56,981 nt of DNA from Polyangiaceae bacterium (GTDB taxonomy: Bacteria; Myxococcota_A; Polyangia; Polyangiales; Polyangiaceae), in assembly GCA_029941785.1 (NCBI GenBank), contig JAPYTK010000010.1, forward strand, positions 1 to 56,981, written 5' to 3'. The notes beneath the pieces are model-generated. The model saw nothing but the letters and a program-made list of their open reading frames with translations, had not been told where the DNA came from and searched no databases. The translations under genes and the position numbers were made by a program. Below, piece by piece: positions 1 through 56,981 of this stretch (positions are counted from its first letter, which is position 1; every line of letters starts with the position of its first letter).

Positions 1-884
1 GGAGTCAGATGCACTTCGTCAATCCAGGGCTGCTTGCCGGCCGTGAAAATTTCCGTGAGCGTTTTGTGGAGGCGATGGAATCGGGTGACGGCGCCGCGGC
101 GGCTGCGCTTCGCTCACGCATTCGACCTTTCGTCTTGCGCCGTCACAAACGGGACGTCCTGCCGGAGCTTCCCCCTCGCACCGACATGGTCATGTACGTT
201 CAGCTCGAGGAGACGGAACGGGAGCAGTACGAGGCCCTGAAGCTCGCGACACGAAAGGACGCTGTGGCCAGGCTCCAAGCAGGAGGGAACGTGATGGCGG
301 CTCTCGAGGCGCTGCTTCGTTTGCGCCAGATGGCGTGTCACCCGGGTCTGGTCCCGGGTGGGAAGGTTGATCCGGACGGCAGCTCCTCGAAGCTTCGTCG
401 CTTGAGCGCGGCTCTCGACAAGGTGCGGGCGGGGGGGCACAAGGCCCTGGTGTTTTCGCAGTGGACGGGGCTCCTCGATCGGCTCGAGCCTGGCTTGCGG
501 CGAGACGGTTTCGACTTCGTTCGGCTCGACGGCACGACCCGTGATCGGGGCAAGGTCGTGCGCGAGTTTCAGGACGGCGAGGCGACGCTGATGTTGGTTT
601 CGCTCAAGGCAGGAGGAACCGGGCTCAACCTCACGGCTGCCGATCACGTTTTCCTTCTCGACCCGTGGTGGAACCCCGCCGTGGAAGATCAGGCGGCGGA
701 TCGTGCGCATCGTATTGGTCAGGACAAGCCGGTGATGGTCTATCGATTGGTCGCGCACGACACCGTGGAAGAGCGGATCCTTGTCTTGCAGGAAAAGAAG
801 CGGGCCATCGCGGAGGCGGCGCTCGGCGAAGGGGGTGCGGTGAGTGGGATCACGCGCGAGGACCTTCTCGACCTCCTGCGCTAG
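1..884 (+). CDS. SNF2/SWI-SNF family helicase, C-terminal part (5' truncated)
   Basis: The frame is open to the first base of the window, so this is the 3' end of a longer gene; the first ATG at 9 is internal. It holds the second RecA-like lobe of a SNF2 ATPase. The segment [14 protein letters not shown] (about residue 44) matches the SNF2 linker, [16 protein letters not shown] (about 143) is motif [21 protein letters not shown] is motif V, and [11 protein letters not shown] (about 232) is motif VI with its arginine finger. The family uses ATP to translocate on duplex DNA; bacterial members are often RapA- or HepA-like, but the missing N-terminus prevents a finer call. Its stop codon is interleaved with the stop of the convergent gene. 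Confidence 0.93.
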
Positions 885-1939
885 TTTGGCCGCTTGGCAT
901 CGTCCGGATTTCGCACACAGCGAAAGCCGAGTCCCGGGACCCGATAGCCGACGACCGCCCCTCCGCGATAATGGGCGAGGACGCCCCGCGAGCTACGGTT
1001 CCAGCCGCCGCCTCGCACCACGTGGACGCCTTCTTCGTACTTCATGTACACCGGGTCGGTGTCCGGTCCGCCGTGCCATTTTCCGTAGTTGTCGATGCAC
1101 CATTCCCAGACGTTGCCGGTCAGATCGTGAATCTTTCCGTCCGGCCATACGCGGTCTCCTTTGGGGTGCGTGCCCACGGGGGAAGTGCCGCCGCCTTGGC
1201 AGCCATCATCGGAAGAAGGTGTGCGCAAGATCCCTGGCGTGTAGTCGGCCCTCTCGCAATCGATGGCTTCGCTTCCCCATGCCCATTTGCGCCCGTCGCC
1301 ACCGGTGGCGGCCCATTCCCATTGAGCTTCGCTGGGAAGTGACTGTTTGCGCGAAGCGCAGTAAGCCGTGGCTTGTTTCCAGTCCACCTTGTTGACCGGG
1401 TGGTCCTCGAGCGTCGGGTAGTTGCGCCACATGCCCCATGTCCGTGGCTTCGTACAGTCTCCGGCATCGACGCAGCTCGCGTACGCTTTGACGGTCACTT
1501 CGGTGGCGTCCATGCAAAAGGGCTTGGTGAGGACGACCTTGTGGGGCGTGTCGATTGCGTTACCACGCAAGAAGCGTCCCATGACGAATCCCTTCGCCGG
1601 GGTCGCGGGAACGTACACCTCTCCGTGCGGACAGTTTGGCACGCACTGGTCGGTCGTTTCATCGCATCGTTCGATCGACGAGCAGTTCGCGGAGGCGCAC
1701 GCCCGTCCCTTCGTGGCTGCACTCGGCGAGCCTTCGGCCTTGTGCAGCGCGCCTCGCGTCCCGTCTTTTCGTGGCGCAGGCTTGACGGCTCTTGCCGCCT
1801 CCGAAGAGGTGCTCCGCGCAGCCAACTCCGATGACGGGGAGGCCGCGTTCGGCGATGGGCCACCCTCTGCTTGGCCACAGCCGGACATCGCCCAGCCCAA
1901 GCAAGCGAGAAAACATACAGGGCTGTGCCGAGCGACCAT
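881..1939 (-). CDS. SUMF1/formylglycine-enzyme-fold lipoprotein, probably not a sulfatase activator
   Basis: A protein of 352 aa when started at ATG 1939, which places a lipoprotein signal ending in AMSGC at Cys21; the longer frame upstream lacks a signal sequence. A low-complexity linker follows, then a small Cys-rich stretch, then an FGE-sulfatase domain: [59 protein letters not shown] and [11 protein letters not shown] are typical of the fold. The cysteine pair of true formylglycine-generating enzymes, which sits after the RGGSW-like motif, is absent: the residues there are [13 protein letters not shown] therefore infer a structural or binding role at the envelope. It is last in the minus-strand cluster, 50 bp after the propeller lipoprotein, and convergent with the helicase gene. 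Confidence 0.85.
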
Positions 1940-1989
1940 GGCGCGCAATAAAGCGCTCTCGGCCGCTCGGCGCAAGTCTGCTGGAGCGA

Positions 1990-3159
1990 TTACTTCCGCG
2001 TGAACGTGAAGACGCTCGGGTAGTCGCCCGCGCTCGCTGGCGTGTACATTCTCACCGTGCCGTCCCCGAAGTCGTGCACGTCGACGTCGGCGAGCATCCA
2101 CTCATCGCGCGGAATTTGTTCTCCGTTGCTGTCGGAAAAGCGCACGATGCCGGCGGGGTCTTTTGGCGTCCACGAGCGGCCGTCGTCGGAGTCGAAGCGA
2201 AGCAACTGAGCGGCCTTGCCGTCGAAGGCTGTGCCGCCTGGCAAGAGATCGACCTCGCTTGCGCAGTACATGTACACCTTACCCTGCGACAGGTCGAAGG
2301 CCGGGTCGTGACAGGCAGGGAAGAACGCGGCGGGATCAATTTGCCAGCTGACCAGGTCGTTGGAGTACGCCATCATCGTGCCAGGCACGAAGCTCTTGCT
2401 CAGCCCCTTGGGGTAGTTCTGCTGTTGGCAGGTCGCGCTGAAGGCGATGGCGTAACCGCCGGATGGCAGCGACGTGATCCGACCGTGAGCGCAGCTCGTG
2501 CAGTCGTAGTCGGCCAACACCTCGGCGCAATTGAGGAAGCTCTCCGGCTCATCGAAGCTCAATCCGTCACTCGACGTTGCGTGGGAGATGAAAAACCCTC
2601 CCTTCTCGGCGCTTGGGTCTTTCGTCTGCATGAACATGTGCAGTTTGCCGTCCGGATCGACGGCGGCGTAGGGGTGGGTGTAGATCAGCTGACTGTCGTC
2701 GCCGCCCACGGGGACGTGAGCCGTGCTCGCGGCGTTGTCCCAGCTGAGGCCATCCTTGGAGGTGAAGACGCGTACGCCACCAAGATCAGCTACGTACAGG
2801 TACAGGGTATTTTGGTATTCGACGACTTCGATCGCGCCGCGGATGGCGCCAGCCTTTTGCTCGTTGCCGAGGGGACCGGTGATTTCCGCATCGAGTTGCC
2901 ATTCTTCGATCCAAGGCAAATTCGCGTAGTCGGGGAGGTCGTCGTAGTAGTTGCCGACGTCGGCGTCTTTGACGCTGATGCCATCGGGAATGGTATCGCT
3001 GCCGGAGCTGCTGCTCGCGTCGGCGCTGCTCGCGCCACCACTTCCGGCCGTGGCAGCGACAGGGTCATCGAGCACATCGCCGCCGCAAGCGGCCGCGGCG
3101 AGCAGAACAGATAGCGCGGTGAAGAATCGAGGGGGTGAGGGGATAAAGTGAGCGGTCAT
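1990..3159 (-). CDS. secreted beta-propeller lipoprotein, sialidase/GH43-like (Asp-box-like repeats)
   Basis: The start at ATG 3159 is supported by AGAAGGA about 8 nt upstream and by an ATGA overlap with the stop of the upstream capA-like gene. The product is 389 aa with a lipoprotein signal (lipobox ending AAAC at Cys25) and a Gly/Ser linker. The body repeats S-x-D-G-x-x-W/F motifs (SKDGLSWDN, SSDGLSFDEPE, YSNDLVSWQID, DSDDGRSWTPK), the pattern of Asp-box or five-bladed-propeller glycosidase superfamilies. No catalytic residues could be assigned, so glycan hydrolysis is possible but not shown. It is probably co-translated with the CapA-like lipoprotein. Confidence 0.75.
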   Translation of the reverse strand: MTAHFIPSPPRFFTALSVLLAAAACGGDVLDDPVAATAGSGGASSADASSSSGSDTIPDGISVKDADVGNYYDDLPDYANLPWIEEWQLDAEITGPLGNEQKAGAIRGAIEVVEYQNTLYLYVADLGGVRVFTSKDGLSWDNAASTAHVPVGGDDSQLIYTHPYAAVDPDGKLHMFMQTKDPSAEKGGFFISHATSSDGLSFDEPESFLNCAEVLADYDCTSCAHGRITSLPSGGYAIAFSATCQQQNYPKGLSKSFVPGTMMAYSNDLVSWQIDPAAFFPACHDPAFDLSQGKVYMYCASEVDLLPGGTAFDGKAAQLLRFDSDDGRSWTPKDPAGIVRFSDSNGEQIPRDEWMLADVDVHDFGDGTVRMYTPASAGDYPSVFTFTRK

Positions 3160-4400
3160 GGTTGTTTCCTTCTGGTTGGTTGTGTTGTTTTCGTCACCTC
3201 GACGGCCATGCAGCCATCGGGTTGGAAGGGGGCGAGCGTTGCGCTCGTATGCGGAGATGTCATCGCGCCGTGCGCGAGCAATCGCCTCAACTTGGCGCGA
3301 AAGAATGCGAGCCGGCGCGCGTCGCCGGTGAGGGGGATCGGCTCGAGACCGAAGATGCGGAGCGGACAGACAGAAAGCGCGGTGCCGCCCGCGCGATCGA
3401 AGCGCAAGCGAGCGAGCATGCCGTATTCGGTCCACGGCTTGCCTGTCACCATGCGCATGAGCAAGTTGCCCAAGCTAAAGAGGATCGGTTTGCCGTCCAC
3501 GAACGCGATCTCACGAACGACGTGAGGGTGGTGAGCGACAACCGCGTCGGCGCCAGCTCGGATCGCGTCGGCGAGCAAGGCACGCGTCGCGGGATACGGC
3601 ATGGTCTCGTATTCGTCGCCACCGTGGTAACTCAGCACGACGCGATCGACGCCTCGGGTCGCCCTTGCCGCGCGGACCGCTGCGAGCAGCCTCTCTCGCT
3701 TGGCGTCTGCGACGAATTGTCGTCCCGGGTGCGGGTTGAGGTTCTGGTTCCACACCGCCGTGACGGCCACGAAAGCGATGCGCCAGCCTTTTTTTTCGAC
3801 GATGACGGGTTGGTAGGCGCGCTGTTGGCTTCGACCGGCTCCGACGTAGGCGATGTGGGTCCGTTCGAGATTCTTCAAGGTCTGCAAGAGACCGCTGTGC
3901 CCGTAGTCCCAGGCGTGATTGTTCGCGAGCGACACGACATCGATGTCCGCCCGCTGAAGGGCGTCGGCGCCGATCGGCGGCCCGGTAAACACGAGTTTGT
4001 TGATGGGCGATCGCGTGAGCCCTCCCTGTTCGCTCAACGGACACTCGAGGTTGACGAAGCGAAGATCGGCGGCGCGCAGCCATGCCGCGAGGGGGGCGAA
4101 GTCGTCACGCTTTGGTTCACGCAACAGCCTCTGTCCGCGCATGCGGCCGAAGCTCACATCGCCGCCGGCGAGCAGGGTGAGTTGCTCGCTCTTCGGCGGG
4201 GCGGGCGGGGCGGACGAGGCGGCGGATGAGAGCGCGCCACCTGATGCCGAGGCCTTTGCGGGGGCCGTGGCGCGCGGGGAGAGACTTGTTGCCGAAGCAG
4301 GCGCCCCACCTCGTTCTTCGGGCCTTGGAGCTTCACAGCTCGCCAGCAGAAGGCACGTGAGGCCCGCCAGCGCAAGACGAGGTGTGGCCCGGTGATTCAT
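3156..4400 (-). CDS. CapA-family (PGA_cap) metallophosphatase-like lipoprotein
   Basis: The chosen ATG at 4400 gives 414 aa with signal MNHRATPRLALAGLTC and a lipobox ending LASC at Cys22. After an Ala/Ser/Pro linker, a bacterial capsule-synthesis CapA domain starts near residue 100: LLAGGDVSFGR, RFVNLECPLS, SLANNHAWDYG, LSYHGGDEYE, VVAHHPHVVRE and FSLGNLLMR carry the Asp, Asn and His residues of the metallophosphatase-like core. Family members act in poly-gamma-glutamate or capsule attachment, but many CapA proteins lack pgsB/C partners; none is present here. The start lies 1 bp after the hydroxylase stop and the end overlaps the next start by 4 bp, so it is embedded in an operon. Confidence 0.85.
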   Translation of the reverse strand: MNHRATPRLALAGLTCLLLASCEAPRPEERGGAPASATSLSPRATAPAKASASGGALSSAASSAPPAPPKSEQLTLLAGGDVSFGRMRGQRLLREPKRDDFAPLAAWLRAADLRFVNLECPLSEQGGLTRSPINKLVFTGPPIGADALQRADIDVVSLANNHAWDYGHSGLLQTLKNLERTHIAYVGAGRSQQRAYQPVIVEKKGWRIAFVAVTAVWNQNLNPHPGRQFVADAKRERLLAAVRAARATRGVDRVVLSYHGGDEYETMPYPATRALLADAIRAGADAVVAHHPHVVREIAFVDGKPILFSLGNLLMRMVTGKPWTEYGMLARLRFDRAGGTALSVCPLRIFGLEPIPLTGDARRLAFFRAKLRRLLAHGAMTSPHTSATLAPFQPDGCMAVEVTKTTQPTRRKQP

Positions 4401-4401
4401 C

Positions 4402-4971
4402 TCAGGCGGCTGCCTTGGGTTTGCGTTTGTCGACGATTTCGTAGTCTGCGGCGAAGCGAGGATCGAGCTTGCCCGTCTCCGGGTCGCGAAGCCAGGGCAT
4501 GGCGTGGCGGGCCGGGACGCGGATGACATCCGGCTCCTCGTAGGTGCCGAATACCCTATCCCAGATCGGGCTTGTCACGCCGTGGTTGACGCTCGGATTG
4601 TGGAAGTGGTGATAAAAGTGGTGCTTGCGAAGCCAGGCCTCGTAGCGATTCGTCGGCGCCGCGACGTGCGCGCGGTAGTGCAGCCACTCGTAGCCCAGGT
4701 AGGTCGAAACGAAGCCCGCCGTGTAAGCCAGCCCCCGGCGCGGCCCGACGATCATACTGGCGACCGGAGTCACGATGGCGGCCACGACCGCGGCCGCGGC
4801 CCCCTTTTTCCACGCCGGCGCGAAGTAGCTCGTGGTGGCGTGGTGGCGGACGTGTTCGACCGCGAAGAAGTTGCGGTTTCGTGCAAACACGTGGCCCAGG
4901 TAGCGGTGCATGACGTGTTCGGTCAAAGACCAACTCGCGGCTCCGAGTGCCACGCTAAACAACAATTTCAC
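4402..4971 (-). CDS. sterol desaturase / fatty acid hydroxylase superfamily membrane protein
   Basis: A 189-aa membrane protein with the di-iron histidine clusters of the fatty acid hydroxylase superfamily: H19xxH22, H40xxHH44, H98xxxH102 and H118xxHH122, plus H130. Hydrophobic segments lie near residues 1-17 and 58-95. The superfamily hydroxylates or desaturates lipid, sterol or carotenoid substrates using O2; the short length is like CrtZ-type or small lipid hydroxylases, and the substrate cannot be told. It starts with GTG at 4971, overlapping the TetR stop as GTGA, with GGAAACAG as a plausible ribosome site. The coupling implies control by that repressor. Confidence 0.85.
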   Translation of the reverse strand: MKLLFSVALGAASWSLTEHVMHRYLGHVFARNRNFFAVEHVRHHATTSYFAPAWKKGAAAAVVAAIVTPVASMIVGPRRGLAYTAGFVSTYLGYEWLHYRAHVAAPTNRYEAWLRKHHFYHHFHNPSVNHGVTSPIWDRVFGTYEEPDVIRVPARHAMPWLRDPETGKLDPRFAADYEIVDKRKPKAAA

Positions 4972-5687
4972 TTTCTGTTTCCTTGTCTGCAGATCCAGTC
5001 TTCAGCGTCTTGGATCGATTGTTCTTTCGCGCCCCAGCCGAGCAGCAGCGCGCGGCGCAGAGCGGGCGCGAGATGGTTGGCGCGCAACGTCGTTGAGAAA
5101 CGACCGAGCTTGTCGGTCTGCAGGGTGCCGTGATGGGCCGACCAATACACGGCGGTCCGCTCTTCGGCACGGCCTGGTAGCAAGCTGCCTTGCGCCTGCG
5201 CGGCCTCGAACATCTCGGTCACGGAGCTGAGCAACCCACCGAGGGCGAGCGCCACTCGTGCGGCGGCGTGTTCGTCGGTGACCAGCACGAGCGGATCGGC
5301 CAAGGTCTTGCTAATCAGCCGGAACAGTCGTGGTTGCCGCGCGAGCAAGCCCTCGTAAAACTGCCCCACGGCGACGAGTTCGCGCAGTCCCCACTGGTTG
5401 CTGTCGACGGTCTGCCGCAGCGCTTTGGTCCACTTCTTCCGCTCGGTGTCGATCAGGGCATGCAGCTGTGTGATGGAACGTGCTTCCAGCTCCGCGATGA
5501 GCTCTTCCTTGGACGAAAAATACCGGTAGAGGGCTCCGGCGGTGAGATCCAATCGCTGCGCGACGCGCGCCATCGTGAGCCCATCGAACCCCGTCGACAG
5601 AACGATATCCATGGCCTCATCGACGATTTCCTCTGTCTTTTTACGCCTTTTACGACGTCGGTTGGGCGTGCTTAGCTCGTGAATCAC
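4968..5687 (-). CDS. TetR/AcrR family transcriptional repressor
   Basis: The N-terminal helix-turn-helix is clear: EEIVDEAMDIVLSTGFDGLT, then MARVAQRLDLTAGALYRYF and SSKEELIAEL; the C-terminal ligand domain (about residues 70-239) is variable, as usual. The frame extends to an ATG at 5705, but that codon lies inside the operator and upstream of the inferred transcription start. I therefore prefer GTG 5687, which would be leaderless; the difference is six residues. It is the first gene of a minus-strand operon and overlaps the hydroxylase by 4 bp. TetR proteins next to lipid enzymes often sense acyl or membrane-active molecules; that is inference here. Confidence 0.88.
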   Translation of the reverse strand: MIHELSTPNRRRKRRKKTEEIVDEAMDIVLSTGFDGLTMARVAQRLDLTAGALYRYFSSKEELIAELEARSITQLHALIDTERKKWTKALRQTVDSNQWGLRELVAVGQFYEGLLARQPRLFRLISKTLADPLVLVTDEHAAARVALALGGLLSSVTEMFEAAQAQGSLLPGRAEERTAVYWSAHHGTLQTDKLGRFSTTLRANHLAPALRRALLLGWGAKEQSIQDAEDWICRQGNRK

Positions 5688-5721
5688 ATTTATAAAGTAA
5701 ACCATGTTTACTTTTTGTCAA
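5687..5721 (-). promoter_or_regulatory. TetR operator over the tetR promoter
   Basis: Positions 5694-5702 read AAAGTAAAC and 5706-5714 read GTTTACTTT, a perfect 9-bp inverted repeat with a 3-bp centre. On the minus strand a TTGACA -35 box lies at 5721-5716 and TACTTT, a possible -10, at 5699-5694 (16-bp spacer). The repeat thus covers the spacer and -10, the usual place for autorepression. The expected start site falls on the GTG at 5687. AT-rich alternatives for the -10 (TTTATA, TATAAA) overlap the same stretch. Confidence 0.7.
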
Positions 5722-5829
5722 GCGACGGATTTGTGCCCTCGAGGCAAAGCACGCGTGGTCGAGCGGAGCCCGAGCATCGGCTGGCCCGCCGTCGGGATCC
5801 CCGCGTGCGGCCGCCGCTGCTCGTGTTCG

Positions 5830-6615
5830 TCAGCGCACGATGCGCCACTTGACCTTCGCGGCGACCTCGAGGTGCAAGTGGTTGAAGTGAGCGCGGTTGT
5901 AGTTGGGGCTGAGCATCGAGTTGAAGATCCGCGCTTCGGCAGCCTCGCAATAAATCGCTCTCAATTCGCGTGAGCGTGCGGTCGACGGTTTGGGTCGCGG
6001 GGCCTTGGCTCCGCAGGAAGGTGCTCCGATCTGTCCACCGAAGTCCTTGATGACGTCGAGCCACTGCCGTTTCGTCTCGCCCTCCTCGAGGCGTTTGCCG
6101 AAGCGGAAGATATCGACGGCGAGGGCCCCGGGGTGACGGCGACCCAGTCGATCGGCAGGCCAGCGCTTGGACGGCGGGCGCCAAGCTGAATAGATCAGCG
6201 CAACGTCGATGTCGTGCGTTTTTAGGATGGCACTGAAGTCGTGAAGCGCGAGGACGAGCCGGCAATCGAAGACATCGTGCGCGTTGGCGAGCCGTTTCTC
6301 TCGGGCCAGCAGCGTGCGATAGAGTACGCCACCCACGCCATCGATGATGCGCACCGGCGCGAGTACGCCGCGGGCCTTGCCGACCGACGTGAAGGCGATG
6401 CCCCGGTCGCTGAGCGTCGTGCGGCACTCTGCGGCCGATAGCGCCGCATAACGAGCTGAGGGTGCGCGGGCCCACTCGGCGGGGAAGGTCGCGACGGACT
6501 GGCGGCGCACCTTGCGCCGGCGTTTTTTAGCCTCGCTCGCGGAGGCCAAACACAGGCTGAGGGCGACCGCTCCGAGTAAGACAAGGCGCAGGATTCTGAC
6601 GGGAACCCGTGACAT
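5830..6615 (-). CDS. extensin-like / M15 (VanY-like) peptidase-fold secreted protein
   Basis: Started at ATG 6615, the product is 261 aa with a Sec signal peptide (hydrophobic core LRLVLLGAVALSLCLASAS) and a Lys/Arg-rich stretch after it. A GTG at 6633 would add six residues. The mature part resembles extensin-like C-terminal domains related to peptidase M15: AAECRTTLSDRGIAFTSVG, VDFCR-like VFDCRLVLALHDF, RRHPGALAVDIF (His and Asp zinc-type ligands) and a C-terminal HFNHLHLEV (His-x-His). A periplasmic D-Ala-D-Ala or other cell-wall carboxypeptidase role is plausible but unproven. It diverges from hrcA across 74 bp and is upstream of, but not coupled to, tetR. Confidence 0.72.
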   Translation of the reverse strand: MSRVPVRILRLVLLGAVALSLCLASASEAKKRRRKVRRQSVATFPAEWARAPSARYAALSAAECRTTLSDRGIAFTSVGKARGVLAPVRIIDGVGGVLYRTLLAREKRLANAHDVFDCRLVLALHDFSAILKTHDIDVALIYSAWRPPSKRWPADRLGRRHPGALAVDIFRFGKRLEEGETKRQWLDVIKDFGGQIGAPSCGAKAPRPKPSTARSRELRAIYCEAAEARIFNSMLSPNYNRAHFNHLHLEVAAKVKWRIVR

Positions 6616-6650
6616 CGCTGCACCATGACTCACAGAGGCAAACTGGGCAA
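6616..6650 (-). promoter_or_regulatory. predicted promoter of the extensin-like gene (leaderless)
   Basis: On the minus strand TTGCCC lies at 6650-6645, a 17-bp spacer follows, CATGGT lies at 6627-6622, and six bases separate it from ATG 6615. The predicted transcript start is the A of the ATG. No ribosome-binding site is visible. This is a pattern call only. Confidence 0.35.
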
Positions 6651-6653
6651 GGT

Positions 6654-6689
6654 TTGACCTCGTGCCCTGGAGACCATAAAAATGAAGGG
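6654..6689 (+). promoter_or_regulatory. predicted hrcA promoter (leaderless)
   Basis: TTGACC at 6654-6659 is followed by a 17-bp spacer, TAAAAA at 6677-6682, and then 7 nt to the ATG at 6690. The promoter overlaps the divergent one for the extensin-like gene only at the edges of the -35 regions. No CIRCE inverted repeat (the usual HrcA operator) was found here. Confidence 0.4.
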
Positions 6690-7775
6690 ATGCGTGGTTT
6701 TGGTGCCGATGACTCTGGGCTTCAGGGGATAGCCCTGCGCGGCCGACAAGTGCTCTTTTCGGTTATCGCGGAGTACATCGCCACGGGTCGTCCCGTCGGA
6801 AGTCGCACCGTGTCACGCAAATACGGCCTCGAACTAAGCCCGGCGACAATTCGCAACGTGCTGAGCGATCTGGAAAACGCGGGGTATTTGCATCAACCTC
6901 ATACGTCTGCCGGTAGGGTGCCTACCGACATCGCTCTGCGCGCCTTCATCGCCGCGCTCACCGAATTTCCGGAAATCCCGGAGAGTCAGCAGCGCGAGAT
7001 GCGCCAGCGGATCCGGGCGATTTTCCAGAAAGAGCCGCGCGCGGGCGAGCACGGTTCGTTGCGGCAGGCCGGTTCGATGCTCTCCGAACTTTCCGGTGCG
7101 GCCGCCGTGGTGACCGCGTCGCCGAGCGATGGGCGACCCCTCGCCCAGTTGCGTTTTATCGTGACGAAGCCCGAACAGCTGCTAGCCGTCATCGTGTTCA
7201 AGGACGGAATGGTCGAGAATCGGTACATTCGCGTCACCCAGCAACCGACAGTCAGCGAGTTGGAGAGGGTGCACAATCTGCTCGCGGATGTTGTCGAAGG
7301 TCGGACGCTCGGGGCATTGCGGGAGATGTTCGCTAGCAGGCTCGCCAATGAGAAGGTTGAGGTCGATCAACTGCGGGCTCAAGCCTTCGAGCTTGGGAGC
7401 GAAGCGCTGAAGCGAGCGCCGTCTCGGGCAGAGGCCGTCGTGATCGAAGGGCGGTCGCGGTTGATGGAGTTGCCTGAATACGGCGATGCCGACCGCGTGC
7501 GCGCCTTGGTGCGGACGCTCGAGGACCGCGAGCATTTGGTGGGCTTGCTCGACATGACGATGGATGCCGGAATTGTGACCGTGTACCTCGGCAGTGAGAC
7601 GGATGCGGCGGGCGATGGCGAGATAAGCCTGGTCGCGGCTCCCTATGGCACGGAGGGGAAGGTGTCGGGCACGGTTGGCGTCATTGGCCCCATGCGCATG
7701 GACTACGCCCGAATGATGCCTTTGGTCGAGGCGACGGCAGAGGCCATGACAGAGGTCCTCAAGAAGAAAGACTGA
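6690..7775 (+). CDS. hrcA: heat-inducible transcription repressor HrcA
   Basis: The 361-aa product has the HrcA N-terminal winged helix: RGRQVLFSVIAEYIATGRPV, GSRTVSRKYGLELSPATIRN, VLSDLENAGYLHQPHTSAGR. The rest (from about residue 110) is the GAF-like dimer and insert region, with QLRFIVTKPEQLLAVIVFKD and a C-terminal GTVGVIGPMRMDYARMMPLV typical of the family. HrcA represses chaperone genes by binding CIRCE, with GroEL feedback. The ATG at 6690 was chosen because it gives family length and sits 7 nt after a -10; upstream codons in frame carry no homology. The usual partners grpE, dnaK and dnaJ are not adjacent. Confidence 0.95.
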   Translation: MRGFGADDSGLQGIALRGRQVLFSVIAEYIATGRPVGSRTVSRKYGLELSPATIRNVLSDLENAGYLHQPHTSAGRVPTDIALRAFIAALTEFPEIPESQQREMRQRIRAIFQKEPRAGEHGSLRQAGSMLSELSGAAAVVTASPSDGRPLAQLRFIVTKPEQLLAVIVFKDGMVENRYIRVTQQPTVSELERVHNLLADVVEGRTLGALREMFASRLANEKVEVDQLRAQAFELGSEALKRAPSRAEAVVIEGRSRLMELPEYGDADRVRALVRTLEDREHLVGLLDMTMDAGIVTVYLGSETDAAGDGEISLVAAPYGTEGKVSGTVGVIGPMRMDYARMMPLVEATAEAMTEVLKKKD

Positions 7776-7813
7776 AAGTCGTCGTCTATGACGTACAATC
7801 ACTCGCGCTACCC

Positions 7814-7862
7814 TTGACGCCAGACCCCGTGCGGCCCGATTATCAGACCGACTTTCAAGGAG
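7814..7862 (+). promoter_or_regulatory. predicted promoter and ribosome site of the response-regulator gene
   Basis: TTGACG at 7814-7819 and GATTAT at 7838-7843 form a candidate promoter with an 18-bp spacer. AAGGAG at 7857-7862 lies 7 nt before GTG 7870 and fixes that start. Confidence 0.45.
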
Positions 7863-7869
7863 CCTAGAC

Positions 7870-9126
7870 GTGACGAGGATTCTGGCCGTAGACGACAGCT
7901 CGACCATTCGACAGTGTCTTGCGATCACTTTCGCGGGCACTGAATATGAGCTGGTCTTGTGCAATGGGCCCATCCAAGCGCTCGCGGCTGTCATTCAGGC
8001 ACCGCCCGCGATCGTGCTCGCCGATGCGACGCTGACGCCGACGGACGGATACTCGCTGTGCGCCCAGCTGAAGGAAAACTACCCGGGTGTGCCCGTGGTC
8101 GTCATGACGTCAAAGCAAAGGCCGTTCGACGTCGTGCGCGGAGCCAAAGCGGCCGATCACATCGACAAGCCCTTCGACACACAGAAGCTGCGTGACATGG
8201 TGCGCGACGTCATCGACGCGGCGGCGCAAGTCAAGGTGCCGGCGGTGGCGGAAGCGTCGGCGAGCGTCGACGATGGGAGGGCGGTCGCTGGCCAAGCTCA
8301 GGCACAAGGTGAGGGCTCGAATATCGAGGCCTTGGGCGGCGAATCGGACCAAGCACCGCCCGAGCTGAGCACGATGCCGTTCTCCGGCGCGCTGGACGAT
8401 GAACGGCCTGTCGCTGGAGCACCTCGGCAGGCAGGCGCGCGCCAGCAGACCGGGATGCCAGCCGCCCGGCTGCCCGTTGACACCATGGCCGGAGTTTCGC
8501 ACGAGCCCGCGGTACCTCAAGATACGCCGCTCGCGGTGGACGAGACGCCGCGGTTCGAAGGTTCCTCCGCGAGCGAGTCGGTGAGCGCCGGCCCGCCCAT
8601 GCCGCAGAGCTTCGCTGTCGACGATCCGGCCGAGGATCTGGACGATCTGGATCAACCTTCCTATTCGTCCATGCCCGTGCCAGCCGCTGACTATCCGTCG
8701 GAACTTCCCAAGCCACCGATCGAGCCCGAGTCCGACATGGAGATCGGCTCTTCTTTGCCGCCACCGCCTGTCTTCGACGACGAGAGCCCCGATGGCACAT
8801 CGGGCCGTTCGCAATCCTCCGGTTCGCCGATTTCGGACCCTGCCGGAGACGCCCTGGGCGAGCTGGGTGAGGCCAGCGTGTCCTCTTGGCCGTCGCCCAA
8901 TGACGAGCTCACGTTCGCGTCGCCGGTTCCGCGCGTCGCTGCGGTGGCCACGGAGGACTTGGGAGCCCTGAAGTTTCGCCTTCAATCGACGGGTTTGCGA
9001 CAAGAGCAAATTGAAGCGGTGCTCGAGCTGTCGCGCGAGGTGATCGAGCGCGTCGTGTGGGAGATCGTACCGACCTTGGCTGAGCGCCTGATCCAGGAAG
9101 AGATCGAGCGCTTGATCAAGGAGTGA
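7870..9126 (+). CDS. response regulator: receiver domain, long disordered linker, conserved C-terminal helix
   Basis: Residues 1-118 form a complete CheY-like receiver with acidic pocket D8/D9, phospho-acceptor D52 (LADATLTPTDG), T80 and K100 (IDKPF). Residues about 120-355 are a low-complexity, Pro/Ala/Ser/acid-rich linker with no fold signature. The last about 55 residues return to order: LKFRLQSTGLRQEQIEAVLE then VIERVVWEIVPTLAERLIQE. A similar helical motif ends many delta-proteobacterial receiver proteins. The three-part plan and the 418-aa length resemble the polarity regulator RomR of Myxococcus, but I cannot confirm homology of the tail. There is no DNA-binding domain. It starts with GTG after a strong AAGGAG. 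Confidence 0.82.
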   Translation: MTRILAVDDSSTIRQCLAITFAGTEYELVLCNGPIQALAAVIQAPPAIVLADATLTPTDGYSLCAQLKENYPGVPVVVMTSKQRPFDVVRGAKAADHIDKPFDTQKLRDMVRDVIDAAAQVKVPAVAEASASVDDGRAVAGQAQAQGEGSNIEALGGESDQAPPELSTMPFSGALDDERPVAGAPRQAGARQQTGMPAARLPVDTMAGVSHEPAVPQDTPLAVDETPRFEGSSASESVSAGPPMPQSFAVDDPAEDLDDLDQPSYSSMPVPAADYPSELPKPPIEPESDMEIGSSLPPPPVFDDESPDGTSGRSQSSGSPISDPAGDALGELGEASVSSWPSPNDELTFASPVPRVAAVATEDLGALKFRLQSTGLRQEQIEAVLELSREVIERVVWEIVPTLAERLIQEEIERLIKE

Positions 9127-9210
9127 CCGGACCGCACGGCGACGCGCCAAGCGACTCTGCGCGCGGATCCCTTGCGATCGGCCGAAAAAGGCGGCACGGT
9201 CCGCGCCCTT

Positions 9211-12000
9211 ATGGCTGATGACTTCAAGAAGGGTTTCGAACCCGCCGACATCGAGACGCGCTGGTATCAGCACTGGAAGGATCACGGCGTTTTCGCCGCG
9301 AGCGACGCACCGGACGACGATCGGCCGACCTACGTGCTTCCGATGCCCCTGCCGAACGTGACCGGATCGCTCCACATGGGGCACGCCATGATGTGCACCC
9401 TTGAGGATGTTCTCACGCGCGCCCACCGCATGAGCGGATACAACACGCTGTATCAGCCGGGCACGGATCACGCCGGGATCGCGACGCAGGTCGTGGTCGA
9501 GCGGCAGCTCGCGCGCGAGAACATCAGCCGTCACGATTTGGGACGGGATGGTTTTCTCGAGCGGGTGTGGGAATGGAAGAAAGAGTGCGGTGGGCGCATC
9601 GTCAGTCAACAGCAAGTGTTGGGGCTCAGTGCGGATTGGGAGCGGGCCCACTTCACCATGGACGCGAATTACTCACGCGCGGTGCGCGAGAGCTTCGTTC
9701 GTCTGTACGACGAGGGGTTGATCTACCGCGCCAAGCGTCTCATTTACTGGGATTGCGCAGCGCAGACGGTGCTGAGCAACCTCGAGGTCAACAACGAGGA
9801 AGAAAACGGCGAGCTGTACGAGTTTGCCTATCCGATCGCCGAGGCGGATGGCGGTGGTGAGATCGTGGTGGCGACGACGCGGCCGGAGACCATGCTCGGT
9901 GACGCCGCGGTGGCGGTGCATCCCGACGACGATCGCTACAAGCATCTGCATGGCAAGACCCTCCAGCATCCTTTTGTGGATCGGGAGATCCCGATCATCA
10001 CCGACGCCATCCTGGTCGATCCAGAGTTTGGCACCGGCGCGGTGAAGGTCACCCCGGCGCACGACTTCAACGATTTCGAGACGGGCAAGCGCCACAATCT
10101 CGAGCGCATCGAGATGCTCGATCGGCACGGCAAGGTCAACGAGATCGGCGGCGAGTTCGCCGGCCAGGATCGCTTCGAGGCTCGAAAGGCCGTCAAGCGG
10201 GCGCTAGAGGAAAAAGGGCTCGCCCGCGGCAAGAAGAACCACCGCCTGATGATCCCACGCAGCGATCGCACCGGCACCGTCGTCGAGCCGATGATGTCCG
10301 AGCAGTGGTTCGTGAAGACCAAGCCGCTGGCCGAGCCCGCGCTCGAGGCGGTGCGCAAGGGCGAGACGGTGATCATCCCGGCCGAGTGGACCAAGACCTA
10401 CGAGCACTGGATGACGAACATCCTCGACTGGTGCATTTCGCGCCAGCTGTGGTGGGGGCACCGCATCCCGGCCTGGTACTGCAGAAGCTGCGAGCACATC
10501 ACGGTCGTCAACGACGAGACGGTGGACGCTTGCGCCAAGTGCGGTTCGAGTGAGATCGCGCAGGACGAGGATGTGCTCGACACTTGGTTCTCCAGCGCGC
10601 TGTGGCCGATGGCGACGCAGGGCTGGCCGGAGCAGACCGAGCAGCTCGCTCGCTTCTATCCCGCGAGCGATCTGGAGACGGGCTATGACATCCTGTTCTT
10701 TTGGGTCGCGCGCATGATGATGATGGGGATCCACTTCATGGGAGAGCCTCCCTTCAAGCGGATCCTGCTTCACGCGCTGGTCGTCGACGAGACGGGCAAG
10801 AAGATGAGCAAGGTGAAGGGCAACGTCATCGATCCGCTCGACATCATCCACGGCGCGAAATTTGACGACGTCGTGCAAAAGGCGCTCCCCGGCGCGCCGC
10901 AAGACGAAGCCTTCGCGAAGTTCAAGAAGGCCTACCCCTCCGTCGCGAAGATGGGGGAGGGCTTTGAGGCGAACGGGACGGACGCGCTGCGCTGGGCCTT
11001 GTGCAGTTACTCGCCGCAGAGCAAGCGGATCCCCCTCTCGCTCAAGAAGATCGAGGGCTCGCGTCACTTCTGCAACAAGATCTGGAACGCCACCCGTTAC
11101 GCGCTGCCCTACCTCGAGGGGGTTGAGGTTCCGGCCGAAGTGCCCGAGGCGACGAGCTTGCTCAACCGCTGGATCTTGGTGCGGCTGGGCGCGGCCTGCG
11201 GGGCGGCCAAGGTGGGGATCGACGCGTTTCGTTTCGACGACAGCTGCTCGGCGCTCTACCGCTTCTTCTGGGGCGAACTGTGCGACTGGTATCTCGAGCT
11301 GAGCAAGCCGGTGTTCGCCGGCGACGACGAGACAGCCAAGGCCGAGACCCGGCAGGTGCTGCTCTACGCGCTCGACACCGCGCTGCGCGCGATGCATCCC
11401 TTCATACCCTTCATCACCGAGGAGCTGTGGCACAGGCTGCCGCGTGCGGACGGGGCGCCGGTGAGCGTGGCGCTGACGGATTTGCCGGGCGCGGAGGCCG
11501 GGCGGCAGGACGCCGAGGCGAGCGAGCAGATGGACCTGGTCCAAGCGGTGATCACCGCGGCGCGTACCGTCCGCAGCGAGCGCAACATGCACCCGGCATC
11601 GAAGGTGGAGCTCGCCTTGAGGCACGCGGACGACGCGGTTCGGGGGCTGCTCGAGCGGGAGCGACAGTCGATCGAGACCCTCGTCAAGACCGAGACGCTC
11701 GCTATCGAGCCGCCCGCGAGCGAGCGACCGAAGGGGGCTGCTCTGAGCGTGGCGTCGGGGATCGAGGTGCTCATCACCTTGCGCGGCGTGGTCGACGCCG
11801 AAAAGGAACGAGCCCGCGTCGAGCGGGAGATCACCAAGACCGAAAAGGACATCGCGGTCATCGAGAAGAAGCTCTCGAACAAGAAGTTTGCCGAGCGGGC
11901 CCCGGCCGAGGTCGTGGCCGAAGCCAAATCAGATCTCGAGCAGCTCAAGGCGCGCCGGGCGCTGCTCGACGAGGCTGCGGCTCTCGCGGCCGAGCTTTGA
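9211..12000 (+). CDS. valS: valine--tRNA ligase
   Basis: A 929-aa class I synthetase that attaches valine to tRNA-Val. The N-terminal MADDFKKGFEPADIETRWYQ precedes the HIGH-equivalent LPNVTGSLHMGHAM, with HMGH in place of HIGH. The editing (CP1) domain follows (TRPETMLGDAAVAVHPDD, GTGAVKVTPAHDFNDF). CRSCEH and CAKCGS form a zinc-ribbon-like pair, and GKKMSKVKGNVIDPLDI is the KMSKS loop. The anticodon-binding domain and a C-terminal coiled-coil arm (RVEREITKTEKDIAVIEKKL) complete the family architecture. ATG 9211 gives the normal N-terminus. The gene is 84 bp after the response regulator and ends in a small hairpin. Confidence 0.98.
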   Translation: MADDFKKGFEPADIETRWYQHWKDHGVFAASDAPDDDRPTYVLPMPLPNVTGSLHMGHAMMCTLEDVLTRAHRMSGYNTLYQPGTDHAGIATQVVVERQLARENISRHDLGRDGFLERVWEWKKECGGRIVSQQQVLGLSADWERAHFTMDANYSRAVRESFVRLYDEGLIYRAKRLIYWDCAAQTVLSNLEVNNEEENGELYEFAYPIAEADGGGEIVVATTRPETMLGDAAVAVHPDDDRYKHLHGKTLQHPFVDREIPIITDAILVDPEFGTGAVKVTPAHDFNDFETGKRHNLERIEMLDRHGKVNEIGGEFAGQDRFEARKAVKRALEEKGLARGKKNHRLMIPRSDRTGTVVEPMMSEQWFVKTKPLAEPALEAVRKGETVIIPAEWTKTYEHWMTNILDWCISRQLWWGHRIPAWYCRSCEHITVVNDETVDACAKCGSSEIAQDEDVLDTWFSSALWPMATQGWPEQTEQLARFYPASDLETGYDILFFWVARMMMMGIHFMGEPPFKRILLHALVVDETGKKMSKVKGNVIDPLDIIHGAKFDDVVQKALPGAPQDEAFAKFKKAYPSVAKMGEGFEANGTDALRWALCSYSPQSKRIPLSLKKIEGSRHFCNKIWNATRYALPYLEGVEVPAEVPEATSLLNRWILVRLGAACGAAKVGIDAFRFDDSCSALYRFFWGELCDWYLELSKPVFAGDDETAKAETRQVLLYALDTALRAMHPFIPFITEELWHRLPRADGAPVSVALTDLPGAEAGRQDAEASEQMDLVQAVITAARTVRSERNMHPASKVELALRHADDAVRGLLERERQSIETLVKTETLAIEPPASERPKGAALSVASGIEVLITLRGVVDAEKERARVEREITKTEKDIAVIEKKLSNKKFAERAPAEVVAEAKSDLEQLKARRALLDEAAALAAEL

Positions 12001-12016
12001 GGCCGTTTTGGCCTCA
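11998..12016 (+). terminator. hairpin at the end of valS
   Basis: TGAGGCC (11998-12004, including the stop codon), loop GTTTT, and GGCCTCA (12010-12016) form a perfect 7-bp stem. There is no T-tract after it, so it is a weak intrinsic terminator candidate or an mRNA 3'-end stabiliser. Confidence 0.4.
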
Positions 12017-12172
12017 TGGGGGCCACCTTCGCTGAGTGCCTTCGCTAAGTGAATGGCGAAGGGCGAGGCCCAGCCGACACTGGACGAAACGGCTTCTTTG
12101 CTGTTTTCTGTGAGAACGTGGGAAAATTGGATCCCCGGGACGCCTTTGTCCTGTCGATGCCGGGCCACCGTT

Positions 12173-14077
12173 ATGAAGAAGTTTGTTCTCCTCCTCCTCG
12201 CGCTCGTCGGTTTGCCGGCGAGTCTCATGCTCTTGTCGATGCCGGGTTGCAGCAACCCTTGCGCGGATCTGCGGGCTCTCTGCAATTCCGATTGCGCCGA
12301 CACGAACTACGAAGACGCGTGCCGCAGCGTGGCCGACGGCAACAACGAATCGCTGTGCTCGGGCCAGCTTGCCGGATTCCGTTCCAACTGCTCGGTGATC
12401 CCGAACGTGGGCGGGGCGCCAGCGACGCCCGAGAGCTGCGACAACGGTCAGGTGCTGTGCAGCGGTCCGAGCGGTGCCTTGTGCGTGTCACTCAACTCCA
12501 ACCCGAAGTACTGCGGCGCGTGCAACAACGACTGCACCAAGAACGTGGCCGGTGAGGGCGGCTCGGCGGCGGAGGCGAAGACCAAGTGCGCGGCGGGGGC
12601 CTGCGTCGCGAAGTGTCCGGCCGCGCTGGCTGACGAGTGCCCAGCGGATAGCGGGGCGTGCGTCGACACCGAGACGGATCCGAACAACTGCGGCGAGTGC
12701 GCCGATACTTGTCCGGACGGCCACGTGTGCGTGTGCGAGACGGACGCTCCTTTGTGCTCTGCGGGAGACTGCGTGGCCTCGTGCGCCGAAGGAGAGGCGG
12801 AGTGCGACGGCTCGTGCACGGATCTGGCGACCGATCCGCTCAACTGCGGCGCGTGCAGCAACGTCTGCGGCGCGGGGCAGCTGTGCAGCAACGGCGGGTG
12901 CGCGTCGAGCTGCGCCGAGGGCCTGACCGAGTGTTGCGGCACGTGCGCCGACATCACCTCGGATCCCGATCATTGCGGCGGCTGCGTGTGTGGCGACAGC
13001 GGGAGCGCGGGCGCAGGCGGCGCTGCCCCGGCAGGTGAAGCGTGCGCGGAGAATTGTTCGGATGGGGTGTGCGTGGGAACGTGCCCCGACCCCGATGGCA
13101 ACCCAGGCTGTTGTGACGAGAATGCGGCCTACGATCCCACCAAGACGATCTGCGGCGGCGCCTGTGTGGATCCGGACAACAACGTCCAGCATTGCGGCGA
13201 TTGTTTCAACCTCTGCGCGGAGGGCGAGAAATGCTCGAGCGGCAACTGCGTCAGCGGCTGCGGCGAGACCGAGACGGAGTGCGGTTCGATCTGCGCCAAG
13301 CTCGACACCGATCCGAAGAACTGCGGCGTGTGCGGCAACGGTTGCAGCGCCAGTCAGGTGTGCAGCCAGGGCGTGTGCAAGACGGCCTGCGACAGCGGTT
13401 TGACCAATTGTGGCGGCTCTTGCGTGGATCTTTCGAGCGATCCTTCTCATTGCGGCGCTTGCCTCGACGCCGCGTGCACGGGAGAGAAGCCGAAGTGTTC
13501 CAAGGGGTCCTGCGAGGCGCAGTGCGATCCGGGCCTCTCCGACTGCAGCAACCACTGCATCAATCTCACGGAGGACAACTTCTTTCACTGCGGTAGCTGC
13601 AACAACAGCTGCGGTGACGAGAGCGTGTGCACGGTCGATTCCTGCAGCAACTCCGAGTGCACCAACCTGTCCGGCGCGCTGACATGCAATGGCGGTAATA
13701 TTTGTAAGAAGTCCGACTGCGACCCGAAATTGGGTTGTGCGGATGTGCTGTATTCTGCGGCGGAGGTCGAAGGGATTTGCACGCAAGTCCAAAAAGTCTC
13801 TTACGATTCGGCGACGCAGTGCCTTTACTGCGACAGCGACAAATTCTGTACAACGATAGGGATTTCCGCTGATGCCGACAGTTACAGTTGTTCAGTCAAT
13901 GACTGCGCGGTGTCGAAGCAAGCTGCGCCGACCGCCAAGAAGGACCACTCACTCTGTCCAAAGAAACCAAACGATTCGACCCAGTGTCTGGAGTGTCTTG
14001 CGGATGACGCGGCTCCGGAGGGTACGATGACCGCCGGCACGGGTTGCAGTACGACGATTTACGTGAACTGCAATTGA
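12173..14077 (+). CDS. Cys-rich repeat lipoprotein (Stig1-like repeats)
   Basis: Started at ATG 12173, the 634-aa product has the signal MKKFVLLLLALVGLPASLML with a lipobox ending MPGC at Cys26. The rest is about one-sixth cysteine in places. At least eight copies of a unit built around D-P-x-x-CG-x-C-x-x-x-C occur, for example DPNNCGECADTC, DPLNCGACSNVC, DPKNCGVCGNGC and DPSHCGACLDAAC; each is followed by a G-x-x-C-x-x-G-x-C half. Such repeats match the Stig1-type pattern common in secreted myxobacterial proteins, some of them misannotated as enzymes. No catalytic domain is visible. The C-terminal 100 residues are less repetitive. A disulfide-bonded surface or matrix protein is my inference. 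No clear Shine-Dalgarno is present. Confidence 0.82.
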   Translation: MKKFVLLLLALVGLPASLMLLSMPGCSNPCADLRALCNSDCADTNYEDACRSVADGNNESLCSGQLAGFRSNCSVIPNVGGAPATPESCDNGQVLCSGPSGALCVSLNSNPKYCGACNNDCTKNVAGEGGSAAEAKTKCAAGACVAKCPAALADECPADSGACVDTETDPNNCGECADTCPDGHVCVCETDAPLCSAGDCVASCAEGEAECDGSCTDLATDPLNCGACSNVCGAGQLCSNGGCASSCAEGLTECCGTCADITSDPDHCGGCVCGDSGSAGAGGAAPAGEACAENCSDGVCVGTCPDPDGNPGCCDENAAYDPTKTICGGACVDPDNNVQHCGDCFNLCAEGEKCSSGNCVSGCGETETECGSICAKLDTDPKNCGVCGNGCSASQVCSQGVCKTACDSGLTNCGGSCVDLSSDPSHCGACLDAACTGEKPKCSKGSCEAQCDPGLSDCSNHCINLTEDNFFHCGSCNNSCGDESVCTVDSCSNSECTNLSGALTCNGGNICKKSDCDPKLGCADVLYSAAEVEGICTQVQKVSYDSATQCLYCDSDKFCTTIGISADADSYSCSVNDCAVSKQAAPTAKKDHSLCPKKPNDSTQCLECLADDAAPEGTMTAGTGCSTTIYVNCN

Positions 14078-14087
14078 AGTTTCCGCG

Positions 14088-14564
14088 TTGTCCTCGCCCA
14101 ACTACATCACGCCCGGCGGCGCGGCGCGCCTTCAGGAGGAGCTGAGCCACCTGTGCACGGTCGAGCGGCCCAAGACCGTGGACGAGGTGGCGACGGCAGC
14201 CGCGCACGGCGATCGCAGCGAGAACGCCGAGTACAAGTACGGCAAGCTGAGGTTGCGCGACATCGATCGGCGCATTCGCTTTCTGACCAAGCGGCTCGAC
14301 GCGGCGATGATCGTCGATCCGTCCGCTCGTGAGCAGAGCGAGATCGTGTACTTTGGCGCGACGGTAGAGGTCGAGGACGCCGAGGGCGAGACGAAGAGCT
14401 ACCAGCTGGTGGGCGAGGACGAGAGCGATCCGAAGGCGGGCAAGGTCAGCTGGCGCTCACCCATCGGGCGCAGCCTGCTCAAGAAGCGCGTCGGGGACGA
14501 GGCCATCGTGAAGCGACCGGCCGGCGATCTCGAGCTCGAGATCGTTTCCGTAAAATATCAATAA
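14088..14564 (+). CDS. greB: GreA/GreB-family transcription elongation factor (GreB type)
   Basis: The 158-aa product has the N-terminal coiled coil, with the GreB-type signature HGDRSENAEYKYGKLRLRDI and RRIRFLTKRLDAA, and the C-terminal FKBP-like domain (VYFGATVEVEDAEGE, SWRSPIGRSLLKKRVGDEAI). Such factors insert the coiled coil into the RNA polymerase secondary channel and stimulate cleavage of backtracked RNA; the acidic DRSENAE tip residues are present. The only start near the conserved N-terminus is TTG 14088, 11 bp after the previous stop, with a weak ribosome site; this start is likely but not certain. Confidence 0.9.
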   Translation: MSSPNYITPGGAARLQEELSHLCTVERPKTVDEVATAAAHGDRSENAEYKYGKLRLRDIDRRIRFLTKRLDAAMIVDPSAREQSEIVYFGATVEVEDAEGETKSYQLVGEDESDPKAGKVSWRSPIGRSLLKKRVGDEAIVKRPAGDLELEIVSVKYQ

Positions 14565-14636
14565 ATACGGAGTCCTAATCAAGTTTGTCTACGTCCATCC
14601 ACATTTGACTACAATGTATGTCTACTTATTGATAAG

Positions 14637-15158
14637 ATGCCTGCTGTGGGACTTGGAGCACAGCTGTTGAAGCAAATCGTCGGCATCTACATTCGCGTCG
14701 GAGGGCCGGAGCTAAGGCGCCTGCGCGAGATGCCAGAAATCTTACCGAAGTACGATCCGCGCGTCGCCTTGGGCGATGGTCGCGGCATCGATCTGGGCCG
14801 ATCCTGGGAGGATCTCGGTGTGTTTCTCGACGGCGGCGTGAAATTGCCCGATGTCGGCCCGACCGTGGGCGATGTCGCCTTGCCCGCGACCGATTCGCGC
14901 GCCACGTGGAGCTACGTCGAGCCCGAGCGCGTGGCGGAGATGGCCGAGCACCTTCTCAAGATGCGCCGCCGCGAGTTTCGCAACGCCTACGAGGTCGATC
15001 CTGAGGACACCCAGGACTCTTTGCCCGGCGCTCGCACCGGCAAATGGGGAAGCCGCGGGGCCTACATGTATCAAAAGCTCCGCATGCTCGCGTCGCACTA
15101 CGCGGAAGCCGCCCGCCTTGGACAGGGCATGCTCGTGCGTATCGGCGAACGCATCTGA
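14637..15158 (+). CDS. DUF1877 (YfbM-like) domain protein
   Basis: A 173-aa soluble protein. The order of LGAQLLKQIVGIYIRVGGPE, IDLGRSWEDLGVFLDGG, YVEPERVAEMAEHLLKMRR and the C-terminal YMYQKLRMLASHYAEAARLG agrees with the DUF1877/YfbM pattern (a short alpha/beta protein of unknown function). I judged this from memory of the family, so the name is tentative. The upstream 72 bp are AT-rich (TTGACT at 14605, TACAAT at 14610), unlike the neighbours, and probably hold its promoter. It is convergent with the thiolase gene, 14 bp apart. Confidence 0.65.
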   Translation: MPAVGLGAQLLKQIVGIYIRVGGPELRRLREMPEILPKYDPRVALGDGRGIDLGRSWEDLGVFLDGGVKLPDVGPTVGDVALPATDSRATWSYVEPERVAEMAEHLLKMRRREFRNAYEVDPEDTQDSLPGARTGKWGSRGAYMYQKLRMLASHYAEAARLGQGMLVRIGERI

Positions 15159-15172
15159 TCGCGCCGAGGTGC

Positions 15173-16372
15173 TCAGACGCGCTCGATGAGTGTGGCGATC
15201 CCTTGACCCACACCGATGCACAAGGAGGCGACGCCTATGTCCAGCTCCCGCCGCCTCAACTCGTGCGCCAGGGTCACCATGATCCGCGCTCCTGAACAGC
15301 CAATGGGGTGGCCCAAGGCGGTGGCTCCGCCGTTGACGTTCACCACGGCGGGATCGAGATCGAGCGCCCGGATGCAGGCGAGCGCTTGCACCGCGAAGGC
15401 CTCGTTGAGCTCGACCAAGTCGACGTTGGGCGCCCGCAGGCGAGCGCGCTCGAGCAGCTTGCGCACCGCGCCGATCGGTCCCTCGCCCATGTAGTTCGGC
15501 TCGACGCCGACCGTCGCGGTGGTGACGACGCGGGCCATCGGGGCGAGGCCGAGCCGCTCGACCAGCTCGCCCGACACCAGCAACACGGCAGCAGCGCCGT
15601 CGCTGAGCGGAGAGGCATTGCCGGCGGTCACGGTGCCGTTTTCGCGGAAGACCGGCTTGAGCTTGGCCAGTTTTTCGAGCGAGGTGTCGGGACGAATCGA
15701 CTCGTCGCGTTCGACGATGACGGGATCGCCCTTTCGCTGCGGTACGCTGACGGGGAGGATCTCGTCGGCGAAGCGTCCGGCCTCGGTGGCATCGGCGGCG
15801 CGTCGGTGCGACTCGAGGGCGAAGGCGTCGGCGTCCTCGCGGGTGATGGCGTGCTTCCTGGCCACGTTCTCTGCCGTCATGCCCATGCTGATCGGCTCGA
15901 AGCGCTCTTTCATGCGCGGATTGACGAAGCGCCAACCGAGGGAGCTGTCGTACAGCGCAGGGGCGCCCCGACCGTAGGCGCGCTCGGCTTTGCCCATCAC
16001 GAGCGGTGCGCGGCTCATGCTCTCCACGCCTCCGGCGATCGCGCAGCTCACCTCGCCGGTGGCGATCATGCGGGCGGCTCCCGCGATGGCCTCCAGCCCT
16101 GAGCCGCAAAGCCGGTTGACCGTGACGGCTGGCACGTCGTAGGAGAGGCCGGCGAGCAGCAGGGCCATGCGGGCGACGTTACGGTTGTCTTCTCCGGCTT
16201 GGTTGGTGTCGCCGAAGACGACCTGATCCAGATGTGGCGTCGCCGCTTCGTTGCGTTCGGCCAAGGCCCCGATCACGTAACTCGCCAGGTCATCGCTTCG
16301 CACGGAGCTCAATGCACCGCCGTGCTTGCCAATGGGCGTGCGCAGGGCGTCGACGAGATAGACGGGGTTCAT
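15173..16372 (-). CDS. acetyl-CoA acyltransferase (thiolase; AtoB/PcaF type)
   Basis: A 399-aa thiolase starting MNPVYLVDALRTPIGKHGG at ATG 16372; an in-frame ATG at 16396 would add eight residues. Signature residues are present: nucleophilic Cys in NRLCGSGLEAIAG, NEAFAVQALACIRALDLDP, catalytic His in GGATALGHPIGCSGARI, and the second Cys in SLCIGVGQGIATL. The SSVRSDDLASYVIGAL and GEGPIGAVRKLLERA segments are closest to the 3-oxoadipyl-CoA thiolase branch (PcaF), but acetoacetyl-CoA or beta-oxidation use cannot be excluded. There are no aromatic-degradation or fadB genes next to it. It is transcribed alone, divergent from the phosphoesterase. Confidence 0.93.
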   Translation of the reverse strand: MNPVYLVDALRTPIGKHGGALSSVRSDDLASYVIGALAERNEAATPHLDQVVFGDTNQAGEDNRNVARMALLLAGLSYDVPAVTVNRLCGSGLEAIAGAARMIATGEVSCAIAGGVESMSRAPLVMGKAERAYGRGAPALYDSSLGWRFVNPRMKERFEPISMGMTAENVARKHAITREDADAFALESHRRAADATEAGRFADEILPVSVPQRKGDPVIVERDESIRPDTSLEKLAKLKPVFRENGTVTAGNASPLSDGAAAVLLVSGELVERLGLAPMARVVTTATVGVEPNYMGEGPIGAVRKLLERARLRAPNVDLVELNEAFAVQALACIRALDLDPAVVNVNGGATALGHPIGCSGARIMVTLAHELRRRELDIGVASLCIGVGQGIATLIERV

Positions 16373-16537
16373 CGTGGTGCGAATCGAGGTCGGCATGGCG
16401 GGAATGTACCACCCTGGTAGCTGTTCGCTGCGGCTTTCTCGGCCTTTTCGCGATTCGATTTTGCGCCCTCAGCCTCGCCTCTGCCCCTGCGAGGTGCCTC
16501 GATGTGATAAGCTACACAGACCGCTCGGTGATCCCAT

Positions 16538-17275
16538 ATGCGATTAGGAATTTTTAGCGACATCCACGCGAACTACGAGGCGCTCAGCGCGGTGCTCGAA
16601 GCCTTCACCCACGAAGCGATCGACGAGTACCACTGCTTGGGGGATGTCGTGGGTTACGGTGGTTCGCCGAACGAGTGCGCCGAAGTGATCCGCGAGATCA
16701 CGACCCACACCATTTTGGGCAACCACGATGCGGCCGTCGCGGGTCGGATGGACTACTCGTATTATTACGACGCGGCGCGCCAGGCCCTCGACGTGCACGC
16801 CGAGATGCTCACCGAGGAAAACACCGCATGGCTGAAGGGCTTGCCCTACAAGCGACGCATCGAGGAGGCGAACGTGGATTTGTGTCACGGCTCGCCGGTT
16901 CGCATCGAGGAATTCGATTATATTTTTGCGCCCGAGCAGGCCCGTGAATGCCTCAGCATCTACGACGAGATGGCTCAGTTGACGCTCATCGGCCACTCGC
17001 ACTTGTGCAAAGTCTTCGCGCTCGGCGAAGACACGGTCGAAGAGCTACCGGCCAGCGATTTTAATCTCGAGGACGACAAGAAGTACATCGTGAGCGTCGG
17101 CTCGGTGGGGCAGCCGCGCGACTACGACAACCGAGCGAGCTTTGTCGTCTACGACAGCGACGCGAAGAACTTCGAATTCAAGCGTATCGAATACGACATC
17201 GAGAGCGCAGCGGAGAAGGTGCTCGGTGCGAAGCTCGAGCGCAACTTCGCGCACCGGCTTTACATCGGCGTGTAA
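16538..17275 (+). CDS. calcineurin-like metallophosphoesterase (YfcE/MJ0936 type)
   Basis: A 245-aa protein with every metal-binding block of the family in order: FSDIHAN (D8, H10), CLGDVVGYGGSPNE, LGNHDAAV, LCHGSPV and IGHSHLCKVF. The C-terminus has SVGSVGQPRD, typical of diadenosine-tetraphosphatase-like and YfcE-like enzymes that cleave phosphodiesters or phosphoprotein-type substrates with Mn/Fe. The substrate is not deducible. ATG 16538 begins the conserved MRLGIFSDIHAN. The 165-bp gap to the divergent thiolase probably carries both promoters. Confidence 0.93.
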   Translation: MRLGIFSDIHANYEALSAVLEAFTHEAIDEYHCLGDVVGYGGSPNECAEVIREITTHTILGNHDAAVAGRMDYSYYYDAARQALDVHAEMLTEENTAWLKGLPYKRRIEEANVDLCHGSPVRIEEFDYIFAPEQARECLSIYDEMAQLTLIGHSHLCKVFALGEDTVEELPASDFNLEDDKKYIVSVGSVGQPRDYDNRASFVVYDSDAKNFEFKRIEYDIESAAEKVLGAKLERNFAHRLYIGV

Positions 17276-17284
17276 CGCTCACCT

Positions 17285-18097
17285 TCAGCGCCAGCCCCGG
17301 CGGGCTTTGCAGTGGTAGATGAGCGCGGCACTATCGTTCGTGGGCGGTAGCTCCTGGAAGTCAGCGTCGATGGCCTCGATGGCGAAGCCGTTGTAATGGA
17401 GCAGCGCTTCGAGTTCCTGCGGGAAGAACTGCCGGTGGGCGAGGGGGGTCATCCACTTCTCGTCGGGCGCATCACGCGGCTCGAATTCCATCGCCACAAA
17501 GAGCACTTGGCGCATGTCGTCATAGTCGAATCGTTCGCCATATCGGACGACCTGGCCGGTCGTCGCGTGTCGAAAGCGGGGCGTCCCGTAGGCCCGCTTG
17601 GGATCGCGGGCGAGCTCTTCGGGATCGGGCAAGGACACGTCGAAAACAAAACGACCCGTTGGCTTCAGGTGCTGGTGAACCCGCGCCAGATAGCGCTCGA
17701 CGCTCGGTCGATCGTAAAGATGCAGGAAGGTGTTGAAGGTGCACGTCACCAGGCCGAAGGTCTCGTTGATCTTGACCGAGCGCATGTCGCCGCGGCGGGT
17801 TCGGACGCGCTGCTGAACGCCAGGGTCTTCGCTTTGGAGTCGCCGCTTCAGATCCTTCAGCATCGGCGCGGCTTGGTCGACGCCGAGGATATCGAGTCCG
17901 GCCCGCGCCGTCGGGATGGTGATGCGGCCATTGCCGCAGCCATATTCGAGCAGCGGACAGCCGTGCCCGATGGCGAGCTCGACGTAGTACGCGACGTCGT
18001 CCTCGCGCGTCGCGTACGTGTTCGTGTAGTAGCCGACGTCCTCGTAATGCGCGCGTGCGCCCGCATCGAGTTCGGCGTCCGGGCCGCGTCGTTTCAA
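17285..18097 (-). CDS. class I SAM-dependent methyltransferase
   Basis: Motif I is LLEYGCGNGRITIP, followed by DILGVDQAAPMLKDLK (acidic ribose-binding position), the motif II-like region LVTCTFNTFLHL, and LKPTGRFVFDVSLP. This is a Methyltransf_25-type fold of unknown substrate. The open frame runs well past the conserved region, into rpoZ; I chose TTG 18097, which gives 270 aa and starts 25 bp after the rpoZ stop; GTG/ATG codons nearer are lacking, so the start is uncertain by some 20 residues. It probably shares an mRNA with rpoZ. Confidence 0.85.
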   Translation of the reverse strand: MKRRGPDAELDAGARAHYEDVGYYTNTYATREDDVAYYVELAIGHGCPLLEYGCGNGRITIPTARAGLDILGVDQAAPMLKDLKRRLQSEDPGVQQRVRTRRGDMRSVKINETFGLVTCTFNTFLHLYDRPSVERYLARVHQHLKPTGRFVFDVSLPDPEELARDPKRAYGTPRFRHATTGQVVRYGERFDYDDMRQVLFVAMEFEPRDAPDEKWMTPLAHRQFFPQELEALLHYNGFAIEAIDADFQELPPTNDSAALIYHCKARRGWR

Positions 18098-18122
18098 TAG
18101 GAGCTCGCCGTGGAGCGTCCGC

Positions 18123-18374
18123 TCAAGGCTTCTTCTTGGCGTGCAGCGCGCGCTGGCTCGCGATCCACTCGTCGACGATTTCGTGCGACGGTCGCTTGAA
18201 GCGGACCTTGCCCGCGGCGATCTCGCGCAGGCTCGTGACAAGAGGCTTGTTCTTGCACGTGACCAAAGGGTCTTGACTGGCCATCAATTGGCGCGAACGA
18301 CGCGCCGCCATGATGACGAGTGCAAAACGGTTTTCTTCCAGCTCCAAACAGTCTTCGACGGTTACGCGTGCCAT
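18123..18374 (-). CDS. rpoZ: DNA-directed RNA polymerase omega subunit
   Basis: An 83-aa protein with the omega core: [20 protein letters not shown], then [11 protein letters not shown] and, further on, [16 protein letters not shown]. It binds the beta-prime C-terminus and helps polymerase assembly. ATG 18374 is the family start; longer readings add an unrelated N-terminus. It lies 43 bp after the pyrH stop on the same strand. The C-terminus is Lys-rich (HAKKKP). Confidence 0.93.
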
Positions 18375-18417
18375 AGGTTGGCCGCGGACCTTAGTCCTCA
18401 GATCCTGTCTGGTCAAG

Positions 18418-19194
18418 TCAGGCTTCGTCGTCGGGCTTGTCAGACACCACGGTGCCTATCGCCTCGCCGCGACAGACACGCATAACGTTCCCTCGTTCAG
18501 TCATCTTGAAAACGCGTATAGACAAGGAATTCTCACGACATAGGGCGATGGCCGTCTGGTCCATCACCCCGATGCGCTCGACCAGAAAGCGCTCGTAGTC
18601 GATGTGCTTGAAAAGCTGCGCGTCGGCGTGCAGCGCCGGGTCCTTGTCGTACACGCCTTCGACTTTGGTTGCCTTGAACACGGCGTCGGCTTGGATTTCC
18701 ATCGCCCGCAGGGCCGCAGCCGTGTCGGTTGAGAAGTACGGATTGCCCGTTCCGGCGGCAAAGATCACGATGTGCCCGGTCGCCAGGTGACGAATGGCCC
18801 GTCGTCGGATGTACGGCTCGGCGACCTGCCGGATCTCGATGGCGGTCATGACCCGGGTCGGAATGCCGACTTTCTCGAGCGCATCTTGCAAGGCCAAGCT
18901 GTTGATGACCGTCGCGAGCATGCCCATGTAGTCGGACTGGGTGCGGTCCATGCCAGCGCTCGCGCCCTTCAGACCGCGGAAGATGTTCCCGCCACCGACG
19001 ACCACGCCGATTTGTACGCCGAGATTGTGAACCTCGGCGAGCTCACTGGCCACCTCGCCCAAAGTCTCCGGCCGAATCCCGAAGCCACCGTCTTCTCCGC
19101 AGAGCGCTTCCCCGCTGAGCTTGAGGAGAATGCGTTTGTAACGCAAATCAGAGGAGGGGGGCGGGGGGGGGAGGCTATCCAGCTGGCTCGGCAC
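18418..19194 (-). CDS. pyrH: uridylate (UMP) kinase
   Basis: A bacterial amino-acid-kinase-fold UMP kinase: [63 protein letters not shown], and [17 protein letters not shown]. It makes UDP from UMP with ATP. The first 16 residues (from GTG 19194) are an atypical extension containing PPPPP, encoded across a C-rich tract (G9 at 19163-19171 on the plus strand). A TTG just before RYKRILLKL (19146) would remove it, so the start is uncertain. Usual neighbours tsf and frr are absent; rpoZ follows downstream. It diverges from the PpiC gene. Confidence 0.93.
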
Positions 19195-19273
19195 GGCTAG
19201 GGCCTACTCGCGCCGCGCCAATGCGACAACCGTCTACTTCATCGTGCCGCGGTGCTGTGGTACATGCCGACTC

Positions 19274-20290
19274 ATGGCTCGGATCACCCAACCGCCGGTT
19301 TCCCGGTGTCGCCGCCTTGTCGGAACCTTCGCTCTCGCGGCGCTTGTCTCCCTTTGCTCGGCCTGTGATGAAGCCGCGCTCGACGGGGCATCGACCGTTG
19401 CCAGTGCGGCGCCCGGCCAACTGAGCGCCCGAGAGGCTTCAGCCGTCCTTGCGCGGGTTGGCGACAAGCCCATCACGCTCGGCGATTTCGCGGCCGTGCT
19501 CGAGCGCATGGATCAATTTCAGCGGCTCAAATACCAGACCAGCCAAGGCCGAATGAAGCTGCTCGAAAAACTCATCGACGCGGAATTACTCGCCCAGGAA
19601 GCGCGTAAGCGCGGTTTGCACAAGCGGCCGGAAGTTCGTGCACGTATTCGGCAGATCCTACGCGAAGCCGAACTTGCGAAGGTCTATCGCGCGCTTCCAC
19701 CTCCGGGCCAGTTCAAGCCCTCCGAAGTGGCTGCGTACTACGAGAAGCACAAGCAGCGCTTCGTCGAGCCTGAGCGCCGCCGCGTGTCGGCCATCGTGCT
19801 GGACGACGAGAAAAAGGCGGAGGCGGTGCTCAAGAAGGTACTCGCGGGCGCGGACGGCAAGGCGTGGGGGAAACTGTTTTACGCCGACTCGATTACCGCT
19901 CCAGAGAAGCTCAACCCCAACGCGCCGCCAGAGCTCGCGGGTGATCTCGGTCTGGTCAGCCCTCCGGGAGACGTCAAAGGGGGCAACCCCCGTATTCCCG
20001 ATTCCGTGCGGCGGTCGGTGTTTACTCTCGAAAATATTGGCGATGTGGCCGACAAGATCGTCGCGGCGAAGGGCCGCTTTTATGTCGTGCGACTTTCGGG
20101 TCGTTCGAAAGGCCATACCCGTAGCCTCGCCGAGGCGGAGCGGTCCATTCGGGTGAGTTTGCTTCAGGATCTTCGCAAGAAAAAAGAAGACGAACTCGAG
20201 GCGGAGCTGCGCAAACGCTTTCCGGTGCGCATCGACCAGCAGGCGCTCCAGTCCATCAAGCTGCCGAGCGGTGTCGGTGATCCCAAGTAG
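19274..20290 (+). CDS. peptidylprolyl isomerase lipoprotein (PpiC/SurA-like, parvulin)
   Basis: A 338-aa product from ATG 19274. The signal sequence ends in the lipobox LCSAC, with Asp and Glu after the cysteine, a combination that in some Gram-negatives favours inner-membrane retention. A SurA-type N-terminal helical region follows (VGDKPITLGDFAAVLERMDQ, LLEKLIDAELLAQEARKRGL), then a parvulin domain (RRVSAIVLDDEKKAEAVLKK, GDLGLVSPPG, VFTLENIGDVADKIVAAKGR, VVRLSGR). It is expected to fold or chaperone envelope proteins. The end overlaps the KamA-like gene by about 20 bp. Confidence 0.88.
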   Translation: MARITQPPVSRCRRLVGTFALAALVSLCSACDEAALDGASTVASAAPGQLSAREASAVLARVGDKPITLGDFAAVLERMDQFQRLKYQTSQGRMKLLEKLIDAELLAQEARKRGLHKRPEVRARIRQILREAELAKVYRALPPPGQFKPSEVAAYYEKHKQRFVEPERRRVSAIVLDDEKKAEAVLKKVLAGADGKAWGKLFYADSITAPEKLNPNAPPELAGDLGLVSPPGDVKGGNPRIPDSVRRSVFTLENIGDVADKIVAAKGRFYVVRLSGRSKGHTRSLAEAERSIRVSLLQDLRKKKEDELEAELRKRFPVRIDQQALQSIKLPSGVGDPK

Positions 20291-21461
20291 CGCCTTGCTG
20301 CGTGAGGGGCCGCCAGACGCTAGTCGGCGGGATGACGACCAGGGATCTCGTGGGCCAGCGGACTGGCGGGCCCAGTTGCGTGAAGCGCTTCGATCCGTGG
20401 ATGCCCTGGCGGCTCACTTCGATCTGACGCCGTCCGAGCGTCGAGGAGCTGAGCTTGCCGCCGAGCAGGGCTTGCCGATCCAGATTACGCCCTATTACGC
20501 CTCTCTTTGTGATCCGCACGACCCGAGCTGTCCGATCCGGCGTCAGGTCGTGCCTCAGGCCCACGAAGCTCGTGAAGCCCCCGGCGACATGATCGACCCC
20601 CTCGGTGAGGTGGCCCACGAGATGACCGAGGGTTTGATCCAGCGTTATCCGGACCGCGTGCTGCTTCTCGTCAGCGATCAATGTGCCATCTACTGTCGTT
20701 TTTGCACCCGTTCACGCATGGTGGGTGCAGGGCAGGGACCGCTCCGCTCCGAGGCCCGGGAGGGGGCCATCGACTACATCAGCCGTACGCCGGCGGTGCG
20801 GGATGTCATCCTCAGTGGCGGCGATCCGCTGACCCTGTCGACCGAGCGCTTGCGCAGTCTCATCGCACGCTTGCGCGCCATCGAGCACGTCGACACGATC
20901 CGCATCGCTACCCGCGTCCCCGTCAGCTTGCCCATGCGCATCAGCGACGAACTGCTTTCCGCACTGCGGCCCTACCATCCGCTGTGGGTCATGACTCATT
21001 TCAATCACCCCAAAGAGCTCACGCCCGAGGCGATCGGCGCCTGTGAGCGCCTCGCGGATGCTGGCTTTCCGGTGATGAACCAAACGGTGCTGCTCGCGGG
21101 GATCAACGACCAGGCAGACGTGCTCGAGTCCTTGTTTCGCGGCTTGGTACGCGCGCGGGTCCGTCCCTACTACTTGCTTCAGATGGATCCGGTTCGCGGA
21201 ACGTCGCATCTGCGCACTCCGCTCGCGCGCGGGATCGGCATCATGGAGAAACTCCAAGGTAGGTTGAGTGGTATCGCGCTGCCCAAGCTCATCGTGGACA
21301 CGCCAGGGGGAATGGGCAAGGTCCCGGTAGGCCCTGATTATGTCGTTGCCCGGCACGATGGCCGCACCCGCTTGCGCACCCACCGCGGGGTGGAGGTGGA
21401 TTATTGGGATCCGCCGGCAGCATCGTGCGGCTGGCCGATGTCTCGGGAGCAAGACGACTGA
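20271..21461 (+). CDS. KamA-family radical SAM enzyme (lysine 2,3-aminomutase-like)
   Basis: The 396-aa protein contains the radical SAM cluster motif CAIYCRFC (CxxxCxxC) near residue 140, GGDPLTLS (the GGDPL signature of aminomutases), [26 protein letters not shown], and [20 protein letters not shown] with [14 protein letters not shown]. These are the 4Fe-4S, SAM and PLP-binding regions of lysine 2,3-aminomutases and EpmB. Length and absence of nearby efp/epmA do not decide between the two. It starts at GTG 20271, inside the ppiC 3' end, so it is probably co-translated. Confidence 0.92.
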
Positions 21462-21511
21462 GGTCACCCGCCCGCTTCGGGTGCCGTCGCCTTCGTGTTA
21501 GGACGCCTACG

Positions 21512-23074
21512 ATGGCTGAAAGCGAGAGCAGTGCAGAGAAGCTCGCGCGCCTCGAAGCGCTCAATGACCAGGCGCTACAAGGGGGCGGCGCCGCGCGGAT
21601 TGAGAAACAGCACGCGGCGGGCAAACTCACCGCACGCGAGCGAATCGAGCTGCTCGTCGATCCGGGTAGTTTCGTTGAAATCGACCGGCTGGTGACCCAC
21701 CGCTGCCGCGATTTTGGCATGGAGAAGAACAAGGTGCCGGGCGACGGCGTCGTCACCGGCTGGGCCTTGGTCGATGGTCGTAAGATCTGTCTCTACGCTC
21801 AGGACTTCACCGTGGTGGGTGGCTCACTCTCTTCGGCGCACGCGGCAAAAATCTGTAAATTGATGGATCTGGCCATGAAGATTGGCGCGCCCATCGTGGG
21901 TCTCAACGACTCGGGCGGCGCGCGGATCCAAGAGGGCGTCGAGTCTCTGGCTGGCTATGCCGACATCTTCCTGCGCAACACCTTGGCGAGCGGTGTCGTT
22001 CCCCAGCTCAGCGCCATCATGGGCCCGTGCGCCGGCGGGGCGGTCTACTCACCTTCGATCACCGACTTCGTCGTCATGGTCGAGAACTCCAGCTACATGT
22101 TCATCACCGGCCCCGAGGTGACCAAGACCGTGACCGGCGAGGAGGTCACCAAGGAACAGCTCGGCGGCGCGAAAACCCACGCCAGCAAGAGCGGCGTCTG
22201 CCATCTCACGGCGGCCGATGATCAAGCTGCGCTGCTGGCCCTGCGCGAGCTGCTCAGTTACCTGCCGAGCAACAATACGGCCGATCCGCCCCGGATCCCG
22301 ACCGACCAGCCGGCGGATCGAGATGTCCCCGAACTCGACGAGATGGTGCCGACGGCCTCCTCGAAGCCCTACGATATCAAGAACATCGTCAAGGCCGTGG
22401 TCGACGACGGGAAACTGTTCGAGATCCACCCCAGTTACGCGCAAAACATCGTCGTCGGTTTCGCCCGCGTCGATGGTCGTTCGGTCGGTGTCGTGGCCAA
22501 CCAACCCATGGTTCTCGCCGGGTGTCTCGACATCCACGCGAGCATCAAGGCGGCTCGATTCGTTCGTTTTTGCGATTGTTTCAATATCCCGCTCATCACC
22601 TTCGTCGACGTCCCGGGCTTTCTCCCCGGCACCGTGCAGGAGTACGGCGGCATCATCACGCACGGGGCGAAGCTGCTGTACGCCTTCGCCGAGGCGACCG
22701 TGCCCAAGATTACCGTGATCACCCGCAAGGCCTACGGCGGCGCGTACGACGTGATGGCCTCCAAGCACATCCGGGCTGACTACAACCTCGCGTTTCCTAC
22801 CGCTGAGATCGCCGTGATGGGCCCTGAAGGAGCTGTGAACATTGTGTATCGTCGTGAAATTCAAGCCGCGGAAGATTCAGAGGCCACCCGCGCCGAGTTC
22901 GTCAGCCAGTATCGAGACAAGTTTGCCAATCCCTACAAAGCGGCCGAGCTCGGCTTCGTCGACGAGGTGATCGCGCCCCGAACTCTGCGTCGGCGTTTGG
23001 CGGTCGGGCTCGAGGTCTTGGCCGACAAGGCCGAGTCGTTGCCGCGAAAGAAGCACGGCAACATTCCACTTTGA
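21512..23074 (+). CDS. acyl-CoA carboxylase beta subunit (propionyl-/methylmalonyl-CoA type)
   Basis: A 520-aa carboxyltransferase starting [20 protein letters not shown] at ATG 21512. The N-terminal half has [52 protein letters not shown] and [20 protein letters not shown]; the C-terminal half has [44 protein letters not shown] and [14 protein letters not shown]. This is the PccB/MmdA family that transfers carboxyl from carboxybiotin to propionyl-CoA. The biotin carboxylase and carrier subunits are not in the window. It lies 50 bp after the KamA-like gene. Confidence 0.95.
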
Positions 23075-23209
23075 CCAGCCGGCACGCGACTCTGCGTCCG
23101 GATGCTGCTTTTACCGCAATCGCCGCCGGTGGATGACTCCAAAGCTGCTATGATCGGGTTACGCTTTGCGTGGGCCTTCGCTTGCGCATCCTTATAAAGC
23201 AGTGTAGGT

Positions 23210-23245
23210 ACTCCTCGCCCTAGGTATGTGGGCGAAGAGTTTTGG
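23210..23245 (+). terminator. hairpin with T4 after the carboxylase gene
   Basis: ACTCCTCGCCC (23210-23220) and GGGCGAAGAGT (23230-23240) pair over 11 positions with one mismatch, with a 9-nt loop, and are followed by TTT after the last T (four T in all). It lies 136 nt after the stop. Intrinsic terminator is the likeliest reading; a 5' leader structure of the next gene is the alternative. Confidence 0.55.
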
Positions 23246-23258
23246 TGCTCTCGACGGC

Positions 23259-23279
23259 TCCAATCATTAATCGATTGGA
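23259..23279. promoter_or_regulatory. inverted repeat upstream of small lipoprotein gene
   Basis: TCCAATC and GATTGGA are perfect 7-bp arms separated by 7 AT-rich bases, ending 44 nt before ATG 23324. Size and place suit an operator or promoter-linked site. No factor is implied by the sequence. Confidence 0.4.
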
Positions 23280-23323
23280 CCGAGCGCGGGCACGTTTGAG
23301 GCGATAGCCAGAGGATAATTAGA

Positions 23324-23782
23324 ATGAAGACCATGCGTTACATGACGGCGCTGCTCGCGATGGGTGCCATCGCCGCGGCTTGTTCAGTGAAGACCACCAA
23401 CACGGACGACGACGGCGACGGCGGCACGGGCGGAACAGGCGCCACAGTGGTCTCCAGTTCCATCTCCAGCACTGTAGCTTCGAGCACCGTGGCCTCGAGC
23501 ACGGTCACGAGCACCGTGGCGAGCTCGAGCAGCGGCGGCATGGATCTGAGCCCGATCTGCGACAGCGGCTTTGCCCTCGGCGGAGGCGCTACGAACAAGC
23601 CCTGTGCAGACTGCCTCGGCATGAATTGCTGTACCGAGTACACCACCTGCTTCGCCGATCAAGACTGCCAGGACTGTTTCATTGTGCAACAGGGCACGGG
23701 CACTTCGTGTGATGCCGGGACGCTCGATGAGGCTGTCACCAGTTGCGGGGAGGGGGCCTGCGCCTCTGAGTGCGGCGGCTGA
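23324..23782 (+). CDS. small Cys-rich lipoprotein, paralogue A
   Basis: A 152-aa lipoprotein with signal MKTMRYMTALLAMGAIAA and lipobox AAAC. A Gly/Asp stretch and a Ser/Thr/Val linker (SSSISSTVASSTVASSTV) precede a compact Cys domain: PICDSGFALGGG, CADCLGMNCCTEYTTCFADQ, DCQDCF, SCDAGTLDEAVTSCGEGACA. No known domain was recognised. A ribosome site GAGGA lies 8 nt before the ATG. The neighbour 95 bp downstream has the same leader and the same Cys domain. A surface-exposed disulfide protein is inferred. Confidence 0.88.
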   Translation: MKTMRYMTALLAMGAIAAACSVKTTNTDDDGDGGTGGTGATVVSSSISSTVASSTVASSTVTSTVASSSSGGMDLSPICDSGFALGGGATNKPCADCLGMNCCTEYTTCFADQDCQDCFIVQQGTGTSCDAGTLDEAVTSCGEGACASECGG

Positions 23783-23809
23783 GCGATGAGTGCTTTGCGT
23801 TCGACGGTT

Positions 23810-23831
23810 GCCGGTCCTGTATGGGGCCGGC
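23810..23831 (+). terminator. hairpin between the two paralogous lipoprotein genes
   Basis: GCCGGTCC (23810-23817) pairs with GGGCCGGC (23824-23831) with one G-U wobble and a six-base loop. No T-tract follows, so it is weak as a terminator; it may attenuate or protect the transcript. Confidence 0.3.
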
Positions 23832-23876
23832 TGACCGCGCACGCTTTAACCTAATAATGTGAAGAGGATATCCGAG

Positions 23877-24599
23877 ATGAAGACGATGCGATGGATGATG
23901 ACCTTGGCTGCCATGGGCGCGATTGCGACCGCGTGTTCAGTCAAGACGACGGACAACGACGAGGACAGCGGCTCGGGCGGCACGGGCGGCTCCGGCAGCA
24001 CGGCGACGAGCACGGCGACCGGCACGACCACGGCGACGGGCACGGGCACGACTACAGGTACGGGCAGCAGCTCGAGCACCGGTGGAATGAGCTGTGTCGG
24101 CAACCCCTTCATGTACAAGGATGAGGCCTGCGGCGCTTGCGCCGAGACGAACTGCTGTCCTGAGCTTCAGGCGTGTGGTTCTGACCAGAAGTGCCTCGAG
24201 CACTTCCAGTGCGGCCAGGATTGCATCGCTTTGATGACGGAAAATGAGGTCACCAAGATGTGTCTCGAAACGTGCGACACCACGCACGTTGAGGGCAAGG
24301 CTCTGATGGACGCCATCACCACATGCACCGAGACGAAGTGCCAGATGGAGTGTCCGCGGTCAGAGCCCATCTGCAACAGCGGCTGGGTCATCAGCGGCAC
24401 CGGCTCAAACATCGAGGCTTGCGGCATGTGCCTCAGCGACAAGTGCTGCACGGACTATACGGCGTGCGCCGAAGACACCGATTGCAGTGATTGCATCATC
24501 GGCACCATGGCCCCGGCGTCCTGCGACGCGACGATGCTCGACGAGGCTGTCAAGTCGTGTCGCGACACGAATTGCGCCGCGGAGTGTAACGCCCCCTGA
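23877..24599 (+). CDS. small Cys-rich lipoprotein, paralogue B (two Cys domains)
   Basis: A 240-aa paralogue of the preceding gene. The signal MKTMRWMMTLAAMGAIATAC and the following SVKTT repeat paralogue A nearly residue for residue. The linker is now Gly/Ser/Thr/Ala-rich. Two Cys modules follow: the first (CGACAETNCCPELQACGSDQ) is diverged, the second (EPICNSGWVISGTGSN, CGMCLSDKCCTDYTACAEDT, DCSDCI, SCDATMLDEAVKSC) matches the single module of paralogue A. Duplication of gene and module is evident. AGAGGA lies 8 nt before ATG 23877; an in-frame GTG at 23859 overlaps that site and is unlikely. Confidence 0.9.
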   Translation: MKTMRWMMTLAAMGAIATACSVKTTDNDEDSGSGGTGGSGSTATSTATGTTTATGTGTTTGTGSSSSTGGMSCVGNPFMYKDEACGACAETNCCPELQACGSDQKCLEHFQCGQDCIALMTENEVTKMCLETCDTTHVEGKALMDAITTCTETKCQMECPRSEPICNSGWVISGTGSNIEACGMCLSDKCCTDYTACAEDTDCSDCIIGTMAPASCDATMLDEAVKSCRDTNCAAECNAP

Positions 24600-24618
24600 A
24601 TCCTATTCGGAAGTCATT

Positions 24619-24639
24619 CCGCCTTCTTTTTGAGGGCGG
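24619..24639 (+). terminator. hairpin after paralogue B (first of two)
   Basis: CCGCCTTC (24619-24626), loop TTTTT, and GAGGGCGG (24632-24639) form an 8-bp stem with one wobble pair, 19 nt after the stop codon. Confidence 0.4.
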
Positions 24640-24642
24640 ATG

Positions 24643-24680
24643 GCGGCCCTTCTCCTCGGAGCGGGGCCGCGGTCATTTTG
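24643..24680 (+). terminator. hairpin with T4 after paralogue B (second of two)
   Basis: GCGGCCC (24643-24649) pairs with GGGCCGC (24664-24670), and inside it CTCC pairs with GGAG (24652-24655 with 24658-24661). TTTT lies at 24676-24679. This is the stronger intrinsic terminator of the pair. Confidence 0.5.
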
Positions 24681-24917
24681 TCGCTGTGATTTAATCAGCG
24701 GAATTCCGGTTGCATGCTTCATGCTTTGCTCCGGACATGCTAACCAATCCCCAATCAGGCGTGTGAACCGTGGTCTGCGGACCCTTCGCTCGCCCGCCTC
24801 GACCCCGCAATGGCGATCGAGGATTGACGAAAACCTTTACCTGAGCCGGCGCCATAGCCGGTCGGGTTCCCTAGCCAGCTGAAGTCAAGGCTCTCAGCGA
24901 GGCGGTAAGTATATAAA

Positions 24918-27086
24918 ATGAGCGGGAATACTCTCGTTATCAACGTCGACATTCGCGAGATCCGTGTGGCTCTCATCGAAGATGGCGTGATCGCAGAACT
25001 TCACATCGAACGACTCAGCTCCGTTGGCACGGTCGGAAACGTCTACGTCGGGACCGTCAGCCGTGTGCTGCCCGGCATGCAAGCGGCCTTCATCGACATT
25101 GGGGAGGAAAGAGCCGCTTTCCTACATGTCGAGGACCTCATCCGGCCAGCGGATTTTGACAAATACCTGGCGAAAGAGGAGCCGGAACTCGCCGAATCGG
25201 CTTCGTCCGAATCGGACGAAGCCGATGAAGCAGCGGAGCCGGTCGACGGCCTCGCGGCGGATGATGGCGACGACGAGCCCTTGGATGACGCGGAGGACGG
25301 CGACAACGCGGACGATGCGGATGACGCCGACGACGCCGACGATGCGGATGACGCCGACGATGCGGATGACGCCGACGATGCGGATGACGCCGACGACGCG
25401 GATGACGCCGACGACGCGGATGACGAATTGAGCATCGAGGTGGACTTCGATGATGGCGAGGAGACGCCGGCGCGACAGGATGGCGCCAGCGATGGGGAAA
25501 CCGACGGCGATGAGCCTTCTGAAAACGCCGATGGTGATTCCGATGCGGACGGTGAGGCGCCGGCCGATGTCGACGCCAGTGCGGAGTCTGAAACGGCTGA
25601 GGGCGAGCGCGGCAGCGAGGAAGCCGATGGCGAGAAGCACACCGGACGAGGGCGCCGACCCCGTCGCTCGCGACGCTCGAAGGTTTCACGTAGCGCACAA
25701 GCGCCAGAGCCTGCAAAACAAGAGACCAACAAGGGCGGTCGGCGGTCGGGCAATAGTGGGGGCAATAGTGGGGGCAATAGTGGGGGCAATCGTCGCGGTC
25801 GCAAGGGGGGCCAACGCGGCCAGCGCGGGCGAGAGCGACGTGGCCGAGCTCACGAATCCTCCCGCATCTCGAAAAACACGCCGATCCGCGAGGTTGTCCG
25901 TGAGGGCCAACAGGTCGTCGTGCAGGTCACCAAGGAGCCGATCGGTACCAAGGGTGCGCGCGTCAACAGTCACATCTCCTTGCCCGGACGGTACGTCGTG
26001 TATCTCCCCACGGTGGAGCACGTTGGCATCTCGAAGCGCATCGGCATCGACAAGGAGCGCCGCCGCCTCCGTGAGGCGATTGCGTCGGTCAAACCGCCTC
26101 AGGGTGGTCTGGTTGTGCGGACGGTAGCCGAGGGGTTGACCAAGAAGCACCTCAAGAGGGACGTGGGGTATCTCGTGCGTCTTTGGCAGCAGATCAGCCG
26201 CACCCGGACCGAGGTGCGCAAGGCGCCGGCCCTTCTTTACGAGGAACTCGATCTCGTGCTCAAGACCGCGCGCGACTTGTTCACGGACGACGTGTCTCGC
26301 ATCGTGATCGACAACAAGGAGCAGTTTGTTCGCCTGGGCCGATTCGTCGATATGTTCTCGCCCGAGCGAGTGAAGGACATCGAGTTGTACGAAGGTCGCG
26401 AGCCTCTGTTCGATGCCTACGGTATCGAAGACGAGATCGGGCGCGCGATCTCCCGCAAGGTGCCGCTGACGTCGGGGGGCCATTTGGTGATCGACCAGGC
26501 CGAGGCGCTGACGGCGATCGACGTGAACACCGGTCGCTACGTAGGCAAAGATTCCAAAGATCTCGAAGGGACAATCTTGCAGACGAACCTCGAGGCGGTG
26601 CAAGAGATCGCGTATCAGCTTCGTTTTCGCAACATTGGCGGCCTGATTATTTTGGACCTCATCGATATGGATCGCGCCGGGAATCGCGAGAAGGTGCGCC
26701 GCAGGCTCGACGAGTTCCTGAGCAAAGACAAGGCGAAGACCACCCTCAATCGCATCAGCGATTTGGGACTGATCGAGATGACGCGCAAGCGGACGCGCGA
26801 GAGTCTCGGCCGGGTCATGAACGAGTCGTGTTTTTATTGCGACGGGACGGGGCAGCTGCAGAGCAAGCAGACCATATCCTTCGAAATCCTGCGCCAAATT
26901 CGACGCGACCTGTCAAACCTCAAGGGCTACAAGATCACCATCAACGCCCATCCGGCCATCGTCGACATGCTCAAGACCGAGGAACAAGATGCACTGCGTG
27001 AAGCGGAGCGGTTGTTTTCGCGTCGGATCGAGCTCATCCCCTGCGATGGCTATCATATCGAGCAATACGATCTTGAGGGGATATAG
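24918..27086 (+). CDS. rng: ribonuclease E/G family protein with a large acidic/basic insert in the S1 domain
   Basis: A 722-aa RNase E/G, first gene of the operon. The S1 domain begins GNVYVGTVSRVLPGMQAAFI and is interrupted after about residue 75. Residues about 76-319 are an insert: acidic, with 13 tandem Ala-Asp-Asp units at 131-169, then Arg/Gly/Asn-rich (NSGGNSGGNSGG). The S1/RNase part resumes at NTPIREVVREGQQVVVQVTK. The catalytic region is intact: D535 (TAIDVNTGR) and D580 (IILDLIDM) match the two metal-binding Asp of RNase E, and C638/C641 (SCFYCDGTG) the zinc-link cysteines. The C-terminus is short, as in RNase G, with no degradosome tail. Expected role: rRNA processing and mRNA decay. 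Confidence 0.93.
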   Translation: MSGNTLVINVDIREIRVALIEDGVIAELHIERLSSVGTVGNVYVGTVSRVLPGMQAAFIDIGEERAAFLHVEDLIRPADFDKYLAKEEPELAESASSESDEADEAAEPVDGLAADDGDDEPLDDAEDGDNADDADDADDADDADDADDADDADDADDADDADDADDADDELSIEVDFDDGEETPARQDGASDGETDGDEPSENADGDSDADGEAPADVDASAESETAEGERGSEEADGEKHTGRGRRPRRSRRSKVSRSAQAPEPAKQETNKGGRRSGNSGGNSGGNSGGNRRGRKGGQRGQRGRERRGRAHESSRISKNTPIREVVREGQQVVVQVTKEPIGTKGARVNSHISLPGRYVVYLPTVEHVGISKRIGIDKERRRLREAIASVKPPQGGLVVRTVAEGLTKKHLKRDVGYLVRLWQQISRTRTEVRKAPALLYEELDLVLKTARDLFTDDVSRIVIDNKEQFVRLGRFVDMFSPERVKDIELYEGREPLFDAYGIEDEIGRAISRKVPLTSGGHLVIDQAEALTAIDVNTGRYVGKDSKDLEGTILQTNLEAVQEIAYQLRFRNIGGLIILDLIDMDRAGNREKVRRRLDEFLSKDKAKTTLNRISDLGLIEMTRKRTRESLGRVMNESCFYCDGTGQLQSKQTISFEILRQIRRDLSNLKGYKITINAHPAIVDMLKTEEQDALREAERLFSRRIELIPCDGYHIEQYDLEGI
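25308..25424 (+). repeat. 13 tandem 9-bp units coding Ala-Asp-Asp
   Basis: Thirteen in-frame copies of the consensus GCSGAYGAY, many arranged as an 18-bp higher unit in which GCG-GAT-GAC alternates with GCC-GAC-GAT or GCC-GAC-GAC. Copy-number change would keep the frame, so length polymorphism between strains is likely. Confidence 0.9.
25748..25783 (+). repeat. three 12-bp direct repeats coding Gly-Asn-Ser-Gly
   Basis: Three identical copies of GGGCAATAGTGG in tandem, plus a partial fourth, within the basic part of the RNase E/G insert. They are in frame. Confidence 0.85.
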
Positions 27087-27090
27087 CGAC

Positions 27091-27438
27091 ATGACGGACC
27101 CATCGGACCAGCGTCCTCGTGATCAGCGGGTGACCATCAACAAGGAGTTTGACTCCTTCGACGCTTTCGTCAGCGAGTATGTGACCAACATCTCGCGATC
27201 CGGCGTCTTCATTCGTTCGCGTGCGCCGCTTAGCATCGGGACCAAGGTGAACTTGAAGTTCACCGTACTGATGGACGAGATCGAGACGGTGGAGGGCGTG
27301 GGTGAGGTCGTTCGCGTGCACGACAGTCCACCGGGTATCGGTGTCGTGTTTACGGAGCTGTCCGGCTACTCCAAGACCATCATCGAACAGCTCCTGACGG
27401 CTCAGGCGAGAGTGGCTGACCCGACCGAGGAGGACTAG
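27091..27438 (+). CDS. PilZ-domain protein (TIGR02266-like)
   Basis: A 115-aa protein from ATG 27091, 4 nt after the RNase stop, with GAGGGG upstream. It contains RDQRVTINKEFDSFDAFVSE, YVTNISRSGVFIRSRAPLSI, GTKVNLKFTVLMDEIETVEG and GIGVVFTELSGYSKTIIEQL. The RxxxR-like start and the N-x-S-x-x-G block are those of PilZ folds; the layout fits the TIGR02266 group expanded in myxobacteria. Cyclic-di-GMP binding is possible; the arginine motif is imperfect. Its location between an RNase and the riboflavin genes is unexpected and may only reflect operon packing. Confidence 0.82.
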   Translation: MTDPSDQRPRDQRVTINKEFDSFDAFVSEYVTNISRSGVFIRSRAPLSIGTKVNLKFTVLMDEIETVEGVGEVVRVHDSPPGIGVVFTELSGYSKTIIEQLLTAQARVADPTEED

Positions 27439-27440
27439 GC

Positions 27441-28124
27441 GTGTTCACCGGCTTGGTCGAAACCACCGCCAGGGTGCAGTCGGTCGAGCGTAGTGGCCCG
27501 GATGCTCGCATCGCGCTCAGCGTGCCCGTTGACGAGCTTTGCTGGCCACGCTTCAAGCTCGGAGCTTCGGTGGCGGTGAGCGGCGTGTGCCTCACGGTGA
27601 CTCGGGAGCGCGAGGATGGTTTCGATGCGGACGTATCAGCGGAGACGCTGTCCTTGACGACTTTGGGGTCCCTCGTCACCGGCGATGAGGTGAACATTGA
27701 GCGTTCGTTGAAACTCGGCGACCCGATGGGGGGCCATATCGTCCTCGGCCATGTGGATGGGGTGGCGACAGTGCGTGCGGTAGATGCGGTGGGCGAGGCC
27801 CGCCGCATCGTCATTCGGCCCCCTGCAGCGCTCGTCTGTTTCATCGCAGCCAAGGGTTCGGTCTGCCTCGACGGGGTAAGCTTGACCGTCAACCGCCTCG
27901 AAGCGGCGGGCGGCGGCGAAGAAGACGATTTCGAACTCATGTTGGTTCCTCATACGCTCCAGATCACCATCCTCAGCGGGTGGGCAACAGGGAGCGAAGT
28001 GAACCTCGAGGTCGACGTATTGGCGCGTTACGTGTTACGCGGTGCCGAGGTCGATCGGCGCGACGATCCTCAGGCGCGGGATGCGCGTCTGATGGACAAG
28101 CTGGCACGCGGAGGCCTAATCTAA
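27441..28124 (+). CDS. ribE: riboflavin synthase alpha chain
   Basis: A 227-aa protein of two homologous lumazine-binding barrels. The N-terminus MFTGLVETTARVQSVERS and the repeated SVAVSGVCLTVT / GSVCLDGVSLTVN pair are diagnostic, as are GHIVLGHVDGVATV and LMLVPHTLQITIL. It converts two 6,7-dimethyl-8-ribityllumazine into riboflavin plus the pyrimidine by-product. It starts with GTG 27441 two bases after the PilZ gene, whose end supplies the GAGGAGGA ribosome site. A short Gly/Glu-rich insert (EAAGGGEEDDF) lies in the second barrel. Confidence 0.96.
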   Translation: MFTGLVETTARVQSVERSGPDARIALSVPVDELCWPRFKLGASVAVSGVCLTVTREREDGFDADVSAETLSLTTLGSLVTGDEVNIERSLKLGDPMGGHIVLGHVDGVATVRAVDAVGEARRIVIRPPAALVCFIAAKGSVCLDGVSLTVNRLEAAGGGEEDDFELMLVPHTLQITILSGWATGSEVNLEVDVLARYVLRGAEVDRRDDPQARDARLMDKLARGGLI

Positions 28125-28136
28125 GGGAAATCGAAT

Positions 28137-29336
28137 ATGCCTGCTTCTGCCATTGCCCCCCGCTACCTCACGATCGACTCGGCTGTGCTGGATCGCGTCA
28201 ACCGCGCGCTCGACGCGATCCGAGCTGGAAAGATGATCATTCTCGTCGATGACGAGGATCGTGAGAACGAAGGGGATCTGACCATGGCTGCGGATCGGAT
28301 CAGCCCCGAGGCGATCACCTTCATGGCCACTCATGGCCGTGGCTTGATCTGTTTGGCCCTGGACGAAGAGCAGGTAGGCCGTTTGGACCTTCCGATGATG
28401 ACCGTGCCCGGTCGTGGCGGACCCGCTCTGGGGACCGCCTTCACCGTGAGCATCGAGGCCGCGACAGGCGTCACGACAGGGATCAGCGCGGCGGATCGCG
28501 CGCGGACGATTCAGGTCGCCACCGATCCGGAATCCAAGCCGAACGATGTCGTCACGCCGGGCCATGTGTTTCCACTGAAGGCACGGCCTGGTGGGGTACT
28601 CGTCAGGACAGGGCAGACTGAAGGCTCCGTCGACTTGGCTCGTTTGGCGGGCTGCCGCCCGGCTGGGGTGATTTGCGAGATCATGAAAGACGACGGGACG
28701 ATGGCCCGGATGCCCGACCTCGAGCAGTTCGCCGAGGAGCACAGCTTGTGCATCCTGACGGTGGCCGATCTCATTCAGTACCGCTTGCAGACCGAGACCT
28801 TGGTCAAACGCATCGAGGAACGGACGGTGACGCTCGACGCGACGGGGACGGAGTGGCGCGCGATCGTCTACGGCACCGACGTCGAAGCGCGTCAGGTCAT
28901 CGCCCTCGTGAAGGGCGAACTCGTCGATGGCGATCCGGTCTTGACGCGTGTTCATGCCGGATCGGTCGTGTCGGATCTTTTCTGCTCGACGTCGGCCGAA
29001 GGTGGACACCATTTGCGGGAAGCGATCGCGCGTATCGAGCAGGCGGGTCGCGGCGTCGTGCTCTACTTGGCTCCGCAGAGTTCTCTCGCTGAAGAACTCA
29101 GGCGAGTGACGCGCGTGACCTCGGGGCCCGACAGCGCGACGAGTCTTACCCCCGCTTCTCGTCGCGCTGGCGAACAGCACACGCTTCGGCGTTTTGGTTT
29201 GGGGGCACAGGTGCTGAGTGATCTCGGCGTGTCCAAGCTGAGGCTGCTCACAAACAGCCAACGGAAAATCGCAGGCCTCACGGGCTACGGACTCGAAGTC
29301 GTCGAGCGTGTACCCTTGGAAGCCAGGGAGAAATGA
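28137..29336 (+). CDS. ribBA: RibBA with active DHBP synthase half and degenerate GTP cyclohydrolase II half (RibBX-like)
   Basis: Residues about 15-205 are a complete 3,4-dihydroxy-2-butanone-4-phosphate synthase: [78 protein letters not shown]. Residues about 205-399 have the fold and the C-terminal [15 protein letters not shown] of GTP cyclohydrolase II. The zinc site is lost: the usual HSEC...RCDCG segment reads [18 protein letters not shown], with one Cys instead of three. The RQEGRGIGL segment reads [13 protein letters not shown] infer no cyclohydrolase activity. It starts at ATG 28137 and overlaps ribH by 4 bp. Confidence 0.93.
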
Positions 29337-29830
29337 TGGCGAAGAATACGAAACAAGATGAGATCACGGTCGTCGAGGCCAACATGGTCGTACCCCAAGG
29401 CAGTCGATTTACGATCGTCGCGGCTCGCTTTAACAGTTTCATCGTCGACCACCTCGTGACGGGCGCGGTGGACACCTTGGTCCGCCATGGTGCCTCGAGG
29501 AGCGCAATCACGGTCGTCAAAGCGCCCGGGGCCTGGGAGATGCCGATGGTGGCACAGCGGGTGGCTCGCCAAGATGGCGTGGATGCCATCGTCGCTGTCG
29601 GATGTGTGATCCGGGGCGGCACTCCGCACTTTGAGTACATCGCCGGTGAAGTCACCAAGGGCTTGGCTCAGGTGTCGCTTCAGAGTGGTGTGCCAGTGGC
29701 CTTTGGCGTGCTGACGACGGATACCATCGAGCAAGCGATCGAGCGTGCCGGTACCAAGGCGGGCAACAAGGGCGCGGAAGCAGCGATGGCGGCGATCGAA
29801 ATGGTCGGACTCGTCAAGCAGCTCGGTTGA
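29333..29830 (+). CDS. ribH: 6,7-dimethyl-8-ribityllumazine synthase
   Basis: A 165-aa lumazine synthase: [38 protein letters not shown] (substrate-binding AWE), [20 protein letters not shown] with the catalytic His of PHFEY, and [20 protein letters not shown] followed by [12 protein letters not shown]. It joins the pyrimidine intermediate with dihydroxybutanone phosphate. Start ATG overlaps the RibBA stop as ATGA, so the two are probably co-translated. An N-terminal extension of about 20 residues precedes the conserved core. Confidence 0.96.
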
Positions 29831-29837
29831 CGTTACC

Positions 29838-30269
29838 ATGGGAGCTCGTAGCGATGGCCGTCAGTCGGCGCTTCAGATCTTGTTCGCGCTCGATGCGCAA
29901 GAAGCGGAAGCTGTGGCGCACGACGTCGTCGAGCTCGCGATCGCCGATTTTTGGCGGCAGACACCGGGGGCTCTGGAGGGGAAGGCCTTCGCCGACGAAC
30001 TGGTGAAGCAAATCATGAGTCGCCGGGACGCCATCGACGAGCAGATCGGTCGAGCAAGTCGTACGTGGCGCCTGGATCGAATGGCACGAGTGGATCGCAA
30101 CGTGCTTAGGCTCGGAACTGCGGAATTGCTCGAACGTGATGTGCCGCGGGCGGTTGTCATCGATGAGGCGGTCGAGCTGGCGAAGCGTTTCGGCGGTGAG
30201 GGGTCCGGTGTTTTCATCAATGGCGTACTCGATCGCATCGCCGAGGATATCGAACAAGGCGCTTCTTAA
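29838..30269 (+). CDS. nusB: transcription antitermination factor NusB
   Basis: A 143-aa NusB: ARSDGRQSALQILFALDAQ at the N-terminus (arginine-rich boxA RNA-binding helix), then RMARVDRNVLRLGTAELLE, VPRAVVIDEAVELAKRFGGE and GSGVFINGVLDRIAEDIEQG. It binds boxA RNA with NusE (S10) for rRNA antitermination. It starts at ATG 29838, 7 nt after ribH; ribH-nusB pairing is common in bacteria. It is the last gene of the operon and is convergent with the sigma-54 activator. Confidence 0.96.
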   Translation: MGARSDGRQSALQILFALDAQEAEAVAHDVVELAIADFWRQTPGALEGKAFADELVKQIMSRRDAIDEQIGRASRTWRLDRMARVDRNVLRLGTAELLERDVPRAVVIDEAVELAKRFGGEGSGVFINGVLDRIAEDIEQGAS

Positions 30270-30314
30270 GTCTTCGTGCGCATCCGGCCCCTGGAGGTAT
30301 CGGATCGCTCGGGA

Positions 30315-32201
30315 CTAGCTCTCCGGTACCGGCTTCGATTCTCGTTCGAGATAGCGGAAGATCGTGCGCGGGTCGACGCCGAGGTCCCGGGCGGTCTGGG
30401 TGCGGTTGCCGTCATTGCGTTTGAGTACGTCCAATACGTAGCTGCGTTGAAACTCTTCTTTGGCCTTCTCGAGCGGGACGATGTTGATTGCTTGATCACT
30501 TCCGAGATCCAGATCGTCGGGGCCAAGGAGTTTTCGGTCGCAAAGCACGAGCGCTTTCTTGATGCGATTTTGGAGCTGCCGGATGTTGCCCGGCCAGTTG
30601 TATCTCCTGATGGCCGCAACAGCCGAGGGGCTAAAACCTCGTACCGGGCTGGCAAGCTCGTCGGCATATTTTCCCAGCAGCATCTTTGCGATGATTTGCA
30701 CGTCGTCGCCCCGCTCTCTCAGCGGGGGGAGCCACAAGCCCACGACATTGAGCCGGTAGAACAAGTCTTCACGAAATTGGCCGTTGCTGACCATCTGCTC
30801 GAGATTGCGGTTGGTTGCCGCGATGACACGGATGTCGACACGCTCGGTCTTGGAACTGCCAACGCGGATGACGATGCGCTCCTGGAGAACGCGCAAGAGC
30901 TTCACTTGGAGGTTGAGTGGCAGCTCACCCACCTCGTCCAAGAAGAGCGAACCGCCGTTGGCGACATGGAATTTCCCCTGCCGTTCGGTCACGGCGCCGG
31001 TGAACGCGCCCTTGACGTGTCCGAAGAGTTCGCTCTCGATGAGATTTTCTGGAATGGCTCCGCAGTTGATGGTGACGAAGGGCCCGGTGGCACGACCACT
31101 GCGCCGGTGTACCTCGTGAGCGACGAGTTCTTTGCCGGTGCCCGTCTCGCCCGTGATCAGAACACTGATATCGGTCGCGGCGACTTTTTCGACCTTGCGG
31201 AAGACCTCCCGCATCGAGTCGCAGGCGCCGATGATTTCGCCGAAACGCTTGTCTCGCAACTCCGATTCGAGCTTGGCCTTATCCTCGCGAAGCGCCGCGA
31301 GGAGCATCGCGTTTTGAAGAATGAGCGAGGCTTGGGCGCCAAAAATGCTGAGTAGGTCGAGCTGGGGTCGGCGAAAGAGCTGCTTGATCTTGTCGTTGCC
31401 GAGATAAAGCACGCCGATAACCTCGCCTTGAGCGAGCAAAGGCGCGCAGATCACGCTGGAGAGCTGCATCGCGATGACGCTCTCACTTTGGCCAAATGTC
31501 GTGTCGCCGACTGCGTCCGAGACGATGAGAGGTTCGCCCGTCTCCACGACTCGTTGGACGATGCTGTCCGAGATGCCGCTCTCCTGTTCGTCGTCGCCCA
31601 ACGCGATCGAGGAGCCGTCGATGTTCCGTGCGGCTCGTACCGTCCACCGGTGACCGCTGTCGTCACCCGGTGCGCGCGTTGGCATCTCCAGCGCGGTGTC
31701 GAGGACGAGCAAGAAGCCTTTCTCCGCGCTCGTGAGTTCGATCACGTCGTCGAGCATGGTCGCAAGCAACTCGTTCAGATCGCGGATCTTGATGAGCTTG
31801 GAGCTGAAGCTGAATAGCTTGCGAACACCGGCAATTTCGTGGGCTCCGAGTTCCGTGGCTTGCGTGACCGCGCCGTCCGAGGGTGCATCTTTGCGGGCGC
31901 GCTTGAGTCCTTCCGCGAACATCGAGAAGCCGATTTCGGCACCGGTCAACACCACGCGGTCTCCGTGGACGAGGCGGGCACGCCGCTTCTTTTTGCCGTT
32001 GATGGTCATTTTTCCACTGCGCTCGATCTCCTCGATCAGGAAATCGCGACCATCGAAGTTGATGCGAACGTGGTTCGCCAGGGCGTCGGTGCCCGTGATC
32101 ACCAAATCGTTGTCCGCCGCTTTGCCGATCGTCGTCAGCGCCTTGTGAATGCTGTAGAGGCGGGGGGGGCCCTCGGCGACGTAGTACTTGAGTGTGGGCA
32201 T
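30315..32201 (-). CDS. FHA-GAF sigma-54-dependent transcriptional activator (Fis-type HTH)
   Basis: A 628-aa enhancer-binding protein. Residues about 15-95 are an FHA domain, about 125-300 a GAF domain, 325-560 the AAA+ module, and the last 45 residues a Fis-like HTH (NRTQTARDLGVDPRTIFRYL). The AAA+ part is complete: Walker A GETGTGKE (351-358), the sigma-54 loop GAFTGA (398-403), Walker B SLFLDEVGE. The FHA phosphothreonine pocket is altered: IGKAADNDLVI has Lys for the usual Arg, and the Ser-Arg before His (DALANHVRI) is missing. Such FHA regulators respond to Ser/Thr kinases in myxobacteria; here phospho-binding is doubtful. It is monocistronic, convergent with nusB. Confidence 0.95.
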   Translation of the reverse strand: MPTLKYYVAEGPPRLYSIHKALTTIGKAADNDLVITGTDALANHVRINFDGRDFLIEEIERSGKMTINGKKKRRARLVHGDRVVLTGAEIGFSMFAEGLKRARKDAPSDGAVTQATELGAHEIAGVRKLFSFSSKLIKIRDLNELLATMLDDVIELTSAEKGFLLVLDTALEMPTRAPGDDSGHRWTVRAARNIDGSSIALGDDEQESGISDSIVQRVVETGEPLIVSDAVGDTTFGQSESVIAMQLSSVICAPLLAQGEVIGVLYLGNDKIKQLFRRPQLDLLSIFGAQASLILQNAMLLAALREDKAKLESELRDKRFGEIIGACDSMREVFRKVEKVAATDISVLITGETGTGKELVAHEVHRRSGRATGPFVTINCGAIPENLIESELFGHVKGAFTGAVTERQGKFHVANGGSLFLDEVGELPLNLQVKLLRVLQERIVIRVGSSKTERVDIRVIAATNRNLEQMVSNGQFREDLFYRLNVVGLWLPPLRERGDDVQIIAKMLLGKYADELASPVRGFSPSAVAAIRRYNWPGNIRQLQNRIKKALVLCDRKLLGPDDLDLGSDQAINIVPLEKAKEEFQRSYVLDVLKRNDGNRTQTARDLGVDPRTIFRYLERESKPVPES

Positions 32202-32295
32202 AGGGCTCGTCCCATCGCGGGCGGCGAGGCGACGCTAGCACGGTGCAGTGCCTCTGGCACGGCTCAGGCACGAAGACCGTTTTGAGCCATGCAGA

Positions 32296-33396
32296 TCACC
32301 ACAAGCCGCCGGTCAATTGAACCCCGAGTCCATGGTTGACGACCATGGGGCTGACGCTCCAAAGTTGCACCGGACGCTCCGCTCGACGCTGGCGTTCCCG
32401 CTCTGACGGCGCGGCAACTGGGCCGCGTCGGGCCGAAAAGATGCCACCGAGCGTGAGGCCAATGGTGCCCGCTACCCCTTGGAAGATCAGGCCGCGGCGG
32501 GGATCGTAGTCTCCGGAGCTGGCGGCGTAGAAGATGTACACGGGGAGGGAAGCGGCGGTGCCGATCCCCAAGCCGCCCCACATCCAGCCGATTTGGTGCC
32601 AGCTGGGTGTCCACACCAGGGATGTGCCTATGGCTCCGGCGACGCCGAGGTTGAACCCAATCAGTCCGCCGAGGGAAACGTCGTCGTTCGTGCGGGCCCA
32701 GTCGGCTTTGGCTGGGGAGGCGCCGCCACCGAGAAAGCTACCGATGGTGGCGCCCCAGAAGGCACTCGATGCGATGAAGATGTTCGTTTGGGGTTTAGGG
32801 CGCAGGAAGTAGTAGAGGGCGAATCCGCCGGCGCCGCCAAGTGTCGAGGCGATCGTCTCCGCGCGGGCCAGCCCACGGAAACCCCATTCGTCCGCGGCTG
32901 CGGCGCGACTCCACTGCGTTCCCGCGATGGCAAGGCCTTCTCCTGCGCCGATGATCATTCCCGTGGCGATGGCTGAAGGCATGCCTTCGGGCATCCCGCG
33001 TGGGTACGCGAAGCGGTCGAGGAGGTACACGCCGATGGGTGCGGTTCCGCCGAGCAGAAGCGGTGGAATGAGCCGCAAGCCGGGATCGCCAATATCGGCT
33101 TCTGCGTCGATCCAGATCCCTGTGCCGATCCCCCAGGTTACGGAGGTGCCATAGAGGTAGCCGAGCTCCAGTCCGGTCGAGACGCGCCGGGAGGGGGCTT
33201 GCCGGTAGGTTGGGGCGCCATACCCTGGTTGCCCGTAGCCGGGTGGGGGAGGTGTCGGTTGCGGGCCGTAGCGTGGGGGGGTGCCATAACCACCGGGGGG
33301 CGGGTATTGGGCATGCACTCCCGGTGAGACGAGAAGCAGCGTCAGTCCCAGCGTCAATGTGGCGATCAATCGGGCGAGTTTTGAGAGCGGCACCAT
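32296..33396 (-). CDS. membrane/envelope protein of unknown function with Pro/Gly/Tyr-rich N-terminus
   Basis: I do not recognise the family. The 366-aa product has a signal peptide (LARLIATLTLGLTLLLVSPG, cleavage after VHA), then a Pro/Gly/Tyr-rich stretch (residues about 32-68). The rest is Gly-rich, with alternating hydrophobic segments (GTAPIGVYLLDRFAYP, AETIASTLGGAGGFALYYFL, IFIASSAFWGATIGSFLGGG, GLIGFNLGVAGAIGTSLVW). These may be beta-barrel strands or short membrane helices. The C-terminus LWSVSPMVVNHGLGVQLTGG resembles an outer-membrane final strand. The ATG lies 6 nt after TAAAGT with no ribosome site. Confidence 0.72.
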   Translation of the reverse strand: MVPLSKLARLIATLTLGLTLLLVSPGVHAQYPPPGGYGTPPRYGPQPTPPPPGYGQPGYGAPTYRQAPSRRVSTGLELGYLYGTSVTWGIGTGIWIDAEADIGDPGLRLIPPLLLGGTAPIGVYLLDRFAYPRGMPEGMPSAIATGMIIGAGEGLAIAGTQWSRAAAADEWGFRGLARAETIASTLGGAGGFALYYFLRPKPQTNIFIASSAFWGATIGSFLGGGASPAKADWARTNDDVSLGGLIGFNLGVAGAIGTSLVWTPSWHQIGWMWGGLGIGTAASLPVYIFYAASSGDYDPRRGLIFQGVAGTIGLTLGGIFSARRGPVAAPSERERQRRAERPVQLWSVSPMVVNHGLGVQLTGGLW

Positions 33397-33485
33397 GCCC
33401 CTACTTTAATTGAGGTCACAGGATTTCGCCATTCGCTGCCTGTGCTGGAGCGCGCCGGGGGGTAACAAGCCCGGTCAGGCGCGAA

Positions 33486-33522
33486 TTGGCGTCAGCCCGT
33501 CAAGCGCTCTATGGTTTGTCCC
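33486..33522 (+). promoter_or_regulatory. predicted leaderless promoter of the 33523 lipoprotein gene
   Basis: TTGGCG (33486-33491), an 18-bp spacer and TATGGT (33510-33515) are followed by 7 nt and ATG 33523. The expected start site lies at or one base before the ATG, and no ribosome site is seen. Confidence 0.4.
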
Positions 33523-34599
33523 ATGAGGCGAGGTGGACTCGTGCAGTCGTTCGTCGGGGTACTTCTCGCGGGTTTGAGCTTGGCTGCGGCCTGCGGGCCT
33601 CAGGGCTTGTCGATCCTACCCGGCATCATCAATGATCCTGCCAACCGCAGCCTGCGAAAAGCTCTGCTCGGGTACGTCACCGACAACCTCTGCCAGGAGG
33701 TGCAAGGTCGTAGCGTTCCGCTCCGCTTACGCCGTGACGATCCTGCAACGGGCCGCTTTTTTGCCACCGCGTGTCGTGCCGAGCGTTCACCACGGGATCA
33801 ACTCGTCGTGACGCTCGACGGGCACGGATATGCTTGGACGAACGTGACCGGGCGCGTCGGCTTTCGCGCCGCTGCCACGGTTCGATATGACCACGATTTC
33901 CGCATCGTCGAAGATCGCATGTACGTCTATTTCCGGCAGCGACAAACCTATCAAACCCGGTTCGAGCCGACCGTCGTCACGGGGGGCGCGCACGGCGTGT
34001 TGGGCGCCGGCGTCCACGCGACTCTTGGAACGACGATGCAGGTTGCGGTGAAGCAGCTCGGTGGTCGTATCTTGCGTGAACAAATCGCGCAGGGTTTCAC
34101 CGTGATTCGAGAGTCGAGTGGAGGCGTAAGGGTCGTTTTTGGTTTGGTCGAGGCGGGAACCCAGCCGTTGGTGCCATTTGCCTACCGGGGGGAGGGATTG
34201 CGGTTCAATGACCGCAGCGAACTTCACCAAGGTCAGCGCGACTATTTGGGGCCGATCACCATCGAGCGGGCCGAGCAGCAACTTCATATGGATGCACGTC
34301 TCGAGGGGGCTGCGGCGGTCGACGTCCTGCTCGTGCCCCAGTCCGTGGTCAAGCCATGGCTGGCCGCCTACGAAGGGCAGCCTCGGGCCACGCCCCCACC
34401 GGCTGCGGTCCCGATCGACGATGTCTTGCCGGCCAGCAGGAACTCGGGGGTGTGGCGACGCGCCTGGGATGTGCCTCGTGGCGTCTACTTCATCGTGCTC
34501 GACCACACGATTGCGGCAGGGCGCACCAGCCTCCCGCAGGCTCGGCTCGACGACCGTGCGGCCCTCGTCAGCTATGCGGTTCGTGTCGTCGAGCCCTGA
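33523..34599 (+). CDS. lipoprotein of unknown function
   Basis: A 358-aa product from ATG 33523 (an ATG at 33511 would add four residues). The signal has hydrophobic core VQSFVGVLLAGLSLAAACG with the lipobox AAAC. The mature part begins LSILPGIINDPANRSLRKAL, and later contains GFRAAATVRYDHDFRIVEDR, FEPTVVTGGAHGVLGAGVHA and a C-terminal GVYFIVLDHTIAAGRTSLP. No catalytic motif or known domain was recognised; the C-terminal part (about 320-358) looks like a small beta-rich domain. It is divergent from the Gly-rich envelope gene and precedes lepB by about 100 bp. Confidence 0.78.
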   Translation: MRRGGLVQSFVGVLLAGLSLAAACGPQGLSILPGIINDPANRSLRKALLGYVTDNLCQEVQGRSVPLRLRRDDPATGRFFATACRAERSPRDQLVVTLDGHGYAWTNVTGRVGFRAAATVRYDHDFRIVEDRMYVYFRQRQTYQTRFEPTVVTGGAHGVLGAGVHATLGTTMQVAVKQLGGRILREQIAQGFTVIRESSGGVRVVFGLVEAGTQPLVPFAYRGEGLRFNDRSELHQGQRDYLGPITIERAEQQLHMDARLEGAAAVDVLLVPQSVVKPWLAAYEGQPRATPPPAAVPIDDVLPASRNSGVWRRAWDVPRGVYFIVLDHTIAAGRTSLPQARLDDRAALVSYAVRVVEP

Positions 34600-34701
34600 G
34601 GCTCTTCAGGACCGCAACGCTTGCTCTGCTCTGCGCCCACGTATAGAGATATCGGCATCTTGAGCGAAGAAGTCAGCCCACCGCCTCCCAACCCGGAGGA
34701 C

Positions 34702-36060
34702 ATGACATCGCCGGCGCCTCTGAAGCGGTCCTCTCCGGTGTTGCGGTATCTGTATTTCGCGGTGCTGCTGGTCGCCTTGCCGGCCAGCCTCGCGGTGCTG
34801 ACGGTGCGCTTGCTCAAGCCCGACTCAGCCTTCGAGCAAGTTGGCGTCGTGCGCACCTTCGTGGCGGAACAACAGGTGCCCGGCGCGATCGTGTTCTTCA
34901 CAGCCTTTGCGCTGCTTCTGTGGCGTTTGCGCTACATGCTGCCCTTCGCGACGCGGGCTGGTGTTCTCGGTCGCCCGGATCTGCCGCGAGACATGTGCGT
35001 CAAATACGACCAAGCGCAGCATCTCATCGAGGAAGCGCGGCGCGTGATGCGCGTCAATGAGCGGGCGGTGGCCCGTGGGCTCAAGCCGAGCGAGCGGGAA
35101 GCCGTCGACGAGGCGATCGCGGATCTCGAAGAGACGATGTACGCTGTCTCGTTTCACGCCGAAGACTTCGCCGAGGCGGCCCACCACTTGGACGACTTGG
35201 TCGATTCCTATCTGAGTCGCTGGCGCAAGAGCGAGGTCCGTGAGTATGGCGAGTCGATCGGGATCGCGTTTGCCGTAGCGATTGCCCTTCGGATTTTTGT
35301 GGTCGAGGCCTTCAAGATTCCGTCGGGATCGATGGTCCCGACCCTCATGATTGGGGATCATATCTTCGTCGCGAAATATGCGTATGGCCCCTTGTTACCG
35401 CGCTCCGATACGCGCCTCTTCTCTCAGATGCCTCCGGAGCGTGGTGATGTTCTCGTCTTCAAGTTTCCGGAGAAAAAGGAACAGGACTTCATCAAGCGTG
35501 TTGTCGCCCTGCCAGGGGACCGTCTCGAAGCGCTCGATGGTCGGCCGGTGATCAACGGGTTCTTGATTCCGAATTGTTACGTCGGGCGCGTCAACGTGGA
35601 CAGCACGGTGCGTGGTCACCTGTATTTGGAATACATCGGAGCGAAAAACCTGTTGACGATGTACAACGACCGGCGGCCTCAGATCGCGTGCAAGAGGCAA
35701 CGCGACTGCGGTGGAGCGCGCTCGTGTCGCGGTGGTATCTGCGGAATGGTGCAAGGGCCTTTTCGAGTGCCCGAGAAGCAAATCTACGTGATGGGCGACA
35801 ATCGGAACAACAGCCACGATTCGCGCTTTTGGCGGGGTGGCATGGGTGCGGGGGTTCCCTTCGAGAACATCAAGGGACGGGCGCTATTTGTCTGGTGGGC
35901 AGGGACGCACAGGATATTCGTCGATGTCATGGGTGAGCCGAAACTGCCAAAGGGCGCTGGCCCCAAGCTGCACGAGCGGCTTCGCGCTTGCTTGAAGAAT
36001 CGACCGCCGGTCAGCGAGACGACGCCCCCGCCACCGAAGGGTTCGCCAGCGGCCCGCTGA
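34702..36060 (+). CDS. lepB: signal peptidase I with long N-terminal extension
   Basis: Type I leader peptidase. With the ATG at 34702, catalytic Ser is S210 (IPSGSMVPTLMIGDHIFVAK) and the general-base Lys is K265 (FIKRVVALPGDRLE); GDNRNNSHDSRFWRGG is the C-terminal box. Ahead of it are two extra hydrophobic segments (about 14-35 and 61-77) and a helical region of about 110 residues before the usual membrane anchor (185-199). A four-Cys insert (CKRQRDCGGARSCRGGIC) lies before the final box. The family is commonly 200-320 aa; this one is about 450. The ribosome site GGAGG is only 2 nt from the ATG, so TTG 34660 is an alternative start. Confidence 0.93.
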   Translation: MTSPAPLKRSSPVLRYLYFAVLLVALPASLAVLTVRLLKPDSAFEQVGVVRTFVAEQQVPGAIVFFTAFALLLWRLRYMLPFATRAGVLGRPDLPRDMCVKYDQAQHLIEEARRVMRVNERAVARGLKPSEREAVDEAIADLEETMYAVSFHAEDFAEAAHHLDDLVDSYLSRWRKSEVREYGESIGIAFAVAIALRIFVVEAFKIPSGSMVPTLMIGDHIFVAKYAYGPLLPRSDTRLFSQMPPERGDVLVFKFPEKKEQDFIKRVVALPGDRLEALDGRPVINGFLIPNCYVGRVNVDSTVRGHLYLEYIGAKNLLTMYNDRRPQIACKRQRDCGGARSCRGGICGMVQGPFRVPEKQIYVMGDNRNNSHDSRFWRGGMGAGVPFENIKGRALFVWWAGTHRIFVDVMGEPKLPKGAGPKLHERLRACLKNRPPVSETTPPPPKGSPAAR

Positions 36061-36137
36061 GCGGATGATGGCGTCGCGTCATCTTTGTCATTTCCTAGCG
36101 GACGTGGGCGCTCAAGCCCGCTAGCCTCCCGTCCGAT

Positions 36138-36881
36138 ATGAAGAGATGTTCGAAATTTTCGCGGATGGGTCGTGCCACCGTCCTTTGCCTTGGGATCAGC
36201 GTCGCATTTGCGGGCCTCACGGGATGCGACAAGTTCAAATCCAGTGACGATGAGTCGGCGGCGGAGGATGACGACGACAAGGACGAGAAGAAGGAAAAAG
36301 CGCCCGTTGCGACGGCGAGCGCCGAGACGTCCAGCGCGGTCGTCACCTACCCCGACATGGTGGATCAATCGGGCACCTACCGCTTGCTCAAGAATTTCGT
36401 CGTATTCCGGGATGCCGACGGGACATCCGAGCGCATCACAGGACTGGCCCGCGGAACGTTGGTCAACGCCAAGGCGACACATCGCGGCTTCTTGCTCGTC
36501 GATTGGCCGAGCGGACCGGGAGAACTCTCTCCCGGTTGGATCCGCGCCGGCCTCAACTCCCCTCGTTTTTCGCGGGTTGAGAAGCCCCCGACGAGTTTGC
36601 CGGTGGCGTCCACGGTGCCGGTCACGAGTGCGAGCGTCGCGGTGAGCGCAGCCCCTGAGGCGAGTGCCGAAGCCGCACCATCTGCGGAGCCGAGCGCGAC
36701 GGTCACAGCGGCGCCGGAGGCAAGTGCCGAGCCGGCCGCGAGCGCGCCGGCCACAGCCCAACCGGAGGCGAGCGCGGCTCCCGAACCGACGAAGACGGAA
36801 AAACCTGCGGCGACGGCGGTGCCGACGACCAAACCTGTTTTCAAGCTTCGACCTGGGTTTCAGTTCAAGAAGGCAAAGTAG
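36138..36881 (+). CDS. lipoprotein with SH3-like domain and Ala/Ser/Glu-rich tail
   Basis: A 247-aa product. The signal (RATVLCLGISVAFAGLTGC) ends in a lipobox LTGC followed by Asp. An acidic stretch (SSDDESAAEDDDDKDEKKEK) comes next, then an approximately 70-residue SH3-like region (YRLLKNFVVFRDADGTSERI, GLARGTLVNAKATHRGFLLV, WPSGPGELSPGWIRAGL). The last 90 residues are low-complexity Ala/Glu/Pro/Ser/Thr. SH3-like domains of this kind are found in envelope proteins that bind peptidoglycan; the function here is not known. The 3' end overlaps the convergent protease gene by 22 bp. Confidence 0.78.
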   Translation: MKRCSKFSRMGRATVLCLGISVAFAGLTGCDKFKSSDDESAAEDDDDKDEKKEKAPVATASAETSSAVVTYPDMVDQSGTYRLLKNFVVFRDADGTSERITGLARGTLVNAKATHRGFLLVDWPSGPGELSPGWIRAGLNSPRFSRVEKPPTSLPVASTVPVTSASVAVSAAPEASAEAAPSAEPSATVTAAPEASAEPAASAPATAQPEASAAPEPTKTEKPAATAVPTTKPVFKLRPGFQFKKAK

Positions 36882-37900
36882 GGCGACTGGCGGTCGCGTC
36901 GCCGCCAGACCGCGGCCAGCAGCAGTCCTATCAGCCACGGCCAGCCCGTGGCTCGTCGCTGGCCGTGGAATCTGCAGGTGCAGCCGCCGTCAGTGAGATT
37001 GGGATCGCCCCCGCTGCCGCTGGCCGCGCTCGCGGACGGAGCGGAGGGGTCTGGCGGATACGCGCCATCGCTTTGTTCGACGATCCAGTCCTCGTAGGCG
37101 GGGGCCAGCGTCCAAATTCCGCCATCGCCACATTGGGCGTTGGCGTCCTCGGCACCGCGTGAGGTCACGCCCACTAAAAAACGAACGCCGCCGTCGAAGT
37201 AGTAGGCTGGTCCGCCGGAGTCGCCGAGGCAGGTGTCGGCGGTGTTCATGCTTCCGGCGAGCATTTCGAAGTCGTTGCGTCGTTCGATCTCCGTGTCGCC
37301 GACGTACAGATCCCCTTCTTTCTGGTTGCTCAAGAGCACGTCGGTGGCGCCGTAGCCGGCGATTCTCAACGGCGCGCCATCGAGGAGTGAGGGCTCGACG
37401 CGCGACGGGGGAAGCAGCAGCGTGGGTGCTTGTTCGCTGACGGGCGACTCGAGTAACAGCAGCGCGATGTCGTCTGCTTTGCCAAGTTGTTCGGGGTTGT
37501 TTCCCGGGTCGGGGTGGATCGTGCCGTCGAATCCCGTCACCCGGATGGTGGCGACGGCGTACTCGTGCGCGTTTGGATCGGTGGCTCGGAGCGAGCCGGC
37601 TACGACCGTGCGGTCGGTCGCGGGCAGCGTGTCGGTGAAGGAGTTGGTGTCCGGATCGAAGACTTTCACACAATGGGCCGCGGTGAGGACGACCGTCGGT
37701 GCGATGAGGGTTCCCGAACACGTCACGCCGCTACCGTCGAGAATGACGACCGTCGAATCGAGATCCGCTTCGAGCGCCTTGTCGCCGTTGATGATGGGAT
37801 CGCTCCGCCTACCGTGTCGTTCGGCGGTCTCGAACGGCACGTCCGCCCCGCAAGCGGTCAGCCCACTCAAGAAAACAAATATTGCGTAGTTATTACGCAT
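36860..37900 (-). CDS. secreted trypsin-like serine protease with MYXO-CTERM-like tail
   Basis: A 346-aa S1-family protease with a complete triad: His in VVLTAAHCVKV, Asp in DDIALLLLE, and Ser in TCLGDSGGPAYY. The activation-like N-terminus is PIINGDKALEAD in place of IVGG. The signal ends at a cysteine (SGLTAC), so it may be a lipoprotein. The C-terminus has a Gly/Ser/Pro linker, then GGCTCRFHG, a hydrophobic stretch WPWLIGLLLAAVW and RRRDRQ, the layout of MYXO-CTERM sorting tails. The very end, SPYFAFLN, extends past the Arg cluster. A -10-like TATATT at 37914-37909 lies 8 nt before the ATG. Confidence 0.93.
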   Translation of the reverse strand: MRNNYAIFVFLSGLTACGADVPFETAERHGRRSDPIINGDKALEADLDSTVVILDGSGVTCSGTLIAPTVVLTAAHCVKVFDPDTNSFTDTLPATDRTVVAGSLRATDPNAHEYAVATIRVTGFDGTIHPDPGNNPEQLGKADDIALLLLESPVSEQAPTLLLPPSRVEPSLLDGAPLRIAGYGATDVLLSNQKEGDLYVGDTEIERRNDFEMLAGSMNTADTCLGDSGGPAYYFDGGVRFLVGVTSRGAEDANAQCGDGGIWTLAPAYEDWIVEQSDGAYPPDPSAPSASAASGSGGDPNLTDGGCTCRFHGQRRATGWPWLIGLLLAAVWRRRDRQSPYFAFLN

Positions 37901-37908
37901 GATTACAA

Positions 37909-37914
37909 AATATA
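37909..37914 (-). promoter_or_regulatory. -10-like element of the protease gene
   Basis: TATATT on the minus strand, 8 nt from the ATG at 37900. The corresponding -35 is not recognisable. No ribosome site is visible before the ATG. Confidence 0.3.
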
Positions 37915-37974
37915 GCTTGCCACGTCGCGGGCGCGAGTGAAACGTTTGCTTCCTCTGAACCGTCCAAGCCTACG

Positions 37975-38475
37975 ATGGAACGATTACTCATCCGACCGCT
38001 TTGCGCACTGGCCACACTCGTTTTGGGTTCGGTCGTTGCTTGCTCCACCCCGGCTGTCGAGTCGCCACCACCGTCGACAGCGACCGACGTGCAGGTGCCC
38101 GCTTCGTCGTCACGGGTACCGACGCGAGCAGCACCGGTGCTGTCTCCTGTGCCGATCGAGTCGGCGTCGCCGCGGATCGTGTCGCCGGCCGCATCGAGTC
38201 CGGACACGGAGGTCGTCGAGGATTTGTCGCAGGGACGTGCAGGGGAGCCTGGCGCGGCGTGCTCGACGGGCGCGCACTGCCGTAGCGGTGTGTGCGAAGG
38301 CATGGGGTGTGGCCCGGACGAAGGGCGGTGCGCGGCGGCCAAGCGCATGTGCACTCGTGATCTTCGCGCCTATTGTGGCTGTGATGGGGTGACCTTCCAC
38401 AATAGCGGAAGTTGTCCGGGAGCCCGTTACGCGCACCCCGGCCTGTGTCCGAAGGACGTCCCTGCCAAGCGCTGA
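37975..38475 (+). CDS. lipoprotein with Kazal-like C-terminal Cys domain
   Basis: A 166-aa lipoprotein: signal MERLLIRPLCALATLVLGSV with lipobox VVAC at about residue 23, followed by a Ser/Pro/Thr-rich spacer of about 70 residues. The C-terminal 75 residues hold about ten Cys: GAACSTGAHCRSGVCEGMGC and then CTRDLRAYCGCDGVTFHNSG with SCPGARYAHPGLC. The C-x-CDGVT-[FY]-x-N-x-x-x-C pattern is that of Kazal-like inhibitor domains as seen in many bacterial proteins. The preceding CxxGxxCRSGVCEG is a second small Cys module. It is divergently transcribed from a trypsin-like protease across 74 bp, which suggests, but does not show, an enzyme-inhibitor pair. Confidence 0.78.
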   Translation: MERLLIRPLCALATLVLGSVVACSTPAVESPPPSTATDVQVPASSSRVPTRAAPVLSPVPIESASPRIVSPAASSPDTEVVEDLSQGRAGEPGAACSTGAHCRSGVCEGMGCGPDEGRCAAAKRMCTRDLRAYCGCDGVTFHNSGSCPGARYAHPGLCPKDVPAKR

Positions 38476-38496
38476 GCATCTTGCCCTTGAGACGCC

Positions 38497-39723
38497 CTAG
38501 CGGCTTTCCGGCTGGCGAGCTTTGGGCCCTTGGGTGTGCTCGAGCGCGGCCCACCCGCACAAGGCGACCACTGCGACGGTGCCGGCCAACCAAAACATGA
38601 ACATCTCGCCGTAGTGGTCGGCGACGAGCCCGAAGCTCGGGCTGACGATGAGTTCACTCAATCCCCACAGGGCGGTGAACATCGCCAGGGCCGAGCCGCG
38701 GAAGGCCGCCGGCGTGCGCGTCACCACCTGGGAGGTGAGAACCGGGAAACAGTAGCCGTGTCCGATCCCGGCGCAAAGCGCGGCTGTCAAGAATTGCTGG
38801 AAGCTGTGCGCTTCGGCAGCGAGAAAGGCGCCTATGATGTACACGCCGAGCGCCGGGGCGACCATGTTGGACGGTCCGATCCGGTCGGGAAGCCGGCCAC
38901 CGAACAACCGCACGGCCGCCGCTCCGAGCGCGTAGCTCAACCACAGACTGGCGGGCTTGGCGACGCCCCGTGACTCGGCCGTGACCGTCGCGAAGGTCAT
39001 GAAGACCGCGACCAGCGAGGAAAAGACGATGGTCGCGAGCCACGTTGGCCACAGCGCGGGATGTTGCAGCGCGCGAACGACGACACGCGCATTGAGCTTC
39101 GGGCGCGTTTCGCCTTCACTGCTCGGTTCGCGTAGCGGAACGAGAAAGAGCAAGGAAAGGGCGACGGCGATGCCGACGATGGGCAGGAACCAGCGCAGAT
39201 CGGCTGGGGCCAGCTCGAGTTGATCGGCGAAAGGATTGATCAGGAGCGGCAGCAAGCCCGACACACCGAAGAGCGCGAGCCCTTCCGTTCTTCTCGATTC
39301 GGGGATCAGATCGGCCGCGAAGGTGAAATAGGCTGTGAAGAGTCCACCCAAGCCGATCCCGAACAACGCGCGCTGTATGTAGATGAGCGGCCCGATACGG
39401 TCGACGAAGGCGATCAGCCAGATAGACCCTGCGGTGAGAATCGTGCACGTGATGAGCGTCGGTTTGCGGCCCAGCGTGTCGAGCGCCCACCCTACCACCG
39501 GCCGAAGCAACAGCCCGCTGACCGCGGCGGTCGCCATGACCATTCCGATCACGGCGTGGCTCGCGCCGAGATGCTGCAGGTAAAGAGGCAGCATGAGCAT
39601 CGACGCGTAGGCCAAAGCCTGAAGAAAATGAGCTATGACGAGCAGGCCGAAGGCCGGCGTCAGAAGCCGGTCGCTGTCGATGCGGCTCCCTTTCTGGCTC
39701 CCGGCTAAAGTCGCGTGGTCCAT
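38497..39723 (-). CDS. MFS transporter
   Basis: A 408-aa major facilitator protein with about 12 hydrophobic segments. The loop 2-3 signature is seen as GWALDTLGRKPTLITC, and the second-half counterpart as GGRLPDRIGPSNMVAP. The N-terminal tail (MDHATLAGSQKGSRIDSDRL) is hydrophilic. Another ATG at 39735 would add four residues. The class (drug, sugar or metabolite export) cannot be told; the ALGASH-type first helices resemble drug:H+ antiporters of the 12-segment type. It diverges from nudC and follows the Kazal-like gene convergently, 21 bp apart. Confidence 0.9.
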   Translation of the reverse strand: MDHATLAGSQKGSRIDSDRLLTPAFGLLVIAHFLQALAYASMLMLPLYLQHLGASHAVIGMVMATAAVSGLLLRPVVGWALDTLGRKPTLITCTILTAGSIWLIAFVDRIGPLIYIQRALFGIGLGGLFTAYFTFAADLIPESRRTEGLALFGVSGLLPLLINPFADQLELAPADLRWFLPIVGIAVALSLLFLVPLREPSSEGETRPKLNARVVVRALQHPALWPTWLATIVFSSLVAVFMTFATVTAESRGVAKPASLWLSYALGAAAVRLFGGRLPDRIGPSNMVAPALGVYIIGAFLAAEAHSFQQFLTAALCAGIGHGYCFPVLTSQVVTRTPAAFRGSALAMFTALWGLSELIVSPSFGLVADHYGEMFMFWLAGTVAVVALCGWAALEHTQGPKARQPESR

Positions 39724-39807
39724 CTGCACGGGCATGTGACACGATTGGGGTGGTCCGTACAATCATCCAAATCGAATTGTTACTGAACCTCAGCGCGAGG
39801 ATCGCCT

Positions 39808-40695
39808 ATGCTCCAGAGTGTTGTGAAGGGTTTCACTCGGGCTGGAGAGTTGCGGCAAGACGACGCCGATTTGGCGAATCGCCTCGCTGAGGCGTCCAGC
39901 ATCGTCATCCCCATGTGGCGCAACCGCAATCTCATCGCCACCGGTCGTCCAACCAAGCCAGCGTTGCTGACCGTTGGCGAAATGGGCGACTTGCTTGGGC
40001 TGGGCGGTGCGGTTGTCTTTCTCGGCTTGTTCGAGGGTGTCGCCTGCTTCGCTTATGACCTGCCGCCCGATCGCGAAATGAACGATGAGCCTGCCTTGGC
40101 TGAGCGTGGCGACTTCAACGACCTGCGCATGGTGGGAAGCCTGCTCAAGACCCACGATGCCGAGCTTCTCGCCTACGCTCGGGGCATGCTGCAGTGGCAC
40201 CGCCACCACCGCTTTTGCGCCCGTTGCGGCGGGGAGACGCGATCCAAACAAGGGGGGCATGTTCGGCTCTGCCTCGGCTGCGAGAAACGTCATTTTCCTC
40301 GGACCGATCCAGCCATCATGGTTCTGGTCGTGCACGAGGACACGTGTTTGCTCGCGCGGCAGCCGACATTTCCCGACGGCATGTTTTCGGTGCTCGCGGG
40401 CTTCGTCGAGCCGGGGGAGAGCATCGAGGATGCCGTGGCCCGTGAGGTGCGGGAAGAGGTCGGCCTCGACGTGACGGACGTGTGCTACGCAAAATCCCAA
40501 CCCTGGCCTTTTCCGTCCTCTCTGATGTTGGGCTTCTCTGCGCAGACTGAGCAGCCCAATGTCGTGCTCGACCGAGAAGAACTCGAAGACGCTCGTTGGT
40601 TTTCACGCGATGATCTTCGGACCGGGGAAATTGTGTTTCCGCCTCCCTTCTCCTTGGCCAATCATCTCATCACGCGCTTCATTGGGAGCGGCTGA
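39808..40695 (+). CDS. nudC: NAD(+) diphosphatase
   Basis: A 295-aa NudC. The zinc ribbon is CARCGG with LCLGCEKRHFPRTDP; the Nudix box is GFVEPGESIEDAVAREVREE, ending VGL; and the NADH-hydrolase motif SQPWPFPSSLMLGF directly follows. It hydrolyses NAD(H) to NMN(H) and AMP and removes NAD caps from RNA. The ATG follows GAGGA by 6 nt. It diverges from the MFS transporter gene and lies 54 bp before pfkA. Confidence 0.96.
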   Translation: MLQSVVKGFTRAGELRQDDADLANRLAEASSIVIPMWRNRNLIATGRPTKPALLTVGEMGDLLGLGGAVVFLGLFEGVACFAYDLPPDREMNDEPALAERGDFNDLRMVGSLLKTHDAELLAYARGMLQWHRHHRFCARCGGETRSKQGGHVRLCLGCEKRHFPRTDPAIMVLVVHEDTCLLARQPTFPDGMFSVLAGFVEPGESIEDAVAREVREEVGLDVTDVCYAKSQPWPFPSSLMLGFSAQTEQPNVVLDREELEDARWFSRDDLRTGEIVFPPPFSLANHLITRFIGSG

Positions 40696-40749
40696 GCGAG
40701 AAAACCCCGGCTCGGGTCGAATGGACACTACGCTTAGGATGACGCGGCG

Positions 40750-41808
40750 ATGAAGATCGGAGTGTTGACTTCGGGGGGCGATGCCCCTGGCATGAATGCG
40801 GCGGTGCGTACTGTGGCTGTGGCGGGGGCCGTTCGCGGTCATCATGTGACCGGGATCCGGCGCGGTTATGCCGGCTTGCTGAAAGGCGAGGCCTCCCCGC
40901 TTTCCTTGCGGGAGGTCGACGGGATCACGCGATTTGGCGGCACCATCCTCGGATCGACCCGCTCGGACGAGTTTGCGACCGAGGAGGGTCAAGCCCTAGC
41001 GGAAGAGCAAATTCGAAATCTCGGGCTCGACGCGCTCGTCGTGATCGGTGGAAATGGTTCGCTCACAGGGGCGCATCGGCTCGCGTTACGGGGGGTGTGT
41101 CGCGTGATCGGCGTGCCCGCATCGATCGACAACGACATTGGCCATACCCGATTTTCGATCGGCGTCGATACGGCGCTCAACACGATCGTCGAGGCATGCG
41201 ACCGCATCTCGGATACGGCGCGGGCCCACCGGCGGGCGTTCCTCGTCGAGGTCATGGGTCGTGAGTGCGGCTTCTTGGCGATGCGCGCTGGGATCGCGGC
41301 TGACGCGGATGCCATTCTCCACGGTGAAGAGGGCTTGAGCGAAGACCAGCTCGTGTCGAGCCTGAGCGGTGTCCTGCGAAAGTGTTTTGCGACCGAGCGG
41401 AACAAGACGCGGGCACTGATCATCAAGGCGGAGGGTGTCCGTGTGCCGACGGGTCGTCTCGCCGAGCGTCTGCAAGCTGTTCTCGACGCGGAATTGCCCG
41501 GAGTGGATTTGCGCGTGACGGTGCTTGGGCACGTCGTCCGAGGTGGCAGCCCGAGCGCCCTCGATCGAGTGATCGCTCAGCGCCTGGCTTTTGCGTCGGT
41601 GCTGGCTTGTGAAGCGGGGGCCGACAGCGTGATGGTTGGGTGGGACCCCTTCTTTTCTCCAGGGCGCGGCACCGAGGACAGCTCGGTCCGTCTGATTCCC
41701 CTGCAGGATGTCTTAGAGGAGACGGCTCGTTTACTCGACGGAAGCAGCCCTATCGTACAGAAGCGTGTGGCCTTGCTGAAACAGGTGAACGAGCTGCTCA
41801 CCTTCTGA
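40750..41808 (+). CDS. pfkA: 6-phosphofructokinase with variant GGNGS motif
   Basis: A 352-aa PfkA: MKIGVLTSGGDAPGMNAAVR, GTILGSTRSDEF, PASIDNDIGHT with catalytic D127 and D129, VEVMGRECGFLAM and LGHVVRGGSPSALDRV. It phosphorylates fructose-6-phosphate. Gly103 at the ATP/PPi discriminating place agrees with ATP use. The Mg-ATP aspartate of Escherichia coli PfkA (D103) is Asn102 here, in VIGGNGSLTG. That could alter metal or nucleotide preference, or mark a subfamily; I do not know which. The C-terminus is a little longer than the 320-aa enzyme. It ends convergent with dinB. Confidence 0.93.
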   Translation: MKIGVLTSGGDAPGMNAAVRTVAVAGAVRGHHVTGIRRGYAGLLKGEASPLSLREVDGITRFGGTILGSTRSDEFATEEGQALAEEQIRNLGLDALVVIGGNGSLTGAHRLALRGVCRVIGVPASIDNDIGHTRFSIGVDTALNTIVEACDRISDTARAHRRAFLVEVMGRECGFLAMRAGIAADADAILHGEEGLSEDQLVSSLSGVLRKCFATERNKTRALIIKAEGVRVPTGRLAERLQAVLDAELPGVDLRVTVLGHVVRGGSPSALDRVIAQRLAFASVLACEAGADSVMVGWDPFFSPGRGTEDSSVRLIPLQDVLEETARLLDGSSPIVQKRVALLKQVNELLTF

Positions 41809-41852
41809 CGCACCTTCTGCGTGCTTGCCGATCCAGGGAGCTTGGCGGTGAC

Positions 41853-43007
41853 TCAGTCGCTACCGTAATCGATCTTGTCGCCAAAACGACCGCGGATCGC
41901 GTCGATGGTGTGCTCGATTTCACTGTGGTCCTCCGCTGTCGTCGGTCCGAATAGGCCGAGCTGTCGTTGACCGTCTCGCGGTGACAAATCGTAGGCGGCG
42001 GCGCCGATCAACCGGATCGGCTCATCGAGATCGAGTCGATCGAGGAGTTTGTGCGCGGCACCGATCATCGAGCGAGAGTCGTCACAGGGGGCCGGAAGGG
42101 CGGCTTGTCGGGTCGCGACGCGGAAGGTCTCACTGTAGCGCAGTTTCACGCGGAGGCCTGCAGCGAGCAGTTTCTTTTGTCGCAAGCTTGTCGCGACGCG
42201 TTCGCACTGTTTGCGCATGATCCGCATGGTCGATTCGAGGCCGCGCACGTCGTGCTCGAGCGTCGTCTCGGAGCCCACGGATTTACGTTTGCGGCCGGGG
42301 ATGACGGGTCGATCGTCGAGCGCATGGGACAGACGGTGAACATGGCCTCCGAGCGAGGTGCCGAGCTGACTGTCGAGCAAGGCCCGATCCGCGGCGGCCA
42401 CTTCGCCAATGCGAGATAGACCTACTTGCTCGAGTTTCTCGGTGGCTCGCGGTCCGACTCCCCAGAGTTTGCGAATGGGCATCGGGGCGATGAAGGCCTT
42501 GGGGTCGTCGAAGGGGATCCAGGTCATCCCGCCTGGCTTGTCGATGTCACTCGCGACTTTCGCGAGGAACTTGTTGCTTCCGATCCCGACCGAGCAAGAG
42601 AGCTTGGTTCGCTTGCGGATGGCTTTCATGATCTTGTGGGCCATAGCGTCCGGCTCGCCGAAGAGCTTCTCCGAACCACTCATGTCGATGAAGGCTTCGT
42701 CCAAACTCAGCGGTTCGATGAGTGGGCTGAAGTTGCCGAGCTCTTCCATGATCTGGCGGCTGACTTCGACGTAACGTTCCATGCGTGGGCGGACGACGAC
42801 GGCGTCGGGGCACAAGCGCAGGGCCCGGGCCATGGGCAAGGCGCTGTGAACGCCGAATGGCCGCGCTTCGTAGCTGGCGGTTGCGACGACTCCGCGGTGC
42901 TCGGAGCCTCCTACGATGACGGGCTTGCCTCGGAGCGAGGGATCGTCACGTTGTTCGACTGACGCGTAGAAGGCATCCATATCCATGTGCAGGATGATTC
43001 GCTTCAC
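41853..43007 (-). CDS. dinB: DNA polymerase IV
   Basis: A 384-aa Y-family polymerase: ILHMDMDAFYASVEQRDD (metal-binding Asp), VIVGGSEHRGVVATASYEAR, PLSLDEAFIDMSGS (second acidic pair), SVGIGSNKFLAKVASDIDKP, LWGVGPRATEKLEQVG (helix-hairpin-helix) and the little-finger domain after GSETTLEHDV. It performs translesion synthesis. The C-terminus RQLGLFG followed by about 25 residues could carry a clamp-binding site (QLGLF). It starts with GTG 43007, overlapping the plsX stop as GTGA. No SOS box was found, since the gene is internal to an operon. Confidence 0.96.
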   Translation of the reverse strand: MKRIILHMDMDAFYASVEQRDDPSLRGKPVIVGGSEHRGVVATASYEARPFGVHSALPMARALRLCPDAVVVRPRMERYVEVSRQIMEELGNFSPLIEPLSLDEAFIDMSGSEKLFGEPDAMAHKIMKAIRKRTKLSCSVGIGSNKFLAKVASDIDKPGGMTWIPFDDPKAFIAPMPIRKLWGVGPRATEKLEQVGLSRIGEVAAADRALLDSQLGTSLGGHVHRLSHALDDRPVIPGRKRKSVGSETTLEHDVRGLESTMRIMRKQCERVATSLRQKKLLAAGLRVKLRYSETFRVATRQAALPAPCDDSRSMIGAAHKLLDRLDLDEPIRLIGAAAYDLSPRDGQRQLGLFGPTTAEDHSEIEHTIDAIRGRFGDKIDYGSD

Positions 43008-44038
43008 GCTTCTCCCTTCGGAGCCGCTTCGAGATGGTCGCGAATGCGTTTGGTGAGGCCCCGCTCGACGGTCTTGGCCGCCACCTTGATGGCGTTGCGT
43101 ATGGCGCGGCCGTTGGACCGGCCGTGCGCCTTGATTACGGTGTGGTCGAATCCCACGATCGGGGCGCCGCCGTATTGTTTCCAGTCGGTCAGTGCGGCGA
43201 CCTTCTTGATTCCAGAGGCGAGCATGCCGAGCGCGATCTTGTACCTCAGCTTGGTGTCGTAGGCGGTCTTGGCGAGATCCCGCGCCACGTCACCCACGCC
43301 CTCGAGCATCTTGAGCACGATGTTCCCGACGAAGCCCTCGCAAACGACGACGTCCACACTGCCACGGGGGATGTCGAGACCTTCGACGTTGCCTACGAAG
43401 TTGATGTCCTTCCTCTTTGCGAGTGCTCGATGCGCCTCGACGATGGCGGGCGTGCCCTTGATCGCCTCGGTGCCATTCGAGAGGAGCGCGACCCGCGGGT
43501 CGTCGATGCCAGAAATGACCTGTGAGTACGCGCTGCCCATTGCGGCGAAAGCGATCAAGTCCCCCGCTTCGCACTGAAGCGTGGCGCCGACATCGAGCAT
43601 CAAGGCGAAGGGGTCATCGTGAGGGCCATGTCGCTCCATCGTGGGATGAACAGCGGCGAGTCCCACGCGGCGTACACCGCCGAGCCGGGTGAAGTGGCGG
43701 CTGGATGCGAGGATCACGGCGCCGGTGTTTCCCGCGCTCACCAGGGCATCGGCTTGGCCCTCGGCCACCACCTGCGCGGCTCGCAGAATCGAGCAGTTTG
43801 GCATGGCGTCGAGCGCTGCGCCGGGCTTGTCGTTCATCGATACCGTGGTGGGTGCGTGCACGATGCGCGTGTCGTTATCGCGGACGCCCTGTTTGTACAT
43901 CGCAGCTGTGAGGAGCTTCTCGTCACCCACCAACACGATCGACAGCTCGCTGTTCTCGGCTCGGAGCTGCGCCACGCCCTCCACGATGGCCGAGACGCCC
44001 TCGTCCGATCCCATCGCATCGACGGCAATCGTCGTCAT
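43004..44038 (-). CDS. plsX: phosphate acyltransferase PlsX
   Basis: A 344-aa PlsX: MTTIAVDAMGSDEGVSAIVE, VSAGNTGAVILASSRHFTRL, GLAAVHPTMERHGPHDDPFA, MLDVGATLQCEAGDLIAFAA, NGTEAIKGTPAIVEAHRAL, VVCEGFVGNIVLKMLEGVGD and IKAHGRSNGRAIRNAIKVA. It makes acyl-phosphate from acyl-ACP for phospholipid synthesis. ATG 44038 overlaps the stop of the epimerase gene (ATGA), and its own end overlaps dinB. The common partners rpmF and fabH are missing; coupling to an error-prone polymerase is unusual. Confidence 0.96.
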   Translation of the reverse strand: MTTIAVDAMGSDEGVSAIVEGVAQLRAENSELSIVLVGDEKLLTAAMYKQGVRDNDTRIVHAPTTVSMNDKPGAALDAMPNCSILRAAQVVAEGQADALVSAGNTGAVILASSRHFTRLGGVRRVGLAAVHPTMERHGPHDDPFALMLDVGATLQCEAGDLIAFAAMGSAYSQVISGIDDPRVALLSNGTEAIKGTPAIVEAHRALAKRKDINFVGNVEGLDIPRGSVDVVVCEGFVGNIVLKMLEGVGDVARDLAKTAYDTKLRYKIALGMLASGIKKVAALTDWKQYGGAPIVGFDHTVIKAHGRSNGRAIRNAIKVAAKTVERGLTKRIRDHLEAAPKGEA

Positions 44039-45063
44039 GAGTCGGTCCGTGCTGGAGCCTTGGGGAGCACCTCGTCGATGTAGGTAGCGATAGCCGTCAT
44101 CGCCGCGTCGTAGTCGACGAGAGGTTCGAAGCCGACATCGGCGCGTGCCCTGCCGATCGGAACGCGGTGATTGGAGCCGATGAGATTGAGCGCTTCGTGC
44201 GTGATGTCCGGTCGCTGCTCGCGTCGCATGAGCCGGTAGCTGCACTCCATCAGGCTCGCCGCGATCGAGGCCACGAATCGGGGGATCGATTTGGGGCGGG
44301 GCGCGCCACACAGCTCAGCCAAGTCGGAGAAATAGCGTTTCCACGTCACGTCGAGGTCATCGCAGGCGTTGTAGGTGCGGCCGACCGTTGCTGGATTCGC
44401 AGCGATGCCTAGGAAGAGATCGACCAAGTTGTCGACGTAGATCAGTCCTGCGTTTTGTTTCCCGCCACCGACCAGACACGGCCCCCCTCCCCGCAGTTGA
44501 GCAACGGTCGAGTCGACCCACGGCGCGCTTCCGGGGCCGTAGACGTTGGCGGGCCGGATGATCGTCACGCGCAGACTCTGACTCGCTTCCAGTTCCTGTG
44601 CGACCCGCTCTTGCGCTTGTTTGCTGCGACTGTAGGGCCCCAGCGCTCGGCCGTGCGGATGCTCCTCGCTGCAGACGTCACGACCGATGGCGTCCCCGTA
44701 CACGACCACGCTCGACGCGAGCAAGGCGCGGCCCCCATTGGCAGCGGTTGCCCGCAGGACATGGGCGGTGCCGTCGACGGTCACTCGTTGGTGAAGTTCC
44801 TCGGCTCCCCAGTCGCCGACGATCGCGGCGAGATGAACAACCGTGCGTGAGCCTTGTAGGGCTGCCTCGACGCTGGCCTGATCGGTGACATCACCTCGCG
44901 CGATTTCGACGCCTTGCGCCCACGCTCGCGGCACGGCCTCACCGGGCAAGACCAGCGCGCGCGGCGCATATCCTGCGGACACGAGGCGATCGATGATTCG
45001 CCGCCCGATAAACCCGGTCGCGCCGGTCACTACGATCGGCTCTTCGATTCTCGCCTCGACCAT
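44035..45063 (-). CDS. NAD(P)-dependent epimerase/dehydratase (extended SDR)
   Basis: A 342-aa extended short-chain dehydrogenase: VTGATGFIGRRIIDRLVSAG (nucleotide-binding), ARGDVTDQASVEAALQGSRT, VVHLAAIVGDWG, catalytic ASSVVVYGD and YSRSK (YxxxK), then RPANVYGPGSAPWVDS and GLIYVDNLVDLFLGIA. It resembles 3-beta-HSD/sterol- or sugar-nucleotide-type enzymes; the substrate is not certain. ATG 45063 is preferred over TTG 45072. It heads the plsX-dinB operon and diverges from the HAD hydrolase. Confidence 0.9.
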   Translation of the reverse strand: MVEARIEEPIVVTGATGFIGRRIIDRLVSAGYAPRALVLPGEAVPRAWAQGVEIARGDVTDQASVEAALQGSRTVVHLAAIVGDWGAEELHQRVTVDGTAHVLRATAANGGRALLASSVVVYGDAIGRDVCSEEHPHGRALGPYSRSKQAQERVAQELEASQSLRVTIIRPANVYGPGSAPWVDSTVAQLRGGGPCLVGGGKQNAGLIYVDNLVDLFLGIAANPATVGRTYNACDDLDVTWKRYFSDLAELCGAPRPKSIPRFVASIAASLMECSYRLMRREQRPDITHEALNLIGSNHRVPIGRARADVGFEPLVDYDAAMTAIATYIDEVLPKAPARTDS

Positions 45064-45131
45064 GAGCAGCAATCATGCGGCCGTCCCGGCTGGACAACAA
45101 GAGCCAGCATCGATAATTGATCGTTGTCCTG

Positions 45132-45725
45132 ATGACCTACCGCGCACTTTTGTTCGATGTGATGGCGACGCTCGTCTACGAGCCCTTCTACGAAGTGGTG
45201 CCGGCGGCGCTGGGTATGACGCTCGAAGAACTATTGCCTCAGCTAAGGCGGAACGCGTGGGTGGATTTTGAACATGCGCGGACCGACGAGGAGACGTTTC
45301 TCTCTCGTTTTTTCGCCGACGGCAGAGCGTTTGATCACGCGGCCCTGAAGGCGTCCATGGTGAAGGCCTACGCGTGGCTCGACGGCATGGAGGAATTGCT
45401 CGCAGAGCTTCGGACCGCTGGGCAGGAGATGCATCTGCTCAGCAATTACCCCGAGTGGTATCAGCTCATCGAGGAAAAGCTCCGCATCTCCCGCTACGCA
45501 CCGTGGACCTTCGTGTCCTGCCGCACAGGCGTGCGCAAACCGCATCCTGACGCCTATCTCGGTGCTGCTCGGCACTTTGGCGTCGAGCCGGAGGCCTTGC
45601 TGTTCATCGACGACCGCGAGGTGAATTGTCAGGGCGCGCGTGACGTCGGTATGGACGCCATCCTGTTTGAGGATGCGCCATCGCTACGCGCCAAGCTCCG
45701 CGCTCGCGGGGTGGTATCGGACTGA
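45132..45725 (+). CDS. HAD-superfamily hydrolase with single-Asp motif I
   Basis: A 197-aa HAD protein from ATG 45132 (TTG 45117 would add five residues). Motif I is LLFDVMATLVYEPFY: nucleophile D9 is there, but the second Asp (position +2) is Met11. Motif II is HLLSNYPEWYQ, motif III a Lys in GVRKPHPDAYLGA, motif IV FIDDREVNCQGARDVGMDA. The missing acid/base Asp speaks against a standard phosphatase and is more like haloacid-dehalogenase-type or altered HADs. A small cap (about residues 16-85) is present. It is convergent with nadA. Confidence 0.85.
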   Translation: MTYRALLFDVMATLVYEPFYEVVPAALGMTLEELLPQLRRNAWVDFEHARTDEETFLSRFFADGRAFDHAALKASMVKAYAWLDGMEELLAELRTAGQEMHLLSNYPEWYQLIEEKLRISRYAPWTFVSCRTGVRKPHPDAYLGAARHFGVEPEALLFIDDREVNCQGARDVGMDAILFEDAPSLRAKLRARGVVSD

Positions 45726-45758
45726 GCCCCTGCGGTCTTGAGCTGGCCGCGCGAGGGC

Positions 45759-47195
45759 CTAGTGCCGCGACAGCAGGTCGTCGATAAGCGCGGCGGGAAG
45801 TTCGCCCGTCCTTTGCAGCGCGCGCATGTGCAGGATCGGTTCGCCGCCCAGGTCGGCCGCGCTTCGCCCCGAAATCAACTCCGTGTACTTTTGGGGGTGG
45901 TAGCCATCCAATTGACCATTGGTTTTCGTCTCGAGTCGCGCGAGCAAATCGCTCAGGGCGTCGAGCGAGTTCATTTTCATGTACGGGCAGCTCGCGCAAC
46001 CGCCGGCCGTCGAGCAGCCTTCTCCCGCGGCCACTCCGGGCACGATGGGAAGCTGTTCATCATCGCTTTGCGCGATGGCTTCGCTCGCCACCGGGAAGAT
46101 GATTTCGGCTTCGACGTCGCCGCCGGTTTCAGACAGGATGTTTTGTACTTTTCGAACGATAGCGGTGATCATGCCCGCCTCGGTACCGAGCACAAAACGA
46201 AGCCGATGACTGCCAGCCTCGCGAGCGGCGCTCTCGACTCGCTCCGCGACGAAGGCCAGGATGTTGGCTGTTGAGCCCACCACTCCCCGACCGGAGTGCT
46301 GGGCGTCGAGGGCCAATCGAAACATCTCGCCAGGGACCTCCAGATGCGCGGTGATGAAAGCGCCTCGGTATTTATCGCGGACCGTCTCGACCACCTGCTG
46401 TCCAAACATGTGGTGGACGACACAGCTGCCCTGTTTGAAGTGATGGAATCGCGTCAACAAATCGCGAACGCTGTTGCGGTCATGCGCGGGATGGAGGGCG
46501 CGAACCGCGTCGTCGTCGAGTTCACATAGGCCCTCGAAGAGCTCGCGGATGTTCTCTCCCATGTACGTGTCTGGTCCGAACCACACCGAAATATCGGGAA
46601 CCTGTGCTGCGGCCTGAAGGACCGTCTGAACCACGTTCGATGACGTGCAGGTAATCGTCGGGACCAGGTTGTGTGCTTGCGCTTTTACATCGAGACTGGT
46701 GTTGATGTAGATGACGTGGAGGGAGCGGGGGACCTGCGCGGCCTGTGTCAAGAAGGCTCCGTACTCGAGTTTCTTGGCTGATTCGGCAAGCGAGCAGCCG
46801 ATTGGATCGGTCGTGACCCGGTAGACGGCGACGTCCTTGTGCCCGCTCGCATCGAGCATCGCCCGGACGTTTTCGCTCATGAAGTCGACCCCGAGGACGA
46901 CGATCGAGCGCATCCCCGCTTCAGCCATTTCAATGGCCTCGTCCGCCATCTTGAGCGAGTCGGAGATTCTGACGTGCGGCCAATGGCAAGCGCTCAGCAC
47001 CCCTTGGAGTTCGACATCCATATAAAAGTGGGCCACCACCCCCACGGCTTGTTTTTCGAGCTTGGCGTCCAGCGCGGCGGTCAGCTGAGGGTCGACGTCG
47101 AGAAATTGGGCCTGCGCCTCTGCAAAACTCCCGCGTGGCACCAGGGTCTCGGCCCGAATGACAAGGGAAGGGAAGGGGCCAGCGGGCTGATACAT
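45759..47195 (-). CDS. nadA: quinolinate synthase
   Basis: A 478-aa NadA, condensing iminoaspartate with dihydroxyacetone phosphate to quinolinate on a 4Fe-4S cluster. It has AVGVVAHFYMDVELQGVL, ISDSLKMADEAIEMAEAG, VVLGVDFMSENVRAML, TDPIGCSLAESAKKLEYG, TITCTSSNVVQTVL, FGPDTYMGENIREL and GCASCPYMKMNSLDAL; cysteines sit in the three expected places. It is longer than the about 350-aa bacterial form, having an N-terminal lead and a C-terminal extension of about 50 residues after the last Cys motif, as in longer plant-like NadA. nadB and nadC are not in the window. It diverges from the VWA-type lipoprotein gene. Confidence 0.94.
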   Translation of the reverse strand: MYQPAGPFPSLVIRAETLVPRGSFAEAQAQFLDVDPQLTAALDAKLEKQAVGVVAHFYMDVELQGVLSACHWPHVRISDSLKMADEAIEMAEAGMRSIVVLGVDFMSENVRAMLDASGHKDVAVYRVTTDPIGCSLAESAKKLEYGAFLTQAAQVPRSLHVIYINTSLDVKAQAHNLVPTITCTSSNVVQTVLQAAAQVPDISVWFGPDTYMGENIRELFEGLCELDDDAVRALHPAHDRNSVRDLLTRFHHFKQGSCVVHHMFGQQVVETVRDKYRGAFITAHLEVPGEMFRLALDAQHSGRGVVGSTANILAFVAERVESAAREAGSHRLRFVLGTEAGMITAIVRKVQNILSETGGDVEAEIIFPVASEAIAQSDDEQLPIVPGVAAGEGCSTAGGCASCPYMKMNSLDALSDLLARLETKTNGQLDGYHPQKYTELISGRSAADLGGEPILHMRALQRTGELPAALIDDLLSRH

Positions 47196-47295
47196 GGTTC
47201 GCCAGATGTTACTCGGCTTAGCGCGGGCGTCGAGAGTTGCCTGCGGAGGCCTAAGTCTCTCGCGCCAACGTCATGATTCCGGTAAATATGGACCT

Positions 47296-49758
47296 ATGGG
47301 CCGATTTGCCTTCTTCCCAAACCGCCCCGCCGTGTGCCGTGGCGCCATTGTGACCAGCGTTGTAGGTTTCTGCTTGGCCGCTGCTGCGCCGGGTTGTCTG
47401 GACCGCCCGATCGAACCCGTGGAGCCGCGCACCACATCGACGATTGTCGAACGCTTGAAGCAGAGTTCGGTCGACAAGATCGACTTGCTTTTCGTGATCG
47501 ACAATTCGCGGTCCATGGCGGACAAGCAACAGATTCTCGAGTCGGCCATTCCCGATCTGGTCGACCAACTCATCAACCCGAGGTGCTTCACCAAAGATGG
47601 GGTTCTCGCGGCTCAGCAACCGGACTCTCCGACGAAGGACTGTCCGGTTGACGACACGGCTCGCGAGTTTAAGCCCGTGCTGAACATTCACATTGGCGTG
47701 ATTACTTCGAGTCTGGGGGGCCATGGCGGTGAATACTGTTCGACGAGTCCGGCGCTCGCGAGCTCCTTCAGCGAGACATGGGACGATGAGGCTCATTTGA
47801 TCGACCGCCAAAAAGGCTCGACGGACAAGGTGCCCACTTATAACGACGGCACGGAGGACAAGAGCTTCCTCGTATGGGACCCGTCGGAGCAGGCGACACA
47901 CTCGCCTCAAGGTGAGACCAACCTGGCTACCTTGACGGCCAATCTCAAGTCCATCGTCGTTGGCGCGGGTGAGGTCGGCTGCGGTTTCGAGGCGCCGCTC
48001 GAGGCTTGGTACCGCTTCTTGGTGGAGCCACATCCCCACGATTCGTCTGCGGTCGTGCCGGCCACGGGAATCGTTCTCGATGATCTGCCGGATGACGACG
48101 TCGTGCTCAAGCAGCGAGCCGATTTCCTGCGTCCCGACTCGCTCCTTGCGATCATCATGCTCACGGACGAAAACGACTGCTCGATCATCGATGCCGGTTC
48201 GGCCTATTTTGCGACGCTGATCGGTAATCTGATCCCCTTGCCACGAAAGGTTTGCGCGACCGATCCCAACAGCCCTTGCTGCAAGTCCTGCGCGGAGCCT
48301 CCGGGAGAAGGGTGCGAGGAGGAGGCAGACCATTGTTCCTCGACGGGCGTCGTGAAGGAGGACGGGAGTTGCGACAACAACCCAGGCTCGCCCGCATTCT
48401 GCAATCGCGTGCAGAAAGACGACGACCACCAAGATTTGCGTTGCTACGACCAGAAGAGACGATTCGGCATCGATTTTCTTCACCCCATCGACCGCTACGT
48501 GACGGGATTGACCAACCCGCAGGTGGCGGATCGTTTCGGCGAGTTGGTCCTCAATCCCATCTACACCGATCTTCAGCCTGAGGACGACAACAACGAAGTG
48601 CGTGACGACTCCTTGGTGTTCATTGCTGGCATCGTCGGCGTGCCTTGGCACGACATTGCCCGGCGCAACGCCAACGGGCAGCCCGATCTGCTCAATGGTT
48701 GCGTGGGCGCATGCCAAGACGATGATGGAGACGGCAAGCCGGACAATGACGTCGGCGGTTTTCAGGGCGCGGAAGAACTAGCGGACAACAAGACCTGGGA
48801 CTTGATCTTGGGGGATCCGGGATGCGCGAACAACGTCAACTGCAAGCCTCAAGACCCCTTGATGCACGAGCAACCGGACCCGCGCTCGGGCACCCACCCC
48901 TTGACCGGCGACGTGATTGGCTTACCGCCTGCGAGCAACGCGATCAACGGCAACGAGTACAAGATGGGCGCGGTCAAGAACGACCTTCAGTACGCTTGCA
49001 TTTTCCCCTTGGCCGCGCCGCGCATTTGCGATCCGGCTGATGATACGCCCGAAGGCAAGAGCCGCTGCCTCGACTGCTTTTCGGCGGATGACACGAACCC
49101 GTTATGCGCGGACTCGGACGATGATCTCATGAACGGCAACGACCACCTCAAGCAGATCAAGGCGAAGGCCTACCCGGGGTTACGCCTGCTCGAACTGCTC
49201 AAGCGGGTCGGGCCTCAAGCCATCGTGGGATCGATTTGCCCCAAGCAACAGGACAACGACGAAGCCGCTGACTTTGGCTATCGGCCTGCGATTGGATCGA
49301 TCGTCGAGCGGCTGAAGCTGGTTCTTGGCGGACAGTGTTTGCCCCGCTCGCTCAAGCCCGACGCTGCAGGCCAGGTCGCCTGTCTGATCCTCGAAGGACG
49401 ACCGGCGGGATGTGATTGCACGGCCCCGGCCCGACTGCCCGTCCACCCGGACCACAAGGTCGCCGAGAAGCTTGCAAGAGAGACCATGGGTATCGACGGA
49501 GCGTGTTTCTGCGAAATCGAGCAGACGCGGGACATCGATCTCGATGCGTGTCAGACGGTGGTTCAGGAGCCTGTGACCAACAAGGACAACCAGGCGGTGG
49601 ATGGCTGGTGTTATATCGACGCCACGACCGTTCCGGCGACGGGCAACCGTGAGCTGGTCAAGAACTGCCCGGCTACACAGAAGCGGATCATTCGCTTTGT
49701 CGGTGAAGCGCAGGGCGCGACAGGGGCGACCTTGTTCATCACCTGTTCGGGAGAGTGA
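47296..49758 (+). CDS. VWA-type Cys-rich lipoprotein of unknown function
   Basis: An 820-aa lipoprotein. From ATG 47296 the signal (VCRGAIVTSVVGFCLAAAAP) ends in lipobox APGC. The start of the mature part holds a MIDAS-like metal motif, DLLFVIDNSRSMADKQQILE, with D-x-S-x-S, followed by LNIHIGVITSSLGGHGGEYC and IIMLTDENDCSIIDAGS, fitting a von Willebrand A fold whose second half is interrupted by a Cys-rich insert. Downstream are calcium-site-like DDDGDGKPDNDVGGFQ, DSDDDLMNGNDHL and another Cys cluster (CLPRSLKPD through CFCEIEQ). No enzyme motif is visible. Adhesion or surface assembly is inferred. The -10-like TAAATA lies 7 nt before the ATG. Confidence 0.8.
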   Translation: MGRFAFFPNRPAVCRGAIVTSVVGFCLAAAAPGCLDRPIEPVEPRTTSTIVERLKQSSVDKIDLLFVIDNSRSMADKQQILESAIPDLVDQLINPRCFTKDGVLAAQQPDSPTKDCPVDDTAREFKPVLNIHIGVITSSLGGHGGEYCSTSPALASSFSETWDDEAHLIDRQKGSTDKVPTYNDGTEDKSFLVWDPSEQATHSPQGETNLATLTANLKSIVVGAGEVGCGFEAPLEAWYRFLVEPHPHDSSAVVPATGIVLDDLPDDDVVLKQRADFLRPDSLLAIIMLTDENDCSIIDAGSAYFATLIGNLIPLPRKVCATDPNSPCCKSCAEPPGEGCEEEADHCSSTGVVKEDGSCDNNPGSPAFCNRVQKDDDHQDLRCYDQKRRFGIDFLHPIDRYVTGLTNPQVADRFGELVLNPIYTDLQPEDDNNEVRDDSLVFIAGIVGVPWHDIARRNANGQPDLLNGCVGACQDDDGDGKPDNDVGGFQGAEELADNKTWDLILGDPGCANNVNCKPQDPLMHEQPDPRSGTHPLTGDVIGLPPASNAINGNEYKMGAVKNDLQYACIFPLAAPRICDPADDTPEGKSRCLDCFSADDTNPLCADSDDDLMNGNDHLKQIKAKAYPGLRLLELLKRVGPQAIVGSICPKQQDNDEAADFGYRPAIGSIVERLKLVLGGQCLPRSLKPDAAGQVACLILEGRPAGCDCTAPARLPVHPDHKVAEKLARETMGIDGACFCEIEQTRDIDLDACQTVVQEPVTNKDNQAVDGWCYIDATTVPATGNRELVKNCPATQKRIIRFVGEAQGATGATLFITCSGE

Positions 49759-49860
49759 CCGGCAGGTTTCCCCCATCGTTCTCCTGAGCGCTTGGCTCGA
49801 TGACGGAGTGGAGGGGCGGTTGCTGACAGATCGGCGACCATTTGTTATATCGAGTCCGTG

Positions 49861-50187
49861 ATGAGCCCTCCGCAGACATTTGAAGAGTTCTGGCCGTATT
49901 ATGTTTCGCAGCACATGAACGCGACGTGTCGTCGTTTTCACTTTGTAGGCACGATGCTTTCAGCGCTCGTCTTGGTCGCGAGCCTCTGTCAGCCGTGGCT
50001 CTTGCTCGCGGTTGGTGTGCCCGGTTACGCTTTGGCTTGGGTCGGACACTTCGTGTTTGAAAAGAACCGCCCAGCATCTTGGTTTTCGCTGAAATTCGCT
50101 GCCTGGTCTTTTCGGGGCGATATGCGGATGTTCGGTCGCATGCTGTTGGGACGCATGGACGAAGAGCTCGAGCGCGCCACCCCGTGA
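49861..50187 (+). CDS. DUF962 (Mpo1-like) small membrane protein
   Basis: A 108-aa membrane protein: FEEFWPYYVSQHMNATCRRF, HFVGTMLSALVLVASLCQPW, GVPGYALAWVGHFVFEKNRP and FSLKFAAWSFRGDMRMFGRM. The spaced His residues (QHMN, RRFHFVG, GHF) and the NRPA motif are those of the DUF962/YGL010w family; the yeast member Mpo1 is an Fe(II)-dependent dioxygenase in alpha-oxidation of 2-hydroxy fatty acids. A similar role is possible here. GTG 49858 directly precedes the ATG. The stop overlaps the next gene as GTGA. Confidence 0.88.
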   Translation: MSPPQTFEEFWPYYVSQHMNATCRRFHFVGTMLSALVLVASLCQPWLLLAVGVPGYALAWVGHFVFEKNRPASWFSLKFAAWSFRGDMRMFGRMLLGRMDEELERATP

Positions 50188-50831
50188 GCGCTTTGCAGCG
50201 CGAGGCGCTCCGAGCTGTCCTCGAGGCGTACGAGCTGCGGCAAATGCCGGCTCTTCCCGGCCGCCGCAATGACCAGCCGGCTGGCGTATTGGTGCCCATT
50301 TATTGGGATCCGGATCCGGTATGTGTCCTGACCTTGCGACAGCCTCATATGCGCGCACATGCTGGGGAGGTCTGCTTTCCCGGTGGCCGGCCTGAGCAGA
50401 CGGATGGCGCGCTCCTCGAGACGGCGCTTCGTGAGGCCCGCGAGGAAATCGGCTTGCAACGCGCGGAGGTGCTTGGCGCCCTGTCGAGCATACCGCTCTA
50501 CACGTCAGATTACCGGCTGTTCCCCTTCGTGGCCTCGATTGAAAACCAGACGTTTTGCCCCCAACAATCGGAGGTTGCCCGGGTGCTGCGCGGCGACATC
50601 ATCGGCCTGCTCGAGCAAGAGCACATCGATGGCATCGAGTGGAGCCATCGCGATGTGCTCTCTCTCTCTCCGGTCTTCGTGATCGATGACAGCGTCTGTT
50701 ATGGCGCGACGGCGTACGTCTTGTACGAGCTGCTCATGGTGATGGCACCATTGCTCGACCGGGCCCTGCCGTCGCTGCGACCTGGACGCTTCACGTGGCA
50801 GGACGTCTTGCCAGCGTCATTCACGGGTTGA
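50184..50831 (+). CDS. Nudix hydrolase, coenzyme A diphosphatase type
   Basis: A 215-aa protein started at GTG 50184, overlapping the preceding stop by 4 bp; frames reading further upstream are opposite-strand or unrelated. The CoA-specific N-terminal part is VCVLTLRQPHMRAHAGEVCF leading into the Nudix box PGGRPEQTDGALLETALREA and REEIGL. Such enzymes cleave CoA (or acyl-CoA) to 4'-phosphopantetheine and ADP. The C-terminal half has YTSDYRLFPFVASIE and WQDVLPASFTG. Pairing with a lipid-oxidation-like membrane protein suggests fatty-acid turnover, which is inference. Confidence 0.9.
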   Translation: MSALQREALRAVLEAYELRQMPALPGRRNDQPAGVLVPIYWDPDPVCVLTLRQPHMRAHAGEVCFPGGRPEQTDGALLETALREAREEIGLQRAEVLGALSSIPLYTSDYRLFPFVASIENQTFCPQQSEVARVLRGDIIGLLEQEHIDGIEWSHRDVLSLSPVFVIDDSVCYGATAYVLYELLMVMAPLLDRALPSLRPGRFTWQDVLPASFTG

Positions 50832-51356
50832 GCCGCAGGCGGCATCACAAACGAAATGAGCGGCGACACCCGAACAGGCGCCGCCGCTACTCTCTCACCG
50901 AAATGAGACCCTAAAAGGCTAGGAGAACCTCCTGTAAGTGTTGGACATGATCGATCATCGTTGCCTTTCCTCCTCCGGGTGCTTTGCCGGCGCCCATTGA
51001 CCGGCGCGCGTGCCGGCACGGTTCTGGGCGTTCGATGGGTGGGGGACGAACAGCGACGCGCTGCAGCTTGCGACGACGTTCGCCCCGCGATGCGAGTTGG
51101 CAGCAGAGCCCCGAAACCTGCTCAATGCGCGCATGAATCAGGTTGTCTCGGAACACGGACCAGTCCGGGGTTTCCACCCTCTGCTGCCTCACAATTCGAG
51201 CATACAACGAGAGTTTATACTGCGCACGTTTCCAGCACTGTTTTGCCGTCACGCATACGGATGGTCAGGTACGGTCACGTGTTATCAGCTATTTAGGCAT
51301 CAACTGTCAGATGATGCCTGCTCGGCTTTGGCGGCGATACTCGACCTCATCACGCC
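50832..51356. other. intergenic region with no convincing gene
   Basis: Over 500 bp hold no gene that I recognise. The first 130 bp contain a GCGGCG/CGCCGC hairpin-type repeat after the Nudix gene (near 50858-50890) and two copies of CGAAATGAG. The right half (51180-51340) is poorer in G+C than its surroundings and its codon pattern is not that of the neighbours. Open frames exist on both strands (plus 51010-51360, minus 50911-51252), neither with known motifs. It may be regulatory DNA or the worn remains of a gene. Confidence 0.5.
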
Positions 51357-51360
51357 TTAG
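51010..51360 (+). CDS. doubtful small open reading frame
   Basis: A possible 116-aa product beginning MPARFWAFDGWGTNSDALQL. Its first half has strongly G/C third positions; the second (SSIQREFILRTFPALFCRHA, YGWSGTVTCYQLFRHQLSDD) does not, and no domain is recognisable. No ribosome site is seen. It overlaps the convergent hypothetical gene by 4 bp. It may be a foreign or decayed gene, or chance. Confidence 0.25.
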   Translation: MPARFWAFDGWGTNSDALQLATTFAPRCELAAEPRNLLNARMNQVVSEHGPVRGFHPLLPHNSSIQREFILRTFPALFCRHAYGWSGTVTCYQLFRHQLSDDACSALAAILDLITP

Positions 51361-51659
51361 CGAAAAGGACTTCCTGCGGAGGCGTCCTCGGCTCTCGCCC
51401 CGATCCCCGCAGCACGACGAGCTTCGTGAACGCGGACGAAGTGTTCGGCATCGGCCATGGCCGCTTCCATCTCGGCGAATGGTTCATGCCCCCGGTGGAT
51501 TTCGTCATCTCGCCGTGCAAGCCAGTGAAAACCGCCGCGTGTCGCATGTCCGTTGCCGTGCCACTCGACGCGTAAGGACCACCCCTGTTGCAACGCTCGG
51601 TAGTCGCCATCGTGTTCGTCGCGCGTCCACGCGCTGATGCTCGGATGAGGATGTCCCAT
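51357..51659 (-). CDS. hypothetical protein
   Basis: A possible 100-aa soluble protein starting MGHPHPSISAWTRDEHDGDY, followed by ALQQGWSLRVEWHGNGHATR, GGFHWLARRDDEIHRGHEPF and AEMEAAMADAEHFVRVHEAR. Codon third positions are mostly G/C, as in its neighbours, and the amino acid mix is reasonable for a folded protein rich in His and Trp. I do not recognise a family. It lies 51 bp downstream of the RND permease on the same strand and could be the last gene of that operon. A competing frame over the same bases (51350-51679) is less protein-like. Confidence 0.5.
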   Translation of the reverse strand: MGHPHPSISAWTRDEHDGDYRALQQGWSLRVEWHGNGHATRGGFHWLARRDDEIHRGHEPFAEMEAAMADAEHFVRVHEARRAAGIGARAEDASAGSPFR

Positions 51660-51710
51660 AACGGCGCGAAGTTTGTCATAAGCAGGCCGACTTGAACAGC
51701 ACCTTTGGGC

Positions 51711-54700
51711 CTATTCTGCGGCGGCGTGGGTCACATCGAGCGACGAGTCGACGGGCCCTCCGCTTGGATCGTCATCCATACCCATGAGCTGGCTCAGCGT
51801 CCGCTTGAGGTCTTCGAGGATGAGATAGACACACGGGACCAACAACAAGATGACGAAGGTCGCGAAAAGTACGCCGAAGCCGAGGCTCAAGGCCATCGGG
51901 ATCAAGAAGCGTGCTTGCATCGACTTCTCGATGATCATCGGGACCAAGCCCAGGAAGGTGGTGAGCGACGTGAGGATGATCGGCCGGAATCGGCGTGCTG
52001 CGCCGGCGATCACCGCGTCTTCAACGGACATGCCCTGGGCTCGGAACTGATTCGTCGCGCTGATGAGGACCAAGGAGTCGTTGATCACCACGCCGCTCAG
52101 CGCGACGAATCCCATCGCGCTCAGCATGCTCAGATCGTAACCCATCAAGAGGTGCCCACCGAGCGCCCCGACCAAGCCAAAGGGGATGGCGAACATGATG
52201 ATCAGGGGCTGCGAGTAGCTCCGGAATGGGATCGCCATCAGAGCGAAGATGGCGATAAGCGCCATCATGTATCCCCTCACCATGTACATCATCGACTCGT
52301 TTTGTTCTTTCTGTTGTCCTGACATTTCGTACCGCAATCCCGGGTAGCGGCTCACGAGTTCGGACATGAATCCAGGCGAGGCTGGATCGGTAGAGGTCAG
52401 TTCTGAAACCACTCGGTTGGCGTTAGTGACGAGCTCTTCCACGTCTGCTTTGACGGTGATCTCACGGTGGCCGTCGGCTCGTTTGATTTGGGTATAGGCT
52501 CGTCCGCGAGTGACGCTCGCCGCCTGCGCCAAGGGAATTTCGCCGCCGTCGCGGGTGCGGATCAAGAGCTCCTCGACATCGTGAAGGCTGCTCCGTTCTG
52601 AGCGGGGGAGTCGAACGTACACCCGCACTTCGTCACGCCCCCGTTGCTGCCGGGATGCTTCGGATCCGAAAAACGCGCTGCGGACTTGTCGTGCCAGCTC
52701 CACCTCTGTGATCCCGAGCGACCGAGCTTCGGGTTTGAGTCGAAAGTCGAGCTGCTCCTTGCCGAGGGAGACGCCGTCGTCGATGTCTTTGACGCCACGG
52801 AAGGTGCGGAGTTTTGTCGAGAGCTCGGTCGCGGCCTCTTCTAGCGCCGTCACGTCGTTGTGGCTGAGACGGAAACTGATCGGCGCACTACCCGTGGCGC
52901 CCGCGGTGAACGTGAACTTGAGACTGTCGGCCCCCGGAATGTCGCCGATCTTCTTTCGCCACTGTTGTGCGAACTGTTGCGCGCTGATCTTTCGGGCATC
53001 GCTCTCGACCATGAACACCGCGACTTCGGTGATGTGGCTGCCGGACTGAGAGGCTCGTTTGTCGTGTCCGACCCCTCCGAAGTTGGCGCCGCCCACTTGG
53101 GAGAACATGCCCCGGCTCAGTTTTTCTTCTCCCCCGTTTTCACTCATCACGCCATCGGCCGCGCGAACGATTCGGTTCATGTACGTTTTCGTCTCGGCGA
53201 CCGGCGTGCCGTACGGCATCTTCAGCTGAGCAAAGACGACATCGAGCTGGATCTTGGGCATGAAGGTGAAGTCGATGCGGCCCCCCGCGACGAAACCGAT
53301 GCTCAGGGTGAGGACCATCAGCCCGGCGGAGACGGCGACGTAGCGAAAACGCATGAGCCGCCGTATGGCCGGTGCGAATTGCCCGGTGATAAAGTTCTCC
53401 ACGGCTCCCGAAAAACGTGCCTGGCCGCGGGCGATGGCGCCGAAGGGCCCCATGCGCTCGCCAAAGATTGTGCAAATCAGTTTGCGAAGGAACCTTGCGA
53501 TCGGGTTTTCGTGGCTGAGGTGAGCGGGCAGGACGAGCAAGCTCTCTATGAGCGACACCAAGAGCACGGTGATGACCACCACGGGAATTTGATAGAAGAA
53601 CTTCCCCATGATGCCGGGAATGAACAACAGCGGACTGAAGGCCACCACGGTCGTGAGCACACTGAAGATCACCGGTGCGGCCACCTCCTTTGTCCCTCGA
53701 ATGGCCGCCTGGGCCGGCGAGTACCCTTCGCACTTGGCTTTGTAGACGGCCTCGCCGACGACGATGGCATCATCCACCACGATCCCGAGCGTCACGATGA
53801 AGGCGAAGAGGGAGATCATGTTGAGCGAGACGTTCCATCCCGGCAAGAACAGGAAGGCCCCCAAGAAGGAGATCGGGATCCCCATCGTTACCCAGAAGGC
53901 GAGACGGATCTCCAGGAAGAGGCCAAGCGTCAGCAGGACCAGGGTGAGGCCGAGCTGGGCGTTGCGCTTCAAGAGATCGATGCGCCCGCGATACATCTCC
54001 GAACGGTCATTCCATACCGAGAAGTGGACACCTGGGGGGAGATCTTTCTCGTGTGTCTCCAGGTACTCCTGGACAGCATTCGATACCGTGATGGGGGTCT
54101 CGTCCCCGACACGAAAGAGGCGGACCATGGCGGCGGGGTGGCCGTTGAAATAGGCGGCGCGGTCGGTCTCTTGGAAACCGTCATTCACTTGGGCGACGTC
54201 GCTGAGCTTGAGCTCGGTGCCGTTCGGCAGGCTCAACAGTACGATGTTCTCGAATTCTGCACCGAAGTCGCGCCGTTCGGTGGTTCGCAGCAAGATCTCG
54301 CCCCGCGCGGTTTTCACGGCACCAGCAGGGAGCTCGACGTTGGCTGCGCGAATGGCTTGTGCGATTTGGTCGAGGGTCAGGTTGTGGGCGCGCAGCTTCT
54401 CCCGTGGCACGGACACGCTGATTTCGTAGGCGCGCACGCCAGCGAGTTCGACGGCGGTGATGCGTGAGTCTTGGAGGAGATTGTCGCGGGTTTGCTCGGC
54501 CAGCGCGCGCAGGGCACGCTCGCTGGCTTTGCCGTAGATCACCAAGGACACAACTTGGTTGCGGAACTGAACGATGCTCGTCGTGGGCCGTTCTGCATCT
54601 TGCGGAAAGGAGGTGATCCGATCGATGGCGCTCTTGGTGTCCGCGAGAACGCGATCTTGATCGGCCCCGAGGAGGAGGGAGATGATAATGTTGGCGAAGC

Positions 54701-55025
54701 CCTCGTTGCTCGTGGAGCTGACCTCCTTGACTCCGTCGATACCGCGCACGGCTTCTTCGACCGCTTTGGTCACGCCCCGTTCGACTTCGCCAGGACTCGC
54801 GCCGGGGTAGGGAACCGTGACGCTGATCACGTCGAGGGCAAACTCCGGAAACACCTCCTGTCGAAGCTGCCTCATGAACACCAAGCCGCCGAAGATGAGA
54901 ACCAACATCAGGAGGTTCGATGCCACGCTGTTGCGGGCCATCCAGGCGAGCGGGCCGCTGGCGGGTAACTCGTTGTTGTCTTGGCTGGCCGGTGAGTCGC
55001 CAGAGGGGGAGTGCGAGGGGTTCAT
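51711..55025 (-). CDS. RND efflux transporter permease (AcrB/HAE1-like)
   Basis: A 1104-aa inner-membrane pump. It has the two-fold RND plan: an N-terminal membrane segment near residue 35-50, periplasmic porter VFPEFALDVISVTVPYPGAS, SSTSNEGFANIIISLLLGAD, then TM2-6 with the proton-relay GIVVDDAIVVGEAVYKAK in TM4, and the second half AIFALMAIPFRSYSQPLIIM, PFGLVGALGGHLLMGYDLSM and GVVINDSLVLISATNQFRAQ. The GGANFGGVGHDKRASQSGSH loop is not typical. Substrates are unknown; the HAE1-like porter suggests organic molecules instead of metals. ATG 55025 abuts the stop of the adaptor gene. Confidence 0.95.
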   Translation of the reverse strand: MNPSHSPSGDSPASQDNNELPASGPLAWMARNSVASNLLMLVLIFGGLVFMRQLRQEVFPEFALDVISVTVPYPGASPGEVERGVTKAVEEAVRGIDGVKEVSSTSNEGFANIIISLLLGADQDRVLADTKSAIDRITSFPQDAERPTTSIVQFRNQVVSLVIYGKASERALRALAEQTRDNLLQDSRITAVELAGVRAYEISVSVPREKLRAHNLTLDQIAQAIRAANVELPAGAVKTARGEILLRTTERRDFGAEFENIVLLSLPNGTELKLSDVAQVNDGFQETDRAAYFNGHPAAMVRLFRVGDETPITVSNAVQEYLETHEKDLPPGVHFSVWNDRSEMYRGRIDLLKRNAQLGLTLVLLTLGLFLEIRLAFWVTMGIPISFLGAFLFLPGWNVSLNMISLFAFIVTLGIVVDDAIVVGEAVYKAKCEGYSPAQAAIRGTKEVAAPVIFSVLTTVVAFSPLLFIPGIMGKFFYQIPVVVITVLLVSLIESLLVLPAHLSHENPIARFLRKLICTIFGERMGPFGAIARGQARFSGAVENFITGQFAPAIRRLMRFRYVAVSAGLMVLTLSIGFVAGGRIDFTFMPKIQLDVVFAQLKMPYGTPVAETKTYMNRIVRAADGVMSENGGEEKLSRGMFSQVGGANFGGVGHDKRASQSGSHITEVAVFMVESDARKISAQQFAQQWRKKIGDIPGADSLKFTFTAGATGSAPISFRLSHNDVTALEEAATELSTKLRTFRGVKDIDDGVSLGKEQLDFRLKPEARSLGITEVELARQVRSAFFGSEASRQQRGRDEVRVYVRLPRSERSSLHDVEELLIRTRDGGEIPLAQAASVTRGRAYTQIKRADGHREITVKADVEELVTNANRVVSELTSTDPASPGFMSELVSRYPGLRYEMSGQQKEQNESMMYMVRGYMMALIAIFALMAIPFRSYSQPLIIMFAIPFGLVGALGGHLLMGYDLSMLSAMGFVALSGVVINDSLVLISATNQFRAQGMSVEDAVIAGAARRFRPIILTSLTTFLGLVPMIIEKSMQARFLIPMALSLGFGVLFATFVILLLVPCVYLILEDLKRTLSQLMGMDDDPSGGPVDSSLDVTHAAAE

Positions 55026-56369
55026 CTAGAGACCTCGCCTCGAGGTCGTCGTCGCGGGCGCCGGGCTGATGACGCGCAGTTTCATTCCGCTGACTGCGCT
55101 GCCGAGTCGGGACACGATGACCCGATCGCCTGTGGCCAGGGAGCCGCGAATGATCGTGATCTGACTCGTGCTCCAGACCACGCGAACGGATTTGACCGTG
55201 AGTTCATTCTTGGCGTTCAAGAGCCACACGGTGTTGTCGCTGCGCAGAGCTCGGCGGGGGATCTCGACGACCTGCTCGAGCAGTTTGCCCTCGATTTCCA
55301 CGTGAACGAACGAGCCTAGAAGAAGGGGGAGGGTGCTCGTTGTCGGGCTGCCGGCGTCCATCTCGTCAGACCGCTTCGCGAGGCTGCTTTCCGCGGCGGT
55401 CTTGGGCTTCAGGCCAAAGGGGTCCTGTACTTCGACGACCAAACGAGCCATTCGCCCTGCGGGATCCAGATCGCCGAGCAGTCGAATGACGCGCCCGTCA
55501 CGCTCGATTCGACCTTGGCCGGTATCGATCCAGATGCGCGCGTGCGAGCCGAGCGTGTCGCCTTGGGGTAGCTTGACGTACGGGAGCTTGTCGATGGGGA
55601 TGGATACTTGCACCCAGAAGGCGTCGGTACCCACCAAGGTGGCGATCTGCGATTGCGGGCCGACGAGTTGCCCCAGATCGACACGCTCCGTTTGGACGAA
55701 GGCGTTGAATGGCGCAATGAGAGTGGTTCGGCTCAGGCTGAGTTGCGCACGCTGCACGGATGACTCGGCAGATTGAAGCGCAACCTTTGCGCTCTTGAGG
55801 TGTTGTTCTCGCAGCGCCAGGGGTGGCTTTTCGTCCGCTTTCTTGGCAGCTTTCTCGTCGCTTTGCTTCTCGGGGGGAGCAGGTTTGGGGCGCCCCATGG
55901 CTTTTCGTCGAGACTGAAACAGCGACCACTCCTTCTCTGCGATTTGTTTGCGGCCGCGTTCGATCTCCAGGTTGAGGCGCTGCGCTTCGACTTGAGCTCT
56001 TTGTTGCCGAAGCGCGAGCGCGTAGTCCCGTGCGTCGATCCGCACCAGGGATTGGCCGGCGCGAACGGTCCCGCCGGGAACGAGCGCTGCGTCGTGCCAC
56101 ACGATGCGTCCGCCTACCTCCGGTTGTAAGACCACCTGGCGAGCAGCTTGTACGCTGCCATGCAGTTCGAGCTGCAACGCGCGCGTTCCCACTTGAAGTG
56201 TGTGTACTTCCACCACGGGAAGGATCGCGGCTTCAGGCTCTTTGGCAGGTTTGGTCTTGGTCTTGATGAGCGTCGCGGCGCCACCGATCCCGATGGCCAA
56301 CAGCACCAAGCTCAACAGAGCGGCGAGCCAACGAGGCATGTCCTTTTGTTCGACCCTGCTGTGGCTCAT
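55026..56369 (-). CDS. RND efflux periplasmic adaptor (HlyD/AcrA family)
   Basis: A 447-aa membrane-fusion protein. One membrane anchor (LAALLSLVLLAIGIGGAATL, about residues 14-33) is followed by VVEVHTLQVGTRALQLELHG and the biotinyl-lipoyl half VQAARQVVLQPEVGGRIVWH with RAGQSLVRIDARDYALALRQ. A helical hairpin of about 100 residues follows (AQVEAQRLNLEIERGRKQIA), interrupted by a Lys/Pro/Ala-rich loop (KPAPPEKQSDEKAAKKADEK), then the lipoyl return LIAPFNAFVQTERVDLGQLV and beta-barrel. The Lys/Pro loop is an insert at the hairpin tip. ATG 56369 overlaps the outer-membrane gene as ATGA. Confidence 0.93.
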   Translation of the reverse strand: MSHSRVEQKDMPRWLAALLSLVLLAIGIGGAATLIKTKTKPAKEPEAAILPVVEVHTLQVGTRALQLELHGSVQAARQVVLQPEVGGRIVWHDAALVPGGTVRAGQSLVRIDARDYALALRQQRAQVEAQRLNLEIERGRKQIAEKEWSLFQSRRKAMGRPKPAPPEKQSDEKAAKKADEKPPLALREQHLKSAKVALQSAESSVQRAQLSLSRTTLIAPFNAFVQTERVDLGQLVGPQSQIATLVGTDAFWVQVSIPIDKLPYVKLPQGDTLGSHARIWIDTGQGRIERDGRVIRLLGDLDPAGRMARLVVEVQDPFGLKPKTAAESSLAKRSDEMDAGSPTTSTLPLLLGSFVHVEIEGKLLEQVVEIPRRALRSDNTVWLLNAKNELTVKSVRVVWSTSQITIIRGSLATGDRVIVSRLGSAVSGMKLRVISPAPATTTSRRGL

Positions 56370-56981
56370 GAGCCGCGTTCCTTTGAGGCCTTGGTGGCCG
56401 TCGTCTTCGATTTGTCGTTTGGATGACGGGGTTTTTTCATTTTGCGCGTCCAGGTCCCCCCCAAGGCGCGATACAGCTGTACGCGCTGTGACAGTAGTTG
56501 CCTCTTGGCACCAAGTAGATTCTGCTCAGCTTGTTGGAGCGAGCGAAGCGCCGTGAGCGTAGGTAGGAAACTCGGCGCGACACCGGCACTAAACTGGCGC
56601 TCTGCTGCTTGGACGGTTTGCTCCGCCGTTGCGACTTGGGCTTCCAGTTGACCGATGTACTTTCGCTGTTGTCGTTCGCGGATCAGTGTGGATTCGACCT
56701 CGAGAAGCGCATTGAGCAGGGCTTGGCCGTAGGCATTCAAGCTCTCCTCGACCACGGCTTTCGTTCGCGCGTGCTCGGCTGCGCGACGTCCGCCGTCCCA
56801 TAGGGGGGCGGTGATGTTACCGACGAAGTTCCACACGAAGGAGTCGAAGAAGTCCGCGAGTTGGCTTGTGCTGAAGCCAAGACTGCCACTCAAGCCCAAG
56901 GTCGGAAAGCGAGCGGCGAGGGCCTGAGCGACCCGGTAATCGGCGGCGACGACGCGGCGTCGTGCGGCTCGCAGATCGGGT
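56366..56981 (-). CDS. outer-membrane efflux protein, TolC family (5' truncated)
   Basis: The frame is open to the end of the window, so the N-terminal part of the gene is missing. About 205 codons remain. The visible part has DLRAARRRVVAADYRVAQAL with FPTLGLSGSLGFSTSQLADF, then GNITAPLWDGGRRAAEHART, VEESLNAYGQALLNALLEVE and QVQAAERQFSAGVAPSFLPT-like features (VQAAERQFSAGVAPSFLPTL), which are the repeats of TolC/NodT-type channels. The C-terminus ends in a Lys-rich tail (KMKKPRHPNDKSKTTATKAS). First gene of the operon in view; with the adaptor and pump it completes a tripartite export system. Confidence 0.92.
   Translation of the reverse strand, partial: PDLRAARRRVVAADYRVAQALAARFPTLGLSGSLGFSTSQLADFFDSFVWNFVGNITAPLWDGGRRAAEHARTKAVVEESLNAYGQALLNALLEVESTLIRERQQRKYIGQLEAQVATAEQTVQAAERQFSAGVAPSFLPTLTALRSLQQAEQNLLGAKRQLLSQRVQLYRALGGTWTRKMKKPRHPNDKSKTTATKASKERGS

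What the first reader, a model, noticed from the sequence alone, without database searches (positions are those of the whole stretch)
24918..27086. RNase E/G with a 244-residue acidic-then-basic insert inside its S1 domain
Seen: the S1 domain is broken after about residue 75 and resumes at about residue 320. The gap holds 13 tandem Ala-Asp-Asp units, then an Arg/Gly/Asn-rich segment, so charge flips from strongly negative to strongly positive. Known: RNase E normally carries its disordered, RNA- and partner-binding tail after the catalytic core. Inference: here a degradosome-like or condensate-forming region has been placed within the RNA-binding S1 domain, and the two charged halves may pair with each other or compete with RNA.
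Basis: partly seen in the sequence, partly recalled or inferred. Interest (0 to 1): 0.62.

Follow-up and report, generated by a model that had tools for sequence, protein, structure and literature searches.

The report
Charge-polarised disordered insert in RNase E/G
A bacterial RNA-cutting enzyme of the RNase E/G family carries a long floppy insert, acidic first and arginine-rich second, inside its RNA-binding S1 domain; such inserts were already known in other bacteria and plants, but this bacterial family has its own version, whose charge order is kept even though its sequence is not.

Summary
ORF 24918-27086 (+, 722 aa) is the genome's only RNase E/G. Its S1 domain is interrupted at residues 75-322 by 165 acidic residues (net -73, including 13 tandem Ala-Asp-Asp units) and then 83 basic, Arg/Gly-rich residues (net +22). 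AlphaFold2 models the core well and residues 97-310 as disordered. It is not an artefact or unique: same-family genomes carry inserts of about 100-460 aa at the same place. The kind is known: S1 inserts are published for alphaproteobacteria and plants, and I measured 135-244 aa inserts at the same site in five alphaproteobacterial genes. What looks new is the Polyangiaceae version. All 43 distinct inserts of 200 aa or more run acid then base, although insert sequences are scrambled (33% identity to the window, 27% for shuffles, 73% for the core). In the Myxococcota sampled, proteins with the insert lack a C-terminal tail. The same charge order exists in the 30-aa loop of insert-less relatives, so this looks like growth in place, not a transplanted degradosome tail. 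Most likely role (inferred): an Arg-rich RNA-capture arm next to the S1 site, tempered by an acidic RNA-mimicking block. Condensate formation is possible but untested.

The parts
24918..27086 (+). RNase E/G (Rne/Rng family ribonuclease) gene, 722 aa, single copy in the genome
   Evidence: NCBIfam TIGR00757 472.5 bits against cut-off 325.95; Pfam RNase_E_G 326.5 bits
24918..25139 (+). Residues 1-74: RNase H-like start and first half of the S1 domain, with invariant Phe58 and Phe68
25140..25883 (+). S1 insert, residues 75-322 (248 aa, about 30 of them an ancestral loop)
   Evidence: disordered at pLDDT under 50 over nearly all of residues 97-310
25146..25175 (+). Residues 77-86: short helix at the start of the insert, part of a conserved edge (IRPDDFEAYL-like in relatives)
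25140..25634 (+). Acidic part, residues 75-239, net charge -73
25308..25424 (+). (Ala-Asp-Asp)13, residues 131-169; the only place in the genome where four consecutive Ala-Asp-Asp units are encoded
25635..25883 (+). Basic Arg/Gly/Asn-rich part, residues 240-322, net charge +22; holds the 12-bp repeat 25748-25790 (Ser-Gly-Gly-Asn type)
25884..27083 (+). Residues 323-722: second half of S1 (Lys345), 5'-sensor, DNase I-like domain (Asp535, Asp580), Zn-link (Cys638, Cys641), small domain; the protein ends here with no C-terminal tail

Best explanation
It is a clade-wide, in-place expansion of the variable loop of the RNase E/G S1 domain into a disordered polyampholyte with fixed polarity: short helix, acidic block, Arg/Gly-rich block, then the next S1 strand. 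Shown: location, predicted disorder, polarity, Arg bias, rapid sequence turnover, and presence across one Polyangiaceae-type clade. Inferred: the Arg-rich block, which joins directly to the S1 strand that precedes the RNA-contacting Lys345, acts as a flexible arm that captures RNA and feeds it to the S1/5'-sensor groove. The acidic block acts as a nucleic-acid mimic that covers this arm or the groove, lowers non-specific binding and helps release. In the expected tetramer (known for E. coli RNase E, not tested here) four such arms would also give weak acid-base contacts between subunits. It would thus do the auxiliary RNA-binding work that a C-terminal tail does in E. coli RNase E.
For: Insert edges at the same S1 site in all relatives measured. 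Same site as the Caulobacter insert in 4OXP: window residue 74 aligns to chain 94 and residue 312 to chain 156. Acid-then-base order in 43 of 43 distinct inserts of 200 aa or more, each over 2 sd from its own shuffles; 21 of 21 at 45-100 aa; 65 of 69 at 20-45 aa. Sequence not conserved: 33% identity to the window against 27% for shuffles, core 73%, so the order is not kept by sequence inertia alone. The basic part is Arg-biased, R/(R+K) 0.86 against 0.62 in the core, and its charge varies little (+11 to +26) while the acidic part varies a lot (-24 to -131) (the split method favours polarity, so only the ranges and Arg bias are used). Catalytic, S1 and Zn-link residues intact, so the enzyme should be active. 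Precedent: the acidic disordered tip of Hfq mimics nucleic acid and autoregulates RNA binding (PMC5606850); acidic residues of the Caulobacter S1 insert were suggested to mimic RNA, and its helix enters the RNA site (PMC4245959).
Against: No biochemical data on any Myxococcota RNase E/G was found. Fixed polarity could reflect what the two edges of the loop tolerate rather than a function. Alphaproteobacterial inserts at this site do not share the order: basic stretch early, acidic later, no net acid-to-base shift. One member of the clade, L054, has only 55 aa there.
Confidence: 0.5

Rival explanations
1. Degradosome-like scaffold or condensate driver: the two charge blocks make the enzyme assemble with RNA and with other copies, as the charged C-terminal region does in Caulobacter BR-bodies, but from within the S1 domain.
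For: BR-body assembly depends on Arg-rich and acidic charge blocks (PMC10412687; PMC12691583). Among Myxococcota and other loci measured here, inserts of 90 aa or more and C-terminal tails of 60 aa or more never occur together (0 of 63 against 17 of 117), as expected if one can stand in for the other. Some of those tails are also Arg-rich and acidic (L169, L188).
Against: The 0 of 63 rests on a few evolutionary events and on loci partly picked for long frames. Alphaproteobacteria have both an S1 insert and a 260-290 aa tail. One acid and one base block is not the alternating pattern of BR-body proteins. No partner motif was tested.
Confidence: 0.25
2. Mostly neutral expansion: a loop that tolerates almost anything grew by repeat slippage in high-GC genomes, with weak limits on charge.
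For: Low complexity, DNA-level repeats, length from 55 to 459 aa within one clade, near-complete sequence turnover.
Against: Polarity kept in 43 of 43, narrow range of basic charge, strong Arg bias, conserved edges. (Ala-Asp-Asp)4 occurs nowhere else in this genome, so that repeat is not a genome-wide habit.
Confidence: 0.17
3. Docking site for a specific partner such as a DEAD-box helicase, as in Caulobacter, where RhlB binds the RNase E fragment that contains the S1 insert.
For: The same site in Caulobacter lies in the RhlB-binding fragment (PMC4245959). The short edge helix (residues 77-86) is conserved and predicted with fair confidence.
Against: The bulk of the insert has no conserved linear motif that I could see and very low identity. 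The conserved edge is also present where the insert is only about 100-130 aa (L052, L053, L055, L114).
Confidence: 0.08

Closest known systems
S1-domain insert of alphaproteobacterial and plant RNase E (Voss et al. 2014, PMC4245959; structure 4OXP)
   Same: Same site in the S1 domain, highly charged, predicted disordered, variable in length and sequence.
   Different: Here acid then base; in five alphaproteobacterial genes an early basic stretch, then acidic, with no net shift. Up to 459 aa here against 50-150 aa published (244 aa in Methylobacterium). No C-terminal tail here; those alphaproteobacteria also have one.
C-terminal disordered region of Caulobacter/Sinorhizobium RNase E (BR-body scaffold)
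   Same: Arg-rich and acidic blocks in one disordered region of RNase E.
   Different: Inside S1, not after the core; one acid and one base block rather than many alternating ones; condensation not tested.
Acidic disordered C-terminal tail of Hfq (PMC5606850)
   Same: Acidic disordered segment next to a basic RNA-binding surface, proposed here as RNA mimic.
   Different: Unrelated protein; short acidic tip rather than a 165-residue block.
E. coli RNase G / RNase E
   Same: Catalytic core, S1 residues and Zn-link conserved; like RNase G it ends after the small domain.
   Different: E. coli RNase E has no such insert; the window protein misses both single-function NCBIfam cut-offs.

Membership tests
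Rne/Rng (RNase E/G) family | Sequence profile above curated cut-off | tested here: met
   TIGR00757 472.5 bits, cut-off 325.95; PF10150 326.5, cut-off 25.5
Rne/Rng (RNase E/G) family | Catalytic Asp pair, Zn-link cysteines and S1 aromatic/Lys residues | tested here: met
   Asp535, Asp580, Cys638, Cys641, Phe58, Phe68, Lys345 invariant in 50 sequences, matching E. coli; the roles of these residues are from general knowledge of E. coli RNase E
RNase G proper (equivalog PRK11712) or RNase E proper (PRK10811) | Score above equivalog cut-off | tested here: not met
   495.4 against 594 and 285.6 against 908; the insert may lower these scores
RNase E proteins with an S1 insert (alphaproteobacteria, plants) | Insert at the same S1 position | tested here: met
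   4OXP: residue 74 to chain 94, residue 312 to chain 156; same profile anchors in L213, L215-L218
RNase E proteins with an S1 insert (alphaproteobacteria, plants) | Highly charged and predicted disordered | tested here: met
RNase E proteins with an S1 insert (alphaproteobacteria, plants) | Same charge layout as alphaproteobacterial inserts | tested here: not met
   Acid-to-base shift z 6.6 in the window; -2.3 to 1.1 in five alphaproteobacterial inserts. Layout is not part of the published definition.
RNase E proteins with an S1 insert (alphaproteobacteria, plants) | RhlB binding or effect of deletion on activity | not testable with these tools
   Needs protein chemistry
BR-body/degradosome scaffold | Disordered scaffold after the catalytic core | tested here: not met
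   The window protein has no residues after the small domain
BR-body/degradosome scaffold | RNA-dependent condensation; recruitment of PNPase, helicase or others | not testable with these tools
   Needs imaging or pull-down

The most novel reading that the evidence does not exclude
In Polyangiales the scaffold and RNA-binding role that other RNase E proteins keep in a C-terminal tail was taken over by the S1 loop, which became an electrostatic gate: the acidic block and RNA compete for the Arg-rich arm beside the active groove, and the charge order, not the sequence, is what selection keeps.
Probability: 0.22. Interest if true: 0.62.

Novelty: new variant of a known kind. Interest (0 to 1): 0.42.

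Why it matters
If the reading is right, this is a natural series (30 to 460 aa, same site, same charge order, different sequence) in which the effect of a disordered charge-polarised loop on a central RNase can be tested by length and order alone. It also warns that RNase E/G proteins without a C-terminal tail, usually filed as 'RNase G-like', may carry their disordered region inside the catalytic half.

Tried and rejected
Frameshift or read-through of a false frame: rejected; the downstream half continues in the same frame and independent genomes agree. Chance charge segregation: rejected by shuffles. Unique oddity of this genome: rejected. Moved C-terminal tail: not supported; the acid-to-base loop is already present in insert-less relatives, and no tail was seen in the sampled Polyangiales. 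A second RNase E in the genome that might carry the tail: none found. Balanced charges (acid cancels base): not the case; the net is negative in every insert of 200 aa or more. Strict either/or between S1 insert and tail as a general rule: rejected by alphaproteobacteria, which have both. Fold search added nothing about the insert; it confirmed the core (E. coli RNase E, Z 28.7 over 441 residues, though rmsd 13.3 suggests that domains are placed differently; 4OXP Z 20.5 over 179 residues, rmsd 2.5). Sinorhizobium L214 gave no measurable insert and is not used. Papers in the held library on Myxococcota RNase E structure or degradosome: none on point by title and abstract; absence there is not proof.

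Full report
WHAT IS THERE. ORF 24918-27086 (+) encodes 722 aa with no break. It is an RNase E/G family protein (TIGR00757 472.5 bits against a cut-off of 325.95; Pfam RNase_E_G) and the only one found in its genome. The alignment to E. coli RNase E has two blocks, residues 8-83 and 322-710, with nothing alignable between. Catalytic Asp535 and Asp580, Zn-link Cys638 and Cys641, and S1 residues Phe58, Phe68 and Lys345 are invariant across 50 relatives. So the enzyme is expected to be active and only the S1 loop is unusual.

THE INSERT. I built profiles for the two sides of the loop from 32 insert-less relatives and measured the gap in 155 of 168 loci, 141 distinct inserts. In the window it spans residues 75-322, 248 aa; relatives without an insert have about 24-50 aa there. 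The insert begins with a short conserved helix, runs through 165 acidic residues (net -73; 13 tandem Ala-Asp-Asp), switches to 83 Arg/Gly/Asn-rich residues (net +22), and rejoins S1. Shuffles of the same letters never reach the observed block charges. AlphaFold2 with 50 sequences gives pLDDT above 90 for most of the core, below 50 for nearly all of 97-310, and a helix at 77-86. The model therefore says the insert leaves from the loop between S1 strands 67-70 and 332-339. Its core matches E. coli RNase E and the Caulobacter S1/5'-sensor fragment 4OXP.

HOW WIDESPREAD. Nearly every same-family genome with a complete gene measured here has a long insert. On a tree of the core, 50 of 51 proteins of one supported clade, which includes the window, Polyangium, Sorangium and Labilithrix, have 90 aa or more. 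A second family of the same order grew one separately (58 to 182 aa), and one Nitrospirota protein has 120 aa. Other Myxococcota mostly have the short loop. Support values come from a quick tree search, and some long branches are unsure.

CHARGE ORDER IS KEPT, SEQUENCE IS NOT. The shift of positive relative to negative residues is towards the C-terminal side in 43 of 43 distinct inserts of 200 aa or more, each more than 2 sd from its own shuffles, and in 65 of 69 short loops. Yet outside its edges the insert is 33% identical to the window's on average, against 27% for shuffled letters, while the core is 73% identical. These proteins are related, so 43 is not 43 independent events; but the turnover means that the order is not simply inherited sequence. 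The repeat units differ between lineages, for example Ala-Asp-Asp, Glu-Ser-Asp-Asp and Arg-Glu-Ala-Arg-Glu-Gly. The basic part prefers Arg over Lys more than the core does in the same proteins (0.86 against 0.62). The split used is chosen at the charge minimum, so it cannot itself prove polarity.

RELATION TO TAILS. In the loci measured, inserts of 90 aa or more never go with a C-terminal tail of 60 aa or more (0 of 63; 17 of 117 among the rest). This fits the idea that one can replace the other, but it reflects few evolutionary events, the sample included loci chosen for long frames, and alphaproteobacteria have both. I therefore treat it as suggestive only.

COMPARISON WITH WHAT IS KNOWN. 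S1 inserts of 50-150 aa that are charged and predicted disordered were described for alphaproteobacteria and plants. In Caulobacter part of the insert is helical and points into the RNA site, the helicase RhlB binds the fragment that holds it, and removing the plant insert lowers activity (PMC4245959). The site is the same as here. Five alphaproteobacterial genes that I measured have 135-244 aa inserts with an early basic stretch, a later acidic one, and no net acid-to-base shift. So the window protein is a member of the kind 'RNase E/G with an S1 insert' by site, charge and disorder, but its layout is its own. I did not find it described for Myxococcota in the held papers, which does not exclude earlier mention elsewhere.

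MECHANISM. Shown: site, predicted disorder, polarity, Arg bias, intact core. Inferred: an Arg-rich arm beside the S1 groove captures RNA; the acidic block competes for the arm as an RNA mimic, as shown for Hfq (PMC5606850) and suggested for Caulobacter RNase E. Condensate formation as in BR-bodies is a reasonable rival, and neutral growth of a permissive loop is the null. I put about 0.5 on the arm-and-mimic reading, 0.25 on the scaffold or condensate, 0.17 on mostly neutral growth, and 0.08 on a dedicated partner site.

VERDICT. Real and clade-wide, a new variant of a known kind, with a sound and testable charge-order pattern but no functional evidence yet.

Noticed in passing
27091-27438 (+): A PilZ-domain gene (Pfam PilZ E 3.2e-11) starts 4 bases after the RNase E/G stop codon. 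A homologue lies on the same strand within 1.2 kb downstream in 118 hits among the loci searched, with and without the S1 insert, so the pairing is old and not tied to the insert. A second-messenger link to RNA decay is an untested idea.
   Followed up: partly
23324-23782 and 23859-24599 (+): Two neighbouring ORFs for similar small Cys-rich, lipoprotein-like proteins with Ser/Thr/Gly-rich linkers, apparently tandem paralogues (by eye).
   Followed up: no
27441-30269 (+): Downstream ORFs read like riboflavin synthase, RibBA, lumazine synthase and NusB from their sequences (by eye only).
   Followed up: no
L177, L178, L179: One other Myxococcota family has a second RNase E/G copy with C-terminal tails of 711-1006 aa, without an S1 insert.
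   Followed up: no
L101 (Nitrospirota): A separate 120-aa S1 insert with a base-acid-base order, closer to the alphaproteobacterial layout.
   Followed up: no
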